In this document: positions 1-64,000 of the stretch, in pieces | Layout of the letters: every line of letters starts with the position of its first letter | Position numbering within the stretch: position 1 is the first letter of the stretch | Origin: an uncultured Aquimarina sp. | GTDB lineage: Bacteria; Bacteroidota; Bacteroidia; Flavobacteriales; Flavobacteriaceae | Length of the DNA: 64,000 bases | Assembly (NCBI GenBank): GCA_947498935.1 | Contig: CANMMM010000008.1 | Coordinates: 124,001 to 188,000 of the forward strand | Direction: 5' to 3' | Position numbers and translations under genes: made by a program | Notes under the pieces: model-generated | Told to the model about the DNA's origin: nothing | Database searches by the model: none | Seen by the model: only the letters and a program-made list of their open reading frames with translations

Positions 1-857
1 ATTTTCTAAAAATTACTGTCAAGAAGGTAAAAGAGGGACTCGTATCTAATTATATCTGCGACACCTTACAACCTGGTACTAAAATAGAAGTAGAAAAACC
101 TGCTGGTAGCTTCTATGTAGTACCAGATAAAAATGCAGCTCACCATTACGTATTATTTGCTGGAGGCAGCGGAATTACTCCTATTTTTTCAATCATCAAA
201 TCAGTTTTAAAAAAAGAACCATTATCCAAAATTTTACTCATTTATGCCAATAGAAATGAAAAAACCACCATTTTTAGAGAGGCGATACAACACTTAGAAA
301 CTACATACCCAGACACCTTTAAAGTAGAGCACATATTAGAAAAAGTAGAAAACAAATTACCTAACTACCATCAAGATCTATTAAACGAGGAGTTAGTAGA
401 TCATATCATCGAAAAACACAGACTTAGTTATTTACAAGGAAAATACATGATGTGCGGCCCTCAGGGATTCATGGATAAAGCAAAAGAAATCTTAGCCTTA
501 AAAGGAATCCCTAGAAGTGCCATTAAACTAGAAGCTTTTAAAGCCAATTTTGTCACCTCTAGTGATGCCAAAAAACTAGCCAGTGATGTTGTCATCTATG
601 AAGAAGGTAAAAAACATTCTCTTACTGTTTCAGGTGATAAAACAATTTTACAAGCAGCTATGGCTAATAACATTATGCTACCTTACTCCTGCAAATCAGG
701 AATGTGTAGCAGTTGTAAAGCAAAATGCGTATCTGGAAGTGTAAAAATGATTGATGGTCATTTCTTATCAGATGAAGAAGTAGCCAATGGCGAGATACTT
801 ACCTGTGTTAGTTTTCCTACCTCAGAAAATGTAAGTATTAGCTTTATTAAAGATTAG
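1..857 (+). CDS. FAD/NAD(P)-binding oxidoreductase with C-terminal 2Fe-2S ferredoxin domain (5' end outside window)
   Basis: The reading frame is open from base 3, so the start lies upstream of the window and about 285 codons are visible. The order is that of plant-type ferredoxin reductases fused to a ferredoxin: the end of the FAD barrel, the nucleotide-binding motif GGSGITP near base 165, the C-terminal NAD(P) motif MMCGPQGFM (447 on), then a 2Fe-2S domain with ligands in PYSCKSGMCSSC and a fourth Cys in LTCVSFP. Such proteins (PaaE/Hcr/Fpr-like) pass electrons from NAD(P)H through FAD to an iron-sulfur centre. Sixteen bases separate it from a multiheme cytochrome, so its electrons may feed that chain; this is inference. 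The exact partner cannot be named. Confidence 0.88.
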   Translation, partial: FLKITVKKVKEGLVSNYICDTLQPGTKIEVEKPAGSFYVVPDKNAAHHYVLFAGGSGITPIFSIIKSVLKKEPLSKILLIYANRNEKTTIFREAIQHLETTYPDTFKVEHILEKVENKLPNYHQDLLNEELVDHIIEKHRLSYLQGKYMMCGPQGFMDKAKEILALKGIPRSAIKLEAFKANFVTSSDAKKLASDVVIYEEGKKHSLTVSGDKTILQAAMANNIMLPYSCKSGMCSSCKAKCVSGSVKMIDGHFLSDEEVANGEILTCVSFPTSENVSISFIKD

Positions 858-873
858 ATGACACCAAAAACCT

Positions 874-1599
874 ATGTTTAAAAAAAATCCGCTTCGAAAG
901 AGACAGCATACTGGTTCCCTAATAGGAATCATAGTCACCATTATTATTTATTGCATACTCCCTCTAAAACCTGCAGAAGACTTACTGAGTTTAGGGCCTA
1001 TGAATACTGGACACGAAGGATTATCCTGTAATGCATGTCATACAGATGCCAAAGGGAATCTAGTCCAACAAATACAATCTAATATTGCATATGCAGTCGG
1101 CATGCGCAAAAAAGCTACTGATTTTGGAACCGAAAACGTAGATACCAAAAAATGTCTGGAGTGTCATGACAGGCCTAATGACAGACACCCTACCCATCGA
1201 TTTCTAGAACCTAGGTTCAAAGAAGCCATCGCATCCATTAATGCCACACAATGCGAAACCTGCCACAGAGAACATAACGGTACACGAGTCGTACTTAAAA
1301 ATGCCAACTTCTGTATGAATTGCCATTATGATCTAGAAGTAAAAAACGATCCTATCGATACCCCACACGCTACACTTATCGCTAATAAACAATGGAGTAC
1401 CTGCCTACAATGTCATGATTTTCATGGCAATCATATTTACGAAGTAGCAGATAGGCTCAAAGATACCATTCCATTGCAGCAAATACACGCCTACCTAAAA
1501 GGCGGATTAGACCCTTTTTCTTCTAAAAAGAAGCACTTGCCTCTTAGTGAAGAAGAATGGATCGCACTTAAAAAAGACTATATCGATGTCCAAAAATAA
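874..1599 (+). CDS. Membrane-anchored pentaheme cytochrome c (cytochrome c3-like)
   Basis: The 241-residue protein has one N-terminal membrane segment (about residues 15-31) and five CXXCH heme sites at residues 52, 94, 127, 147 and 177 (CNACH, CLECH, CETCH, CMNCH, CLQCH). Extra histidines such as those in HREH and HPTH could be distal ligands. The topology fits a periplasmic multiheme domain tethered to the inner membrane, as in NapC/NrfH or cytochrome c3-like carriers. It sits between a flavin/2Fe-2S reductase and a monoheme cytochrome, followed by the heme-attachment machinery, which suggests one electron-transfer operon. Terminal acceptor and donor are not evident. Confidence 0.9.
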   Translation: MFKKNPLRKRQHTGSLIGIIVTIIIYCILPLKPAEDLLSLGPMNTGHEGLSCNACHTDAKGNLVQQIQSNIAYAVGMRKKATDFGTENVDTKKCLECHDRPNDRHPTHRFLEPRFKEAIASINATQCETCHREHNGTRVVLKNANFCMNCHYDLEVKNDPIDTPHATLIANKQWSTCLQCHDFHGNHIYEVADRLKDTIPLQQIHAYLKGGLDPFSSKKKHLPLSEEEWIALKKDYIDVQK

Positions 1600-1622
1600 C
1601 AAACTCTTAAACCAAGCATGTT

Positions 1623-1985
1623 ATGAAGTACCTAACCAAAAAAGAAAAGCTCTTAGTATGTATAAGTATCTTACTACTAGTATCATGTAATAACACGAAA
1701 CAATGTGACCTTCCAGCAACAGTTACCTATAAAGAGCATATTACTACTGCTATAGAAACCAACTGTTTTATGTGCCATGCAGAAGATGTGTACAAAGAAA
1801 AAGCATCTCGCTACAAAATCTATAACTATGAACATCTCAAAAAATCTGCACAAAGCGGGCAACTTATCGGTTCTATTACACATGCCCAAGGTTATATAGC
1901 AATGCCTTATAGAAAAGGAGTAAAAATAGACAGTTGCACCATAGAACTAATCAAAAAATGGGTAGTAACAGGAATGCAACAATAA
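1623..1985 (+). CDS. Monoheme c-type cytochrome lipoprotein
   Basis: The 120-residue protein begins with a short hydrophobic signal ending in a lipobox (LLVSC, Cys22), so it should be an envelope lipoprotein. A single heme site, CFMCH, lies at residues 48-52. Known small class I cytochromes keep a Met near the C-terminus as sixth ligand, and YIAMPYRKG is a candidate for it. It lies 23 bases after the pentaheme cytochrome and 20 bases before the ResB-like gene, consistent with co-transcription. It is probably a small electron shuttle; no specific family name can be given. Confidence 0.85.
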   Translation: MKYLTKKEKLLVCISILLLVSCNNTKQCDLPATVTYKEHITTAIETNCFMCHAEDVYKEKASRYKIYNYEHLKKSAQSGQLIGSITHAQGYIAMPYRKGVKIDSCTIELIKKWVVTGMQQ

Positions 1986-2005
1986 AATAAACTAAAAAAA
2001 AACTT

Positions 2006-3391
2006 TTGAAACACATCTATACCTTCTTATTTTCTAGTCGCCTTAGTGGTATCTTATTACTTCTTTTCGCAATTGCGATGGCTACCGCCACCTTTATAGA
2101 AAATGATTACAGTACAGAAACCGCCAAAGCCCTTGTATACAATGCCCAATGGTTTGAAATACTCCTCCTATTACTCGTTATCAATTTTATCGGCAATATT
2201 ACTAAATACAAATTATTCAGCCTTGCCAAACTCCCAGTATTCCTTTTTCATATTGCATTCATCATCATCATTCTAGGAGCAGGCATCACTAGATATAGAG
2301 GGTATGAAGCCTTGATCACTATCCAAGAAGGAGAAAGTAATAATCGTATGATTTCTATCGACACATATCTACAAGTCATTGCGCAACAACCTTCATGGAA
2401 TAAACAACATATCAGTTCCCCTATTCTAATGAGTGAACTTGGGCTAAACTCAATTGACGAACATATTGATATAGATACCACTTCTATCGATGTCAAGCTC
2501 AAAAAATACATTCCTAGAGCCGCCTATAAGCTTACAGATAGTGTACATGGACATACCTATTTACATATCGTAGTAGCCGCAGATAAGGAACGAAAAGATT
2601 TCTACATCAAAAAAGGAACAAGAGAAACCATCTTCGGTACCACCATAGCTTTTGACACAGCTACTAGACAAAAAAACGAAGTATTCATTACCCAAAAAGA
2701 AGCGAACTGGCATGCTTCCTTTCCAGAAATAACCGATTATTTTTCGATGCTTCAAAACCGAGCTAGCTCCTATCCAAAAGATAGCTTAGTACCACTTCAA
2801 TTCAGAGCTCTTAGCCAGCTAAACGATACTCCTTTCGTGTTTAATGAAGTAGTAGAAAATCAGCACCTAGATGTCATATCACTTCCTAAAGACAACACCA
2901 AAAAAAATCCAGAATGCGCCGTAGTACTAACCGTTACCTCTGGTAGTTCATCCAAAGAAATCACCCTATTTGGAGGGCCTGGATATATGAATCCGTTTCG
3001 CACACTCTACATCAATGGCATGCATCTGAAACTACGATATGGAGCAAAACCCATCCAGCTCCCATTCCAGATATTTCTCAAGGACTTTGTCCTAGAACGT
3101 TATCCCGGTTCAGATAGTCCATCCGCCTTTTACAGTCATCTAGAGATAGAAGATACGCATCAACTTTATGACTATACCATTTTTATGAATAACGTCCTAA
3201 ACCATCATGGTTTTCGATTCTTTCAGTCTGCGTATACCCCCGATGAAAAGGGTACAATACTCTCTGTAAATCATGACTATTGGGGTACATTAGTCACCTA
3301 TATAGGATATGCAGTACTCGCACTAGGCATGCTCACAAGTCTGTGCTGGCAAACCTCCTATTTCAGTTTATTATTAAAAAAATCACATTGA
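2006..3391 (+). CDS. ResB/CcsB-like cytochrome c biogenesis protein
   Basis: The 461-residue protein has three N-terminal membrane segments (from LSGILLLLFAIAM to FHIAFIIIILGAGI), a long periplasmic region and a last membrane helix near the C-terminus (LVTYIGYAVLALGMLTSLCW). This is the ResB/CcsB plan of system II cytochrome c maturation, in which it pairs with CcsA to carry heme across the membrane and attach it to CXXCH sites. No ATG precedes the conserved N-terminus, so translation probably begins at TTG 2006. The stop overlaps the next gene's start (TTGA at 3388-3391), so the two subunits are likely translationally coupled. Its substrates plausibly include the two cytochromes encoded just upstream. 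Confidence 0.88.
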   Translation: MKHIYTFLFSSRLSGILLLLFAIAMATATFIENDYSTETAKALVYNAQWFEILLLLLVINFIGNITKYKLFSLAKLPVFLFHIAFIIIILGAGITRYRGYEALITIQEGESNNRMISIDTYLQVIAQQPSWNKQHISSPILMSELGLNSIDEHIDIDTTSIDVKLKKYIPRAAYKLTDSVHGHTYLHIVVAADKERKDFYIKKGTRETIFGTTIAFDTATRQKNEVFITQKEANWHASFPEITDYFSMLQNRASSYPKDSLVPLQFRALSQLNDTPFVFNEVVENQHLDVISLPKDNTKKNPECAVVLTVTSGSSSKEITLFGGPGYMNPFRTLYINGMHLKLRYGAKPIQLPFQIFLKDFVLERYPGSDSPSAFYSHLEIEDTHQLYDYTIFMNNVLNHHGFRFFQSAYTPDEKGTILSVNHDYWGTLVTYIGYAVLALGMLTSLCWQTSYFSLLLKKSH

Positions 3392-5157
3392 AGAAAATTC
3401 TAAAAACCACCCTTTTGATCATCGGTATATTGTACTGTACCCATACTACTGCACAGCAATTGCACCATTTGCAAACCTACGAATTGATCGAACGTCAATA
3501 CATAGATCCAGCACATGCCGCTACCTTTGCCACACTCCAAGTACAAGATTTCCAAGGGCGAATAAAACCCATAGGTACCTTAGCCCTAGAATTACTCCGT
3601 AAAATCTATAAAAAAAGTACGTTTAGATATACGGATCACAATGGTGAGCAACAACACCTAAGTCCTACACAAGTATTCATAGGCATGCAGTACAAACCAG
3701 ACTCATGGCAACTTATTGAATGCATCAAAATTGAAAAAAATGCACTAGCCCAACTCAGCGAGCATATACAAGTCAACACAAAGGGGTATAGTAACTTTGC
3801 ACAGTTTTTCGACTTTCAGGGAAACTACAAACTACGCGCATATGTTTCCAAAGCCTATGAAACAGCCCCTGGTAAACGCACTACTTTAGATAAGGACATC
3901 CTAAAGATTGACGAACGTATCAACATACTATTGGCACTCTTCAACAAACAGTTTCTCAAATGCTTTCCTCTAGAAAATGCCCCTAACCAAAAATGGTATG
4001 CCCCAGAAGATGTAGATGCTACATTCCAAGGAGAAGCACGTACCTTTTTTCAGAAAATCATCCCCACCTATTTTTCGCAGTTAGATACAGCCATCCAAAC
4101 CCGCGATTGGGATATTCCTAACCAAACCCTAGCACTACTGCACAATTTCCAAAAAAAACACGGTAGCCAACTCATACGCTCAGATCAAAAAGTAGCATTA
4201 GAACTTTGGTTTCATAAAGCCACACTCTTTTTTAAATGTTTAATAGGTTATAGCATATTTGGCACCCTATTATTAATCAATTGTTTTATCCATCTATTCT
4301 CCAATCGAAAAAAAACCACCAAACGCCTTCTTAGGATCAATATCTTGCTCATCGCCATACTATTCATCATACATGGTATAGGCATCGGAATCCGATGGTA
4401 TATCTCAGGCCATGCCCCATGGAGTAATGGATATGAAGCCAGTGTATTTATCAGTTGGATCGGCATATTAGCAGGGCTTATTTTTTGCAAAAAAAATGCA
4501 TTCCCATTAGCAGCAGCCACCATTTTAGCCATGTGCCTACTCGGTATCGCACATGGTAGCCTTATGAATCCAGAAATCACCAATTTAGTACCCGTATTAA
4601 AATCGCATTGGTTATTAATCCATGTAGCCGTAATTACCAGCAGTTATGGTTTCTTAGCCATAGGATCATTTTTAGCCATCATTACACTCCTACTGATGTC
4701 GGTACATGTTGTATATCATCAGCAGAACACACAACAAACCATAGAACAACTCACCAAAATAAACCAAATGACCACCATCATTGGGTTATACATGCTTACC
4801 ATCGGTACATTTCTAGGAGGCGTTTGGGCCAATGAATCTTGGGGGCGCTACTGGGGTTGGGATCCCAAAGAAACCTGGGCATTGATCAGTATCATTATTT
4901 ACGCATTCGTAGTACACCTACGGATCATGAGTCCTAAAAATCATATCTATAGCTACAATATCTGTAGCTTATTTGCCCTCGGGAGTCTCATCATGACCTT
5001 TTTTGGAGTTAATTATTACCTCTCGGGCTTACACTCCTATGCCAAAGGAGATGCGTTCCCCATTCCCATGTGGATCTATATTGCGATTCCCCTACTCATC
5101 ATCATCAGTATACTACCATTCGTACTCAGAAAGACCGTTATTTCAAAAGTTATATAA
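3388..5157 (+). CDS. ccsA: CcsA-type cytochrome c biogenesis protein (heme handling subunit)
   Basis: The C-terminal half is multi-pass membrane protein and contains the tryptophan-rich heme-handling signature WGRYWGWDPKETWAL (around residue 489), diagnostic of CcsA/CcmC/CcmF proteins. The N-terminal part carries a signal-like helix followed by a soluble periplasmic domain. The frame is open upstream to 3280, but the most plausible start is TTG 3388: it overlaps the resB stop as TTGA and puts a hydrophobic signal (TTLLIIGILYCTHTTAQ) directly at the N-terminus. In many Bacteroidota the two halves are fused as CcsBA; here they are separate and overlapping. This is the last gene of the cytochrome cluster, and a family A repeat follows. 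Confidence 0.92.
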   Translation: MKKILKTTLLIIGILYCTHTTAQQLHHLQTYELIERQYIDPAHAATFATLQVQDFQGRIKPIGTLALELLRKIYKKSTFRYTDHNGEQQHLSPTQVFIGMQYKPDSWQLIECIKIEKNALAQLSEHIQVNTKGYSNFAQFFDFQGNYKLRAYVSKAYETAPGKRTTLDKDILKIDERINILLALFNKQFLKCFPLENAPNQKWYAPEDVDATFQGEARTFFQKIIPTYFSQLDTAIQTRDWDIPNQTLALLHNFQKKHGSQLIRSDQKVALELWFHKATLFFKCLIGYSIFGTLLLINCFIHLFSNRKKTTKRLLRINILLIAILFIIHGIGIGIRWYISGHAPWSNGYEASVFISWIGILAGLIFCKKNAFPLAAATILAMCLLGIAHGSLMNPEITNLVPVLKSHWLLIHVAVITSSYGFLAIGSFLAIITLLLMSVHVVYHQQNTQQTIEQLTKINQMTTIIGLYMLTIGTFLGGVWANESWGRYWGWDPKETWALISIIIYAFVVHLRIMSPKNHIYSYNICSLFALGSLIMTFFGVNYYLSGLHSYAKGDAFPIPMWIYIAIPLLIIISILPFVLRKTVISKVI

Positions 5158-5262
5158 CCAAATAGATCATCTCCTGAAAAATAATCAAAATCCAAGCTAT
5201 AGTTTTGATCCCTTATATTCTATAAAGACTCCTATCTAAACCATCACTCTTTATAAGTAGCA

Positions 5263-5352
5263 GGGCGTTCCCCAAGGGTCGGGCTATCCGTTACAATTCC
5301 TCGCCCCTCCTAAAGGTCGGTACTGCGGGATTTCCACTGCTATCCCTAACGC
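5263..5352 (+). repeat. Family A structured intergenic repeat, copy A1 (subtype I)
   Basis: The 90-bp element begins GGGCGTTCCCCAAGGGTCGG and ends CTGCTATCCCTAACGC. Its ends can pair (GCGTT/AACGC). The core is of the CAATTCCTCGC...GGGATTTCCAC subtype. It lies in the 303-bp gap between the convergent ccsA and narK genes, 105 bp after the former. Nothing else was recognised in that gap. Confidence 0.85.
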
Positions 5353-5460
5353 AAAAAATTACTAAAAAAACAAGTCGATCTCATGTATCATGAAATCGAC
5401 TCGCATTTGCAACTTCCAAAAAATAAAATTTAGAAGTGCATTCTAAAACACTATTTTATA

Positions 5461-6873
5461 TTAACTAAGCGCAGGCTCTTTTTCTTTTGTACTTTGCATT
5501 TCATTTTCTACAGCCTTTTCATCTTCAGTAGAGAATTTAATCGCTAATGATACGATAGCAGTACATACTACAAATATCCCTATAATAAAATATCCACTAC
5601 CTACAGCCTCAGAAGACGCTACTGCCTGTGCAGCCTCTACTGCTTCTTCGCCTAAATGCTGATTTGCTGCAATTGCGGTCTTTTCTGCTACTGCTGATTT
5701 AGATTTTAATAACATTGCTGCTAAGAAAGCTCCAACATTTCCACCTGCACCTACGATACCAGATATCGATCCGATTGCTTTTTTATTTATAAACGGTACA
5801 ACAGAAAATGTAGCACCTTCGGCCATTTGTACAGAAAGACTAAACCCTACTAAGAAAACGATTCCCATAACCAGTCCACTCATTCCTGAAAATACTGTAA
5901 GCATAATTCCCTCTACAGTTAGAATTACTGCCAAGAATAAAACACGACCACGTAATCCTTTTAATCTACCGAATTTATCGCCAAAGAAACCACCTAGCGT
6001 TCTTGCAAAGATATTCATTAACGCAAATGATAGTACTAAATTACCCGCTGTTACACGTTCTAATTGAAATGTATTCTGTAAGTAATCATCCATTGTTCCA
6101 TATACAGTTAGCTCCATACCGAAACAAGCAGCATATACCACAAATAAAACCCAAACTCGGTAATCCTTAATAGCCGTAAGAAAACTTACTTCATCTTTTT
6201 TGGCTTTAGGTAATTCACCTCTTTCTTTTAATTCTTTAAAGTTTCCTGCAGGAGTGTCCATTGTAAAAAAATAATATACAATACCCATTAAAAAGCAGAT
6301 TACACCTGCAATTACCATACAATATCTCCATGCTTCAGACTCTGCTACACCAAAACTAATTACTGCGGCAGCAATTAGAGGCATTCCTAATCGGTTAGCA
6401 CCACCACCTAAATTACCCCATCCAGCAGAGGTAGCATTTGCAGTACCTACAATGTTAGGTGCAAACATGATAGAAGTATGAAATTGTGTGATTACAAATG
6501 AAGCTCCAATAAATCCAATAAACAATCTACAAATAATAAACTGCATTGGTGTCTGCACAAAACCTAAAACAATTACAGGTATAGACCCCAACATCAATAA
6601 CCATGTATAACAAATACGAGGCCCATATTTATCACATAGTTTTCCTATTAGAAGTCTTGCAAAAACAGTCCCTGATACTGCCACAATGATAGAATTCCAC
6701 TTTTGATCAGGCGTTAATCCTAAATCTTTTACTACATAAGGCATGAAAGGAACAATCCCAAACCATGAGAAAAAACATAGAAAAAATGCCAAAGAGGTAA
6801 TCCAAAATGTACGAATAGGTAAACTCTTAAAATTTAATAGATTTAAAGTCGTAGACTTACTGTAGGTACTCAT
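5461..6873 (-). CDS. narK: NarK-type nitrate/nitrite MFS transporter
   Basis: The 470-residue protein has about twelve hydrophobic segments and the MFS loop motif GKLCDKYGPR after helix 2, repeated as GGFFGDKFGRLKG in the second half. Helix 5 and helix 11 regions are glycine rich (GWGNLGGGANRLG and GSISGIVGAGGNVGAF), the nitrate-signature pattern of NarK/NrtP/NasA carriers. It would move nitrate and/or nitrite across the inner membrane. It adjoins the Nrt ABC importer, so the cell has two inner-membrane routes; one may serve high substrate levels or nitrite (inference). The promoter carries the palindrome plus -7 box shared with nrtA, the porin and nirB. Confidence 0.92.
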   Translation of the reverse strand: MSTYSKSTTLNLLNFKSLPIRTFWITSLAFFLCFFSWFGIVPFMPYVVKDLGLTPDQKWNSIIVAVSGTVFARLLIGKLCDKYGPRICYTWLLMLGSIPVIVLGFVQTPMQFIICRLFIGFIGASFVITQFHTSIMFAPNIVGTANATSAGWGNLGGGANRLGMPLIAAAVISFGVAESEAWRYCMVIAGVICFLMGIVYYFFTMDTPAGNFKELKERGELPKAKKDEVSFLTAIKDYRVWVLFVVYAACFGMELTVYGTMDDYLQNTFQLERVTAGNLVLSFALMNIFARTLGGFFGDKFGRLKGLRGRVLFLAVILTVEGIMLTVFSGMSGLVMGIVFLVGFSLSVQMAEGATFSVVPFINKKAIGSISGIVGAGGNVGAFLAAMLLKSKSAVAEKTAIAANQHLGEEAVEAAQAVASSEAVGSGYFIIGIFVVCTAIVSLAIKFSTEDEKAVENEMQSTKEKEPALS

Positions 6874-6935
6874 ATTTACTTAGTTTAAAATCAATGTTGC
6901 ATATAAAATGGCATACCATGTCATTTTATTTTTGA

Positions 6936-6954
6936 CAAAACTAAGTACTAATAC
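6936..6954 (-). promoter_or_regulatory. narK promoter: shared nitrate-regulon palindrome and -7 box
   Basis: Read on the minus strand this is GTATTAGTACTTAGTTTTG. It matches the sites upstream of nrtA, the porin gene and nirB; ACTTARTTTTG is invariant in all four. TAGTTTTG fits the Bacteroidota -7 consensus TAnnTTTG and lies about 63 bp before the narK start. The GTATTnnTAC palindrome just upstream is a candidate operator. A separate TACGTATTT occurs at 6977-6985. Confidence 0.6.
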
Positions 6955-7140
6955 CTAATAAACCTTCACTATTTACTACGTATTTATTGAATTATTCTCA
7001 TTATTGCTTTTTTTGTAATTTATACCTCCATTAATTACTGATTTTTTAAAAAATAAAACTTTTATTTAAGATATTACAACTGTGAAAATTGATTAAAAAC
7101 TTTTTAATCAATAAAAAACTAATAACTAATGTTTGTTAGC

Positions 7141-7464
7141 TTATATAGCCTCTTGCAATTTTCTTAACAAACCAATTTCGATAAATTCGTTTATTTTGTC
7201 TGTTTTTTCGATACGATCCGTCTCTATAGGTATCCAACCATCTATCTTAATAATATCATTGGGATTACTTCTAAAAAACATTTCATATTCAAAATCTTTA
7301 GTAGATATACCATAAGAATTAGGATTGTCTTTTACTTTTTTCATCATTCTTTTTTTTACAATTTCTATTTTAGATAAAAAATCGAGATTAGAAGTCTCTC
7401 TATGTACTTCTACATCTAAGAATTCAGAAATAGTCGTTGTGATAATTTCATCGATATTTACCAT
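7141..7464 (-). CDS. Small hypothetical protein between narK and the nrt genes
   Basis: This is a 107-residue soluble, charged protein with no signal peptide or membrane segment and no cysteines. I do not recognise a family. It starts at an ATG, and its composition is coherent rather than that of an antisense shadow. It lies 142 bp downstream of the second ATPase gene on the same strand and could be the last gene of the nrt transcript, or an independent unit. An opposite-strand ORF (7133-7315) covers part of it but looks less protein-like. Function unknown. Confidence 0.6.
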   Translation of the reverse strand: MVNIDEIITTTISEFLDVEVHRETSNLDFLSKIEIVKKRMMKKVKDNPNSYGISTKDFEYEMFFRSNPNDIIKIDGWIPIETDRIEKTDKINEFIEIGLLRKLQEAI

Positions 7465-7606
7465 AATATATACAATTTAGTTTTAGGTTAAACAATGATT
7501 GACTTTACTTTGATCACGCACTAGAAAATCTATTTATTAAAATTTTGAATAAAAATCAAAAATTATCAGTGATTTTCTGGTGCATCATCTCAGTTATTAA
7601 GTGGGG

Positions 7607-8425
7607 TTAATGTTCTAAAAAGTTAATTAAATGCTCTCTATAAACATAGTAGTCGGGGTGTTCTAATACTTCTTTTCTCACACGAGGTCTTTCAAAATCG
7701 ATTTCTAGAATATCCCCTACTTTAGCTCTAGGGCCACTAGTCATCATGATCACTCTATCTGCTAAGAAAATTGATTCATCTACATCATGAGTAATCATGA
7801 TGGCAGTAATTTTTTCTTGATTCCATACTTCGATCAGTACGTCTTGTAATTCTCCTCTGGTCAATGAATCTAACATCCCAAAAGGTTCATCTAGTAATAA
7901 TACTTTAGGTTTTAGCGCAAAAGCTCTGGCAATACCTACACGTTGTTGCATCCCTTGAGAAAGGTCTTTTGCCTTTTTATGCATTGCGCTTTCTAGCCCT
8001 ACTTTGGCCAAATAATATTTTACAATATCATCTCTATCTTTTTTAGTTCCATGTGCAAACACTTGTTTTACACCCAGCATTACATTTTCATAAGCTGTCA
8101 TCCAAGGTAATAAACTTGGTGATTGAAAAATCACACCTCTATCAGGCCCAGGCCCTGTTACAGTCTCATTACCAGCAATAATCGTCCCTCTAGATATAGG
8201 ATTCAATCCTGCTATCATAGTGAGTAACGTGGATTTTCCACAACCTGAATGTCCAATAATAGATACAAATTCTTCGTGCTTTACTTTTAGATCTAGGTCA
8301 TCTAATACTACATAATCACCTTTTGGAGTAGGGTAAATTTTTGTTACTTTGGATATATCCAACATATATTTATCCTCAAACAATCCATTATCCGATCGTC
8401 TTACTTGTTTATCTATAGTTTCCAT
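7607..8425 (-). CDS. Nitrate ABC transporter ATP-binding protein (NrtD-like)
   Basis: The 272-residue single-domain ABC ATPase has Walker [10 protein letters not shown], signature LSQGMQQR, Walker [13 protein letters not shown] and an intact H-loop (ITHDVDES). It belongs to the nitrate/sulfonate/taurine (NrtCD/SsuB/TauB) branch, with the typical [21 protein letters not shown]-loop region. It powers import through the NrtB-like permease. It starts 6 bp after the companion ATPase gene. Its catalytic motifs are complete, whereas the partner has Asn at the H-loop position, so this subunit may carry the consensus hydrolysis site. Confidence 0.92.
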
Positions 8426-8431
8426 AGCTTT

Positions 8432-9295
8432 CTATCCAAAGTTTAATTTACTAAAAGGTCTTACTTTAATCTGGGGTTTGATCGATGGTAAAGTATAGGT
8501 TTCTTTATGTTTAGAGGCACGTTGCTCTCCTATCTGTATTAGGTACTCTATAATTCCATTTCTCAATTTCTTGTACTCATCATTACTGTTAAGTGCAGTT
8601 TTATCTCTTGGACGTTCTAAATTGATCTTATATTCTGGTCCAAGTGTCGCTTTAGGACCTGGCTTTAAAGGAATGATTCGATCTGCCATTAAGATTCCTT
8701 CATCTACATCATTCGTAATCAATAATGCTGTTTTTTTGTCTTTTTCCCAGATATTTAAAATCTCATTTTGTAGATTTCCTCTAGTCAATGCATCCAAGGC
8801 ACTTAATGGTTCATCCATTAAAATTACATCAGGACTCATAGACAGTGCTCTAGTAACAGATACACGTTGTCGCATCCCACCTGATAATTCTTTAGGTAAT
8901 TTATTAATAGCTGGAGATAGGTTTACCATTTCTACATACTCCTCTACTCTTTTCTTACGGTCTTTTTTAGACATGGATCGGAACGCTTCTTTGATAGCCA
9001 TACCTACATTACTACCTACATTAAGCCAAGGAAGTAATGAGTAATTCTGAAAAATTACACCTCGGTCATGCCCCGGTCCAGTTACTGGCTCTCCTTTAAA
9101 AAGTACTTCCCCTTCGTCTGGCATGATCAATCCAGCAATTAGATTGATCAAAGTAGTCTTTCCACTTCCAGTAAATCCTACAATGGCTACAAACTCTCCT
9201 TCCTCTATTGTTAAGTTGATATTTGATAACACCTCTGTTTTATTTTTTCCAACTCCATATGATTTGGAGACATTTCTTAGTTCTATATACGCCAT
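8432..9295 (-). CDS. Nitrate ABC transporter ATP-binding protein with atypical H-loop (NrtC-like)
   Basis: The 287-residue ABC ATPase has Walker [10 protein letters not shown], signature LSGGMRQR and Walker [13 protein letters not shown]. The H-loop reads [10 protein letters not shown], with Asn where the partner has His (ITHDVDES). In cyanobacteria NrtC is fused to a C-terminal NrtA-like regulatory domain; here the protein ends after a short tail of about 40 residues, so that domain is absent. It lies between the permease gene (28 bp upstream) and the second ATPase (6 bp downstream). The two ATPases probably form a heterodimer under one NrtB-type permease. Confidence 0.9.
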
Positions 9296-9323
9296 AACTA
9301 CTCCATTTTTATAAAAAACTCTA

Positions 9324-10412
9324 CTATCCTTCTTCTGTAAATGTTACAAACTTTTGTACTGTAAACATGAGTCTATCTAATAAGAAACCAATGATTCCGA
9401 TGACAAACATGGCTGCAATAATTTTTGCATTTGAGTCATTCGCACCATTTTGGAATTCTTCCCATACAAATGTTCCTAACCCTGGACTCTGAGATAATAA
9501 TTCGATCGCGATTAATACCATCCAAGCTACAGAAATCGTGATTCTAAGTCCTGTAAAGATTAATGGAAATGAAGATGGAAGTACAATCTTAAATACTTTT
9601 TGCCCTACACCTAGGTTTAATACTTTCGCTACATTGATGTAATCTTTGTCTACAGAAGATACTCCTAATGTAGTATTTACTAACGTAGCCCACATAGAAC
9701 ACAATCCTACTGCGATGAAAGAAATGATAAAAGATACATCACCATCATAGGTTAATGTCAGTGTTTTTACGATCATGTATACTAATAAGAACCATACTAC
9801 TGGCGATACTGGTTTGAAAATCTGAATAAACCAGTTAAAAGAAGATCGTAATGTATCACTCAATCCTAAAACGATTCCTACAGGTACGGCTAAGAATAAT
9901 GCCAAGAAGAATCCTGCGAATACTGTCTTAATACTAGTCATGATTTGATCTACGAAAGAAGGTCTACCAGTATAGGTGATAGGCGCTAAACCCTGTGCCT
10001 CACGCTGTTCGTTAGTTGCTTGTACTTTTTCTGCAAACGCTACCTTTTTAGCTTTTATCTGTCTATGATCTGCTATCAACGAATTGAATGCATCTAAAAC
10101 AGACCCTGGCGATGGTAAGGAGTTGATAGAACTTTCTCCAGATACTATTCGAGTCAATTCTGCTGTTACAGCAGCATCTCCTCCAGTTTCAAAAGCTTTT
10201 TCTGTTTTGTGATCTTTTTCTACATTGTATAAATAGCTAGCACCGGCCTGCCATAACACAATAAATAATCCTATAGCCAAGATAGGAAGCAATGTTTTCT
10301 TGAATAATGCTATCAAGTTTTTCTTCACTTCTTCTCCATATGCCAATCGTATAGCGGGTTCAAAAAAACCGAGCCCTATAAAATTGAGAACATGTATTGA
10401 CTTATCTTTCAT
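9324..10412 (-). CDS. nrtB: Nitrate ABC transporter permease (NrtB-like)
   Basis: The 362-residue inner-membrane permease has the BPD-transport EAA region in the second half ([26 protein letters not shown] is the coupling-loop area, about residues 265-290). It is longer than common NrtB/SsuC proteins (about 260-280). The extra length is a hydrophilic stretch of roughly 90 residues between the first membrane helix (about residues 39-60) and the core helices. That insert contains [18 protein letters not shown] and is rich in Lys/Glu/Ala, probably periplasmic. It is separated from nrtA by 247 bp holding a nested inverted repeat. Confidence 0.9.
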
Positions 10413-10433
10413 TTCTTTCTTTTTTAAGAGGTT

Positions 10434-10536
10434 GTCTAAGAAGTTTACTAACGTACAATCGCTAGCCTAAACTTATCAAACATATAGATTCGCAAAACAT
10501 CGATAAGTTTAGTATAACCCATATCACTTCTTAGAC
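10434..10536 (-). other. Nested intercistronic inverted repeat between nrtA and nrtB
   Basis: Two pairs of perfect 11-bp arms are nested: GTCTAAGAAGT (10434-10444) with ACTTCTTAGAC (10526-10536), and CTAAACTTATC (10467-10477) with GATAAGTTTAG (10502-10512). There is no U-tract, so this is not a classical terminator. Stem-loops after binding-protein genes are known to protect the upstream mRNA and give more binding protein than permease. That role is inferred here. Confidence 0.65.
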
Positions 10537-10659
10537 GCCCTCACTTATTGCTTAATTATTTATTCAATTATTTTATTTCGGTGTATCCCTATAACTACAC
10601 CACAATTATTTAAGACATACTATGTATGTAATGTGGCAACTAGCTATTTATTTATAAAA

Positions 10660-12063
10660 TTATTCTACGCTAGATACGCCTTCAGTATTTTCTTTGTTTC
10701 CGATTTTAAAACTGTTGATGTATCCAAGTGGATCTTTAGCATCAAACTTGTTTCCATCTATAAAATCTGTAGTTGCTGGCTTGTAGCCATCTGTTGTAGG
10801 TAACTCAGATGCTTCTAAGTGTCCATCTGCTACTAATGATTTTGCTGCTTTAGTCCAGATATCAGGTCTATAGATTTCTTTGATTGTTTTGTCATACCAA
10901 GCTGCTGGCTTACTATCAGGAATTTGTCCCCATCTTCTCATTTGAGTAAGGAACCAGATTCCATCAGAGTAGAAAGGATAAGTAGCATTGTATCTGTAGA
11001 ATACATTAAAGTCTGGCATCGCTCTCTTGTCTCCTTTTTCAAACTCGAAAGTTCCTGTCATAGAATTCGATAATACAGCTTCGTCAGCTCCTACGTATTC
11101 TGATTTAGATAATATTTTTACCGCTTCTGCTCTATTCCCTGGAGTATCTAACCACTTACCAGCTCTAATTAATGCCTTTGTTACAGCTGTTGCAGTATTT
11201 GGATATTGCTCCACGAACTTCTTAGTCATTACAAATACTTTTTCTGGATTATTTTTCCAGATATCGTAGTTCGTTACTACTGGTACGCCAATTCCTTTGA
11301 AAACAGCTTGCTGATTCCATGGCTCACCTACGCAATATCCATAGATAGTTCCTGATTCTAGTGTCGCTGGCATTTGTGGTGGCGGTGTTACAGATAGTAA
11401 TACATCTGCATCAATTTGGCCTTGGATATTTTCTTTAGAGTACATTCCAGGATTAATTCCTGCTGCTGCTAACCAATATCTAATTTCGTAGTTGTGTGTA
11501 GATACAGGAAATACCATTCCCATTTTAAATGCTTTCCCTTCACCTTTATACGATTCTATTACAGGTTTTAGTGCTTCTGCAGATATAGGATGTACAGGCT
11601 TTCCATCTGGACCTTTAGGAATATTAGTTTTCATTTTACTCCATACATCATTAGATACTGTGATACCATTACCATTTAAATCCATAGAGAAAGGAGTCAC
11701 TAGCTTAGCTTGTCTACCAAATCCTGCTCCTGCAGCAATTGGCTGTCCTGCTAGCATGTGTGAACCATCTAATTGCCCATCAATTACACGGTCTAATACG
11801 TTTTTCCAGTTGGATTGTGCTTCTACAGATACAAAAAGTCCTTCGTCTTCGAAAAACCCCTTCTCTTTAGCAATAGCTAAAGGTGCCATATCTGTAAGTT
11901 TGATAAAACCAAACGTCAATTGTGGCTTCTCGATAACCGAATTAGAAGCTGCTGCTGGTTCAGCTGCTGTAGTTGCTGTAGCTTCCTTTTTCTTCTCTCC
12001 TCCACAAGACATCAAAAAAATTGCTGAAAGAACTGCTAGTATTTTTACATTACTTTTTCTCAT
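10660..12063 (-). CDS. nrtA: Nitrate ABC transporter substrate-binding lipoprotein (NrtA-like)
   Basis: The 467-residue protein begins with a lipoprotein signal (lipobox ending in Cys20, [10 protein letters not shown]) and an Ala/Thr-rich linker. The rest has the NrtA/CmpA fold signature: [20 protein letters not shown], then [20 protein letters not shown], and [17 protein letters not shown]. It should capture nitrate and/or nitrite in the periplasm, tethered to the inner membrane. It is the first gene of the nrt cluster and has the shared promoter module about 31-50 bp upstream. A nested stem-loop separates it from nrtB and could set a higher dose of this protein. Confidence 0.93.
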
Positions 12064-12093
12064 TGTGATTTATTTTTTGCTAATAGAACACCA

Positions 12094-12113
12094 CAAAACT
12101 AAGTATTAATACG
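12094..12113 (-). promoter_or_regulatory. nrtA promoter: shared nitrate-regulon palindrome and -7 box
   Basis: On the minus strand the site reads CGTATTAATACTTAGTTTTG. GTATTAATAC is a perfect 10-bp palindrome and TAGTTTTG fits the Bacteroidota -7 box. The nrtA ATG is about 31 bp downstream. AATACGTAT (12108-12116) overlaps it, and a degenerate copy of the palindrome lies at 12385-12401. Confidence 0.65.
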
Positions 12114-12426
12114 TATCAAAAAAGCTTTTTAATGAAAAAAACACCTATCTACCGCATTATTTACATATTATTCAATACAGACAGTTAATTACTGTATTTT
12201 TAGCAACAAAACTCACTATTTAGCGCTCAAAAAAGCAAAAAAACATTATCAACATACACGTAACTACTTAAAAAACAAATACTTATGTTTATTAAGATAT
12301 TCACAAAGAAAAACAACTCTATCTTATAAACATAAGGTAGAACGCTAGGAAATAGCAATAAAAAACTTAACTAACATCTACAAATACGTATCAATACTTA
12401 TAAAAAAAGTACGTATTATTTTTACT

Positions 12427-12515
12427 GCGTTAGGGATAGTAGTGAAAATCCCACAGCCCGACGTTAGGGAGGTGCGAGGAATTGTAGCGGATAGCCCGAC
12501 CCTTGGGGAACGCCC
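12427..12515 (-). repeat. Family A structured intergenic repeat, copy A2 (subtype I)
   Basis: The 89-bp element is on the minus strand with both conserved ends intact (GGGCGTTCCCC... and ...CTATCCCTAACGC). It lies within the 797-bp gap between nrtA and the response regulator gene, 345 bp past the end of the latter. The remainder of this gap is AT-rich. Apart from the nrtA promoter and scattered TACGTATT-like words I see no gene in it. Confidence 0.85.
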
Positions 12516-12860
12516 TGATGCATACACTACAACTACGTAGTGAATAAGTAGAAATTAAGCACCTAATAAAAAACTGTTTAAAATAACAGCTCCATAAGTA
12601 GCCATAGTATCACTTTCATAAACAAAAAACGATATTATTAAAAAATCAGCAGCATTTTAGCTTTCTACTAAAAAAATAACCAAAATCTTCATGCTTTTAT
12701 TAAAAACAAAGCTGTTTTACATCAAATACAGTGATTTTTTGGCCATATAAAAAGCAACACGGAACTTAAAATTGTAAAATTTAGATACAATAGATTGTTT
12801 TTTTATAGGGAATTACAAAAAGTATAAACTACTGAATAATGACACTATACCTCCTTATAC

Positions 12861-13541
12861 TTACGGAATTAATTTGTATTCACGTGCTTTATTACTTAGT
12901 TCTAACACATTCTTTACCCCCATTTTTTTCATAAGATTAAAACGATGTACCTCTGTAGTTCGTTTACTAATATCTAGTTTAGCTGCTATATCCTTATTGG
13001 TAAGTCCAGAAATAGCCAACTTAAGTATTTGCGTTTCTCGTTTGGTCAATTCAAAAGGGATTTCAGCTTTTTTGTAGACTTCTTTTTGTGGCACTTTTTG
13101 TTCATCTTGTACAGGAGCACCACCATTCATCAATTGTCTTACTAATATAGAAGACACATCGCCACTAAAATATTTTTCCCCTTTACTTACAGTAGTCAAT
13201 GCTTTCAGGAACTCTTCTTTGCTAGCATCTTTTAATAAATACCCATCTGCGCCTGCATTGATCGACTGAAGGATATATTCTTCAGAATCGTGCATAGACA
13301 ACATAATTGTTTTAACTGGTAACCCCATTTTTTTAAGTTTAGCTACCGTTTCAATTCCTGAGATCTCTGGCATCCTAATATCACATATTACAATATCAGG
13401 TTGCAACTTAGTAATAATTGAGATAGCTTCATTACCATCAGCAGCCTCTCCTATTACCTTATATTGCTCTTGATCTTCTAACAAAGCTCTAATTCCGTCT
13501 CTCACTAAAAAGTGATCATCCACCAAAACAATACTTATCAT
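12861..13541 (-). CDS. NarL/FixJ-family response regulator
   Basis: The 226-residue protein has an N-terminal receiver domain with acidic pocket VDDH (Asp8/Asp9), phosphoacceptor Asp54 in ICDIRMPE, Ser/Thr at LSMHDS and Lys in LLKDAS. The C-terminal LuxR-type HTH reads LTKRETQILKLAISG...TNKDIAAKLDISKRTTEVHR. It sits inside the nitrate island, and a HisKA_3 histidine kinase of the matching (NarX/DegS-like) class is encoded about 5.3 kb away at the end of the nirBD cluster. The two are the obvious two-component pair (inference). It is the best local candidate to bind the palindromes upstream of narK, nrtA, the porin and nirB. Confidence 0.93.
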   Translation of the reverse strand: MISIVLVDDHFLVRDGIRALLEDQEQYKVIGEAADGNEAISIITKLQPDIVICDIRMPEISGIETVAKLKKMGLPVKTIMLSMHDSEEYILQSINAGADGYLLKDASKEEFLKALTTVSKGEKYFSGDVSSILVRQLMNGGAPVQDEQKVPQKEVYKKAEIPFELTKRETQILKLAISGLTNKDIAAKLDISKRTTEVHRFNLMKKMGVKNVLELSNKAREYKLIP

Positions 13542-13686
13542 ACGTATTTACCTTAATTATTAGAAACATTTTGATTACGCAAAGCAGCAATAATCGCCAA
13601 ATATACGCATATTTCAACAACAGCTACTTAATTTTATGAATATACAAACAAAATGCCTTAATTTTTAAACTAAAAAGCATAAATCA

Positions 13687-13709
13687 CTAAGTATTTATAC
13701 TTAATTTTG
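13687..13709 (+). promoter_or_regulatory. Porin-gene promoter: shared nitrate-regulon palindrome and -7 box
   Basis: The core is AAGTATTTATACTT, a near-perfect palindrome, running directly into TAATTTTG, which fits the TAnnTTTG -7 consensus. The ATG at 13787 is 78 bp downstream. A second TAnnTTTG match (TAACTTTG, 13720-13727) follows, so the exact start site is uncertain. Confidence 0.6.
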
Positions 13710-13786
13710 TTTCCGTTATTAACTTTGGCTAATAGAACAATTAACCACAAACAAGTTTTTAAAATTTCATAAAATTTATATTGACA

Positions 13787-15091
13787 ATGAAAAGTACATT
13801 CAAATTTTTAATGGCCAGCTTACTGTTCTATTACGGTACCGCACAAGAATTATCTATAGATGCAGATATTAGACCACGAGCAGAATACTCTCATGGTTTC
13901 GGGAATCTGATCCCTTCTGGTGCAGATGCAGCGCTATTTGTACAACAGAGATCACGTCTTAAAATAGGATACACATCCGAATTATTTTCTACATATGTAA
14001 GTTTTCAAGATGTAAGTGTATGGGGAGACACACCACAGATTGCTGCTGCAGATGGAAATGATAGTTTTTCATTAGCACAAGCATGGATCAAGTTTAAATT
14101 AGGAGCTGGATGGTCTACTAAAATTGGTCGACAAGCACTATCATACGACGATCAGAGAATCTTAGGAGGACTTGATTGGGCGATGCAAGGTAGATTCCAT
14201 GACGCTGCACTTCTACAATATAAGAATGATAGTGGTCTTAAATTAGATGTTGGAGTATCTTTTAACCAAAATGGACCTAGTAGAGTAAATACATTATTCG
14301 ATCCTAACAATGCTGGAAATGCACGTGCGGTATTTGATTATAAAAGCATGGCATATGCATGGTTACACAAAGACTGGGATAAAATCTCTGGTAGTTTATT
14401 ATTCGTAAACAACACCTACCAAAACCTAGAAGACCAAACTCCAGTAGATGGTACTGTGAGCAGACAAACTTTTGGAACACACTTAGACATCAAACCTTCT
14501 AAAGGACTAAAAGCTTCTGTTAATGCATTTTTGCAAACAGGAAAGTTCACTGAAGATGTAGATCTTTTTGCTTATAACTTAGCTGCCGAAATCACTTATA
14601 AGCCTGCTAAAACATTATACGGTATTGGTGCAGAAATCCTAAGTGGAGATTCTAATGGAGGTAGTGATGGTGATATCGAATCATTTTTTCCGCTTTTTGG
14701 TACGAACCACAAGTTCAACGGATTTATGGATTACTTCTACGTAGGGGAACATGCTAATAGCGTAGGATTACAAGACCTTTATGCAAAGACAGTGATCAAA
14801 ACAAGTGCAAAATCAAGCTTGTTAGCGAAGCTACACTATTTTGTAGCTGCTGAAGATATTGCTACTGTAGACGATAAGTATTTAGGTACAGAAATAGACT
14901 TAGTATACACTCGTAAATTATTACCATTTGCTACGCTAAAAGTAGGATATTCTCACATGTTTGCAGCTGATGATGTATTTGAGGCATTACGTGCTGATAG
15001 CGATGTAGTAAACCCAAGTGGATTACAAAATTGGGCATGGGCTATGATCGTAGTAAAACCAAATCTCCTAAAATGGAGCCCTAAAAAGTAA
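13787..15091 (+). CDS. Outer-membrane beta-barrel porin, alginate-export-like (candidate nitrate/nitrite channel)
   Basis: The protein of about 434 residues has a Sec signal (FKFLMASLLFYYGTAQ) and alternating hydrophobic beta strands throughout. Motifs such as ADIRPRAEY, QQRSRLKIGY, LAQAWIKFK and TKIGRQALSYDDQRILGG are typical of the alginate_exp/OprD-like barrel family used by Bacteroidota for small anions and carboxylates. ATG 13787 is chosen over the in-frame TTG 13781. It lies between the response regulator and nirB, and its promoter carries the same palindrome/-7 module as narK, nrtA and nirB. A role in letting nitrate or nitrite through the outer membrane is inferred from this context only. 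A strong terminator follows. Confidence 0.88.
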   Translation: MKSTFKFLMASLLFYYGTAQELSIDADIRPRAEYSHGFGNLIPSGADAALFVQQRSRLKIGYTSELFSTYVSFQDVSVWGDTPQIAAADGNDSFSLAQAWIKFKLGAGWSTKIGRQALSYDDQRILGGLDWAMQGRFHDAALLQYKNDSGLKLDVGVSFNQNGPSRVNTLFDPNNAGNARAVFDYKSMAYAWLHKDWDKISGSLLFVNNTYQNLEDQTPVDGTVSRQTFGTHLDIKPSKGLKASVNAFLQTGKFTEDVDLFAYNLAAEITYKPAKTLYGIGAEILSGDSNGGSDGDIESFFPLFGTNHKFNGFMDYFYVGEHANSVGLQDLYAKTVIKTSAKSSLLAKLHYFVAAEDIATVDDKYLGTEIDLVYTRKLLPFATLKVGYSHMFAADDVFEALRADSDVVNPSGLQNWAWAMIVVKPNLLKWSPKK

Positions 15092-15133
15092 AGGCTAATT
15101 CATATTCATATTTATCATTTAGTATTGATTACG

Positions 15134-15165
15134 AAACCTGCAAGTTCAATTTTGCAGGTTTTTTT
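15134..15165 (+). terminator. Rho-independent terminator after the porin gene
   Basis: The stem AAACCTGCAA / TTGCAGGTTT encloses an 8-nt loop and is followed by a run of T. It begins 43 bp after the porin stop and separates the porin from nirB, which has its own promoter. Confidence 0.85.
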
Positions 15166-15227
15166 ATACATTATTAACAAATTCTCAAATTACCGTAGCG
15201 ATAATTACAGATTTTACACTATAAAAA

Positions 15228-15249
15228 TAAGTGTTTATACTTAATTTTG
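15228..15249 (+). promoter_or_regulatory. nirB promoter: shared nitrate-regulon palindrome and -7 box
   Basis: The core AAGTGTTTATACTT is followed at once by TAATTTTG (TAnnTTTG -7 box). Only about 19 bp separate the box from the nirB ATG, so the 5' leader would be very short. AAATACGTA follows at 15256-15264. The 12 bases ACTTAATTTTG plus upstream T match the porin promoter exactly. Confidence 0.65.
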
Positions 15250-15268
15250 GAGTCTAAATACGTAATTA

Positions 15269-17785
15269 ATGAAGAAGGTAGTAGTTATAGGTAATGGAAT
15301 GGTAGGGTATAAGTTTTGTGAGAAATTTGTAGCCTCAGATAAATTTAACGAATACAAAATAACTGTTTTTGGAGAAGAACCAAGAAGAGCATATGATAGG
15401 GTACATTTAAGCGAATTCTATGCTGGTAAGACTGCAGAGGATTTAAGTATGTCTACAGCTGATTGGTATGCACAAAACAATATTGATCTACATGTATCAG
15501 AAATGATTACCGAAATCAATAGAGAGCATAAAACGGTAGCTAACCATAGAGGTGATACCTATTCATATGATTATCTAGTGTTGGCCACTGGATCTTCGGC
15601 TTTTGTACCTCCTATTAATGGCGTAGAAAAAGAAGGTGTATTTGTATACAGAACTATCGAAGATTTAGAAGCGATAGAGAGCTATGCAAAAAAAATAAAA
15701 TCAGAAGGCAAAACACAAGCAGCAGTTCTAGGAGGAGGACTACTAGGACTAGAAGCTGCTAATGCTGTTAAAGAATTAGGATTAGAAGCACATGTAGTAG
15801 AATTTGCACCTAGATTAATGCCTAGACAACTAGATCAAGGTGGTAGTGATATGTTACAATCTAAGATCGAGGAACTAGGATTATCAGTACACCTAAGCAA
15901 ACAAACAGAATACATACAAGGTACCAATGCCATCGAAGGATTAAAATATGTAGATGGCAGTGAATTAAAAGTAGATATGCTAGTGATCTCTGCGGGTATT
16001 CGCCCTAGAGATGAAGTAGCCAAAGAATGTGGATTAGACGCAGGACTACGTGGTGGAGTGATCGTAGATAACACCATGAAAACTTCTGACGATAGTATTT
16101 TCGCAATTGGTGAAGTAGCACTATATAATAATATGATCTATGGATTGGTAGCTCCTGGATATGATATGGCCGAAGTAGCTGTAGCACAAATTACAGGCAA
16201 TACTGAGCTAACTATGGCTCCATATATCGATATGTCTACGCAACTAAAACTGATTGGTACTGAAGTAGCTAGTTTTGGAGATGCATTGCTAGAAGGAGAA
16301 GACACAGATACTATTGTATACGAAAATAAAAGAAAAGGAGTCTACAAGCGTATTAATGTAGCAAAGGATGGCTCTAAATTACTGGGAGGTATTTTAGTAG
16401 GAGACTCCTCAGACTACAATGCATTATTCCAGATTTATAATACAGCTATGGCACTACCCGAAGATCCAGAAGACTTGATCTTAGGAAGCAGAGGTGGTGA
16501 TGGTGGCTCACTACTCGGTGATGTAATGGATCTGCCAGATGATGCACAAATCTGTTCTTGTGAGAGCGTAAGCAAAGGAGATATTTGTAGTGCTATACAA
16601 GATGGATCTTGTAATGACCTTGGAGATGTAATCAGCTGTACCAAAGCTGGAACTGGATGTGGTGGATGTAAACCGATGGTCAAAGACCTAGTAGATGCTA
16701 CCCTAAAATCATTAGGTAGAGAGGTAAAAGATGTAATCTGCGAACACTTTGAGTACAATAGACAAGAGTTATACGATATCATCAAGCTCAAAGGCTACAG
16801 AAAATACGATGAAGTATTAAATCACCACGGATGTGGTGATGGATGTGAGGTATGTAAACCTGTCATCGCTTCTATCATGGCTAGCTTACATGCGGATACG
16901 GCTAATGAAGAATATGTAATACAAGATTCGAATGATCGATTCTTAGCGAATATACAACGCAATGGTACCTACTCTGTAGTCCCTAGAATTCCTGGAGGCG
17001 AGATTACTCCTGAAAAATTAATTGTATTAGGAGAAGTAGGAAAAAAATACGACCTCTATACCAAAATTACAGGAGGACAACGTGTTGATTTCTTTGGAGC
17101 ACGATTAGACCAATTACCACTCATATGGAAAGACCTTATTGAGCACGGTTTCGAAAGCGGACATGCGTATGGAAAATCATTACGTACTGTAAAAAGTTGT
17201 GTAGGTTCTACATGGTGTCGTTATGGCATGGATGAGAGTGTGAGTTTTGCCATCGAATTAGAAGAGCGCTACAAAGGATTACGTTCTCCTCATAAACTCA
17301 AAGGGGGTGTATCAGGCTGTATTAGAGAATGTGCAGAAGCTAGATGTAAAGACTTTGGTGTCATAGCCGTAGAAGGTGGATGGAATCTATATGTGTGTGG
17401 AAATGGAGGTGCAAATCCTAAGCATGCAGAACTATTAGCCGAACAAATAGACAATGAAACAGTAATTAAATACTTAGATCGATTCCTTATGTACTACATC
17501 CGTACAGCAGCTCCATTAGAGCGTACTGCTAAATGGTTAGATAAATTAGAAGGCGGAATCGATTACCTAAAAAAAGTAGTTATAGAGGATTCATTAGCAC
17601 TAGCCGATGAATTAGAAGCAGAAATGGCTACATTAGTAGACAATTTCCAATGCGAATGGACACAAGCAATAGAGGATGAAGAAATGATGAAACGTTTTAA
17701 TCATTTTGTAAACAGTGATGCTGCTGATGACAACTTAGTATTTGTACCACTAAGAGATCAAAAGATGCCTAAACACTGGAGTTAA
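15269..17785 (+). CDS. nirB: Assimilatory nitrite reductase (NADH) large subunit
   Basis: The 838-residue enzyme reduces nitrite to ammonium in the cytoplasm. Domain order: FAD/NAD(H) dehydrogenase module (residues 1 to about 380; GNGMVGYKF at the N-terminus and GGGLLGLEAANAV near 152), a BFD-like 2Fe-2S region with CSCESVSKG and CGGCKP, a second Cys cluster CGDGCEVCKP, then the ferredoxin-like half domain and the siroheme/4Fe-4S site. The latter's four Cys appear in SCVGSTWCRYG and SGCIRECAEARC. Length fits the family (about 830-850). NirD follows after 45 bp. Siroheme synthesis genes are not in this window. Confidence 0.96.
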   Translation: MKKVVVIGNGMVGYKFCEKFVASDKFNEYKITVFGEEPRRAYDRVHLSEFYAGKTAEDLSMSTADWYAQNNIDLHVSEMITEINREHKTVANHRGDTYSYDYLVLATGSSAFVPPINGVEKEGVFVYRTIEDLEAIESYAKKIKSEGKTQAAVLGGGLLGLEAANAVKELGLEAHVVEFAPRLMPRQLDQGGSDMLQSKIEELGLSVHLSKQTEYIQGTNAIEGLKYVDGSELKVDMLVISAGIRPRDEVAKECGLDAGLRGGVIVDNTMKTSDDSIFAIGEVALYNNMIYGLVAPGYDMAEVAVAQITGNTELTMAPYIDMSTQLKLIGTEVASFGDALLEGEDTDTIVYENKRKGVYKRINVAKDGSKLLGGILVGDSSDYNALFQIYNTAMALPEDPEDLILGSRGGDGGSLLGDVMDLPDDAQICSCESVSKGDICSAIQDGSCNDLGDVISCTKAGTGCGGCKPMVKDLVDATLKSLGREVKDVICEHFEYNRQELYDIIKLKGYRKYDEVLNHHGCGDGCEVCKPVIASIMASLHADTANEEYVIQDSNDRFLANIQRNGTYSVVPRIPGGEITPEKLIVLGEVGKKYDLYTKITGGQRVDFFGARLDQLPLIWKDLIEHGFESGHAYGKSLRTVKSCVGSTWCRYGMDESVSFAIELEERYKGLRSPHKLKGGVSGCIRECAEARCKDFGVIAVEGGWNLYVCGNGGANPKHAELLAEQIDNETVIKYLDRFLMYYIRTAAPLERTAKWLDKLEGGIDYLKKVVIEDSLALADELEAEMATLVDNFQCEWTQAIEDEEMMKRFNHFVNSDAADDNLVFVPLRDQKMPKHWS

Positions 17786-17830
17786 GAACCCCTTAGTCCT
17801 TTCGTAGTCAGTAATTACCAAAATTAAGAA

Positions 17831-18208
17831 ATGGAAAAAATATTAGAATCCTATAAGACCACAGCAGTCGAAGACGTAACCGTATGGTACGAAGCTGCAA
17901 AAGTAAGCGAATTCCCAAAAAACGGAGGCGCTTGTATTAAATACAAATCAAAACAAATAGCTATTTTTAATTTCGAAAGAAAAAATAGCTGGTATGCCTG
18001 TCAGAATGTATGCCCACACAAGATGGAAATGGTACTAAGCCGCGGTATGATTGGCGAGCAATCAGGAGTGCCTAAAGTAGCATGTCCGATGCATAAAAAA
18101 ACTTTTTCTTTAGAAAACGGAGAGAATCTAAATGGAGATTTACCAGCAATAGCAACGTATCCTGTAAAAATTGAAAACGATACTGTATATATCGGTTTTA
18201 GCGAATAA
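17831..18208 (+). CDS. nirD: Nitrite reductase (NADH) small subunit, Rieske-like
   Basis: The 125-residue partner of NirB has the Rieske fold. Unlike the cluster-less E. coli NirD, both ligand pairs look intact: CPHK (C-x-H) and CPMHKKTF (C-x2-H), so it may bind a 2Fe-2S cluster. It lies 45 bp after nirB and 68 bp before the DUF4202 gene and is almost certainly in the same operon. Confidence 0.93.
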   Translation: MEKILESYKTTAVEDVTVWYEAAKVSEFPKNGGACIKYKSKQIAIFNFERKNSWYACQNVCPHKMEMVLSRGMIGEQSGVPKVACPMHKKTFSLENGENLNGDLPAIATYPVKIENDTVYIGFSE

Positions 18209-18276
18209 GCCAATATATGATACGTTTCTTACATTAAAAATCTTAAATTTGTGGGATATTTTAATTTTTATATCCT

Positions 18277-18864
18277 ATGCCACCTAAAAATTTAGAGCAC
18301 GTTTTTAATGATATTGATTTTGCCAATGCTAAAGACCCAAACACAGAAATAGTTGATGGAAATTCTATTCCAAAAGAACTAATTTATGGGCAGCGCATGT
18401 CGCTACTATTGGATAAATTTCATCCAAATGCATCAGAAGCGGTACAAATAGCGGCAAGAGCACAACATATTTGCAGGTGGGAAATCCCTAGAAAAGACTA
18501 TCCTCTGGATCGCGTAGGATACCTTAAATGGAGAACCGAACTAAAAAAATTCCATGCCGATAAAGCGGCTGCAATACTTACTAAAAATGGATGCTCAACA
18601 GAAATCATTGAACGTGTATCCTTTTTATTACAAAAAAAGAAGCTTAAGAAAGACAGCGAAACACAACTACTAGAGGATGTGATTTGCCTTGTCTTTCTTG
18701 AGTTTTATTACGATGCCTTTAGTGTAAAACACACAGATGAAAAGGTGATAGATATTCTACAAAAAACATGGAAAAAAATGTCTGAAAAAGGACATGAAGC
18801 GGCACTACAAATCCACTATTCCGAAAAAGGTTTACAACTGATTAAACAAGCCTTGGACTTATAA
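18277..18864 (+). CDS. DUF4202 family protein of the nirBD operon
   Basis: The 195-residue soluble protein is mainly alpha-helical, without signal or membrane segments. Motifs include RMSLLLDKFHPNASEAVQIA, RAQHICRWEIPRKDYPLDR (with H and charged residues that look conserved), YLKWR and VCLVFLEFYYDAF. I recognise it as DUF4202, a family repeatedly found beside nirB/nirD; its biochemical role is unknown. The His and acidic residues around RAQHICRWE and LEDVICLVFLE recall HD-like all-helical metal hydrolases, but I cannot prove that. It sits 21 bp before the kinase gene. Confidence 0.8.
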   Translation: MPPKNLEHVFNDIDFANAKDPNTEIVDGNSIPKELIYGQRMSLLLDKFHPNASEAVQIAARAQHICRWEIPRKDYPLDRVGYLKWRTELKKFHADKAAAILTKNGCSTEIIERVSFLLQKKKLKKDSETQLLEDVICLVFLEFYYDAFSVKHTDEKVIDILQKTWKKMSEKGHEAALQIHYSEKGLQLIKQALDL

Positions 18865-18885
18865 AACAGTGAGCGGCAGTATTAC

Positions 18886-20226
18886 ATGAAGATCACTAAA
18901 CATATTCAGCATCTATACATAGGAGTATCTATTGGGATACTTTCTGTAGGCATCGCTATAGCGAATCTTTGGTACCAACTAGCCTACCCTATTTTAACTA
19001 CTATTTTTCTAATCATTTTCTGTAGTAGCTGTATTATAGTATACAGAAGCATTTTTTCTATTCAGAAACAAATGCTTCTGCTTCAAAAAAAAGCAGCAGA
19101 AGCTACTGATAATATAGAGCGATTGCAAAAATCGAATTTGGTTAAAGAGCAACAGATCAAAGAACTCTCTACGCTTACTTACGCACTTGATCAAACACTA
19201 CTCTATGCCCGTGTGCATACCGATGGTACTATCATCAGTATCGGACAACGTTTTGCTAAATTAATCCTAGCTTCTAGCAAGCATAAAGGAAAAAATATAG
19301 CTGAATACATGAAATTAGGCGAACTACAAAGAAATAGTATCCTACAGCTCATCGCACAGAACAAAGGAGGTGTTTTTAATGAAGAATTTTTTTTTCAGAG
19401 TCACCACCAAAAAAAAATATGGCTTAACGTCTCTATCCTTAGTGTATTTAAGCCTTCTGGTACTGTAGAAAAGCTACTCATATGCACCGATATTACAAAA
19501 CGTAAAGAAGCCAAAACTGAGATCGAAGAACTCAGAGCCCTGCACTACCAAAAACAAGAAGAACGCCAGAAAACCAACGCAAGTCTTATCGTAGAAGCCC
19601 AAGAAGAAGAACGAAAAAGAATCGCCAAAGAGATTCATGACAGTATTGGACAGATGCTTACTGCATTAAAGTTTAATATAGAATCTATCAACCCAGCGCA
19701 AGTAGATAAAATGAATCAAAAAATAGAAGGCCTTAAAAAACTTTCTAAAGACTTGATACAAGGCATCAGAATGGCCACCTTTAACCTCACACCTCCAGAA
19801 CTGAAAGATTATGGCGTGATCAAAGCATTGCAAAAAATGACCTATGAGCTGAATCGCCTTACCAATAAAAATATCATTTTCGAAGACCAAACTTCCCAAA
19901 TTCTACGATTTGATTCCTTAGTAGAAACCAATCTATACAGAGTAACGCAAGAAGCTATTAATAATGCCGTGAAATATGCAGAAGCTTCTTTTATCATGGT
20001 CACCATTAATGCATCAGAAAACCTACTGAGCATTACCATACAAGATAATGGAAAAGGCTTTGACATAAACAGCATACCTTCTAAGCCCAAAAACAATGCT
20101 GAAGGTGGTATGGGGCTATTTTTTATGAAAGAACGCATGAACTATATAAATGGTAGAATTTTTATCAATTCTGCTCCTAATAATGGAACACGAATTACTT
20201 TAAATTATCCCATGAACACCACTTAA
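18886..20226 (+). CDS. NarX/DegS-type sensor histidine kinase (PAS, HisKA_3)
   Basis: The 446-residue kinase has two N-terminal membrane helices (about residues 11-30 and 35-52) with almost no periplasmic loop, then a coiled coil and a PAS-like domain (about 100-210). After that come a linker helix, HisKA_3 with phosphoacceptor His251 in RIAKEIHDSIGQML, and a HATPase domain (NNAVKYAEA, DNGKGFD, GGMGLFFMKERM). The lack of a sizeable sensor loop argues for a cytoplasmic or membrane signal detected through PAS rather than external nitrate as in NarX. It is the last recognised gene of the nirBD operon and probably phosphorylates the NarL-like regulator at 12861-13541. Confidence 0.92.
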   Translation: MKITKHIQHLYIGVSIGILSVGIAIANLWYQLAYPILTTIFLIIFCSSCIIVYRSIFSIQKQMLLLQKKAAEATDNIERLQKSNLVKEQQIKELSTLTYALDQTLLYARVHTDGTIISIGQRFAKLILASSKHKGKNIAEYMKLGELQRNSILQLIAQNKGGVFNEEFFFQSHHQKKIWLNVSILSVFKPSGTVEKLLICTDITKRKEAKTEIEELRALHYQKQEERQKTNASLIVEAQEEERKRIAKEIHDSIGQMLTALKFNIESINPAQVDKMNQKIEGLKKLSKDLIQGIRMATFNLTPPELKDYGVIKALQKMTYELNRLTNKNIIFEDQTSQILRFDSLVETNLYRVTQEAINNAVKYAEASFIMVTINASENLLSITIQDNGKGFDINSIPSKPKNNAEGGMGLFFMKERMNYINGRIFINSAPNNGTRITLNYPMNTT

Positions 20227-20273
20227 TCACACATACACTAAGCAAAAGAACTAACCCCAAAATTAACACTATC

Positions 20274-20651
20274 GTGAGTAAAAAGAAGAAAGAAGTAAAA
20301 TACATAATGAATTGGGAGTCTCAAAAAGTCTACAAGCAAGAGACAATCAGTAGTAAATTTGTAAAATTTCTGAAAGAAGAAGAAGTAGCAGCCCTTATTT
20401 CCGAACAAGATACTCAATTAGGCATTATTTCTGAACGAAATAGCATTGATTGGATTGACCCCAAAGAAAACAATGAATTATGGGAAGATAGTGTCCAACA
20501 GCATATCTGCGAAAAAATACTGATAGACGATGATGATGATCATTTTGTACGATGTGAATACAATGAGTTCAAAGGCAATTATTTCTATGTAGCAAGTCTA
20601 TGGCAACTCCACAACAAAAAAAATCTAATCATCTTAGAGCATTACCACTAA
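20274..20651 (+). CDS. Hypothetical acidic protein downstream of the nitrate-island kinase
   Basis: A soluble protein of 125 residues if it starts at GTG 20274, or 114 from ATG 20307. No signal peptide or recognised family. It has an acidic run (ILIDDDDDHF) and aromatic-rich strands at the C-terminus (EYNEFKGNYFYVASLWQLH). It lies 47 bp after the histidine kinase on the same strand and could be co-transcribed. Confidence 0.6.
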   Translation: MSKKKKEVKYIMNWESQKVYKQETISSKFVKFLKEEEVAALISEQDTQLGIISERNSIDWIDPKENNELWEDSVQQHICEKILIDDDDDHFVRCEYNEFKGNYFYVASLWQLHNKKNLIILEHYH

Positions 20652-21309
20652 TCAAAAAATAAAAAAAACACATATTCCCCCACTTTTTTGGGAAAATTAC
20701 CATCTTCAGAGGAATGTTAATCGTACTAGATTTTCCAGTTATACAATCAAAACTACCTTTGATACAAAAATACACCCCTTTTATGTAATACAAATCATTA
20801 AAAAATACACTTTTAGTACATTTGATACATGCTAATACAACACACACAGTAGTAGCTACATGATACAGCAGTATGATGCATTAGAACAAAATAACGAATT
20901 CGCTTAGCTATTATTTAAACTGATGCTTTAACCTTGTTTTCTTTTGATAAAGTTGTAGTCTTTGGATATAGTTTTAGGTAAACTTTCTACTCCTTTTGTC
21001 AAAACAGTTTAGAACTACTAGCAGCACGTTATCTCTGATGCATCACAGCTGTACATACATTATATATAGCTAATCTCTACTTAGATAGTAGTTATTACTA
21101 CATATAAACATATACAAGTATACAACACATACATATTTTGTGTAGAATAAAGTTTACACACACCCTTTATAACCACGATGCTTTATATAAAAACAGTATC
21201 TTAAAACTATAAGATTGATTATAAACAAAATTTATGTAGCATGTATACAAATTGCCACAAGCTAAACAGTATATTATTTAAAATGTAAAGTAGTAGGTAG
21301 TACTACAAC
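20652..21309. other. 658-bp intergenic gap, no gene recognised
   Basis: Very AT-rich sequence between the nitrate island and the convergent glycolytic cluster. No protein-like ORF, RNA gene, family A or family B copy was seen. It is rich in short ATACA/TGTAT words and is the longest featureless stretch in the window. Confidence 0.5.
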
Positions 21310-22179
21310 CTAGTTTACAGGATATTTCTTTTTAATTACATCATTACGATAGTAATCGATAATACCATCAATAGGTCTACGTACGATGTTCCCTACCGTA
21401 AGATGATAAGGCCATACAGCAGCTCTAATAATATCTTCACTAAAATGCGCGATAGAACCTATAAAGTGTACAGGTACATTCTGTGCTTCTGGGAAACATA
21501 ATACTCTCGTTTCTACAAACTCTTGAATACCTTCTGTAATAATCTTATAGAAATACCCATTACGCTCACTCGTAAAAATAAATTCTGCAAAAGAAGCTAA
21601 ATATGTATTAGGATTTGATTTCTTATATAGATTCTCTTTGATCGTATCGGAAGTTAAGTCGAATCGTTTCTCGAATTCTGATGCCACTTCAGGTGGCATT
21701 CTTTTGTAGTAATAATCTCTAATAAGTCGTTTTCCGAAGTAATTTCCACTTGCTTCATCCATTAAGATATATCCTAATGAGTCTACAGCCATGTGTATTT
21801 CATCTCCATCGAAATAACAGCTATTAGATCCAGTACCTAATATACATACGATACCAGGTTCGGTAGTAGCAGCATATACTGCAGCTACCATATCTTCTTT
21901 TACTAACACCTCTGCATTTACAAAAAAGTTTTCGAATACCTTTTGTAGCATTGCAGCTGGTTTTTCTGTACCACATCCCGCACCATAAAAATGAACCGCC
22001 TCTATAGACGCACTGTGGGATACTAAGTCTGCATTGTCTTGAATTCTTTTTTCTAACAAAGACTTTTCGAATACAGCAGGATTTAACCCTTCTGTACGGG
22101 TTTTAAACACAATCTCTCCTGTACTATCCAGAAGAATCCAATCGCATTTTGTAGAACCACCATCAGCTATTAAAATCAT
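21310..22179 (-). CDS. BadF/BadG-type ATPase, N-acetylglucosamine kinase-like sugar kinase
   Basis: The 289-residue protein has the ASKHA phosphate-1 motif ADGGSTKCDW at the N-terminus and a phosphate-2/adenosine region with LGTGSNSCYFDG (about residue 115). This is the BadF/BadG/BcrA fold used by N-acetylglucosamine kinases. It is the third gene of a pfkA-gapA-kinase cluster, 97 bp after gapA with a terminator-like hairpin between them. A sugar-phosphorylating job feeding glycolysis is likely; glucose (released by maltose phosphorylase) and GlcNAc are both possible substrates. Substrate specificity cannot be read from sequence. Confidence 0.82.
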   Translation of the reverse strand: MILIADGGSTKCDWILLDSTGEIVFKTRTEGLNPAVFEKSLLEKRIQDNADLVSHSASIEAVHFYGAGCGTEKPAAMLQKVFENFFVNAEVLVKEDMVAAVYAATTEPGIVCILGTGSNSCYFDGDEIHMAVDSLGYILMDEASGNYFGKRLIRDYYYKRMPPEVASEFEKRFDLTSDTIKENLYKKSNPNTYLASFAEFIFTSERNGYFYKIITEGIQEFVETRVLCFPEAQNVPVHFIGSIAHFSEDIIRAAVWPYHLTVGNIVRRPIDGIIDYYRNDVIKKKYPVN

Positions 22180-22223
22180 TTTTAGAGTATTTTTATGTTA
22201 TAAATATTTAGTAAAAGAGATAA

Positions 22224-22261
22224 TAAAAAAGCCCCAATAATTGTATACATATTAGGGCCTT
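22224..22261 (-). terminator. Attenuating terminator after gapA
   Basis: On the minus strand a stem of GGGC/GCCC with AT-rich extension is followed by TTTTTTATT. It lies 16 bp after the gapA stop, so it may separate gapA from the kinase gene or lower the latter's expression. Confidence 0.65.
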
Positions 22262-22276
22262 GTATATTTCAGATTC

Positions 22277-23326
<1,050 letters not shown>

Positions 23327-24313
23327 TTACACAGAGGTAATGTCTGCAACCTTAACCAATCGATCGTGTTGATGTATTCTTTTCTCTAGTGCTTTGGTTA
23401 GAGATACCAATGTTACATTTTTATGTACAATTCCTACCATCATTTCGCTTTTACCTTCTAATAAGGCCTCTACAGCACCTACACCTAATTTACTGGCCAA
23501 TACCCTATCAAAACAGCTAGGTGCTCCTCCTCTTTGTATATGTCCTAATACTGAAACTCGCACTTCATACCCTTTTAGGTTTTCTTCTACATATTCACCG
23601 AGTTCAAATATATTTTTTCCAGATTTATCACCCTCAGCTACAACTATGATACTAGAGGTTTTTCCAGATTTTTTGCTTTTTCGTAGTGATTCAATCAATC
23701 GATCCACTCCCATATCTTCTTCTGGGATTAGGATTTCCTCTGCACCAGCACCGATACCTGCATTTAATGCTATATCACCTGCATCTCTACCCATTACTTC
23801 GATCAGAAATAAACGATTGTGCGAACTAGCAGTATCTCTAATTTTATCAATCGCATCTACTACTGTATTTAGTGCAGTATCATATCCGATTGTATAATCA
23901 GTACCATTGATATCGTTATCTATAGTTCCAGGAATCCCTACTACTGGAAAATTAAATTCTTCTGATAATTTAAGTGCTCCTGTAAAACTTCCATCTCCTC
24001 CAATGACTACAAGCGCATCAATTTGATTTTTTACCAAATTGTCATGTGCTTTCTTTCGTCCTTCTACAGTACGAAATTCATCACATCTTGCAGACTTTAA
24101 GAAGGTTCCACCTTTATTAACAATATTTCTTACCGAGCGTGCATTAAGTTCTAGAATCTCATTTTGGATCAGACCCTCATATCCTTTATAGACTCCAAAA
24201 CAGTCTATCTTATAATAACTACAGGCACGAACCACTGCACGTATTGCAGCGTTCATTCCAGGGGCATCTCCCCCAGAGGTAAGTACGGCTATTTTGTTTA
24301 CTTTATTTATCAT
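23327..24313 (-). CDS. pfkA: ATP-dependent 6-phosphofructokinase
   Basis: The protein of about 328 residues has the ATP loop TSGGDAPGMNAAIRA, GGDGSFTGA and the active-site motif PGTIDNDINGTDYTIGYDTA. The small side chains (GGDGS, and G rather than K before TIDND) point to ATP rather than pyrophosphate use. Start is ATG 24313, giving the usual short N-terminus; an in-frame TTG lies three codons earlier. It commits sugar phosphates to glycolysis. A LacI-like palindrome lies about 50 bp upstream, which may connect it to the starch locus regulator. Confidence 0.96.
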   Translation of the reverse strand: MINKVNKIAVLTSGGDAPGMNAAIRAVVRACSYYKIDCFGVYKGYEGLIQNEILELNARSVRNIVNKGGTFLKSARCDEFRTVEGRKKAHDNLVKNQIDALVVIGGDGSFTGALKLSEEFNFPVVGIPGTIDNDINGTDYTIGYDTALNTVVDAIDKIRDTASSHNRLFLIEVMGRDAGDIALNAGIGAGAEEILIPEEDMGVDRLIESLRKSKKSGKTSSIIVVAEGDKSGKNIFELGEYVEENLKGYEVRVSVLGHIQRGGAPSCFDRVLASKLGVGAVEALLEGKSEMMVGIVHKNVTLVSLTKALEKRIHQHDRLVKVADITSV

Positions 24314-24363
24314 CGGAGCCAAAACTATTGTTAATGGTTTTAATAACCTAATTTAGCGAAAAT

Positions 24364-24377
24364 CTAAAACGTTTTCG
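24364..24377. promoter_or_regulatory. LacI-type palindromic operator candidate upstream of pfkA
   Basis: CTAAAACGTTTTCG contains the perfect 10-bp palindrome AAAACGTTTT, centred on CG as in LacI-family operators. It differs at three positions from the CGCAAACGTTTTCG between the lacI-type gene and susC. It lies 51 bp upstream of the pfkA ATG. Confidence 0.5.
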
Positions 24378-24635
24378 GTTAATAAATTCAGTATATCCTC
24401 ACAAAAAATGTACGGTTTTAACATATTTTCGCGCATAAAATTACGGAATAATCGATCCTCTAACATATTCTATACAATACTCTAAAAAATTATTACTCAA
24501 CTATACTGCATCCCTAATTTCGCAGTGCTAAAGATCGCGATTTTATCATATTAAAAAAAATGAAAGCAAAAAATAATATTCCTCTCAAAAAAAGGTAGGT
24601 TTTTATACCAATTCATTGTGTTTTTATCAGTAGTA

Positions 24636-24795
24636 GGGCGTTCCCCAAGGGTCGGGCTATCCGTTATATCTTTTTTGTTTTGTTTAAAAGAAGTGGTTTA
24701 CACTTTTTGTAATTGGCTATAAAAATGATCTTTTGTAATCAAAAAAGTGTAGATAACTTCTAAACAAAAAAGGATGCCACTGCTATCCCTAACGC
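24636..24795 (+). repeat. Family A repeat, copy A3 (subtype II), interrupted by family B copy B1
   Basis: Both conserved A ends are present (GGGCGTTCCCCAAGGG... and ...CTGCTATCCCTAACGC). The hairpin arms ATCTTTTTTGTTT and AAACAAAAAAGGAT are separated by a 71-bp family B element, making this copy 160 bp rather than about 87. The rest of the 643-bp gap between the divergent pfkA and LRR lipoprotein genes holds only the pfkA operator candidate. Confidence 0.85.
24690..24760 (+). repeat. Family B inverted-repeat element, copy B1 (short, nested in A3)
   Basis: It begins GAAGTGGTTTACACTTTTT, keeps the internal box GGCTATAAAAATGATCTTTTG, and ends AAAAAAGTGTAGATAACTTC. About 90 bp of the full-length core are missing. 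Terminal inverted repeats remain. Confidence 0.75.
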
Positions 24796-24956
24796 AAAAT
24801 CATCTCTATACATTAAAAATCAAGTATATAAATGAGCTTTGTAAATCTTTTTTCTGAAAAGAAAACACTTTAAAAAATCACAAGTATCTATTTTAAAATA
24901 TATTATGACTATATTAACACTTTATTTAACATTTACACAACCCCAATATAATAGCT

Positions 24957-26522
24957 ATGAAAAACAGAAACGTAACTTTTCTTCTCATCTATGTTTTATT
25001 GTTCTTTAGTTGTAATTCATCAGATGATGGTGCAACTGTAGTAGAACCGGAGATAATTAACGATTCCCCAGAGATTGAAATAGAAACTGAAATATACAAT
25101 GAAATTAACTTTGGAGACATTGTACAAAATATTTCGAACACAAAAACATTTACTGTCAAAAATATTGGAAATTCCGATTTGATAATCGACAATATACAGA
25201 TCCCTGAAAATTTTTCTATTGACTTCACTTCAGGTACTATTGCGCCCTTTTCTTCTAGGGAAATCAAACTGACTTTTTCACCTACTACTATTGATAGTTA
25301 TAGTGGTGAACTGAATATTACATCTAACGCGGTCAATACGCCTCCTAGTATTAAAATTAATGCCAATGGCGTAAGTGAAATATTTCCTGATTTTATTTTT
25401 TTAAAAGGTCGACAAGAAGTTGAAGATTTTATACAAAGAGGATATACAAAAGTCAATGGACCTCTTCATATTTCTGGCATTGATATTACCAGTTTATCTA
25501 TCTTAAGCCAAATAAAAGAAGTAAAAAGTTTATTCATTAAAGCTACTAAGATTAAAAGCTTAGAGGGAGTACAAGGAATAAAGGTAACTGATAAAATATC
25601 AATTGAAAGTAATTCCTATTTGACGAATATAGATGTTTTTCCAAAAATAACTTATTTAAAAAATATATTTATATATGGTAATACACTACTTAAAGCTATT
25701 GATGGACTTTCTTGTATAGAAGAAATCAATTTGTTAACTCTCCGAGATAATGAAGCTTTAGAAAATATTGATGGCTTAGCGAATCTAAAAACAGTTCATA
25801 TTAAATTTGAATTAGACCGAAATCCAGTTTTACAAAACATAAACGGTCTTTCTTCTCTAGAAAAAGCAGATATCATAACAATTCACTCTTGTCCTATTTT
25901 AGAGGACCTCAATGGACTATCGGCTCTTAAATCAGTAAATGAAATAGATATTCGAGATAATTCGAGCTTGTACAATTACTGTGGTTTTCAACAATCAATA
26001 GAAAACACAAACTCTTTACTAACTTTTAGAAATCGCTATAACCCAGACCGTTCTCATATCATAAATGGTGAATGTAGTAGAGAAGTACCAACTGGCGTTT
26101 ATGATATGCAACTAATAATAAATAGTAAATCTGATATAGAATTTTTTGTTACCAACCAATTTCATACCATAGAAGGTGATCTTGTGATATCCGTTAGTTC
26201 TAGCATTGATCCGTTGTTTACATTAACCTTTTTAGAAAGTTTAAAAGAAGTACAAGGTAGTTTAAAAATCAAAAAAACAGCCTTAATGAATCTAAATGGA
26301 TTAGAAAATTTAGCCTATGTTGGTGGTTTTATTACAATTGAAGATAATGAAATGCTGAGTGACTTTTGTGGTATCTTACCATTGATCAATAATGGAAAAA
26401 TCAACAAGAAAGAACCTCTTTTGTATCGTAACGGAATTGCATCTCCCGACAGGTATGTTTGTAGAAACAATTTGTATAACCCTACTTTTGAGGATTTACA
26501 AAATGAAATATGTACACCCTAA
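24957..26522 (+). CDS. Surface lipoprotein with ASH/HYDIN-like domain and two leucine-rich receptor-L-like blocks
   Basis: The 521-residue protein starts with a lipoprotein signal (LLFFSCNSSDDG). Residues about 40-140 form an Ig-like choice-of-anchor D domain (INFGDIVQNISNTKTFTVKN, FSPTTIDSYSGELNITSNA). Then follow two irregular leucine-rich blocks resembling eukaryotic receptor L domains, each ending in a similar Cys-containing cap (YNYCGFQ...FRNRYNPDRSHI and LSDFCGIL...LLYRNGIASPDRYVC). Phrases such as SLEGVQGIKV and NIDGLANLKTV give the repeat. It is monocistronic, flanked by A3 and a bidirectional terminator. Ligand binding or adhesion is likely; the partner is unknown. Confidence 0.82.
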   Translation: MKNRNVTFLLIYVLLFFSCNSSDDGATVVEPEIINDSPEIEIETEIYNEINFGDIVQNISNTKTFTVKNIGNSDLIIDNIQIPENFSIDFTSGTIAPFSSREIKLTFSPTTIDSYSGELNITSNAVNTPPSIKINANGVSEIFPDFIFLKGRQEVEDFIQRGYTKVNGPLHISGIDITSLSILSQIKEVKSLFIKATKIKSLEGVQGIKVTDKISIESNSYLTNIDVFPKITYLKNIFIYGNTLLKAIDGLSCIEEINLLTLRDNEALENIDGLANLKTVHIKFELDRNPVLQNINGLSSLEKADIITIHSCPILEDLNGLSALKSVNEIDIRDNSSLYNYCGFQQSIENTNSLLTFRNRYNPDRSHIINGECSREVPTGVYDMQLIINSKSDIEFFVTNQFHTIEGDLVISVSSSIDPLFTLTFLESLKEVQGSLKIKKTALMNLNGLENLAYVGGFITIEDNEMLSDFCGILPLINNGKINKKEPLLYRNGIASPDRYVCRNNLYNPTFEDLQNEICTP

Positions 26523-26657
26523 AGTAAGTTACTAGCATTTTTTGATCTACAAACTTTTCATAAACTTGTACAAAGCTATTGGGTAAGAATAAAACAGTAA
26601 CTTTATAGTATGATTAAAGAAGATTCATGTTCGCTAATCACATGCGATACTGGATTC

Positions 26658-26705
26658 CTAAAAACTAAAATTGCGCTCTTGGTGGAGCGCCATTTTAGTT
26701 TTTAG
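26658..26705. terminator. Bidirectional terminator between convergent LRR lipoprotein and amylase genes
   Basis: Arms CTAAAAACTAAAAT and ATTTTAGTTTTTAG with an inner GCGCTC/GAGCGC stem form a long hairpin that has A/T runs on both sides. The genes on each side end 136 bp and 13 bp away. Confidence 0.85.
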
Positions 26706-26717
26706 AAATTGCTGATA

Positions 26718-28115
26718 TCATAATTCATCTAATATCCAGTACCCCCAAGGCTTTAGATTGTACTGCTGTCCTAGGGTGAGTTGTTTAGCAGTACCTGACA
26801 GATACTCCGTGGCAGTAGCGGTATAGTCCATCGTAAAGGTGACGGGCTGGTCTGTCATATTAGCAACAAAGGTAAGCGCTTTGCCCGCTTTGGCTCTGGT
26901 AAAGGCTAGGATGGCTGTATCATTAGAGGTTTTAATTCGGGTATAGGAGGCGGCCTGCTTCCCCCCGTGTAGTGCTGGATGGGTGTTTTTTAGGGTTCCT
27001 AATTGCTGATATAATGGATAGAATGTACCCTTTTGCTTAGGAATGGTGTCTTTTTCAAAAAACAACAGTCGCTTTTCCATATCATATTCTTGCCCCGAGT
27101 AGATCAAAGGCATGCCTGGAGCGGTATAACTGAGGGCTGCAAATAGTTCTTTGGCTGCGCCCATACGTTCGGTAACCGTACCATTCCATGAGTTTTCGTC
27201 ATGATTAGAGGTAAAATTCATCAGGATGTCGTCTTGGGCATATAGGCTATCATTTTTGTGCATTTGCTGATCCCATGCTGTTGCATCTTTTTTGCCTTGC
27301 GCAATGCTATTCATCACATGATGGGTGTCCCATGCATAGCCCATATCAAAGGCTTGTTGCTGCAATTCAGGCTCCCACCCTTCTGCTAACATGAATAGGG
27401 GTTTTATTTTTTGTAATGCTGTAACGGTGTGTTCCCAAAAATCTACGGGTACCATCCCTGCTACATCACATCGAAAACCATCAATACCTTCTTGGGCTAC
27501 CCAATATTTCATGGCGGCTAACATCTCGGCTCGTAGCTGAGGATTATCATAATTCAGATCGGCTACGTCGGTCCAATCGGTACCTTCTGTATGGACGATC
27601 TCTCCTTTGGCATTCTGAGTGTAATACTCTGGGTGCTCTTGTATCCACGTATGATCCCACCCTGTGTGATTGGCTACCCAATCGAGTACGACATAAATTC
27701 CATGCTCATGGGCTGTACGTAATAGGGTTCTAAAATCTTCGATGGTTCCGAATTCTGGATTGACTTTGGTATAATCCGATACTGCATAGTAGCTACCTAA
27801 ACTTCCTTTGCTCTTAGTAGTAGAAATAGGATAAATGGGCATCAACCACAAGATTTTGACTCCTAATTGCTTAAGCGATGGTATGTCTTTGGTAAAGGCG
27901 CTAAAAGTACCTTCTGTAGAGTATTGCCTGATATTGGCTTCGTAGATAACAGCGTTTTCTAAAACGGCGTCATGCATAGGTGGTAATGCTGCTGTAGTAG
28001 TGGCCGTTTCTACTACTTGAGGAGTGGCTACTGTGGCCACTGCTGTGTCTTTGGGAGTTTGATTACAGGCTAGTAGCATAGTAATGGCTACGAGACAGGA
28101 AATGATTTTTTTCAT
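26718..28115 (-). CDS. GH13 alpha-amylase family lipoprotein (SusG/neopullulanase-like)
   Basis: ATG 28115 is chosen because it begins a clear lipoprotein signal (IISCLVAITMLLACNQ); an in-frame ATG 48 bp upstream would add a non-signal extension. The TIM barrel has the GH13 regions: VVLDWVANHTG (region I), DGFRCDVAGM with the nucleophile Asp (II), MLAEGWEP with the acid/base Glu (III) and FTSNHDEN with the transition-state Asp (IV). A C-terminal beta domain follows. It would cut alpha-1,4-glucans or maltodextrins at the cell envelope. It is the last gene of the - strand half of the starch locus, 660 bp after the GH65 gene, so probably separately transcribed. Confidence 0.92.
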   Translation of the reverse strand: MKKIISCLVAITMLLACNQTPKDTAVATVATPQVVETATTTAALPPMHDAVLENAVIYEANIRQYSTEGTFSAFTKDIPSLKQLGVKILWLMPIYPISTTKSKGSLGSYYAVSDYTKVNPEFGTIEDFRTLLRTAHEHGIYVVLDWVANHTGWDHTWIQEHPEYYTQNAKGEIVHTEGTDWTDVADLNYDNPQLRAEMLAAMKYWVAQEGIDGFRCDVAGMVPVDFWEHTVTALQKIKPLFMLAEGWEPELQQQAFDMGYAWDTHHVMNSIAQGKKDATAWDQQMHKNDSLYAQDDILMNFTSNHDENSWNGTVTERMGAAKELFAALSYTAPGMPLIYSGQEYDMEKRLLFFEKDTIPKQKGTFYPLYQQLGTLKNTHPALHGGKQAASYTRIKTSNDTAILAFTRAKAGKALTFVANMTDQPVTFTMDYTATATEYLSGTAKQLTLGQQYNLKPWGYWILDEL

Positions 28116-28168
28116 ATAAGTATGTGTTTGTGAATGTTCGTTATATCTGTTTATTAAACTCATTGTAT

Positions 28169-28266
28169 GAAGTGGTTTTTGTAATACTACTATGCGGCAG
28201 AAAACTGCATTTGGTCACAAAATTTTACGATGTTCTCTAAAATCAAAACAAGTGTAAAACCTCTTC
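28169..28266. repeat. Family B inverted-repeat element, copy B2 (internally deleted)
   Basis: It starts GAAGTGGTTTTTGTAATACT, skips the left internal box, retains the TTTGGTCACAAAA and CGATGTTC right-half boxes, and ends AAGTGTAAAACCTCTTC; 98 bp. It lies directly upstream of the amylase signal-peptide start. Confidence 0.7.
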
Positions 28267-28334
28267 AAGATCAAAAAAGTACGCACTTTTTCTATGTGTG
28301 TATATTACGTTTGCATGCTGCTCATAGGCTACAA

Positions 28335-28370
28335 TATGACTATATACATGGTATTATGTGTATAGTCATA
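28335..28370. other. Perfect 10-bp inverted repeat beside A4
   Basis: TATGACTATA (28335-28344) pairs with TATAGTCATA (28361-28370) across 16 bases. It abuts family A copy A4 and is part of the palindrome-dense 660-bp gap between the amylase and maltose phosphorylase genes. Confidence 0.6.
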
Positions 28371-28380
28371 ATATATGACC

Positions 28381-28467
28381 GCGTTAGGGATAGGAACGGC
28401 ATCCTTTTTTGTTTTCCTAAAAAAACAAAAAAGATACAGTGGATAGCCCGACCCTTGGGGAACGCCC
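28381..28467 (-). repeat. Family A structured intergenic repeat, copy A4 (subtype II)
   Basis: The 87-bp copy is on the minus strand with intact ends. The central hairpin is TATCTTTTTTGTTTT paired with AAAACAAAAAAGGAT. It lies 308 bp past the end of the maltose phosphorylase gene. Confidence 0.85.
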
Positions 28468-28596
28468 TACTCACATCTCTAATGCAAAAAAGCCTGTCGA
28501 AACATAGTACACTGCTACTGATGGATGTACGGCTGATGAATGCGTACTCAAACTTCTGTACCAAGAAGCTCTTTTATAACACAATCCATATCTGTA

Positions 28597-28629
28597 CAAA
28601 GCACCATTGCGTATTGCTACGGTGCTTTG
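28597..28629. other. Inverted repeat CAAAGCACC/GGTGCTTTG
   Basis: Nine-bp perfect arms at 28597-28605 and 28621-28629 with a 15-base loop. No T-run follows on either strand, so it is not a typical terminator. Confidence 0.5.
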
Positions 28630-28691
28630 CGACATTCAAGAGCTGTGATCGCAATGCTGTGCGTATGCTGAGACATCGACAGGCTGCTAGT

Positions 28692-28768
28692 GCTTATGCA
28701 ACAACGATACTTTTAGAATCCACAAATCCCAATTAAAATTGAAAGCCTCGCTGCTGTGTTGCATAAGC
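28692..28768. other. Long-loop inverted repeat at the 3' end of the maltose phosphorylase gene
   Basis: GCTTATGCAACA (28692-28703) and TGTTGCATAAGC (28757-28768) are perfect 12-bp arms separated by 53 bases. The arm next to the gene begins 8 bp after its stop codon. It may act in 3'-end formation or be a repeat remnant. Confidence 0.55.
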
Positions 28769-28775
28769 GACTGTA

Positions 28776-31082
28776 TTATATCGTGACCAGGTTATTGGGC
28801 GTGATCGTCACTTCCTTGCCATCTACATAGATCTGTAGTTCTTCTGTTCCTTGGAGATGAAAGGTGGTTCCTTGCTGCGATACTTGTACCTTTATGATGG
28901 TGTTTCTAAAATTGACCGTAAAGCTGTACCCTGTCCACTCTTTGGGAATTTTGGGACGAAAGGATAGGGTATCATTCTGGATACGCAATCCTCCGAAACC
29001 TTCTACTATACTCATCCACGTACCTGCCATACTGGTGATATGGAGTCCTTCTTCTACTTCCTTGTTATAATCATCTAGGTCTAATCTAGAAGTGCGTAAG
29101 TAGAAGGTGTATGCCTGATCCATACGGTTTAGCGTAGCGGCTTGTATGCTATGTACGCAGGGAGATAGCGAGGATTCGTGAACGGTAAAGGGTTCGTAGA
29201 AATCGAAATGACGTTCTAGGGTTTCTGTAGCAAAATGGTCTTCGAACATATAGAAGCCTTGCAGGGTATCTGCTTGTTTTATATAGGGCGAACGCAAGAT
29301 GCGATCCCAACTCCATTTCTGATTAATGGGACGCTGTGCTGGGTCTAGGTCTGCTACGGTGATCAACTCTTTATCTAAGAAGCCGTCTTGCTGCAGGTAG
29401 ACTTGATGTTCTTCTGAATACGGAAAATACATGTCTTGGGCTACTGCTAGCATTTGATCGATTTCTGTGGTTTGAAGGGCTGTCTTATCCATGATACGCT
29501 GGTAGGCGTCTGGGTATTCTTTTTGTACGCGCTCGATGTTTTCTACACAATACTCGATACACCACTTCGCTAGGTAATTGGTGTACCAATTGTTATTGAT
29601 ATTGTTTTCGTATTCGTTAGGCCCCGTGACTCCTAGGATCACATAGCGCTCTTTATCGGCAGAATAGGTAGCGCGCTGCTGCCAGAAACGGGCGATTCCG
29701 ATCATGACTTCGAGTCCTTTTTCGGGAATATAGCTGTAATCGCCTGTATATCGTACGTAATTATAAATGGCAAATACCATGGCGCCGTTTCGATGGATTT
29801 CTTCGAAGGTAATTTCCCATTCGTTGTGGCATTCCTCGCCATTCATCGTAACCATGGGATAGAGTGCTGCTCCGTTGGTAAATCCTAGTTTAGCTGCATT
29901 CTCGATGGCTTTGTCTAGATGGTAGTATCGATAGGCTAGTAAATTACGAGCTACTTGCTGATTTTTGGTAATCATATAAAACGGAAGGCAATATGCCTCG
30001 GTATCCCAATAGGTACTACCTCCATATTTTTCTCCTGTAAATCCTTTGGGACCGATATTGAGTCGAGCGTCTTTGCCTAGATAGGTCTGATTGAGCTGAA
30101 AGATATTAAAACGGATGCCTTGCTGTGCTTTTACATCTCCGTCTATGGTAATATCTGCTGTCTCCCATATGGCAGCCCATGCTTGGGCTTGTAATGCGAG
30201 TAATGCTTCAAAGCCTGCTTCGGAAGCCTGTCGCAATACGGCAGTACTAGCAGTGATAATTTCTTCTGGCGCATGATTCAGCGACACGGTATAGCCTCCA
30301 AATTTATGCATCGCTGCTGTGGTTCCTGCGGCAAGCTGTACGGTATACCCCAATCCGATATAATTGCTTGTTTGGGTTACGACTGGAGTGATTTCTTGTG
30401 CTTCGCCTGCTACAAAAAGCGTATTGTGCATTCCGGTAGCGACATGAAAGGCGGTTTTCATGGTCTTGGAAGCGATAATGGCTAGATCATCTGTATGTGT
30501 TACTTGATAGGTATCCCAGAATTGATCGTCCCAATTGCTATCTTCATTGGTGATCCCTGCATCTACATAAGGGGTAAACGTGATCGTTACGTCTTTACCT
30601 ACTGGTGTTACCTCGTATTGGATGGCACCTACTTCGTCTATATCTAAACTGAGAAATCGAGTGGCACAAACGCGTATCTCAGTGTCGTTTTGTAATACGG
30701 CACGAAAGCTACGCTGGTACCAGCCTTCTTTCATATTCAGTTCTCTTCTAAAATCGTATACATTTTTGCAGGTATAAAGGTCTAACGGAATGCCATCGAC
30801 GGTGACATCGATACCGATCCAATTAGGCGCATTGAGTACTTTGGCAAAATAATCTGGATACCCGTTTTTCCACCAGCCTACTCTGGTTTTGTCTGGATAG
30901 TAAACCCCTGCTACATAACTGCCCTGAAAGGTAGGCCCGGTGTAGGTTTCTTCGAAATTAGCACGCTGTCCCATGGCTCCGTTTCCGATGCTAAAAAGAC
31001 TTTCGGAGGATTTGACACGCTCTGTGTCGAATCCTTCTTCTATGATTGACCAAGTATCTGGTTGTATATAATCCTGATTCAT
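28776..31082 (-). CDS. Glycoside hydrolase family 65 phosphorylase, probably maltose phosphorylase
   Basis: The 768-residue protein has the GH65 length and architecture: N-terminal beta-sandwich, (alpha/alpha)6 barrel, and C-terminal jelly roll. The active-site segment EITFEEIHRNGAMVFAI (about residues 420-436) and the phosphate-binding stretch near FEDHFATETLERHFDFYEPFTVHESSLS are recognisable. It would split maltose with phosphate to glucose and beta-glucose-1-phosphate in the cytoplasm; no signal peptide is present. The gene is followed in the pathway by beta-phosphoglucomutase, encoded 92 bp upstream, and by a sugar MFS carrier. GH65 also includes trehalose and kojibiose phosphorylases; the starch-locus context favours maltose. 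Confidence 0.92.
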   Translation of the reverse strand: MNQDYIQPDTWSIIEEGFDTERVKSSESLFSIGNGAMGQRANFEETYTGPTFQGSYVAGVYYPDKTRVGWWKNGYPDYFAKVLNAPNWIGIDVTVDGIPLDLYTCKNVYDFRRELNMKEGWYQRSFRAVLQNDTEIRVCATRFLSLDIDEVGAIQYEVTPVGKDVTITFTPYVDAGITNEDSNWDDQFWDTYQVTHTDDLAIIASKTMKTAFHVATGMHNTLFVAGEAQEITPVVTQTSNYIGLGYTVQLAAGTTAAMHKFGGYTVSLNHAPEEIITASTAVLRQASEAGFEALLALQAQAWAAIWETADITIDGDVKAQQGIRFNIFQLNQTYLGKDARLNIGPKGFTGEKYGGSTYWDTEAYCLPFYMITKNQQVARNLLAYRYYHLDKAIENAAKLGFTNGAALYPMVTMNGEECHNEWEITFEEIHRNGAMVFAIYNYVRYTGDYSYIPEKGLEVMIGIARFWQQRATYSADKERYVILGVTGPNEYENNINNNWYTNYLAKWCIEYCVENIERVQKEYPDAYQRIMDKTALQTTEIDQMLAVAQDMYFPYSEEHQVYLQQDGFLDKELITVADLDPAQRPINQKWSWDRILRSPYIKQADTLQGFYMFEDHFATETLERHFDFYEPFTVHESSLSPCVHSIQAATLNRMDQAYTFYLRTSRLDLDDYNKEVEEGLHITSMAGTWMSIVEGFGGLRIQNDTLSFRPKIPKEWTGYSFTVNFRNTIIKVQVSQQGTTFHLQGTEELQIYVDGKEVTITPNNLVTI

Positions 31083-31174
31083 TGTATAGTATATTTTTGG
31101 TGCTGTTACCCCATATGTTAGTATTAGGAAACAGCAATGTCATGGTGTATAAAGTGGTGTATTAGTAAATCTTA

Positions 31175-31840
31175 TTACACAGCGGCTGCGTGTAATAGCT
31201 GGTCTAGAAATGTATTGGTTATGCCAGTAAAGTCTTGGAATACATGGGTGGCTTCATGCAATATGGCGTGATCTCCAATCCCAATACTGATCATACCTGC
31301 TAGATTGGCGGCTTGTATGCCTGCCACCGAGTCTTCGAATACGATACAGTCTGCTGGTGGAATGCCTAGTTGCTGTGCGCCGATAAGAAATACTTCTGGA
31401 TCGGGTTTGGCCTTGGTCACATTGGTACCATCTATAATCGCATGAAACTGGTCGGTAAGCTGTACGCGGTCTAAAATAATACGTGCATTTTTACTGGCTG
31501 ACCCCAATGCGATGGCTTGCTGTTGCTGCTGTAGATACGCCAAGACTCTGGGCACATCTGGTAGGATCTCACTAGCCTCCATCTGGTATACATAGTGTAG
31601 GTAATCTCGGTTTTTTTGCTCCATACACTGGGCAAATTCTTCGGGAGTGAGTGTTTTATTCCCCCATTCCAAGATTTTTTCTAAAGAGCGTACACGGCTT
31701 ACGCCTTTGAGCTCTTCGTTTTGGGCTTCTGTAAATGAAATACCTAAGCTACTGGCTAATCGTTGCCATGCTAAAAAATGGTATTTTGCAGTGTCTACAA
31801 TCACACCGTCTAAATCGAATAGGAATCCTTTTTTAGTCAT
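31175..31840 (-). CDS. pgmB: Beta-phosphoglucomutase
   Basis: The 221-residue HAD-superfamily enzyme has nucleophile Asp9 and acid/base Asp11 in FDLDGVIVDT, the cap motif LKGVSRVRSLE typical of beta-PGM, LGSASKN (motif II Ser) and VFEDSVAGI (motif IV). It converts beta-glucose-1-phosphate from the GH65 enzyme to glucose-6-phosphate. It starts 8 bp after the MFS gene, so the two are co-transcribed. Confidence 0.95.
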   Translation of the reverse strand: MTKKGFLFDLDGVIVDTAKYHFLAWQRLASSLGISFTEAQNEELKGVSRVRSLEKILEWGNKTLTPEEFAQCMEQKNRDYLHYVYQMEASEILPDVPRVLAYLQQQQQAIALGSASKNARIILDRVQLTDQFHAIIDGTNVTKAKPDPEVFLIGAQQLGIPPADCIVFEDSVAGIQAANLAGMISIGIGDHAILHEATHVFQDFTGITNTFLDQLLHAAAV

Positions 31841-31848
31841 GATGATAC

Positions 31849-33219
31849 TTATTTTGGGTTATATGAAATGGCGTCTTTATTTGTGATCAACAGGTTAGAC
31901 ATCCCTGCAATGAGCAAACTGATTCCTGCTACTAGCATCGCATTAATAGTTCCGTCTCCGAGTAGTTTGTACATAAAATTAATGCCTCCTACGGCTGCTA
32001 TTACCTGCGGAATGACAATAAACATGTTAAAAATTCCCATGATGACCCCCATCTTCTTGGGATCTACTGAACTTGATAACATCGCATATGGCATGGATAG
32101 GATACTACCCCAAGAGATACCTATCAATGTAAAGGATGCTATGAGCCAAGATGGAGACGGAATGTAATACATGGATATAAATCCAATACCTCCCAAAATA
32201 AGAGAGACTAAGTGTACTAATTTTCTATTGATGTTTTTTCTAGCAGCATAAAAAGCGAGTAGTAATGCAAATACCATAGAGGATAATCCATAAATACCCA
32301 TATATTTTCCTACTTCGTTAGACGATTTCTGAAAAGCAGTATTGGCGATTTGAAATGCGTTGGTACCCGTTTCGGTAGTCATATCATAATTCGCTTCTAT
32401 GGGTGCGGGGGTGTTAAACACATGCTCTGTCAGTGCTGGGTTGGTAAGACTCCACATAGTAAAGAAGGCAAACCAACTAAAAAACTGAACGATCCCTAGT
32501 TTTTTCATCGTAGCTGGCATGCTACCTATATTATTGATAATATCAGGGATGAATTGGTTTTTCTTAGCTTTCTCTGCTAAAAATTCGTCCATGTCTTCTG
32601 GCGGGTATTCCGATGTCGTAAAAACGGTGTATAGAATACTCATTAAAAATACAAAGGCTCCTATGGCGAACGCTACTTTTACAGACATGGGTACCACACC
32701 ATTGGCTGCGGCATCGCTCACTCCTAATTGCGAGACCATCCACGGTAGGTTACTGGCTACCCATGTACCGATACCTATGATGAGTGTCTGTATCACAAAT
32801 CCATAAGAACGCTGTGATTCTGGTAGCTTATCGGCTACTAGGGCTCTAAAGGGTTCCATAGAAATATTAATAGACGCATCTAAAATCCATAAGAATCCTG
32901 CGGCAACCCATAATGCGGGTGAATGTGGTACAAAAAATAAGGCTATGGAACTGACAATCGCTCCTATAAGAAAATAAGGCCTCCTTCTCCCCCATCGCTG
33001 ACTCCAAGTACGATCACTTAGATACCCGATAATGGGTTGTACTAATAATCCTGTGAGCGGTGCTGCAATCCACATAATAGGTATATCGTGGATGTCTGCC
33101 CCTAAGGTTTGAAAAATTCTAGACATGAAACCGCCTTGCAGTGCAAAGCCGAACTGTATTCCTAGAAAACCGAAACTCATATTCCAGATTTCCCAGAAAC
33201 GTAACTTACGCTTGTTCAT
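31849..33219 (-). CDS. MFS sugar transporter (maltose/maltodextrin, GPH/SLC45-like)
   Basis: The 456-residue protein has about twelve membrane helices. GYLSDRTWSQRWGRRRPYFLIG after helix 2 is the diagnostic loop of the glycoside-pentoside-hexuronide/SLC45 branch that includes plant sucrose carriers. It is the first gene of the MFS-pgmB-maltose phosphorylase operon, so maltose uptake by cation symport is the likely job, complementing SusC at the outer membrane. Start ATG 33219. An 18-bp word in its upstream region recurs upstream of susC. Confidence 0.92.
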   Translation of the reverse strand: MNKRKLRFWEIWNMSFGFLGIQFGFALQGGFMSRIFQTLGADIHDIPIMWIAAPLTGLLVQPIIGYLSDRTWSQRWGRRRPYFLIGAIVSSIALFFVPHSPALWVAAGFLWILDASINISMEPFRALVADKLPESQRSYGFVIQTLIIGIGTWVASNLPWMVSQLGVSDAAANGVVPMSVKVAFAIGAFVFLMSILYTVFTTSEYPPEDMDEFLAEKAKKNQFIPDIINNIGSMPATMKKLGIVQFFSWFAFFTMWSLTNPALTEHVFNTPAPIEANYDMTTETGTNAFQIANTAFQKSSNEVGKYMGIYGLSSMVFALLLAFYAARKNINRKLVHLVSLILGGIGFISMYYIPSPSWLIASFTLIGISWGSILSMPYAMLSSSVDPKKMGVIMGIFNMFIVIPQVIAAVGGINFMYKLLGDGTINAMLVAGISLLIAGMSNLLITNKDAISYNPK

Positions 33220-33531
33220 TAAGTAAATATTTGATTATTACTATGATAAGCGCGTGTGCTTATCAAAACTTATGTTGTAGAAAGTGAAAATATAAGTTCT
33301 GATAAAGCTCAAAGATATATATTTTTTAAATCATGTGCTGTACATTTTTGCTTTTTTTGTCATAAAAGTGGTCTATTATAGTTGGTTTTACCATCAAAAA
33401 ATAGTTTATAAAAATGCTATTCATCATATCTCTAAAGTTGTATGTACAAAATAGTCATACACTCATACAATCTGTCTTTTTGTAACTAGTAGACGATTTA
33501 ATTTTATTAAAAATTTTAAAACCAAATTAAT
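33220..33531. promoter_or_regulatory. 312-bp divergent promoter region of the maltose MFS operon and a lipoprotein gene
   Basis: It holds an inverted repeat GATAAGC/GCTTATC (33245-33264) about 26 bp from the MFS start. It also holds AGAAAGTGAAAATATAAG at 33279-33296, identical to a word at 35662-35679, 35 bp before susC, and flanked here by AACTTAT/ATAAGTT. These may be regulator sites for the maltose regulon. No promoter could be fixed for the + strand lipoprotein. Confidence 0.45.
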
Positions 33532-34212
33532 ATGCTTATTCAAAAAATTAAATTCGTAAGTTTAGTATGTTTAGGACTGATGTTATTTTTTGCTTCTTGT
33601 TCTAAAGAGTCAATCAACAATGAAGAAATCGATGAGTTTGAAATTTCAGCACAAGATACTTCTATTGATATATCTTCGAGTAATGCTAAAAAAAGTTATA
33701 ATAATAATAATAAATATCCAGACATAGCTACAAAACAAAAACCAACCAGTGGAGGTTATGTAAAGCTAACCTTTTCTAGTAGTGCTAACAGAAATTCTAG
33801 AAAGACTCAACTGTATATTAACAACACATCTACAGATAGGAATACAGATGGTTTGGTTGCATCTGATAAAGATGAATTCTATGTTCATAAAGTTACTATA
33901 AAAAATACTTTTAAAAACAAAGATGCGCATGTAGCATTTTATGAAAAAACTGGTTTGAATGGAGGGACTAGTGCATGTAAAGATGTTTTTATTGCCCAAT
34001 GTTCAAGAAACTTATATTGTCAAAACTGTAGAGGTGCTCAGGTCAAAGTTCCTGCAGGACAAACAAAGACATTAACATTTGATGGTCGTAGTCGTAGGTC
34101 GTATACTAGTGGTGCTAATTTTGGAGGAATGAGAAACGATTTAATCCCCTCTGATAATGATAAAAATTCCTCTATAGTAAATTCATACAGAGTTGTGCTC
34201 GTAAACAAGTAA
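33532..34212 (+). CDS. Hypothetical lipoprotein inside the starch locus
   Basis: The 226-residue protein has a lipoprotein signal (LMLFFASCSKES) and a low-complexity Ser/Asn stretch (SYNNNNKYPD). A beta-rich domain follows with four Cys in the middle (SACKDVFIAQC and LYCQNCRG), which could form disulfides. No family recognised. It is monocistronic, opposite in direction to its neighbours, and followed by family B copy B3. It interrupts the transporter and regulator halves of the starch locus and may be a later arrival. Confidence 0.75.
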   Translation: MLIQKIKFVSLVCLGLMLFFASCSKESINNEEIDEFEISAQDTSIDISSSNAKKSYNNNNKYPDIATKQKPTSGGYVKLTFSSSANRNSRKTQLYINNTSTDRNTDGLVASDKDEFYVHKVTIKNTFKNKDAHVAFYEKTGLNGGTSACKDVFIAQCSRNLYCQNCRGAQVKVPAGQTKTLTFDGRSRRSYTSGANFGGMRNDLIPSDNDKNSSIVNSYRVVLVNK

Positions 34213-34239
34213 TAGTCTTGGTAAAATAGATTAAGTTAT

Positions 34240-34401
34240 GAAGTGGTTTATATTTTTTTTGAGATTTGCTATAAAAACGATCTTTTGTACCCAAATTTTG
34301 TGATTTTTGAGTTTTCGAGCACTGCTATGCAACAAAAAATTACTGCATTTGGTTACTAAATCTTGCGATGTTCGCTGAAATCAAAAAGTGTAAACTACTT
34401 C
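34240..34401. repeat. Family B inverted-repeat element, copy B3 (full length)
   Basis: The 162-bp copy begins GAAGTGGTTTATA and ends AAAAAGTGTAAACTACTTC. Internal boxes GCTATAAAAACGATCTTTTG, ACCCAAATTTTGTGATTTTT and CTGCTATGCAACAAAAAA are present. It lies between convergent genes (the hypothetical lipoprotein and the lacI-type gene) without a nearby A copy. Confidence 0.85.
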
Positions 34402-34468
34402 TTATTCCATTACACACACTTTACATGAAGCACTAATTACCAAATATACAACTAACTCCTTACTCTAT

Positions 34469-35488
34469 CTATTTCGTAGAAGCACGCTCTATTAAACTGG
34501 TGTCTATGATAACAGTCCTATATTCTTCGGGTTCGTGATCAGGTGCTTCTAGTTTATCGATTAATAGCTTTGCTGCACGAGCTCCCATTTCTTCGCCATG
34601 CTGACTGATGGTAGTAAGACTGGGGATAAAATGCTTAGATAATATACCATCTGTAAACCCTATAATCGCTACATCATCAGGCACTTTCTTTCCTTGTTTT
34701 TGCAATACTTTTACTGCATTGACTGCAAATAACTCATTGACCGCAAAAATGGCATCTACTTTTTTGGTAGCTAAAAAATCTGCAATGGCAGTTTCACAAT
34801 CTTCGATGGATTCTATTTTTAGAATATAGTCTTCGCGTATCTCGATATCATTAGCACGCAATGCCTTGAGATAGCCATTGGTACGTAACTTTCCGACACT
34901 GATATAATCTACTGTAGTAATAATAGCAATATTGCGACAGCCTGTAGCAATCAAATGATTCGTCGCGGTTTGTGCGCCTTTGCTATCATCGATAATCACT
35001 TTATCACACACCATCTCGTCTATAATCCTATCAAACAACACTATAGGCATCCCCTGGCTCATCGTCTCCTCTAAGTGATGATAGTCTTTTCGCTGCTGTG
35101 TTTCTTTAGCCACCGATAAGATAAAACCATCGGCACTACCACTCGCTAGCATTTCTAGGTTGATCACCTCTTTATCAAATGAGTTATTAGAAGAACAAAT
35201 AATTACATTATACCCTTTTTCGTTGGCCACTTTCTCTACACCTCCAATCACTGTAGTAAAAAAGTGATGTACAATCTCGGGAATAAGCACCCCTATGGTT
35301 TTGGTTTTTCTGTTCTTTAAACTCAGTGCTATATTATTAGGCTTGTAATTATAGAGCTGTGCAAACGCCTTTACTTTTTGACGCGTATCTAAACTGATTT
35401 CTACACTATCTTTCAGCGCTTTGGAAACAGTAGAAATAGAAACATCTAATTCTTTAGCGATCTGTTTTAGCGTTACTTTTTGCTTCAT
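34469..35488 (-). CDS. LacI-family transcriptional regulator of the starch/maltose locus
   Basis: The 339-residue regulator has an N-terminal HTH and hinge (VTLKQIAKELDVSISTVSKAL, then YKPNNIALSLKNRKT) and a periplasmic-binding-protein-like effector domain with IGVLIPEIVHHFF and FDRIIDEMVCDKVIIDD. It is divergent from susC, and a textbook LacI palindrome lies in the shared 225-bp promoter region. It would respond to maltose or a related sugar; whether it activates or represses cannot be told from sequence. Confidence 0.94.
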   Translation of the reverse strand: MKQKVTLKQIAKELDVSISTVSKALKDSVEISLDTRQKVKAFAQLYNYKPNNIALSLKNRKTKTIGVLIPEIVHHFFTTVIGGVEKVANEKGYNVIICSSNNSFDKEVINLEMLASGSADGFILSVAKETQQRKDYHHLEETMSQGMPIVLFDRIIDEMVCDKVIIDDSKGAQTATNHLIATGCRNIAIITTVDYISVGKLRTNGYLKALRANDIEIREDYILKIESIEDCETAIADFLATKKVDAIFAVNELFAVNAVKVLQKQGKKVPDDVAIIGFTDGILSKHFIPSLTTISQHGEEMGARAAKLLIDKLEAPDHEPEEYRTVIIDTSLIERASTK

Positions 35489-35589
35489 AGCCCCTTATTT
35501 TTTTATTAAAAATTCAAATAATAAGCGAAATATACGATTGATACATAATTATCTTCAAAAATTTAACACTATTTAGAAAGTTATTCACA

Positions 35590-35603
35590 CGCAAACGTTT
35601 TCG
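35590..35603. promoter_or_regulatory. LacI-type operator between regulator and susC
   Basis: CGCAAACGTTTTCG is a near-perfect 14-bp palindrome centred on CG, the form expected for a LacI-family operator. It lies 102 bp upstream of the regulator start and 111 bp upstream of the susC start. A similar site lies upstream of pfkA. Confidence 0.7.
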
Positions 35604-35713
35604 TAGATGTATCGCTATAAGCTTCTTAAAAGTTAACACAAAATTTACATACATTGCTAACAGAAAGTGAAAATATAAGACGAATTCATAATTTTTAAAT
35701 CAACTCATTATTT

Positions 35714-38677
35714 ATGAAAACATTTACTAAAAGCGCATTGTTTTTATGCTGGTTGATCCCTATAAGTTTAGTTGCACAGACAACAATAAATGGTACGGTG
35801 ACCGATGCAAAAAACGGCATGCCGATACCGGGAGTAAATATCATTATCAAAGGAACTACCTCTGGGACTTCTACTGATTTTAATGGTGAATATAGTATAG
35901 ATGATGTGCGTAAAGGGGCTATTTTACTATTCTCGTATGTGGGTTTCTTACCACAAGAAATTGCGTACTCAGCAACGAAAACGATTGATGTAGCCCTCGA
36001 AGAGGATGCTGCTAAACTAGAACAAGTAATCGTGATTGGATATGGGGCTGCTAGAAAAAAAGACCTTACAGGTTCTGTAGCTACCGTAACAACCGAAGAT
36101 TTTAACCAAGGGGTTACTGCTGCGCCAGATCAATTGATCAGAGGACGTACCGCAGGTGTCTCTGTAATTGATGCAGGGGGAGCGCCTGGCGAAGGATCTA
36201 CGATACGTATTCGAGGGGGATCTTCACTCAATGCCTCTAACGATCCACTGATCATCGTAGATGGTGTACCACTAGATCCAGGACCTGGGGGCACTAGAAA
36301 CAATCTAAACTCTATCAATCCAAATGATATAGAGACCTTTACCGTATTAAAAGATGCATCTGCTACTGCCATCTACGGATTCAGAGCTTCTAATGGGGTA
36401 TTGATCATCACTACCAAAAAAGGAAAAAATACCAATGGAAAACTCAAATTTAATTACAATGGAAATGTTACATTCTCCGAAATTGTAAATAAAATCGAAG
36501 TCCTTAATGGAGATCAATTCAGAGACTATGTTCGTGCCAATGGTACCGAAGAACAAATCAATCTACTAGGGACTGCCAATACCGACTGGCAAGATCAGAT
36601 TCTGCAAAATGCGGTATCTACCAATCATAATATCAGCTTATCTAGCGGATACGATTGGATCAATTATAGAATATCATTAGGATATCTTAATGAAGAAGGG
36701 CTGATCAAATCAGACCAGCTAGACCGTACCACGCTAGCCTCTAATATCCGAACCAAGTTTTTCGACAATCACTTACGCATCAACACTAATATCAAAACGG
36801 CAGTAGAAGATTATACCTATGCCAATCTAGATGATGATGGGACTAGTATCGGAGCTGCATTGGCATTTGACCCTACACAACCTGTGTTCCAAGAAAATAA
36901 CTTCGGTAATTATTTTGAGTGGTTCGATACAAATGGGCCTATCTCATTGGCCGCAAAAAATCCCGTAGCACTACTGAATCAAAGCGACCTGACTGGAATC
37001 ATTTTTAGAAGTCTTGGAAATTTAGAATTCGATTACAAATTCCATTTTTTACCAGAATTAAGGGCAAATATGAATCTGGGATATGAAATTTCTAGCGTAC
37101 AGACAGAAAGTATCATTGATGCTACCTCAGCTACCAACACAGCACGAACGGGCAATGATCGCCTGAAAAAATTTGACCAAAAAAGAGAAAACCTATTATT
37201 TGACTTTTACTTAAACTACAAGAAAACTCTAGAACAACTCAACACCAATCTAGATGTAACAGCAGGATACTCCTATCAGAAATTTTTAGATAGTGGTAGC
37301 AATTTCACACGTGGTTTCGACCTCGTAGAAATCAATGATCCTTTTAATAACCCTAAAGAAGTATTATTAGGATTCTTTGGAAGAGCTACCGTATCCATTG
37401 CTGATAAATACATATTTACAGGAAGTATTAGACGCGATGCTACTTCTAAGTTTAATAACTTAGGGAATCGCTGGACTACCAGTCCATCAGCTGCCTTTTC
37501 TTGGAATGCACATAATGAGAATTTCCTAAAAGAATCTGATATTGTATCCCTTCTAAAATTTAGAGCTAGTTATGGAGTCACTCCCCAACAAAGCATCGGA
37601 GATGCCACTCCATCACTCCCACGAATTCTAACTAGCCAGCAAGGATCACGCTATCAGATAGGACAAGAAGCCGATGGTACACCGATATTTATCAATACAG
37701 GACTCGCATTACCATACAATCCCGATCTTACTTGGGAAACCACTACACAATATAATGTAGGATTGGATTACGGATTCTTGCGCAATCGTATTACTGGTAC
37801 TATCGATATCTATAAAAAAGACACAGAAGACCTTTTATTCTTTGCTTCGTTACCTAGTGGTAGTCTGTCCAATGCAGATGATGTAAACTTAGGAAACCTA
37901 ACCAATGAAGGTTTTGAACTTTCGCTAGAAGTAACTCCTATTCAGAATACCGATCTTACTTGGACAATTGGTGGAAATATCTCGTACCAAAGAGGAGAAG
38001 TTACCGAGCTATTTGCAGTAGACAATCCTAATTTCGAAGGGTTTTTCAACTCTGATTTTGTAGGGAGTAACATCAATATACAGACAGTAGGCTTTGCGCC
38101 TAACTCCTATTGGGTATTCGAACAAATCTATGACGCCAATGGAAAACCTGTAGAAGGAGCCTATGTAGATAGAAATAATGACAATATTATTAATGAAAAA
38201 GATAAATACATCTTTAGAAAACCTGCTGCCGATTTCTTCTATGGTTTTAATACCAATGTAGATTATAAAAACTGGAACTTTAATATGTTTTGGAGAGGAA
38301 GCGTCGGAAATTATAATTACAATTTTATTGATGCACAAAGTAGAGGAAATCGAATTCTCAATTTCCAGAACACACTGTCTAATACCACTACAGATTTACT
38401 CACTACCGAGTTTGTAGACGGAGGTGTGGATCGGTTTTCATCGGATTATTACATCCAAGATGCATCCTTCCTGAAGTTAGATAACATCACACTAGGGTAT
38501 ACCTTTAGAAACTTTTTGAACTACCAAGATGTACACATGAAATTGTATGCCACGATCAATAACGTGTTGGTCATCACTGATTATACCGGAATCGATCCAG
38601 AGATTAGCGGAGGGTTCGATAATACGATTTATCCTAGACCTAGAACCTATCAATTCGGACTGAATCTAGATTTTTAA
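35714..38677 (+). CDS. susC: SusC-family TonB-dependent outer-membrane transporter
   Basis: The 987-residue protein has a signal peptide (LFLCWLIPISLVAQ), a CarboxypepD_reg-like domain (INGTVTDAKNGMPIPGVNI, DFNGEYSIDDV) and a TonB-box/plug region (VIVIGYGAARKKDLTGSVATV). The plug continues with RGGSSLNASNDPLIIVDGVP and a 22-strand barrel ends in FGLNLDF. With SusD it imports maltooligosaccharides across the outer membrane using TonB energy. It is the first gene of the susCDE-amylase series, with the LacI operator and a repeated 18-bp word upstream. Confidence 0.96.
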   Translation: MKTFTKSALFLCWLIPISLVAQTTINGTVTDAKNGMPIPGVNIIIKGTTSGTSTDFNGEYSIDDVRKGAILLFSYVGFLPQEIAYSATKTIDVALEEDAAKLEQVIVIGYGAARKKDLTGSVATVTTEDFNQGVTAAPDQLIRGRTAGVSVIDAGGAPGEGSTIRIRGGSSLNASNDPLIIVDGVPLDPGPGGTRNNLNSINPNDIETFTVLKDASATAIYGFRASNGVLIITTKKGKNTNGKLKFNYNGNVTFSEIVNKIEVLNGDQFRDYVRANGTEEQINLLGTANTDWQDQILQNAVSTNHNISLSSGYDWINYRISLGYLNEEGLIKSDQLDRTTLASNIRTKFFDNHLRINTNIKTAVEDYTYANLDDDGTSIGAALAFDPTQPVFQENNFGNYFEWFDTNGPISLAAKNPVALLNQSDLTGIIFRSLGNLEFDYKFHFLPELRANMNLGYEISSVQTESIIDATSATNTARTGNDRLKKFDQKRENLLFDFYLNYKKTLEQLNTNLDVTAGYSYQKFLDSGSNFTRGFDLVEINDPFNNPKEVLLGFFGRATVSIADKYIFTGSIRRDATSKFNNLGNRWTTSPSAAFSWNAHNENFLKESDIVSLLKFRASYGVTPQQSIGDATPSLPRILTSQQGSRYQIGQEADGTPIFINTGLALPYNPDLTWETTTQYNVGLDYGFLRNRITGTIDIYKKDTEDLLFFASLPSGSLSNADDVNLGNLTNEGFELSLEVTPIQNTDLTWTIGGNISYQRGEVTELFAVDNPNFEGFFNSDFVGSNINIQTVGFAPNSYWVFEQIYDANGKPVEGAYVDRNNDNIINEKDKYIFRKPAADFFYGFNTNVDYKNWNFNMFWRGSVGNYNYNFIDAQSRGNRILNFQNTLSNTTTDLLTTEFVDGGVDRFSSDYYIQDASFLKLDNITLGYTFRNFLNYQDVHMKLYATINNVLVITDYTGIDPEISGGFDNTIYPRPRTYQFGLNLDF

Positions 38678-38779
38678 TCCCACGAATGTCTTTTGAACAC
38701 GCCACGATATGTAGCATCTATTTTTAAAAACGATGACGTAGGCAAGTGTCTTTTGACTTCTAAAAAAACAGTATAACAC

Positions 38780-40627
38780 ATGAAAACACAACTATATAAC
38801 ACCTTAAAAACTAGCGTACTCGCTCTGCTGTGTATCACCACTGCCTGTACCGATGATTTAGATGTTACGGTACGGGATGATCAGAATCAGACGACCGACG
38901 AATTTTTTAGTAATGACACCGCATATATCCAAGCCTTAGCCAAGTTATATGCAGGATTAGCTGTCAGCGGACAAGACGGCCCTGATAGTAGTGATATTTC
39001 TGGAATCAATGCAGGATTCGGACAATACCTAAGAGGGTTCTGGCAACTCCAAGAACTCCCTACAGATGAGGCAGTGATCGCTTGGGGTGACCCAGACCTA
39101 CCCGTTCTTAATTCTGGACAATGGACCTCTAGTAATGCATTCGTACGTGCCTTCTATGACAGAGCCAACTTTCAAGTATCCTCTGTGAATGAGTTTCTAC
39201 GCCAAACCACCGATGCGCAATTAGCCGCCAGAGGTGTATCCGATGCACTCGCACAAGAAATCAAGCAATTTAGAGCCGAAGCTCGTTTTCTACGTGCATT
39301 GAGCCATTATCACCTGATAGACATGTTTGGTAACATTCCATTTTTTACAGAAAATGACCCTGTTATTGGATTTATCCCACAACAAGTCACTAGAAAAGAA
39401 TCCTTCGATTTTATCATCTCCGAACTGCTAGCCATCGAAGATGAAATGCCAGCACCTAGAACCAATGACTACCCTAGAGCCGATAGAGCCGCCGTATGGA
39501 TGCTATTATCCAAACTATACCTCAATGCAGCCGTATATACAGGAGAAGCCATGTATACAGAAAGTATTACCTATGCGACTAAAATCATCAATGCAGGCTA
39601 TACGCTGGCTGCTGATTATCAACATTTATTTTTAGCAGACAATGACCAAAATAGTGCAGCTACAGAACGTATCTTCTCCATAGCCTTCGATGGGGTCAAT
39701 ACCCAATCATTTGGAGGAACTACCTTTTTAACACACGCACCTGTCGGAGGTTCCATCAAGCCACGTGCCTTTGGGATTGATGGCGGTTGGTTTGGTCTCA
39801 GAACCACCAATACCTTTGTCGATCTATTCGGTAGCGAATCCAGTACATTTACCATCTATGATTATGACAATGACCTACGACTAGTAGCCAATGATGGCGA
39901 TGTACTAAAGGCCTTTGACGCCGATGGCGATTTTGAATACCTAGGTATAGATCCTGCGAATACCAATCCTGCTTTTAATACAAATACCGTATACAAATTT
40001 GATTTCCTAACAGGTATCATCACCAACGGAGGGGTAGCCGTACCCGCTCCAGCAATGGCAGTAGCCATCGGACCACAACCAGTATGGAAAGATCGCAGAG
40101 CACAATTCTACACCCATAAGCAAACACTCGACATCGAGAATGTCAGCAATTACAATAACGGATATGCCATCCAAAAATGGAGAAATATAGGCACTGATCT
40201 GATGCCAGGCAGTGACGGAACTGGTACACATGTAGATGCCGACTTCCACTTATTCCGATTAGGCGAAGTCTACCTTACCTATGCCGAAGCTGTCGTACGT
40301 GGTGGAACTGGCGGTAGTATCACCGAAGCGGTAAACTACATCAATCAGCTACGCGAGCGCGCCTACGGAGACAGCAGTGCCGCTATCAATGCTAGCGCAC
40401 TTACACTAGACTTTTTACTAGCAGAAAGAGGACGCGAACTCTACTGGGAAGGCAAGCGTAGAACCGACCTAATCCGATTTGGCAAGTTTACCAGTGGTAG
40501 CTTTTTATGGCCCTTTAAAAACGGAGCAGCCAATGGCGCATCACTGCCTCCACACCTTGCCCTCTACCCGATCCCCTCTACAGAACTCGTTGCGAATCCA
40601 AACATCAACCAAAACACAGGTTATTAA
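38780..40627 (+). CDS. susD: SusD-family glycan-binding lipoprotein
   Basis: The 615-residue lipoprotein (signal ending TTACTDDLD) has the helical TPR-like SusD fold. FRAEARFLRALSHYHLIDMFGNIPF in the first third and the C-terminal ERGRELYWEGKRRTDLIRFGKF are the family signatures. It caps SusC at the cell surface and binds starch oligosaccharides. It is longer than the typical 500-550 residues; the extra part lies in the middle, around the region rich in NDGDVLKAFDADGDFEYL. It is 102 bp after susC. Confidence 0.95.
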   Translation: MKTQLYNTLKTSVLALLCITTACTDDLDVTVRDDQNQTTDEFFSNDTAYIQALAKLYAGLAVSGQDGPDSSDISGINAGFGQYLRGFWQLQELPTDEAVIAWGDPDLPVLNSGQWTSSNAFVRAFYDRANFQVSSVNEFLRQTTDAQLAARGVSDALAQEIKQFRAEARFLRALSHYHLIDMFGNIPFFTENDPVIGFIPQQVTRKESFDFIISELLAIEDEMPAPRTNDYPRADRAAVWMLLSKLYLNAAVYTGEAMYTESITYATKIINAGYTLAADYQHLFLADNDQNSAATERIFSIAFDGVNTQSFGGTTFLTHAPVGGSIKPRAFGIDGGWFGLRTTNTFVDLFGSESSTFTIYDYDNDLRLVANDGDVLKAFDADGDFEYLGIDPANTNPAFNTNTVYKFDFLTGIITNGGVAVPAPAMAVAIGPQPVWKDRRAQFYTHKQTLDIENVSNYNNGYAIQKWRNIGTDLMPGSDGTGTHVDADFHLFRLGEVYLTYAEAVVRGGTGGSITEAVNYINQLRERAYGDSSAAINASALTLDFLLAERGRELYWEGKRRTDLIRFGKFTSGSFLWPFKNGAANGASLPPHLALYPIPSTELVANPNINQNTGY

Positions 40628-40648
40628 AAAACACAAAAGTACAAACAC

Positions 40649-41746
40649 ATGAAAAAAATATTTTTAGCAATCGCCATCATCAGTAGCCTATACATCGGGT
40701 GTACTAGCGATGATACTATCGAAGACAGACCCACTTTCGAGCTCATAACTGCTCCCGTATTTACAGCACCCGATGCAGGCGCCTCCTATGTATTTACCTT
40801 CGAAACCAAAGACGCCCTTGCAGAACGCTTTACATTCACCGATGCAGATTTTAATTTTGATGCTGCCGCTCGCTACAGTGTAGAAATCGATGTAGAAGGC
40901 AATGATTTCACCAATCCACAAGAACTCGGTAGTGGCAATAGCCTACAAATACCCGTTACCGTAGACGCATTCAACAGTGCTGCACTTGCCTTAGGACTCA
41001 CACCATTAGAACCTTCGAACGTAGCAATACGAATTGCAGCGCGCGTAGGGAGTGGAACACCACAATTCTCAGACACACGCACCATATCCGTTACTCCATT
41101 TACTACAGAAGCACCTAGCCTCTATATCATCGGTAACTTCCTGAATGCAGGAGGCTACGGAGACGATTGGACACCATCGGCTACACTGCCTAAAATTGCA
41201 GCAGCAGCATTTGGAGCGACCACTTTCCAAGGATATGTATACCTAAACAACCCAGCACCCGAATTCAAAATATTGCCTACCAATACTAGTTTCGACGGAG
41301 ACTATGGCAATCTAGCAGATAGTGGCGATAGCACTTCGGGGATCTTAATACAAGAAGATGAAACCAATATACAACTCAACGAAGCAGGCTATTATAAAAT
41401 CGATGCCAATTTTACAGAACCTGATAACATCACATGGGAAGTAAGAAAACAAGTATGGGGTATCATCGGAGCAGCCACTCCTACAGGATGGGACAGCGAT
41501 ACTGACCTGACCTACGACCCTACCGCCAAAACATGGAGTATCACCATCGCATTAACCGCCGATGAATTTAAATTCAGAGCCAATGATAATTGGGATGATC
41601 CACAAGACAACGTCGGAAAAGGAGAAGAAGATGGATTCCTAGGGTTTAACGGAGGGAATCTCAGTGTAGAAACCCCAGGAACGTATCTAGTGACCCTAGA
41701 CCTTAGTAATCCTAATGCATATACCTATACACTAGAGCTGCAATAA
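40649..41746 (+). CDS. susE: SusE/SusF-type starch-binding outer-membrane lipoprotein
   Basis: The 365-residue lipoprotein (signal ending YIGCTSDD) has an N-terminal SusE domain (about residues 20-125: LITAPVFTAPDAGASYVFTF). Two starch-binding-type modules follow: SLYIIGNFLNAGGYGDDWTP and VWGIIGAATPTGWDSDTDL, each with aromatic residues on the binding face. The last residues YTYTLELQ close a beta sheet. It would hold starch at the surface for the secreted amylase. It lies 21 bp after susD and is followed by a terminator. SusE and SusF are hard to separate by sequence alone. Confidence 0.9.
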   Translation: MKKIFLAIAIISSLYIGCTSDDTIEDRPTFELITAPVFTAPDAGASYVFTFETKDALAERFTFTDADFNFDAAARYSVEIDVEGNDFTNPQELGSGNSLQIPVTVDAFNSAALALGLTPLEPSNVAIRIAARVGSGTPQFSDTRTISVTPFTTEAPSLYIIGNFLNAGGYGDDWTPSATLPKIAAAAFGATTFQGYVYLNNPAPEFKILPTNTSFDGDYGNLADSGDSTSGILIQEDETNIQLNEAGYYKIDANFTEPDNITWEVRKQVWGIIGAATPTGWDSDTDLTYDPTAKTWSITIALTADEFKFRANDNWDDPQDNVGKGEEDGFLGFNGGNLSVETPGTYLVTLDLSNPNAYTYTLELQ

Positions 41747-41774
41747 CGATCATCTCTTTTGTATTATTGATCAC

Positions 41775-41828
41775 AAAGCTTGCCTACTAGCATAAGCTAT
41801 AAAAAGGCCACGCTACAGGCAAGCTTTT
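41775..41828 (+). terminator. Rho-independent terminator of the susCDE operon
   Basis: Perfect 11-bp arms AAAGCTTGCCT (41775-41785) and AGGCAAGCTTT (41817-41827) enclose a 31-base loop and end in T residues. It starts 28 bp after the susE stop. Confidence 0.7.
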
Positions 41829-41871
41829 ACTATTGTTAGCATTGCATCGTACATAAGATCAGTAGTATGTT

Positions 41872-41961
41872 GGGCGTTACCCACAAGGGGTCGGGCTATC
41901 CGTTGCAATTCCTCGCCCTCCTCACGTCGGGCTGTGGGATTTCCACTGCTATCCCTAACGC
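41872..41961 (+). repeat. Family A structured intergenic repeat, copy A5 (subtype I)
   Basis: The 90-bp copy begins GGGCGTTACCCACAAGGGGT and ends CTGCTATCCCTAACGC. The small CCC...GGG motif near the left end has gained bases on both sides (CCCACAAGGGG versus CCCCAAGGG). It lies 125 bp after susE, in a 600-bp gap that also holds B4. Confidence 0.85.
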
Positions 41962-42080
41962 AAAGATCGTATCCCCTTTCGGCAATGGAACTACCATCTA
42001 CATCCATTCCTACGATATGCAATGTACTACACATCACTGTCCCCCAAATCAATACCCCAAAACCGACGGTTTCCAATCAC

Positions 42081-42125
42081 TACTGTAGTGAAAATTTCAC
42101 CTACACTTCACTACATTATAGTAGT
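42081..42125. other. Compound inverted repeat between A5 and B4
   Basis: GTAGTGAA (42086-42093) pairs with TTCACTAC (42108-42115), and CTACT (42081-42085) with AGTAG (42121-42125). It ends 10 bp before B4. Its role is unknown. Confidence 0.5.
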
Positions 42126-42135
42126 TTTTGATATT

Positions 42136-42296
42136 GAAGTGATTTAAACTTTTTTAATTTGCTATAAAAACGATCTTTTGCACCCAAATCTTGTATTTTT
42201 TGAGTTCCGTAGTGCTGCTATGCAGCAAAAAAATTACTGCTTTTGGTCACAAAATCTTACGATGTTCGCTTAAATCGAAAAAGTCTAAACCACTTC
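42136..42296. repeat. Family B inverted-repeat element, copy B4 (full length)
   Basis: The 161-bp copy begins GAAGTGATTTAAACTTTTTT and ends AAAAAGTCTAAACCACTTC, with the boxes GCTATAAAAACGATCTTTTG and GCTGCTATGCAGCAAAAAAA. It lies 50 bp before the secreted amylase ATG, so it may be within that gene's promoter or 5' leader. The amylase frame runs open through it, which explains an over-long ORF. Confidence 0.85.
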
Positions 42297-42346
42297 ATTC
42301 ATTTGCATTTTATAAACCTTACATACTAACTCTATTCTTATTAGTC

Positions 42347-45124
42347 ATGAAAACAATTACATGTTACACCCTATTATTCTTGGGGATGCTTATTTCCAGC
42401 GCGCAAACCATCACCATTTCCCCTACTCCATTTGCCGCTACAGATCAGATAACCATTACAATTACAGATTTCGATCCCGTAGCCAGTTGGGGCGTTTCAG
42501 AACTCTATCTATGGACTTGGTACTTTGATCAGTCCGATACCTTTGTAGCCAATTCCCCTACCAATGGTACATGGAACACTTCCGATAGCGCACAGCGATT
42601 CACTAATAATGGAAATGGCAGTTACTCCTACACCTTTACCCCTGCGACACTGTTTAATGACAGCGCCATAGGACGTATCGGTTTTTTGATCAAAGCCGAG
42701 AATGGCGATGATGGCAAAACAGCAGATCAAACCGCCGAAGTAGGCATTTTTCAGCTTACTCGTACGGCACCAGTACAATCAACTACCATCCTCAATAATG
42801 GAGAAGCCCTACCCATCTCAGCCACTACTACAACCCCTGCTAATTTCGAACTATTTATAGGAGATGCAGTGACGCCCATACATACCCAAACCAACACTAC
42901 AAGCTACAGTTATTCCTACACCGTTACTGCCACTACTGATCTAAAATTGGTAGCCACAGCTACTGATACCGCAGAGGAACTAACCACTAACTTTACAGTA
43001 ATCAAAGCACCTACCGTTACCGAAGCAGCAGTACCCGAAGGAATGCAAGACGGACTCAATATCGATCCCAATACACCTACCACAGCCACCTTCGTACTCT
43101 ATGCACCTCACAAAAATTTTGTACACCTACAAGGGAACTTCCTCAATAATGATTGGACACTAGATGATACCTTTTTATTACACAAAGACAGTACCCAAGA
43201 TCGTTTTTGGATCACACTCATCAATTTACCTACAGATGCCGATATTTTATACCAATATCTAATAGATGGCACCATCGCCATTGCAGATCCATATGCTGCA
43301 CTGATACTTTCCGAATTTAATGATTCAGAAATTGATGCCACTACCTTTCCGGATTTGCCTGCCTATCCAACAGGAAAAACCAATCATGCCGTTACATATT
43401 TCAGAACCAACGCTCCTAGCTATGATTGGAAAATTACCGATTTTCAGCGTCCTGCAACCACCGACTTAGTCATCTATGAATTATTAATTCGAGATTTTGA
43501 CGCCTTACACTCCTTTGATGCCGTAACAGCACGACTCGATTACTTAGTAGCCCTTGGTATCAATGCCATCGAACTCATGCCTGTTTCAGAATTTGACGGT
43601 AATAATAGTTGGGGGTACAACCCTTCTTTCCATATGGCGTTAGATAAATATTACGGTACGCCTACTGCTTTCAAATCATTTGTAGATGCCTGTCATGAAA
43701 AGGGAATCGCCGTCATCCTAGATGTAGTCTATAACCATGCGACAGGTCAAAATCCTTATTACAGAATGTGGAACGACTGTAATGGATGTTATACAGGTAC
43801 ACCCACCGCCCAAAATCCTTTTTTTAATACCGAAACCCCCAATACGAGTTTCTCTTTCTTTAATGACATCGATCATGAATCCGCTGCCACCCAAGCCTAT
43901 ATCGATCGACTCAATACCTACTGGCTAGACACCTATCATGTAGATGGATTCCGATTTGATTTTACCAAAGGATTTAGCAATACCGTAGGTGATGGTGAAG
44001 CCTTTGACCAAAGTAGAATCGACCTGCTCACACGTATGCATACAGCTATCCGTGCTATAGATACCGATGCCTATGTGATCTTAGAGCATTTAGCCACCAA
44101 TGAAGAAGAAACAAAACTTATAGAAGCTGGTATGCTCGTATGGAGTAACCTTAACTTCAATTATAACCAAGCTACCATGGGATATGACGATTCCAATTTC
44201 CAATGGATTTCTTATAAAAATCGTGGTTGGAACATCCCATCGAATATCGCTTATATGGAAAGTCATGATGAGGAGCGATTGATGTCTAAAAACATTCGAT
44301 ATGGTAATATGTCTAACGCACCCACATACAGTGTTAAAGACCTCTCCACGGCACTAGATCGTGTAGCCCTCGCAGGTGCTTTTTATTTTACCGTACCAGG
44401 CCCTAAAATGATTTGGCAATTCGGAGAGCTTGGCTATGAATTCAGTATCAATCGATGCGAAGATGCCACCATCGATGAGCAATGCAGAACCAATCCTAAA
44501 CCCATCCGATGGGATTATGTGAATCTGCCCGATCGAAAAGATGTGTACGACACCTATGCACAGCTGATCCGACTAAAGCAACAGGAGCCGATTTTTAAGA
44601 CTGCCGATTTCACACTAGATGTAAGCGGTATTACAGTCAAAAAAATACACCTTACCGATCCCTCCGCTACTGGTGATGCGATTAAGTATGTAACGATTAT
44701 TGGTAATTTTGGAGTAACTGCCACTGATATTACCCCTAGCTTTCAGCAAACAGGCACTTGGTATGATCTGATGGATCCTACAGCCAGTCCGATTACAGTA
44801 GCAGATGTCAACGCGCCTATTCAATTAGCGGCAGGTACGTTTAAAATTTATGCCAATGCCCAAACTGCTACACTAAGTACACCCGATACCGCAGCTAGCC
44901 CCTACTTTAGTATTGTACCAAATCCTGCGAAAACATCATTTCGTATCTTACAAGCCGTACAGCAAGTTCAACTATACAGCATCACAGGACAATTGATCAA
45001 GGAATACACAGGAGATTTCCAAGCAGGACATACCTATACAGTAGATGACGTATCCAACGGATTATACATCCTACAAATCACCAATGAAAACGGTACAAAT
45101 GTCACAAAACTAACAATCGATTAG
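42347..45124 (+). CDS. Secreted GH13 alpha-amylase with CBM48-like and T9SS sorting domains
   Basis: ATG 42347 is chosen because it starts a Sec signal (ITCYTLLFLGMLISSAQ); the frame extends upstream into repeat B4. Domains of the 925-residue protein: N-terminal beta modules, an E-set/CBM48-like module (TTATFVLYAPHKNFVHLQGN) and a GH13 barrel. The barrel has VILDVVYNHATG, DGFRFDFTKGF (nucleophile Asp), VILEHLATNEE (Glu) and MESHDEER (Asp). The final module (about the last 75 residues, FSIVPNPAKTSFRIL...LYSITGQLIKEY...GLYILQIT) is a T9SS type A sorting signal, so the enzyme is exported and surface-attached or released. It would start starch breakdown outside the cell. Confidence 0.94.
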   Translation: MKTITCYTLLFLGMLISSAQTITISPTPFAATDQITITITDFDPVASWGVSELYLWTWYFDQSDTFVANSPTNGTWNTSDSAQRFTNNGNGSYSYTFTPATLFNDSAIGRIGFLIKAENGDDGKTADQTAEVGIFQLTRTAPVQSTTILNNGEALPISATTTTPANFELFIGDAVTPIHTQTNTTSYSYSYTVTATTDLKLVATATDTAEELTTNFTVIKAPTVTEAAVPEGMQDGLNIDPNTPTTATFVLYAPHKNFVHLQGNFLNNDWTLDDTFLLHKDSTQDRFWITLINLPTDADILYQYLIDGTIAIADPYAALILSEFNDSEIDATTFPDLPAYPTGKTNHAVTYFRTNAPSYDWKITDFQRPATTDLVIYELLIRDFDALHSFDAVTARLDYLVALGINAIELMPVSEFDGNNSWGYNPSFHMALDKYYGTPTAFKSFVDACHEKGIAVILDVVYNHATGQNPYYRMWNDCNGCYTGTPTAQNPFFNTETPNTSFSFFNDIDHESAATQAYIDRLNTYWLDTYHVDGFRFDFTKGFSNTVGDGEAFDQSRIDLLTRMHTAIRAIDTDAYVILEHLATNEEETKLIEAGMLVWSNLNFNYNQATMGYDDSNFQWISYKNRGWNIPSNIAYMESHDEERLMSKNIRYGNMSNAPTYSVKDLSTALDRVALAGAFYFTVPGPKMIWQFGELGYEFSINRCEDATIDEQCRTNPKPIRWDYVNLPDRKDVYDTYAQLIRLKQQEPIFKTADFTLDVSGITVKKIHLTDPSATGDAIKYVTIIGNFGVTATDITPSFQQTGTWYDLMDPTASPITVADVNAPIQLAAGTFKIYANAQTATLSTPDTAASPYFSIVPNPAKTSFRILQAVQQVQLYSITGQLIKEYTGDFQAGHTYTVDDVSNGLYILQITNENGTNVTKLTID

Positions 45125-45156
45125 TAACTTGAAAAAAAAGTATAAAAAAGAACTAG

Positions 45157-45192
45157 AAAAGGATAAGCATTCGATGTTTATCCTTTTTTTTA
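45157..45192 (+). terminator. Rho-independent terminator after the secreted amylase
   Basis: AAAAGGATAA and TTATCCTTTT form the stem around a 10-11-nt loop, followed by a T-run. It starts 32 bp after the stop codon. Confidence 0.88.
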
Positions 45193-45289
45193 TTGTTCAA
45201 CTTACTAACTCTATAATTACCTTTTTGGTAAAATACAATGCTTGCAAAAAGAAAGAATTAGCAATTAAAGCACTTTTTTATCAAAAAAT

Positions 45290-45329
45290 AGGGTAACATT
45301 TCATCTTGTTATGACACATATAATAAATG
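45290..45329 (+). promoter_or_regulatory. Duplicated leader/promoter sequence, copy 1
   Basis: GGGTAACATTT, then TTATGACACATATA and TAAATG recur with only a few changes at 46083-46124. In this copy it ends about 83 bp before the OMP-like gene's ATG (45412); in copy 2 it ends about 19 bp before the lipoprotein's ATG. Shared regulation of the two genes, or a local duplication, would explain it. Confidence 0.6.
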
Positions 45330-45411
45330 CCACCTATTAGTAAACAAAAATTAATAGCATTTTATAGGCAACCTATCCAATTATATGACATCTAAAAAGA
45401 AAATTAACAGT

Positions 45412-46002
45412 ATGAAAAAACAATTATTTCTAATTTTATTAACTGTAAGTGTTATAGCTAAAGCCCAAGACAAGACTGACGCTAAAGAGACAAAAAATCA
45501 AAAACAAACTACTGAAGTATCTATAAAAAAGCGGCATAGCATTAGTGTAGATGTACTTGCAGGACTTATCTTCCCAGCTTTTAACCCAAGATATGAGTAT
45601 ATACTAAATAAATACAGTGCTATTGGTAGTGATCTAAATATTAATTTTGATAATGAAAATGGCTCAGAAATATTAGAAACATTTTCGATTTCTCCCTTTT
45701 ATCGCCAGTACTTTTTTTCTAAAGAAGATTATGGAGCTAAAGGTTTCTATGGTGAAGGTTTTGTAAAGTTCTACACCTATGAAGCTGATACCAGTTTCTT
45801 GTTCGACGATGCTGCAAATATAAATACAGAAGACTATTTTGAAACAGCGATAGGTATCGGTATAGGTTGGAAATGGGTAAGTAATTCTGGGTTCCTTATA
45901 GATATAAACGGAGGACTGGGTCGTAACCTTGGTTTTGCAGACGATCCTGATGAACGAGATTTTACTGGGAAATTTGGTGTAAATTTTGGATGGCAGTTTT
46001 AA
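45412..46002 (+). CDS. Predicted outer-membrane beta-barrel protein, family unknown
   Basis: The 196-residue protein starts at ATG 45412, which begins a clear signal peptide (LFLILLTVSVIAKAQ); an in-frame ATG at 45385 would add nine residues. The mature part alternates hydrophobic residues and ends in FGWQF with a terminal Phe, as in outer-membrane barrels (about eight strands). GFYGEGFVKFYTY and GIGIGWKWV look like strands. It has the general look of small OMPs of the OmpW/DUF3575 kind. It shares an upstream 40-bp sequence with the next gene. Confidence 0.75.
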   Translation: MKKQLFLILLTVSVIAKAQDKTDAKETKNQKQTTEVSIKKRHSISVDVLAGLIFPAFNPRYEYILNKYSAIGSDLNINFDNENGSEILETFSISPFYRQYFFSKEDYGAKGFYGEGFVKFYTYEADTSFLFDDAANINTEDYFETAIGIGIGWKWVSNSGFLIDINGGLGRNLGFADDPDERDFTGKFGVNFGWQF

Positions 46003-46082
46003 TTTTTTCCATTGCTTTCTATACGATTTATATGTTTGGAAAAAACTTAAATTTTGCATCTACCCCAAAAACTTATTCATAA

Positions 46083-46124
46083 ATAGGGGTAACATTTTGT
46101 TCTATTATGACACATATAGTAAAT
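46083..46124 (+). promoter_or_regulatory. Duplicated leader/promoter sequence, copy 2
   Basis: GGGGTAACATTTTGTTCT, then ATTATGACACATATAGTAAATG matches copy 1 at 45290-45329. It contains an ATG (46107) that opens an in-frame 12-codon extension, but the lipoprotein signal begins at ATG 46143. Confidence 0.6.
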
Positions 46125-46142
46125 GATATTACTAAACATAAG

Positions 46143-46787
46143 ATGAAAAAAAACATATTAATTATTTGTACTACTTTCTTATTATTTGGATGTGAAAAAT
46201 ATTGTGAGGACAAATGTAAGGGCTTTGACTTTGACTCACCAATGTTCCAATGGTATCTATTCCCTAAAGAGATTGATTCCATTAATTTTACTAATAGTAA
46301 TGATACAATTTCATTAATTAAAGAATCTTACTCTGTTTCTCAACCCAAAGTTATTGAATATGAATGTACACAAGCAGGACACTTTCTTTTTGGGAATCCT
46401 AATTTTAAAGAATGTCAAGAGAGTATCAATTCTAAATACTCTTTTAGTAACGAAAAGAGTAGCGATAAAATATATTGTTATATATATTATAGTACGACTG
46501 ATAAAACTCCTAGATTTAATATTGATTTTCAAAAAGGATTTAATCTAACTCTAGAGGACAGTACTGATTTATCAATTTCAAAAGCTTTTTACGATACAAA
46601 ATTAGTCGAAGAAATAGAAATAAATGGACAAAAACAAAAAGATGTACTAATTATATCTGCAAACGAACTAGCTATAGAAAATACTAAAGGTAGTATGATT
46701 ACAAAACTTTGGATTATAAAAGGAAAAGGGTTAGTTCAATTTAAAATTGATGATAATATCCCTTTAGTCCGTAAAAACATATTCTAA
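46143..46787 (+). CDS. Hypothetical lipoprotein
   Basis: From ATG 46143 the protein has 214 residues and a lipobox (TTFLLFGCEKYC). The next Cys residues (CEKYCEDKCKG) are clustered after the lipid anchor, and two more occur in ECTQAGHFLFGNPNFKECQ. No family recognised. Gene composition is more AT-rich than that of neighbouring genes. It shares the duplicated leader with the OMP-like gene 141 bp upstream; the two may work together in the envelope. Confidence 0.72.
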   Translation: MKKNILIICTTFLLFGCEKYCEDKCKGFDFDSPMFQWYLFPKEIDSINFTNSNDTISLIKESYSVSQPKVIEYECTQAGHFLFGNPNFKECQESINSKYSFSNEKSSDKIYCYIYYSTTDKTPRFNIDFQKGFNLTLEDSTDLSISKAFYDTKLVEEIEINGQKQKDVLIISANELAIENTKGSMITKLWIIKGKGLVQFKIDDNIPLVRKNIF

Positions 46788-46827
46788 TCGAATAAAGACC
46801 TATTTCTATACCGCTAACCATTTCCCC

Positions 46828-46914
46828 GCGTAAAGGATAGCAGCGGCATCCTTTTTTGTTTTTTTTCTAAACAAAAAAGATATAGCGGATAGCCTGACCC
46901 GCAGGGATACGCCC
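46828..46914 (-). repeat. Family A structured intergenic repeat, copy A6 (subtype II, diverged)
   Basis: The 87-bp copy is on the minus strand. Its ends have several substitutions (GGGCGTATCCCTGCGGGTCA and GCTATCCTTTACGC). The changes TCCCTGCGGG keep the CCC/GGG pairing, and the central TTTTTTG/CAAAAAA hairpin is intact. It begins 41 bp after the lipoprotein gene. Confidence 0.82.
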
Positions 46915-46944
46915 TCATGCTACTACTCTACGCACAAATTAATT

Positions 46945-47105
46945 GAAGTGGTTTAAACTTTTTTCAATTTGCTATAAAAACGATCTTTTGCACCCAAATT
47001 TTGTGATTTTTGAGTTCCGTAGCGCTGCTATGCAACAAAAAAATCACTTCATTTGGTCACAAAATCTTCGATTTTCGCTTAAATCAAGAAAGTTTAAACC
47101 ACTTC
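46945..47105. repeat. Family B inverted-repeat element, copy B5 (full length)
   Basis: The 161-bp copy begins GAAGTGGTTTAAACTTTTTT and ends AAAGTTTAAACCACTTC, giving 16-19 bp of near-perfect terminal inverted repeat. This is the best preserved copy. It lies 30 bp from A6 and 160 bp before the C39 exporter gene. Confidence 0.9.
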
Positions 47106-47264
47106 ATAGTACTAAAAACAACTTTTTAGAAAAAAAAGCATTTTTTTAGGTAACAAATCATAAGAAATAGACATTAGATATATAGAAGCTTATGCGATCA
47201 TGAGTGCAATACAAAAGATTTACTTTTCTTTGTAAAAGTGCAGATCTGATTAAATCTATTTTTA

Positions 47265-49466
47265 ATGTCTAAATTTCCTTTTTATAAACAAACTGAATCC
47301 AAAGATTGCGGGCCTACGTGTATTAAGATTATCGCTAAACATTATGGGCGTATCCTCAATACAGAAAAACTGCGTTTACTGAGCGAAACGACCCGAGAGG
47401 GAAGTACTTTATTAGGACTGAGTGAAGCGGTAGAAAGTATCGGTTTTAGATCTGTAGGTGTAAAAATAGCACTGAATCAGCTCAAAGAAGTTCCCCTACC
47501 CTGTATCGTACATTGGAATAAGGTACACTATGTGGTGGTATATGCTGTAAAAACGCGTAAAAAGGAAACTACGGTGTATGTATCGGACCCTGCACATGGG
47601 TTGATCTCTTATACCCAAGAGGAGTTTATCCGCGCATGGATCGGTAATAATGCCCATGCAGATACGGAAGAAGGGGTAGCACTGTTGGTAGAACCTACTC
47701 CTAATTTCTACAACGATGATCTGGAGGAGGCGCCACAGCAATTTGGTTTTCAGTTTATCTCTAAATACCTTTTTAAGTATAAGCGTTTTATCGTACAACT
47801 GATCCTAGGATTGATCGCTGGGAGTTTACTACAACTAATTGTCCCTTTTCTAACGCAGAGTATTGTAGATGTAGGGATTAAAAATAAGGATATCAACTTT
47901 GTATACTTAGTACTGATCGCTCAACTATCGCTATTTATAGGGCGTACGTTAATCAACGTGCTGCGAAGCTGGATTTTACTGCACTTGAGTACGCGGATTA
48001 ATATTTCGCTGATTTCTGACTTTTTTATCAAATTGATGAATCTACCGATTTCTTATTTTGATGTAAAAATGACGGGAGACCTGATGCAGCGGATCAATGA
48101 TCATAGAAGAATCGAACAGTTACTGACCATGTCATCCCTCAGTGTATTGTTTTCTATGGTAAATCTAGTGGTGTTTAGTATCGTACTGATTTACTACAAT
48201 TGGGTGATTTTTGGGATTTTTGCGATCGGAAGTATCATTTATTTTGCATGGATTTTGATCTTTTTTAAAAAACGTAAAAAATTAGATTACAAACGCTTTT
48301 CGCAAGTAAGTGAAGAACAGAGTAAAGTGATCGAACTGGTGAATGGCATGCAGGAAATTAAACTGCATAATGCCGAGAAAAGAAAGCGATGGAACTGGGA
48401 GTTTGTGCAAGCGAAATTATTTAAAATCTCTGTAGAAAATCTAGCACTGGAACAATACCAAAATGTAGGATCTTCGTTTATCAATGAGCTAAAGAACATC
48501 ATCATCACTGTAGTGGCTGCGATATTAGTTATCGACGGAAAAATTACCCTGGGAATGATGCTAGCAATTACTGCGATTGTCGGACAATTGAATGCTCCGA
48601 TTTCGCAACTCATCAATTTTCTAAGAGATGTCCAGGATGCGCAAATATCGCTAGAACGACTGGGAGAAATTCATCACAAAGAGAATGAAGAAGATGCATC
48701 GGAAGAACGTATCCAAGACATTCCTGAGGATGCGGGTTTTACACTACAGGATGTGAATTTTAGGTATACAGGAGCAGATAAAATGGTATTACAGCAGCTA
48801 TCGCTATCCATTCCTGCGCATAAAACGACCGCTATTGTAGGGACAAGTGGTAGTGGAAAGACAACGCTAATGAAACTCCTTTTAAAGTTTTATGATCCTA
48901 ATGAGGGGAGTATACATATTGGTGCGCATGATTTACTAAATATATCGCAGCGGGCTTGGAGAGAGCAGTTCGGAGTAGTGATGCAAGAAGGATACGTGTT
49001 TAATGATACGATCGCTAACAATATCGCTGTTGGAGATGAGTATGTGGATAAGAAAAAGCTAGCACATGCAGTGGATATTGCCAATATCAAGGAATTTATA
49101 GAATCCTTACCCCTATCCTACAATACCAAAATTGGTATGGAAGGTATGGGACTGAGTACTGGACAGAAACAACGTATGTTTATTGCACGAGCAGTGTATA
49201 AAAATCCTAAATTTTTATTTTTTGACGAGGCTACTTCTGCCCTAGATGCCAATAATGAAAAAGCAATCATGGAGAAACTAGATACGTTTTTAGAAGACAA
49301 AACTGTAGTGGTGATTGCGCATCGATTGAGTACTGTAAAAAATGCACACCAAATTGTAGTGCTAGATGAAGGCAAGGTGGCAGAAATAGGAAATCATAAA
49401 ACACTGATCCAACAAAAAGGGAAGTATTATCATCTGGTAAAAAACCAATTAGAACTGGGGAGTTAA
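47265..49466 (+). CDS. C39-peptidase-containing ABC exporter (PCAT, bacteriocin/peptide type)
   Basis: The 733-residue protein has three parts. The N-terminal C39 cysteine peptidase keeps a full triad: Cys15 in QTESKDCGPTC, His88 in HYVVVY and Asp108 in SDPAHG. Next is a six-helix ABC exporter membrane domain (about residues 165-450). Last is an ATPase with VGTSGSGKTT, signature LSTGQKQR and FFDEATSALD, followed by an intact H-loop (IAHRLST). The family removes double-glycine leaders and exports the peptide. Its HlyD partner follows after 23 bp. No candidate double-glycine precursor is encoded within the neighbouring gaps, so the substrate is elsewhere. Confidence 0.95.
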   Translation: MSKFPFYKQTESKDCGPTCIKIIAKHYGRILNTEKLRLLSETTREGSTLLGLSEAVESIGFRSVGVKIALNQLKEVPLPCIVHWNKVHYVVVYAVKTRKKETTVYVSDPAHGLISYTQEEFIRAWIGNNAHADTEEGVALLVEPTPNFYNDDLEEAPQQFGFQFISKYLFKYKRFIVQLILGLIAGSLLQLIVPFLTQSIVDVGIKNKDINFVYLVLIAQLSLFIGRTLINVLRSWILLHLSTRINISLISDFFIKLMNLPISYFDVKMTGDLMQRINDHRRIEQLLTMSSLSVLFSMVNLVVFSIVLIYYNWVIFGIFAIGSIIYFAWILIFFKKRKKLDYKRFSQVSEEQSKVIELVNGMQEIKLHNAEKRKRWNWEFVQAKLFKISVENLALEQYQNVGSSFINELKNIIITVVAAILVIDGKITLGMMLAITAIVGQLNAPISQLINFLRDVQDAQISLERLGEIHHKENEEDASEERIQDIPEDAGFTLQDVNFRYTGADKMVLQQLSLSIPAHKTTAIVGTSGSGKTTLMKLLLKFYDPNEGSIHIGAHDLLNISQRAWREQFGVVMQEGYVFNDTIANNIAVGDEYVDKKKLAHAVDIANIKEFIESLPLSYNTKIGMEGMGLSTGQKQRMFIARAVYKNPKFLFFDEATSALDANNEKAIMEKLDTFLEDKTVVVIAHRLSTVKNAHQIVVLDEGKVAEIGNHKTLIQQKGKYYHLVKNQLELGS

Positions 49467-49489
49467 ACTAGCTATTACAATTATTATAT

Positions 49490-50785
49490 ATGCCTACTGA
49501 TTTAGACGATATCACACTGAGAAGCGAAGAAGTACAGGAAATCCTTAGCCGCGTACCGCACTGGATGATCCGCTGGGGGAATCTATTATTACTTATTCTA
49601 GTACTATTGGTTCTATTCCTTTCATGGTTGATCAAATATCCTGATACCATCCCTGCTCCTGCTATCATTACTACACAATTACCACTACAAAAAGAATTGG
49701 CAAATGTGAGTGAAAAAATCCAAACTATTTTAGTGAAAGAAGGCGATACGGTGGCAGAAGGCACTCCGCTAGCTATCCTAAGAAATACGGCTAATTATGA
49801 GGATGTGTTTGTACTAAAAAGTATTGTGGATACACTGACTATTCATAACCAGTCGATTCACTTTCCGTTTAAAACATTACCGATGCTTTCGCTAGGCGAG
49901 ATACAGGCTGCGTATGCTACTTTCGAGAATAATTATATTGCGTATCGATTGAATAGACAATACCAACCTTTTAGTGAAGAAAGCTTGGCCAATCAAACCG
50001 CGATACAGGAATTGTATAGAAGACGCGAAGGATTGCGTAGACAGAAGGCTAGTGCTAAAAATGAATTAACTATCAAACAAAAGGATTTTGATCGTGTGCG
50101 ACAATTGTTTGAAAAAGGAGTGATTTCTGAACAAGCGTTTGAAAATAAAAAAATTGAATTCTTACAACTCTCCAATAGTTATAACTCTTATGACGCACAA
50201 TTATCGGAATATACAGAACAGATCGTCAATGCGCAAAAAAATGCAAAAGGGACTACCTATAATCAACAACGGGAAGAGGTACAACTCCGTACAAAAGTAA
50301 TTCAATCCTTTGACCAACTAAAGCGTAGTATCAGGGATTGGGAATTAAAGTACCTATTGCAATCCGAAATCGATGGGCGTGTTTCCTTTGGAAAATATCG
50401 CTATGTCAATGAAAATGTAACTGCTGGAGATGTGGTATTCACGATAATACCGATTGATACTTCTTCTTCATATGTAGCCAAGATCAAGGCACCGTCTCAA
50501 AATTCTGGAAAAATAAAACTGGGACAAAAAGCCATTATCAAATTAGAGAATTTTCCAGAGGATGAATTTGGGATGTTAGAAGGTACGGTTTCGTATATTG
50601 CAATGCTGCCAGATAGTGATGGGCTATATCTGATTGATATACGGCTACCCAAAACGCTGGTCACTACCTATGACAAAACCATTCCGTTTAAACAAGAAAT
50701 GAGAGGCCGTGTAGAGATCATTACAGAAGACTTACGACTCATAGAACGCTTTTTTTACCAATTTAGACATCTTATGGATCAATAA
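49490..50785 (+). CDS. HlyD-family periplasmic adaptor of the C39 exporter
   Basis: The 431-residue protein has one N-terminal membrane helix (LLLLILVLLVLFLSWLI), a split biotinyl-lipoyl domain (VKEGDTVAEGTPLAIL and SGKIKLGQKAIIKLENFP) and a long central coiled coil (about residues 165-270). It links the exporter to an outer-membrane TolC-like channel, which is not encoded nearby. It lies 23 bp after the exporter gene and is the last gene of the unit; a B fragment and A7 follow. Confidence 0.93.
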   Translation: MPTDLDDITLRSEEVQEILSRVPHWMIRWGNLLLLILVLLVLFLSWLIKYPDTIPAPAIITTQLPLQKELANVSEKIQTILVKEGDTVAEGTPLAILRNTANYEDVFVLKSIVDTLTIHNQSIHFPFKTLPMLSLGEIQAAYATFENNYIAYRLNRQYQPFSEESLANQTAIQELYRRREGLRRQKASAKNELTIKQKDFDRVRQLFEKGVISEQAFENKKIEFLQLSNSYNSYDAQLSEYTEQIVNAQKNAKGTTYNQQREEVQLRTKVIQSFDQLKRSIRDWELKYLLQSEIDGRVSFGKYRYVNENVTAGDVVFTIIPIDTSSSYVAKIKAPSQNSGKIKLGQKAIIKLENFPEDEFGMLEGTVSYIAMLPDSDGLYLIDIRLPKTLVTTYDKTIPFKQEMRGRVEIITEDLRLIERFFYQFRHLMDQ

Positions 50786-50812
50786 TATGCTTTTTTATGG
50801 AAGTGGTATCAT

Positions 50813-50863
50813 GAAGTGATGTTCACTTTTTACTAATTTGTTATAAATCTATTTTCTTATCTT
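50813..50863 (+). repeat. Family B fragment, copy B6 (left end only)
   Basis: GAAGTGATGTTCACTTTTTA and AATTTGTTATAAATCTATTTTCTT resemble the left quarter of family B. The fragment stops where A7 begins, as if A7 had replaced or truncated it. Similarity is partial. Confidence 0.5.
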
Positions 50864-50864
50864 A

Positions 50865-50953
50865 GGGCGTTCCCTAAGGGTCGGGCTTTCCGCTACAATT
50901 CCTCGCTACTCCTATGGTCGTAGCTGTGGGATTTTCACTGCAATCCCTAACGC
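50865..50953 (+). repeat. Family A structured intergenic repeat, copy A7 (subtype I, diverged)
   Basis: The 89-bp copy begins GGGCGTTCCCTAAGGGTCGG and ends CACTGCAATCCCTAACGC. The core CAATTCCTCGCTACTCC ... GGTCGTAGCTGTGGGATTTT shows changes relative to A1 and A5. It is 79 bp after the HlyD gene, between convergent genes. Confidence 0.83.
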
Positions 50954-51163
50954 AAATCAACAACACTTACTAACATAAGAAAGTAGGAATAAAAACGATA
51001 TTTTTTTCAAAGCAATTAGGCTTAAATTTTTCGACTACTATGTATTTTTTCACATGCGCTAGTGTATTCGTATGTATAGAAATACGATTTGTCTATTATG
51101 GTTTTTATAATGATTACCAAATTAGTAATCATCCTGTACACCACATCATTGCTTAACACTATT

Positions 51164-51739
51164 TTAAACCACTGTCGCCTTTTTAAATCGTATACGGATT
51201 ATGGGTAAGGCTACAATAGATAGTAATAACCATACCAATCCTACTGCCCAACACGTAAATTTAAGTACTGCAAATGTAGAATATGGAATGACAATTGAAG
51301 CTGCAAAATCTACAGGGTTTTCGATCATGATAAGAGATACTAGATTCTCTAAAACATCAAATATACCCGCTATAGGCAATGCAAAGGCTAATTGCTGCCC
51401 CCATGTATTAAAAACATGTGTTTTAGGATGTAAATTGGCGGTAAAACTCCATAATGTAAACCCTGCAAAGATGACTGTAGCGATAAAAAGAAAATCAATC
51501 AACTGAGTTTGTATATACAACTCGAAAGTTCCTTGATCAATCATATAAGCATACCACTCCTTCATTTTAGGAGCATTAAACGAAGTTTGCTGCTCGAAAT
51601 AAGAAACGGGGAATTGAGATTGCATATAACTCTTCTCTAGAAAATAGCTACTGATAAAATATAAACCTAAGGCTATAAAAGCGATACCGCCCTGTAATGA
51701 AAGTTTGGCGTTTCTAAATTGTTGTATCAAATATATCAT
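51164..51739 (-). CDS. Hypothetical integral membrane protein
   Basis: The 191-residue protein (ATG 51739; an in-frame TTG 33 bp upstream would add 11 residues) has about four membrane helices: GGIAFIALGLYFISSYF, FLFIATVIFAGFTLWSF, LAFALPIAGIFDVLENLV and VGLVWLLLSIVALPII. It has a sizeable outer loop after helix 1. No family recognised with confidence. It is 90 bp downstream of the Crp-like regulator and could be its target. Confidence 0.75.
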   Translation of the reverse strand: MIYLIQQFRNAKLSLQGGIAFIALGLYFISSYFLEKSYMQSQFPVSYFEQQTSFNAPKMKEWYAYMIDQGTFELYIQTQLIDFLFIATVIFAGFTLWSFTANLHPKTHVFNTWGQQLAFALPIAGIFDVLENLVSLIMIENPVDFAASIVIPYSTFAVLKFTCWAVGLVWLLLSIVALPIIRIRFKKATVV

Positions 51740-51829
51740 TTGTAAAAGATTAAACGATTCGTAATGATACAAAGTTGCTACGCTTATGTGTAGATTGCAT
51801 TCACTTATGTGAATAAATAGATCTCTGGT

Positions 51830-52393
51830 TTATTTTACTGCTCTAATTCTACTCAGTGATTGTGGTTTAATTCCTAGATAACTTGCTATATAGTATTGTG
51901 GAACACGCTGATGGATCGATGGCATATCCCGTAGGAGTATTTCATAGCGAGCTTTGGCATCTAAATGATTAAGATGCGTGACACGCTGCGTTGATTTTGT
52001 AAAATATGCTTCGGCTAGACTTGTTCTTATCGTTCCTACTTTGGGTAATTCTTTGCTAAGCGATTCCATTTTTTGTATATCTAATAACCAAACGGTAGCA
52101 GCTGTTAGTGCTCGAATATTCATATCCGATGGAAGTTGACCCAATAGACTCTTATAATACGTGACCCAATCATTCTCAAAGGCGAAATCACAAACTTTTT
52201 CATCACCATCTACTTGGTGATAATACATAAATACGCCTTTTTCTACAAAAATCACGTTTTTGCAATACTGCCCTTCTTTTAGGAAAAAGTCGTTCTTCTG
52301 ATAAGTTTTTGAAGAAAAACAGGTCAAAATTGACGCTACTTCTGTGGGTGTAAAATGAAAGTTTGAGGTGAGATAAGCTACTAAGTTATTCAA
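51830..52393 (-). CDS. Crp/Fnr-family transcriptional regulator
   Basis: The 187-residue protein has an N-terminal cyclic-nucleotide-binding-type beta roll (FFLKEGQYCKNVIFVEKGVF) and a C-terminal HTH (IASYLGIKPQSLSRIRAVK), the short Bacteroidota form. There is no FNR-like four-Cys iron-sulfur set. Start is TTG 52393, overlapping the preceding kinase gene's stop as TTGA, which implies translational coupling. It may be the output of that kinase or simply co-expressed with it. Confidence 0.9.
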   Translation of the reverse strand: MNNLVAYLTSNFHFTPTEVASILTCFSSKTYQKNDFFLKEGQYCKNVIFVEKGVFMYYHQVDGDEKVCDFAFENDWVTYYKSLLGQLPSDMNIRALTAATVWLLDIQKMESLSKELPKVGTIRTSLAEAYFTKSTQRVTHLNHLDAKARYEILLRDMPSIHQRVPQYYIASYLGIKPQSLSRIRAVK

Positions 52394-54399
52394 TTTGCAT
52401 ATTCATTTTTAGAGGAACAAGCTTTGGGCAATGATACGCAAAAGGTGCTTCCTTTACCTAATACACTATGTACTTGGATTGTACCCTGATTGAGTACAAT
52501 CAAATCTTTACATATTTTAAGTCCCAATCCTGTACCAAGTTCATTTTGTGTTCCTACGGTTGTAAATGTTTCTTCTTGGAATAGTTTACCGATCGTATCG
52601 GTAGACATTCCTACTCCTGTATCTACAAAACAAATTTCATAGCGGTTTCCTTTTTCTACAGCTTCTACCAATACAGAATCCCCTTCATTACAAAATTTAA
52701 TAGCATTGGCTAATAAATTTTGTGCAATGATACCTATCATGTCTTTATCTGCATACACATAGGTTATCGGTAATTTGTTAATCAATTGAATATTTTTTTT
52801 AGCTGCCTTGGATTGAAAGAATAAAAATTTCTCTTTGATCAATTCATTGACATCGAATACAGTTGGCTTTGCTTTTAGCACATTTAGCTGCGATTTAGAC
52901 CAATTCAGTAGATTGTTCAATAGTATAGAAGTCTGATGCGTATGGTCAGACAACAGTGGAATAATAGTAGTAAACTCTTCTGGACTCAACATATTATCTT
53001 TGATCAAATTCAAACTACTTTCTAAGCTAAAGATTTCATTCTTTAGATCATGAGAAATCATTGAAAATAACTTATTTTTAATTTGATTCGATTTATCTAA
53101 CTTAGTAATCAATGCTTTACGTTCTTTTCGATTTCTAACGATCAGTACTAAAAAAATCAGAATGGTTGCTAAGGTACCTAAGGTGATAAAAGTAGTTACT
53201 CTGTACTGATATAGCTTGCTTTTTATCGTTTCTTCTTTTTCTTTTTGCTCTTCTAATTTTTTTAGGTTCTCTAATTCTGCTGCAAAACGCGCTTCTACTT
53301 TAGCTATTTTATCAGTAGTAATTTCATTTTGCAATTCATCAGATAATCTTTGATATCTTTTTTGCCATGTAAATGCTGATTTTAGATCTCCTCTAGCAGA
53401 ATCTAGTTTAGCTGAAAATTCATAGTTATTCAGTATATGTTCTACGTTTTTCTTCCGCTGGAAAATGGTTCTTGTTTCCCTTAATAATGCTTCTGCTTTC
53501 TCATATTGTTTAAGATGCATGTATATCAACCCTTTTCGCTGTTTGAGTAACGAAGTCATAAAAGTGTACTTAGATATATCTGCATAATGAAGTGCTGTAT
53601 CACAGTACTTTTTAGCTGTTTCAAATTCTTTTTGATGAAACGTAATTCGTACCAAAATTGCATAGGAATGTGCTACAGTTTTAAAGATTTTTGCTTTTTT
53701 ATTCATCGCTAAAGCCTCTCGAATCTTTTGCTTAGCTATATCGGGTTGATTATCTTCTAAATAGGCTAGTCCTAAATTATTGATCGCAATACCAATACCT
53801 TTGGTCTTTTTGATTTTTTTTCTAAGCGCAATAGCCTTTATATATGATTCCTGAGATGCTTTAAAATCCTTAAGTCTAATATACAAATTCCCCAAATTAT
53901 TATAAACACCTGATACCCCTAAAGTATCATTTAACTGTTCATAATACAATTTTGATTCTAACAGATAATTAGCACTGCGTTCTGGCGATCCTTTCTTTTT
54001 TTCTAACATATGCTGAGCATTGCATACCTTTGCTAATTGACGCGCATCATTTATCTGCTTATAGAAGTTTTTTGCTTTTTCATAATATTGGAGAGGAATA
54101 ACTATAGGTGATCCTTTGGCTACTTCTATTTTAGCACGCTGTTTATTTACATATGCTAAGCCTCTAAAATAATCTAGTTCACGTGCACTTTCTTCAATTA
54201 GATTAGCATGATTGATAGCTTCTTTATATTTACCTTTCGCTACTAATTTTTTTAGCTCTACAAGTTCTTTGCGCAATTGTATGGTATCACTGATCGATGG
54301 ATCGCTAGAGAAGGCAGACCTAAGACCTATCCTATTGGCTACACAAGGCATAAAACCAAGTATAGCAAATATTAAAAAAGCAACTATTTTTCTCGTCAT
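52390..54399 (-). CDS. TPR-containing sensor histidine kinase
   Basis: The 669-residue protein has a signal sequence, a sensor region of about six tetratricopeptide repeats (residues about 50-370; SGVYNNLGNLYIRLKDF and IGIAINNLGLAYLEDNQ are clear repeats) and a coiled coil. One membrane helix (about 400-422, TLATILIFLVLIV) precedes HisKA with His450 in MISHDLKNEIF and a HATPase_c domain (AQNLLANAIKF, DTGVGM, GTGLGLKICKDLI). No receiver domain is fused and no response regulator is adjacent. Its stop overlaps the start of the Crp-like gene by 4 bp. Confidence 0.92.
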   Translation of the reverse strand: MTRKIVAFLIFAILGFMPCVANRIGLRSAFSSDPSISDTIQLRKELVELKKLVAKGKYKEAINHANLIEESARELDYFRGLAYVNKQRAKIEVAKGSPIVIPLQYYEKAKNFYKQINDARQLAKVCNAQHMLEKKKGSPERSANYLLESKLYYEQLNDTLGVSGVYNNLGNLYIRLKDFKASQESYIKAIALRKKIKKTKGIGIAINNLGLAYLEDNQPDIAKQKIREALAMNKKAKIFKTVAHSYAILVRITFHQKEFETAKKYCDTALHYADISKYTFMTSLLKQRKGLIYMHLKQYEKAEALLRETRTIFQRKKNVEHILNNYEFSAKLDSARGDLKSAFTWQKRYQRLSDELQNEITTDKIAKVEARFAAELENLKKLEEQKEKEETIKSKLYQYRVTTFITLGTLATILIFLVLIVRNRKERKALITKLDKSNQIKNKLFSMISHDLKNEIFSLESSLNLIKDNMLSPEEFTTIIPLLSDHTHQTSILLNNLLNWSKSQLNVLKAKPTVFDVNELIKEKFLFFQSKAAKKNIQLINKLPITYVYADKDMIGIIAQNLLANAIKFCNEGDSVLVEAVEKGNRYEICFVDTGVGMSTDTIGKLFQEETFTTVGTQNELGTGLGLKICKDLIVLNQGTIQVHSVLGKGSTFCVSLPKACSSKNEYAN

Positions 54400-54650
54400 T
54401 TAAGTAAGTAGTGTATAAGCTAAAAAAACATGTAAACACTTTCAAAATAAACAAAAATTCAAATCTTATGAAATTTTTAGTAATTTATTTCTTACAAGAT
54501 TAATTGCTATTTATTCTATCTAGATCGATCTCAATTTTTATTTTTAGTGTAAAATTCCCTTAAAAAGAAACCTTTTTTACAGTATATAAAAGTACGTTTT
54601 TTAGTTAAAACAATAGCTTTATAGCTATGCATACTTGTATATTTTATAAA

Positions 54651-54810
54651 GAAATAGTTTATACTTTTTTCAATTTGTTATAAAAACGATCTTTTGCACT
54701 AAAATTTTGCAATTTTTGAGTTTTCGAGTACTACTATCCAACCAAAAAATTACTGTATTTGATCACAAAACCTTGGTTTTTTGCAGAAATAAAAAAGTAT
54801 AAACCACTTC
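54651..54810. repeat. Family B inverted-repeat element, copy B7 (full length)
   Basis: The 160-bp copy has a decayed left end (GAAATAGTTTATACTTTTTT) and an intact right end (AAAAAGTATAAACCACTTC). Boxes TTATAAAAACGATCTTTTGC and TACTATCCAACCAAAAAA are recognisable. It is the only recognised feature in the 458-bp gap between the kinase and DUF885 genes. Confidence 0.82.
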
Positions 54811-54857
54811 AAAGTATGCACAACTATAATTACATTATATCTCTTTGCACAAAAAAA

Positions 54858-56720
54858 TTAGCTCGCATCCGATAGTTTTGCTGCTTTTTTAGAAGTAATC
54901 CATTCTGCTACTAATTCTTCTAAGATAGTAAGAGGTACTGCTCCATTGGTAAGTACTACGTCATGAAACTCTCTAATATCAAAAGCATTTCCTAATGTAG
55001 ATTGTGCATGTGTTCTTAATTCCATTATTTTATTCATTCCTATTTTATAGGCTGTAGCTTGACTAGGCATTACGATATGTCTTTCTACCATTTTTATAGC
55101 ATCACTCTCTGCATTTGGAGTATTATCGGTGTAGTATTTAATCCCTTGTTCTCTAGTCCATTTTTTTAGATGTATTCCAGTGTCAACTACTAGTCTGCAT
55201 GCTCTCCATAATTCCATTGCTAAACGTCCAAAATCGGAATAAGGATCGCTATACATTCCTATTTCTTTGGGTAAATACTCATTATAGAGTCCCCACCCTT
55301 CTATATAAGCAGTGTACCCTCCGAATTTTCTAAATTTAGGTATATTTTTGAGTTCCTGTGCTATTGAGATTTGCATATGATGCCCTGGTATTCCTTCGTG
55401 ATATGCCAATGCTTCCATTTGATAGATAGGCATTGCCTCCATATCGTATAAATTCGCATAATAGGTACCTGGGCGTTTTCCATCTGGTGTACCTTGCTGA
55501 TAGAATGCTTTTCCAGCACTTTTTTCTCTAAAGGGTTCTACTGCTTTTACGATAATTCCTGCTTTGGGCTTGGTTAAAAAAAGCTGATCGAGTTTAGACT
55601 CCATCGTATCAATCAGTGCTACCGCTTTTTTTAAGTAAGTAGCTTTTCCTTCTTTGTCATTTTTATAATAGAATTGTTCATCTTCTTTCATGAATTTAAA
55701 GAAGTCCTGTAAAGTCCCCTCAAACTGTACTTTATCCTTGATTTGCTCCATTTCTTGGTGAATTCTTGTGACTTCATTAAGACCCAGTTGATGGATTTCT
55801 TCTGCTGTCATATCAGTAGTCGTAGTACGCTTTAATGCGATGTTGTAAAATGCATTTCCTTTTGGAAATTTCCACACCCCATCGTCCATCGTTGCACGTT
55901 TTTGTTGATCTTCTAAGACTGCTATTAATCCCTCATAAGCAGGCTTTACAGCATTGATTAATGCTTCAGAAGCTTGGGTTATTAAACTATCTTTTGCTTT
56001 TTGTGCGATGGAAAGTGCCGTAATTTTAGCTGTAAAATCTGCTAATAATGTGCTTTCTTTCTTGGATTGATCAAAAGGCTTTCCTGTAATGATATTTCTA
56101 CTATCATTTAATACTTTTTCGAAAACAAATTTTGGTGGAAGAATACCATTTTTTTCTCTAATTTTTAGATTGTTTTCTAACTGCTTAAATAGCGGCTTAA
56201 CCCCTGTAAGTCTAGAAATATACGCTGCTGCATCTGATACATCTGCTACGCTATGCATATTAATTAAGAATGCAGGAATCTCTGCTTGTGCTCCATGCAT
56301 TTGATTCACTGGGTAATCATACAATCGGTATTGAAAATCATGAATTTTATGCTCTAAATCTTGCTTATACAATTTATAACTTAATGTGGTAGCTGGATCT
56401 AATTGCGAAAGTTGGATCGAATCTTTAAGATAGGCTAATTGTTTTTTTGCTTTTTCTAAATCTTCTACTTCTTTCTTAGAAGATATATCATCCCATGCTC
56501 CATAATCTTCGGTTTTAATTCCTAAATAGGCTTGTGTCATTGGAGATGCAGCAACTTCTTCTTTAAATTTGGTTTCGAACCAATCATTAAGTGCCTTAGA
56601 ATGTGTAGTTACTGATGGTACTGTAGCGGTAGACGCTACTACAGTTTCTTTATTTTTTTTACAGCTTAGCATCATAGACAATGATGCGAAAAGAGCAAAA
56701 CGGATGGTGTGAGTAGTCAT
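54858..56720 (-). CDS. DUF885 family zinc-dependent metallopeptidase-like lipoprotein
   Basis: The 620-residue protein has a lipoprotein signal (FALFASLSMMLSCKKN). The mature part is largely helical and carries the gluzincin-like motif YHEGIPGHHMQIS, in which HE..xHH residues and a downstream Glu (TAYIEGWGLYNEYL) would bind zinc, as in DUF885/M32-like carboxypeptidases. It starts 29 bp after the S15/CocE-like gene, so the two probably form an envelope peptide-degrading operon. Substrate is not known. Confidence 0.9.
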   Translation of the reverse strand: MTTHTIRFALFASLSMMLSCKKNKETVVASTATVPSVTTHSKALNDWFETKFKEEVAASPMTQAYLGIKTEDYGAWDDISSKKEVEDLEKAKKQLAYLKDSIQLSQLDPATTLSYKLYKQDLEHKIHDFQYRLYDYPVNQMHGAQAEIPAFLINMHSVADVSDAAAYISRLTGVKPLFKQLENNLKIREKNGILPPKFVFEKVLNDSRNIITGKPFDQSKKESTLLADFTAKITALSIAQKAKDSLITQASEALINAVKPAYEGLIAVLEDQQKRATMDDGVWKFPKGNAFYNIALKRTTTTDMTAEEIHQLGLNEVTRIHQEMEQIKDKVQFEGTLQDFFKFMKEDEQFYYKNDKEGKATYLKKAVALIDTMESKLDQLFLTKPKAGIIVKAVEPFREKSAGKAFYQQGTPDGKRPGTYYANLYDMEAMPIYQMEALAYHEGIPGHHMQISIAQELKNIPKFRKFGGYTAYIEGWGLYNEYLPKEIGMYSDPYSDFGRLAMELWRACRLVVDTGIHLKKWTREQGIKYYTDNTPNAESDAIKMVERHIVMPSQATAYKIGMNKIMELRTHAQSTLGNAFDIREFHDVVLTNGAVPLTILEELVAEWITSKKAAKLSDAS

Positions 56721-56749
56721 ATATTGAGTGTTTAAACGTTAGTTTTACT

Positions 56750-58633
56750 TTATTTTAATACCTGTACTTCTATGAAAGAATCATTGAATATACTATGGGT
56801 TTGCTTTTGAAAATCTTCGGTCTTTGCTTTAAAAATATTAGGTACAAACGTCTGTGGATTACGGTCTATAAGCGGAAACCATGTACTTTGTAACTGTACT
56901 TGTAATTTATGTCCTTTTTTAAAGGTATGGTGTATATCTTGTAATTTGATGCTTACTGCTGTCTTTTTATTAGGAATAAATGGCATTGGTGTGCTAAAAT
57001 CTTCTCTAAATCGTCCCCTCATCACTTCGCTTCTTACCATCATATGATAATTAGACATTTTTAAATAAGGCTGTGTTTCTTCTGTGTCTACAGCATCTGT
57101 TGGATACACATCTACTAATTTTACCACCCAATCTGCATCACTTCCTGTAGTTGCTACATTTAGGTGCGCTAGTACTGATCCTGAGAGTGTAACATCTTCT
57201 TCTAATATTGGAGTTTCGTATACCAATACATCGGGTCTACGTGCTGCAAAACGCTGATCGTCTGTCATGTATTTTCGAGGTGTAAATACCACTTTAATAT
57301 CTTCGGAGTACGGCACTGGTTTCATCGGATCACTTACGAAATCAATAGCGCCCGAAGTTGGCGTTTCTATAAGTTTATGATCAGATAAATACCATTTTTT
57401 TTGCGCTGTTTGTGCTGGTGGCCAACTATCGAAGGTATTCCACTCTTTTTTGCCTGTATCAAAAATTCGTATTTCTGGTAATCCTGTGTTTTTAGTTCCT
57501 GATCCTTTTAGAAAATGATTAAAAAATGGCGTTTCTACATTTTTTTGAAAATCAAGTGATAGATCGTCTCCAAAATATACGTTTCCTATTGCCTGTCGCT
57601 TTTTTTTGCGTACCCAATCACCATGACTCCAAGGGCCAAAGACCATCGTATTATAATTTGTGCTATTCTTTTCTATGGCTTTATAGGTTTCAAACGGACC
57701 GTATAAATCCTCTGCATCGAACAGCCCTCCTACGACCATTACAGCGGGTTTTATATTTTTCAGGTGCTGGATGATTCCTCTTTTTTGCCAAAATGCATCG
57801 TAATTTGGGTGTTCTTTGAGCTGTGTCCAAAAAACATTATCTGCTTTATAATACGTATCTAGATTGCTTAGCGATCCTTGGTCTAAGAAAAACTGATATT
57901 GGTCTTGTGTGGGTAATTCTGGAAATTCATACCAACTCTCTGAGACGGGTTTTGTTTTTTCATAGCCAAATAATGCAGTGGCTTTCCAATAACTCAATAA
58001 ATACGCTCCATTATGATGAAAATCATCAAAGAAAAAATCGCCAATACATGCTTGTGGGGATACTGCTTTAAGTGCTGGATGCGCATCTAATAATGAATAG
58101 GTCGCATAGAAACCTGGATATGAGATGCCCCACACCCCTACTTTTCCATTATTATTAGGAACATTCGTAACTAACCACTCTATCGTATCATAGGTATCAC
58201 TAGATTCATCAAACTGTTTTCCTGATTTATTAGGAATATAAGGTCGCATATTATCATACACGCCTTCACTCATCCAGCGCCCTCGTACATCTTGATACAC
58301 AAAAATATTTCCTTCCTGCATCAAAAACTCATTAGGCCCCACCTTTACTGGAAATTGGTCTGCTCCATAAGGGCGCGAACTATAAGGGGTTCGCTGCATA
58401 ATAATAGGATAGGTTTTACTTGTATCCTTTGGGGAGTAAATAGTGGTATGCAAGTGTACCCCGTCTCTCATTTCTATAGCAATTTCTTGCTTTGTATAAT
58501 GCTTTTGTACTCTGTAATCTTGTTGGTTAGTGACATCTCCTGTATCTGTATGTAGTATTTTTTTTTCTTTCTTGATACAAGCTGTAACTACTAAAAAAAT
58601 ACTGGCAGCACTAATAAAAAGTAATCTATTCAA
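56750..58633 (-). CDS. CocE/NonD (X-Pro dipeptidyl-peptidase S15-like) hydrolase, lipoprotein
   Basis: The 627-residue protein starts at TTG 58633 with a lipoprotein signal (SIFLVVTACIKKE). The alpha/beta hydrolase domain has nucleophile Ser171 in VWGISYPGF, Asp in VGGLFDAEDLYG and His in GPWSHGDW. The C-terminal jelly roll typical of the S15/CocE/glutaryl-7-ACA acylase group follows (GSVLAHLNVATTGSDADW). It hydrolyses peptide-like or ester bonds in the envelope. The DUF885 peptidase gene follows in the same direction. Confidence 0.92.
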   Translation of the reverse strand: MNRLLFISAASIFLVVTACIKKEKKILHTDTGDVTNQQDYRVQKHYTKQEIAIEMRDGVHLHTTIYSPKDTSKTYPIIMQRTPYSSRPYGADQFPVKVGPNEFLMQEGNIFVYQDVRGRWMSEGVYDNMRPYIPNKSGKQFDESSDTYDTIEWLVTNVPNNNGKVGVWGISYPGFYATYSLLDAHPALKAVSPQACIGDFFFDDFHHNGAYLLSYWKATALFGYEKTKPVSESWYEFPELPTQDQYQFFLDQGSLSNLDTYYKADNVFWTQLKEHPNYDAFWQKRGIIQHLKNIKPAVMVVGGLFDAEDLYGPFETYKAIEKNSTNYNTMVFGPWSHGDWVRKKKRQAIGNVYFGDDLSLDFQKNVETPFFNHFLKGSGTKNTGLPEIRIFDTGKKEWNTFDSWPPAQTAQKKWYLSDHKLIETPTSGAIDFVSDPMKPVPYSEDIKVVFTPRKYMTDDQRFAARRPDVLVYETPILEEDVTLSGSVLAHLNVATTGSDADWVVKLVDVYPTDAVDTEETQPYLKMSNYHMMVRSEVMRGRFREDFSTPMPFIPNKKTAVSIKLQDIHHTFKKGHKLQVQLQSTWFPLIDRNPQTFVPNIFKAKTEDFQKQTHSIFNDSFIEVQVLK

Positions 58634-58666
58634 TGGTAATTCTTCTAATTTGTTAATCTAATCAAT

Positions 58667-58826
58667 GACTTGGTTTACACTTTTTTATGTTTGCTATAAA
58701 TACGATCTTTTACACCCAAATTTTGCTTTTTTTTAGTTTTCGAGCGCTGTTATGCAGCAAAAAAACACTGTATTTGATCATAAAATCTTCACTTTTCGCT
58801 AACATCGAAAAAGTTTAAACCATTTC
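58667..58826. repeat. Family B inverted-repeat element, copy B8 (full length)
   Basis: The 160-bp copy begins GACTTGGTTTACACTTTTTT and ends AAAAAGTTTAAACCATTTC. Boxes GCTATAAATACGATCTTTTA and GCTGTTATGCAGCAAAAAAA are present. It lies 33 bp upstream of the CocE-like gene start and 173 bp from A8. Confidence 0.83.
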
Positions 58827-58999
58827 AATATAAAGAATAGAAATGTGGGTTGAAACGCTTTAAGGAGACTTTAACAATATTGCAGAAATAACCCCAAAAA
58901 AATAGGGAATATACAACCAAAGTTATTTTTTGAATCTATTTTAGATCATATCATCAATGTTTATATGCTTTTGTATGCCTAAACAATGGATATGAATTT

Positions 59000-59086
59000 G
59001 CGTTAGGGATAGGAGCGGCATCCTTTTGGTAGCACCTTAGTGCTGCCAAAAGATATAGCGGATAGCCCGACCCTTGGGGAACGCCC
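59000..59086 (-). repeat. Family A structured intergenic repeat, copy A8 (subtype II with exchanged hairpin)
   Basis: The 87-bp minus-strand copy keeps the invariant ends. The central hairpin is replaced: TCTTTTGGCAGCAC pairs with GTGCTACCAAAAGG instead of TTTTTTG/CAAAAAA. Because both arms differ together while the ends stay fixed, this copy is the strongest evidence for a conserved fold. It lies 35 bp after the dsbD stop. Confidence 0.88.
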
Positions 59087-59121
59087 TTATTGGGTTTATA
59101 AATTAACACTTTAGTATATCA

Positions 59122-61107
59122 CTACTTCTTAAAATTCTGCAACCCTTTTTCTAACCAATCGATATACACTTGTTCATCGGGTGTATAGGCGATAGTGGTG
59201 TTCAGAAGATGCATTTCAGCATCTAGTAGTACATAAAATGGTTGTGAATTATTTTGGAAGTTGACCGTTTGAAAAGTTGCCCATTTATCACCTACAGTGC
59301 GAATAGATTTAACAGCACCGCTTTTTTTCAGGAACTGAAACTGTGCTTCTGTAGGTAATTGCTCGCGATCATCTACATATAGCGAGATTAACACATATTT
59401 ATTTTTAAGCAACTGCATTACTTGTGGATGGCTCCACACCTGCTCTTCCATTTTTCTGCAGTTTACACATGCCCAGCCTGTAAAATCGATCATAATCGGT
59501 TTGTTTGCGGCTTTGGCTGCTGCTACTCCTGCCTCGAAATCTGTATACGCATTCAAGCCCAGAGGCCCGTGTGCTTCTTTCTCATAAATACTATAAAATA
59601 ATGGTGGCGGGAAACCACTTAATAATTTAAGATTGGCAAATACGGTATTGCTCAATCCCGGAAGCAGGTAGATCACAAATGCGATCGTAAGAATCCCTAA
59701 GCCTTGCCTACTTTTGCTCAATTTCTGAAGCGGGCTATCGTGTGGGAACTTGATTTTACCGAATAAATACAATGCCAGTCCGATACCGATGAAAATCCAG
59801 ATACCGATAAAAATTTCTCTTTTTAAGAATCCCCAATGTGCTACTAAATCTGCATTGGACAGGAATTTAAACGCGAGTGCGAGTTCTATAAATCCTAGTA
59901 CTACTTTTACTGCATTGAGCCATCCCCCACTTTTAGGTAATGAGTTGAGCCAATTCGGAAACAGCGCAAATAACCCAAATGGCAGCGCTAGGGCTAATCC
60001 AAATCCTCCCATACCAAAACTCAGTTGCATCGCTCCTCCATTACTACTTAAAGACCCTCCTAGAAGCGATCCTAAAATGGGGCCTGTGCATGAAAAAGAA
60101 ACCAATGCTAGTGTTAACGCCATAAAGAATACGCCTACTATTCCTCCTACACTCGTAGCCTTGCTATCCATTTTTGTACTCCAAGAGGCAGGTAATGTGA
60201 TCTCGAAATACCCAAAAAAGGAAATCGCAAAAACAATAAAAATCACAAAGAATACCACATTGAGCACTACATTGGTAGAAATGGTATTTAAAATCTCTGG
60301 ATCTAAGGAATCTAGTAAATGAAATGGTAAACTGAGTAGAATATAAATGGTAAAGATAAAGAACCCATACAATAATGCATTGACAAGTCCTTTTTGTCTA
60401 TTCTTAGCTCCTTTGGTAAAAAAAGATACGGTAAGCGGAATCATAGGGAATACGCATGGGGTTAACAATGCGATCAATCCTCCTAGGAATCCTAGTATAA
60501 AAATCTTTATATAACTCTGATCCTTTACGGTTTCTTTAGGGAATTGCTCCCATCCTTTAATCCCCGCATTAAGCGCTTGGGATTGTTGTGTATCTGTACC
60601 TGTTAGCTTGGTGGCATCTCCTATATCTTCTGTAACCTGCCCTGATAGCGCTATGTCAAATGTGGTGATATCTGGTGCTAAGCATTTTTCATCATCGCAG
60701 AGTCCGTAATACACCTCAGCTTTAATGGTACTCACGGAAGGATCTAGTCGTTTGATTTGCTGTGTGAATGTTACTTTTTCTTCGAAGTATTTGATCTCCA
60801 TCTCAAACACTTTATCATATTTCTGAATACCGTCAGGTTCTGTCGTAGCTCCGATGAGTTCAAAAGCTTTGGCTTCATTATAGAATGTAAACTCTGTGGC
60901 TGTAGGTGCTATTTCTTCGGTTTCTACCTCTTGCTGCGAATACAAGTGCCACCCTTTTTCTAAAGTAGCTTCAAAAGACAAGGTATATGCATCGGTCGCT
61001 GTTTCCTGTACCGCTACCTTCCATTGTATAGGATTGAATTCTTGTCCGAATGTGGTTATAGCAACTAATAGTGCTATTAGTATCAAAATACGCTTCTTCT
61101 GCTTCAT
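59122..61107 (-). CDS. dsbD: DsbD-type thiol:disulfide interchange protein
   Basis: The 661-residue protein has an N-terminal signal (IALLVAITTFG) and a DsbD-alpha-like domain with Cys pair in YGLCDDEKCLAP. A membrane core of about eight helices contains TPCVFPMIPLTV and SFSCTGPILGSLLGG, each with one redox Cys. A C-terminal thioredoxin domain with WACVNCRKME completes the relay. It carries reducing power from cytoplasmic thioredoxin to the periplasm, for example to c-type cytochrome assembly. ATG 61107 overlaps the tilS stop by one base, so the genes are coupled. Confidence 0.95.
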   Translation of the reverse strand: MKQKKRILILIALLVAITTFGQEFNPIQWKVAVQETATDAYTLSFEATLEKGWHLYSQQEVETEEIAPTATEFTFYNEAKAFELIGATTEPDGIQKYDKVFEMEIKYFEEKVTFTQQIKRLDPSVSTIKAEVYYGLCDDEKCLAPDITTFDIALSGQVTEDIGDATKLTGTDTQQSQALNAGIKGWEQFPKETVKDQSYIKIFILGFLGGLIALLTPCVFPMIPLTVSFFTKGAKNRQKGLVNALLYGFFIFTIYILLSLPFHLLDSLDPEILNTISTNVVLNVVFFVIFIVFAISFFGYFEITLPASWSTKMDSKATSVGGIVGVFFMALTLALVSFSCTGPILGSLLGGSLSSNGGAMQLSFGMGGFGLALALPFGLFALFPNWLNSLPKSGGWLNAVKVVLGFIELALAFKFLSNADLVAHWGFLKREIFIGIWIFIGIGLALYLFGKIKFPHDSPLQKLSKSRQGLGILTIAFVIYLLPGLSNTVFANLKLLSGFPPPLFYSIYEKEAHGPLGLNAYTDFEAGVAAAKAANKPIMIDFTGWACVNCRKMEEQVWSHPQVMQLLKNKYVLISLYVDDREQLPTEAQFQFLKKSGAVKSIRTVGDKWATFQTVNFQNNSQPFYVLLDAEMHLLNTTIAYTPDEQVYIDWLEKGLQNFKK

Positions 61108-62420
61108 CAAGTAATCGTTACTTTTAATAGTTGTTTTGTTCTAGGGGTAATTCTAAATCTATGGTCTGCTCTATAATTGATCACCCATACGATCGCATCA
61201 CCTGCGCATAATACCCAAACGCGTTCTTTGGCTAGTAATGACAGCTTTTCATCTTTAAAAAATTTACTCAGCTTCTTTTTTCCATGCATCCCCAGCGGGT
61301 AAAAATAGTCGCCTTCTTTCCATTTTCTTACTACCAATGGATATTTTAACTTTTCTTTATCAACATAAATAGTCGTTAGGTTTTTGTCTCCCAATTGCTT
61401 TACAGCTTTTAATTTTAAAACGCCAAAAGGCACTAAGATCGTATCCTCGCCCTCTGGTAAGCTGTATGTACGATCATCTACTTTGGGTTTTAATGGACTG
61501 AGTAGTAAATCCGTTCTATCTTTTAGCAATCGGTGCGTAGCCGAAAATACTTGCTTTCCAGACTGTGCTTCTAATAACTGATACACATCATTCCAAGCAG
61601 TAAACCCATACTCTTTTAACAGAAAATAAAGATAGGTTTTTGGGTTTTGATACTGTATTAGTTTAGGAATTGGAATTTTAATAATGTCTAATTCCTGAAA
61701 TTCAAACAACTCATCCCGTACACGTGCTACCTGATCTTGCACAAAGAGATTGACCTGTTTTACATGTGTTAAAGTAGTTTCAAAATTTTGTAAAAAACTA
61801 GGTGTGATGGTTTTTAACACTGGAATGACCTCGTGCCGCAACTTATTCCGCAGATACTTCGTACTTTTATTACTACTATCTTCTCTCCACTGGATGCCAT
61901 GATCCTCTGCATAACTGCGTATTTGTGCTCTAGAAAAAGGTAATAATGGGCGTATATACGTAGCATTTACCTCTGGGATCCCTGCTAATCCTTCGATACC
62001 AGTACCCCTAGAAACATTGATCAAAAATGTCTCTAGATTATCATCGCTATGATGTGCTGTTAGTACATAATCATATCCATGTGTATGCACTACTTCCTGA
62101 AACCAATCATAGCGCAAGGCTCTGGCTGCCATCTGTATCGATACTTTTTCTGCAGCAGCATAGGCAGCTGTATCCATATGTTTTGTATGTATCGCACAAC
62201 CTAATTGGATAGCCAATTCAGTAACGAACGCTTCATCGCCATCACTTTCTGCTGCTCGTAGATTAAAATTACAATGTGCCAATCCTATAGATACATCTAA
62301 CTTGTGGCATAGTCTACTTAATACCACACTATCCAATCCACCACTACAGGCTATCAGTAATTTTCCGCGTTTCAAGAATGCGAATTGTTGTTCAATGTGT
62401 GTTTTAAATGCTGCAAACAC
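61107..62420 (-). CDS. tilS: tRNA(Ile)-lysidine synthetase
   Basis: The enzyme modifies the wobble C of tRNA-Ile2 (anticodon CAU) with lysine. The PP-loop is ACSGGLDSVVLS, followed by LAHCNFNLR and TAHHSDDNLETFLINVSRG, and the C-terminal TilS domain contains KWKEGDYFYPLGMHGKKKLSKFF-type residues. GTG 62420 is chosen as start: it puts FKTHIEQQFAFL at the N-terminus as usual for the family, while the frame continues upstream to ATG 62498 without family-like sequence. dsbD follows directly. Confidence 0.94.
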   Translation of the reverse strand: MFAAFKTHIEQQFAFLKRGKLLIACSGGLDSVVLSRLCHKLDVSIGLAHCNFNLRAAESDGDEAFVTELAIQLGCAIHTKHMDTAAYAAAEKVSIQMAARALRYDWFQEVVHTHGYDYVLTAHHSDDNLETFLINVSRGTGIEGLAGIPEVNATYIRPLLPFSRAQIRSYAEDHGIQWREDSSNKSTKYLRNKLRHEVIPVLKTITPSFLQNFETTLTHVKQVNLFVQDQVARVRDELFEFQELDIIKIPIPKLIQYQNPKTYLYFLLKEYGFTAWNDVYQLLEAQSGKQVFSATHRLLKDRTDLLLSPLKPKVDDRTYSLPEGEDTILVPFGVLKLKAVKQLGDKNLTTIYVDKEKLKYPLVVRKWKEGDYFYPLGMHGKKKLSKFFKDEKLSLLAKERVWVLCAGDAIVWVINYRADHRFRITPRTKQLLKVTIT

Positions 62421-62580
62421 TCTTTTAGGGACTTTTTTGAATTTCGTATTCCAAAGATACGATTTTGCTGCACTAGCACAACTATAACAGAAAACCAATT
62501 CATTTTATTGATTATCAATATTTTAACACAAAAAATCCATTTTTTTCGTACTTTTAGAAGACTAATCAAATCCTTAACGT

Positions 62581-63282
62581 ATGAATAAGTCTACAAGTAC
62601 CCCACGCAATACCATCAATTATCAAAAACTCAATTTCGATAAAAAAGTACTTTCTGTTGTATCTCATCTAAAGCCTTATGTGCAACACAGAATTGATCTA
62701 GCAGAACATAAAGGCATCATTCCTCGTAATATGTATTGCTCTGGAGGCATTATAGACGATGCCATTATACAATTATACACTACTCCAGCATTCGCCTTAG
62801 ATACCAACTTACTTACTATAGAACTTAATCTATTTAGGATTGTAGATCAATTAATTGATGAGCTATGTACTTCCGAGCACTGGCATACATCGTGCATCAG
62901 TACCAATGATTGCTTACATCAAGAATTGCGCAAATTAGAGGAAAAATTCGCCTATACCGTAGATAATAGTGTAGTGATGAACGAAGAATTAAACGACATC
63001 TCGTATCATCAACAGACCGCTAAAAACAATTCCTATAGTATTAATGATTCAGAAAACACATTACTCAATATCGCTGCATCTCGCACAACGACCAAAGATG
63101 CTTCTCAACAGATTGATCATTTTAATCATTGGTTACCAGAAGAAACAACAAAAATCATTCACCTCTTTATTTTCGGAAAATTGAATTACAAAGAAATCGC
63201 TTATATAAAAGATATGAGTCCCGAAGCCGTAAAGGAGATCATACTTAGTGTTCGAAAAAAATTCCGCAAACACCTAACATAG
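62581..63282 (+). CDS. Sigma-70 region 4-like protein, function uncertain
   Basis: The 233-residue soluble protein has a C-terminal segment (about residues 185-233, WLPEETTKIIHLFIFGKLNYKE...IAYIKDMSPEAVKEIILSVRKKFRKHL) resembling the sigma-70 region 4 helix-turn-helix. The N-terminal 180 residues are helical with little resemblance to region 2. It may be a diverged sigma factor or a related regulator. It is divergent from tilS and convergent with the pabB-like gene, with A9 and a perfect palindrome between. Confidence 0.7.
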   Translation: MNKSTSTPRNTINYQKLNFDKKVLSVVSHLKPYVQHRIDLAEHKGIIPRNMYCSGGIIDDAIIQLYTTPAFALDTNLLTIELNLFRIVDQLIDELCTSEHWHTSCISTNDCLHQELRKLEEKFAYTVDNSVVMNEELNDISYHQQTAKNNSYSINDSENTLLNIAASRTTTKDASQQIDHFNHWLPEETTKIIHLFIFGKLNYKEIAYIKDMSPEAVKEIILSVRKKFRKHLT

Positions 63283-63322
63283 TACCTACGCTATTTTCAT
63301 TTTTTAAGCATGATCAATATGA

Positions 63323-63409
63323 GGGCGTTACCCAAGGGTCGGGCTATCCACTATATCTTTTTTGGTTTTTCAGAAAACCAAAAAAGGATGCCGCTGCTAT
63401 CCCTAACGC
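63323..63409 (+). repeat. Family A structured intergenic repeat, copy A9 (subtype II)
   Basis: The 87-bp copy begins GGGCGTTACCCAAGGGTCGG and ends CTGCTATCCCTAACGC. The hairpin TCTTTTTTGGTTTT pairs with AAAACCAAAAAAGGA, again with both arms altered together relative to A4. It lies 40 bp after the sigma-like gene and abuts the palindrome at 63411-63465. Confidence 0.88.
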
Positions 63410-63410
63410 A

Positions 63411-63465
63411 TATAAAACCGCATGCCCAAAAGAATATCATATTCTTTTGGGCATGCGGTTTTATA
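63411..63465. terminator. Perfect 27-bp palindromic hairpin, bidirectional terminator
   Basis: TATAAAACCGCATGCCCAAA and the next 7 bases (63411-63437) are the exact reverse complement of 63439-63465, with a single C at the centre. It lies between convergent genes, 129 bp after the sigma-like gene and 18 bp after the pabB-like gene's stop, with A- and T-rich ends suited to termination both ways. Confidence 0.85.
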
Positions 63466-63482
63466 AATTCTTAAGAAATTAA

Positions 63483-64000
63483 CTATATTTTTTCTTCGAG
63501 TACCTCTCGCATGGCCTTAGCCTTTAGTAGGCATTCTTCATACTCCTTATCAGGATCTGATTTGGCAGTAATGGCGCTCCCTACAGTAAAGGAAACATAC
63601 TCCTTTGCTTGATTGTACAAAATACTACGAATCACTACATTAAAATCAAAATCTCCTGTAGGCGTAAAATAGCCTACAGCACCACTATACAGTCCCCTTT
63701 TAGACACCTCTAATTCTTCAATGATTTGCATCGCAGAAATTTTAGGAGCTCCTGTCATACTTCCCATAGGAAATGTAGTTTTAAGTACCGCTACGGGAGT
63801 CGTATCAGCAGCCACCTCTGCAACTACTGTAGATATCATTTGGTGTACCTGTTTAAACGAATAAATCTTACATAACTCCTCTACTCGTACACTGCCTTTA
63901 GTGGCTGTTTTAGACAGATCATTGCGTACTAAATCTACGATCATTACATTCTCTGAGCGTTCTTTTGGATCCTTACTCAATGTGGTCTTCAAGGCAGTGT
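63483..64000 (-). CDS. pabB: Chorismate-utilising enzyme, PabB/TrpE type (N-terminus outside window)
   Basis: About 172 C-terminal codons are visible; the frame stays open to the window end, so the start lies beyond 64000. The chorismate-binding core is clear: MIVDLVRNDLSKTA, TTFPMGSMTGAPKISAMQII, LYSGAVGYF and FTVGSAITAKSDPDKEYEEC. It could be aminodeoxychorismate synthase component I (folate) or anthranilate synthase component I (tryptophan). The position near tilS and dsbD, an arrangement I associate with pabB in flavobacteria, favours PabB; there are no trp genes nearby. Symbol is therefore tentative. Confidence 0.85.
   Translation of the reverse strand, partial: TALKTTLSKDPKERSENVMIVDLVRNDLSKTATKGSVRVEELCKIYSFKQVHQMISTVVAEVAADTTPVAVLKTTFPMGSMTGAPKISAMQIIEELEVSKRGLYSGAVGYFTPTGDFDFNVVIRSILYNQAKEYVSFTVGSAITAKSDPDKEYEECLLKAKAMREVLEEKI

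Follow-up and report, generated by a model that had tools for sequence, protein, structure and literature searches.

The element studied here, at 59000..59086 of a 64,000-nucleotide stretch of an uncultured Aquimarina genome (hereafter the window), lies on the minus strand between ORFs at 56750-58633 and 59122-61110. Its hairpin is TTTTGGCAGCAC/GTGCTACCAAAA, with one C.A on the element's own strand that reads as G.U on the strand used by Rfam. It is one of nine copies of a dispersed repeat, spaced at one per 7 kb, that an initial annotation had called family A, and the places and orientations given there all proved correct. Four copies belong to subtype I (5263..5352, plus; 12427..12515, minus; 41872..41961, plus; 50865..50953, plus). 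The other five belong to subtype II (24636..24795, plus; 28381..28467, minus; 46828..46914, minus; 59000..59086, minus; 63323..63409, plus). Strands follow the initial annotation; the Rfam strand is the opposite one.

The ends described for the family, GGGCGTT and CTAACGC, hold in eight of the nine copies. At 46828 they are GGGCGTA and TTTACGC, and these two changes pair with each other. The outer stem of the copy at 50865..50953 likewise carries an A-T to T-A change (GGGCTTTCC/CAATCCC). A repeat finder recovered all nine copies, as did a profile built from copies of this genome, which returned the one at 24636 in two pieces because approximately 75 nt of another repeat (D2 repeat, 24687-24743) interrupts its hairpin loop. 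A pattern requiring both ends and a middle of 20-49 bases matched one place, the usual middle being longer.

The interrupting repeat is related to a second dispersed family of approximately 170 nt with inverted ends, GAAGTGGTTTAAACTTTTT...AAAAAGTTTAAACCACTTC, which is MITE-like. In the window its copies lie at 34242-34387, 42135-42280, 46945-47090, 54651-54796 and 58667-58812, with the related piece at 24687-24743. Some copies are near Flavo-1 copies (see below), one short form sits inside the copy at 24636, and more copies occur elsewhere in this genome and in the genus.

Identity and fold of the element

The repeat is a form of Flavo-1 (RF01705) that carries additional outer arms and whose inner domain comes in two interchangeable versions. 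Five of the nine window copies, all of subtype II, reach the Rfam gathering cut-off of 42 bits with 53-65 bits: 24636 (53.2 bits, minus strand), 28381 (60.6, plus), 46828 (65, plus), 59000 (57.8, plus) and 63323 (61.1, minus). All five match on the strand opposite to that of the initial annotation. None of the four subtype I copies reaches the cut-off; the one at 5263 scores 39 bits on the minus strand (E 5.5e-7) and the one at 12427 is also below gathering. A covariance model, R1, comprises 21 Flavo-1 sequences, three of them window copies and none of subtype I. R1 recovers all nine window copies, the four of subtype I at 35-41 bits (39.8 at 5263, 35.4 at 12427, 40.7 at 41872 and 40.6 at 50865). 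Subtype I copies are related to Flavo-1 and lie outside its curated cut-off.

On the Rfam strand, a GCGTT/AACGC outer stem is followed by an inner stem with mismatches, an asymmetric loop and then the inner domain, which is an A/T-rich hairpin in subtype II and a shorter, G/C-containing domain in subtype I. A small CCC/GGG hairpin precedes the closing strand of the element. The outer stem, AGCGG internal loop, CATCC bulge and variable inner hairpin of the published Flavo-1 motif are all shared by the window copies. They differ from it in the added outer arms (GCGTT/AACGC and the CCC/GGG hairpin), which are absent from the 76-position model, and in the G/C-containing domain that takes the place of the A/T-rich hairpin in the lower-scoring subtype I. 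Within the inner stem, an A.G and a G.A mismatch flank two pairs, and both are invariant in 35/35 subtype II and 33/33 subtype I rows.

The consensus fold of the family is accompanied by covariation, as the initial annotation had proposed from the central hairpin of a few copies. In the subtype II alignment A1 (35 of the 41 length-filtered copies), 99.9% of cells are paired and 10 of 23 pairs show double changes; no shuffle of 500 scored as high on any measure. The signal is weaker in the subtype I alignment A2 (33 of 35 copies), with 99.7% of cells paired and double changes in 3 of 21 pairs; 2/500 shuffles gave an equal number of double-change pairs and 7/500 an equal number of pair types. 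The copies left out of A1 and A2 were dropped by hand and were mostly longer ones. Covariation is thus far above chance in subtype II.

Once further sampled copies had been added, the alignments comprised 55 and 59 rows, in which 13 and 30 minor cells are not Watson-Crick. Read on the Rfam strand, and excluding the fixed T.G pair at columns 5/72, G.U outnumbers A.C by 21 to 5 among these cells (p 0.0025, from cells that are few, related and not independent), which suggests that folding takes place on the Rfam strand. The median identity among the copies of this genome is 88% and 90%. Since the copies differ to this extent and yet stay paired, the fold has been kept while the sequences drifted. 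The selection on a folded DNA or RNA that was initially postulated is accordingly supported, as selection on a folded strand or during its copying. Correction between the arms of a palindrome was considered as the origin of the covariation and is disfavoured by the invariant mismatches that stand between covarying pairs.

Copy number, placement and flanks

Orthologues of a gene in the window assign the genome to Aquimarina. In 857,834 bases of this genome we counted 100 elements, one per 8.6 kb, comprising 61 of subtype I and 39 of subtype II; 98 are near full length. A 13-base core, GTCGGGCTATCCG, occurs 335 times in the whole genome (163 and 172 by strand) and 0-3 times in each of 65 other Aquimarina genomes, with a reversed-pattern control giving 0. 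As 62 of 93 sampled elements carry the core, the genome holds an estimated 500 copies, and the density of elements gives approximately 556. Flavo-1 itself is present in 65 of 66 Aquimarina genomes, with at most 15 scored matches per genome except in this one (all 60 scored places filled, and at least 150 in another scan) and in G062 (35); these counts, with up to 60 places scored per genome in the genus and up to 22 in the order, were made with stricter filters. The several hundred copies here, against a handful in congeners, constitute a lineage-specific amplification and answer the call for a genome-wide count. Across a sample of the order, 58 of 196 genomes contain Flavo-1. At least 22 matches were found in 29 of these 58, including 16 of the 17 genomes of one genus (g17).

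The same contrast is seen at individual regions. No match to our own-copy profile or to R1 was found in 18 congeneric 20-kb regions, where approximately 40 would be expected at the density of this genome. Two of the nine window sites could be compared with related loci that contain both flanking genes (43 loci for one site and 38 for the other, with some contigs counted twice and not all from Aquimarina). The flanking-gene matches lie less than approximately 1.1 kb apart in 21/43 and less than approximately 0.5 kb apart in 31/38 of them. None of these loci, nor any of the 48 related loci searched, has an own-profile match. The exact insertion junctions are unreadable because the relatives are only roughly 75-80% identical. 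Two hallmarks of a mobile element are present here: a lineage-specific copy number and sites that are empty in relatives, the latter for two of the nine window sites.

Placement was examined in the 100 elements, 98 of which were classed by orientation and 93 used for flanks. All but two of the 100 lie outside ORFs of at least 100 aa, which cover 82% of the sequence. In the window, where all copies had been described as lying between genes, this is true of eight; the copy at 28381 overlaps a mechanical 168-aa ORF. The agreement in orientation with the upstream gene, seen in seven of the nine window copies, does not extend to a significant bias in the larger sample: between co-directional genes, 32 elements are sense and 19 antisense on the initially annotated strand (p = 0.09). 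Gaps with at least one gene 3' end hold 80 of the 98 classed elements. Convergent gaps are enriched (29/98 elements against 53/311 gaps, p 0.009), and divergent gaps hold 18/98.

There is no excess of target-site duplications: 86 of the 93 elements have none, and shuffling predicts 88.6. The flanks are biased, being T-rich on the 5' side and, for about nine bases, A-rich on the 3' side. The first base after CTAACGC is A or G in 93/93 and never C or T. On the 5' side, positions -3, -6, -9, -12, -15 and -18 have an excess of T and a deficit of A, a weak 3-base periodicity for which we have no explanation. The upstream frame that enters the element at base -1 is open for at least 15 codons in 39/93, compared with 11 and 18 in the other frames. 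A translated element was not adopted as a reading despite the fewer upstream stops, since many of these frames have no start codon and their end points vary. A joined-flank search with the 93 elements in 858 kb found no paralogous empty site. No autonomous copy turned up either, in a non-exhaustive search for separate ends that covered 458 kb. At one locus (L036, 4880-4960 and 6250-6330) a duplicated stretch follows a full element and then, 1.4 kb further on, a right end only, which is probably a tandem duplication of the neighbouring genes.

Copies after thiC

Among 20 loci fetched from high-scoring Flavo-1 matches in other Aquimarina, eight have the element in the gap directly after thiC. 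In seven of these a TPP riboswitch lies upstream of thiC, and the eighth is cut by a contig end. With cmscan, Flavo-1 follows thiC in 8 of 49 Aquimarina genomes, a biased rate because the eight genomes had been chosen for good Flavo-1 matches; a quick text rule misses one of them (G039). The same scan gave no gathering-level Flavo-1 after thiC in 40 further Aquimarina genomes or in our own. By eye, G019 appears to have a diverged copy below the gathering score. In our genome the genes at the gap encode ThiC and a TMP-TENI family protein, assigned by NCBIfam and Pfam, respectively, with scores above cut-off. The second is thiE-like but falls below the NCBIfam thiE cut-off, and the gap between the two genes holds a different near-perfect hairpin.

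Double changes in the eight copies affect outer pairs 10/84, 14/80 and 18/76 as well as several inner ones, and 2/150 lettered cells are mismatched. Such compensation in place suggests a host function at this site, for which a purely selfish element would have no need. Gaps after thiC that lack Flavo-1 also tend to contain hairpins, unrelated to it: 19 of 30 have a hairpin z of -3 or lower, against 27 of 80 control co-directional gaps (one-sided Mann-Whitney p 0.0002; z derives from simple base shuffles and the genomes are not independent). Scoring covered 37 of the 49 thi gaps, those of 35-250 nt; the 12 skipped include the Flavo-1-bearing G072. These results suggest that a hairpin is frequently maintained after thiC and that Flavo-1 is one of its sources. 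Many of the gaps between thiC and the thiE-like gene that lack Flavo-1 (e.g. L249, L253 and L269) have hairpins of CCTGATACC/GGTATCAGG-like units, possibly a further repeat family.

The thiC gap is an argument for a cis-acting mRNA hairpin that is selected in place and would form when transcription runs through a gene end, either blocking exonucleases or tuning read-through or downstream operon expression. Compensation in eight genomes and the hairpins of the remaining gaps both fit such a role, as do the prevalence of gaps with a gene 3' end and the convergent enrichment described above. As a general account of Flavo-1 it nevertheless appears unlikely. The orientation bias is not significant, the strand favoured by the wobble pairs is antisense to the thi genes, and the contrast between several hundred copies in this species and a few in its relatives is left unexplained. 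Even among thi gaps, z of -3 is reached in only 3 of the 7 scored that carry Flavo-1, and 15 of all 37 scored fall short of it. In Flavobacterium psychrophilum, Flavo-1 matches are described as sense or antisense to transcripts, with many outside transcribed regions, and in the passage concerned they gave no real clue to function (PMC9723704). The 3'-end processing or mRNA protection proposed at the outset is thereby weakened as a general role by the missing orientation bias, while remaining plausible for individual sites, the thiC gap among them.

Mobilisation and comparison with known elements

The initial annotation had likened the family to REP elements moved by a RAYT-type enzyme. The REP-like behaviour is borne out, in that the copies are dispersed, intergenic and lineage-specific in number. 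Physical linkage to a RAYT, on the other hand, was not found. Our genome encodes one intact RAYT (NF047646, 91.9 bits against a cut-off of 80; L002 1225-1809, C11), which is flanked on both sides by ACTAGC/GCTAGT hairpins unlike Flavo-1 in sequence, a candidate for a separate REP-like system. Its 3.2-kb locus contains no Flavo-1, and the nearest copies are approximately 2.7 and 5.3 kb away. In 20 fetched RAYT-type loci (14 of which have ORFs with the expected motifs, 15 ORFs in all) there was no Flavo-1 within 1.6 kb of the gene and one copy at 1.7 kb. Of 20 IS200-type loci, three have R1 matches, at 0.15 (weak), 1.0 and 1.9 kb from the gene, so that only one, weak, match lies within 0.5 kb. 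The weak match (L286 2508-2650; 30.9 bits, 145 nt from an IS200-type transposase ORF) is a partial Flavo-1-like outer fold whose inner hairpin is unmatched.

At the level of whole genomes the picture is different. Among the 196 genomes of the order, 47 have both Y1_Tnp and Flavo-1, 11 Flavo-1 only, 14 Y1_Tnp only and 124 neither; Y1_Tnp thus occurs in 47/58 genomes with Flavo-1 and 14/138 without (odds ratio 38, uncorrected for shared ancestry). Where at least 22 Flavo-1 matches are present, Y1_Tnp was found in 25/29 genomes, those without a match being G129, G161, G208 and G218. The Y1_Tnp count of our genome is 2, one of them broken, a usual number for the genus. Mobilisation as a REP-type element, by a RAYT (TnpA_REP) or another resident Y1 transposase, would be consistent with structured intergenic repeats of patchy copy number that lack target-site duplications, with the presence of a resident RAYT, with the co-occurrence, and with the single weak neighbour of an IS200-type gene. 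Bacteroidetes TnpA_REP genes of subclass 2.6 are moreover described, in the part of the study that concerns them, as flanked by atypical structures (PMC6006769). We regard this explanation as quite improbable given the different hairpins beside the resident RAYT, the sparse linkage at both types of loci, the four copy-rich genomes with no Y1_Tnp match and the ordinary count in our own. The linkage data do not support RAYT as the mobiliser; the genome-level co-occurrence still speaks for some Y1 enzyme, possibly acting in trans. No mobiliser was identified among the genes tested, none of which is physically linked to Flavo-1.

Carriage by phage was also considered and set aside, as neither the window element nor a Flavo-1 element of another genus matched any phage. 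With the latter as query, four Paraclostridium bifermentans plasmids (H1-H4) gave partial matches of approximately 60 bases at 80-82% identity, which possibly reflect only an A/T-rich palindrome or hairpin.

Two further explanations concern RNA. Retro-copying would have a reverse transcriptase insert an RNA copy, in the manner of a bacterial SINE, with the A-rich bases after CTAACGC as its tail. The A-rich nine bases, the absence of C or T at the first of them and the lack of target-site duplications agree with this, but the T-rich 5' flank mirrors the A-richness, so that this A-richness may be site choice or part of the element, and the wobble pairs favour the opposite strand; we consider it very improbable. 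Flavobacterial promoters are marked by a -7 box with the motif TAnnTTTG. A family of trans-acting small RNA genes, as the Rfam type 'Gene; sRNA' and the conserved fold would have it, is hardly credible given several hundred intergenic copies in one genome, no -7 box at a fixed upstream place (flank table, by eye) and, as far as the relevant passage goes, no consistent transcript in the F. psychrophilum transcriptome (PMC9723704).

On balance, it seems probable that Flavo-1 is a structure-dependent, non-autonomous mobile repeat, some copies of which have been adopted as intercistronic hairpins. The Rfam strand (GCGTTAGGG...AACGCCC) would fold and be recognised as a single-stranded nucleic acid by an enzyme acting in trans. 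If onward copying were restricted to copies that fold, the fold would be kept while the sequences drift. Single-stranded DNA would most likely be the mobile form, with an HUH-type nuclease or one like it acting on it. At some sites, of which the gap after thiC is the best example, the host may retain the inserted hairpin as an mRNA element between cistrons. A mobile repeat of this kind would explain the burst in copy number, the intact ends, the intergenic scatter without a clear orientation rule and the preserved fold, and adoption as an intercistronic hairpin would explain the copies after thiC. In its favour are the near-complete copies with fixed ends, the lack of target-site duplications and the strictly kept fold; for an HUH-type enzyme it is the Y1_Tnp co-occurrence, confounded by relatedness. 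Against it stand the absence of a mobiliser, an autonomous copy or a paralogous empty site from the sequence searched, the wobble asymmetry that comes from few related cells with five A.C cells opposing it, and the periodicity of the 5' flank.

Weinberg et al. (PMC2864571) described Flavo-1 in 2010 as a candidate structured RNA from Bacteroidetes, and RF01705 is a candidate sRNA with no assigned function. It is also mentioned by a 2022 review, in the section devoted to the most abundant sRNAs, where no function is given (PMC9029176). The passages of these and of the F. psychrophilum study (PMC9723704) that deal with it present a candidate non-coding RNA, not a mobile repeat, and no paper treating it as a mobile repeat appeared in the literature searched, which comprised titles, the beginnings of abstracts and some passages. 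Its status as a candidate sRNA was already known; the approximately 500-560 copies in one Aquimarina genome are new. We tentatively put forward a wider proposal, which could well prove wrong: Flavo-1 may be a distinct class of bacterial mobile repeat rather than an RNA gene family, one that spreads by a strand-specific fold around two invariant A.G/G.A mismatches with an enzyme in trans, that can multiply within one genus from a few copies to hundreds, and that supplies interchangeable hairpins which hosts adopt between the genes of operons, for example after thiC. A 'small RNA' family that is widely counted may then be a mobile DNA element and, if so, the sRNA inventories of Bacteroidota need correcting. 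Some 500 drifting yet folding copies also amount to a natural mutational scan of a recognised structure, and the contrast between one Aquimarina and 65 congeners makes a search for the mobiliser practical.

Several known classes of element resemble Flavo-1 in part. REP and REPIN elements with their RAYTs are likewise short, structured, intergenic and dispersed, have a species-specific copy number without target-site duplications, and show the genome-level association with Y1_Tnp. A REP is defined, in the passage cited, as a 20-40 bp palindrome tagged with GTAG (or CGTC) at one end (PMC3733652). Flavo-1 elements are mostly 87-92 nt, end in GGGCGTT and CTAACGC with no such tag, and have neither local RAYT linkage nor a cognate RAYT flanked by the repeat. 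With MITEs they share small size, non-autonomy and high copy number, but their terminal pairing extends over only about five bases (GCGTT/AACGC) in place of terminal inverted repeats, target-site duplications are lacking, and the fold is internal and compensatory. Finally, the copies after thiC resemble intercistronic mRNA stabiliser hairpins in occupying the gap of a co-directional gene pair, whereas most Flavo-1 copies of our genome are differently placed or oriented.
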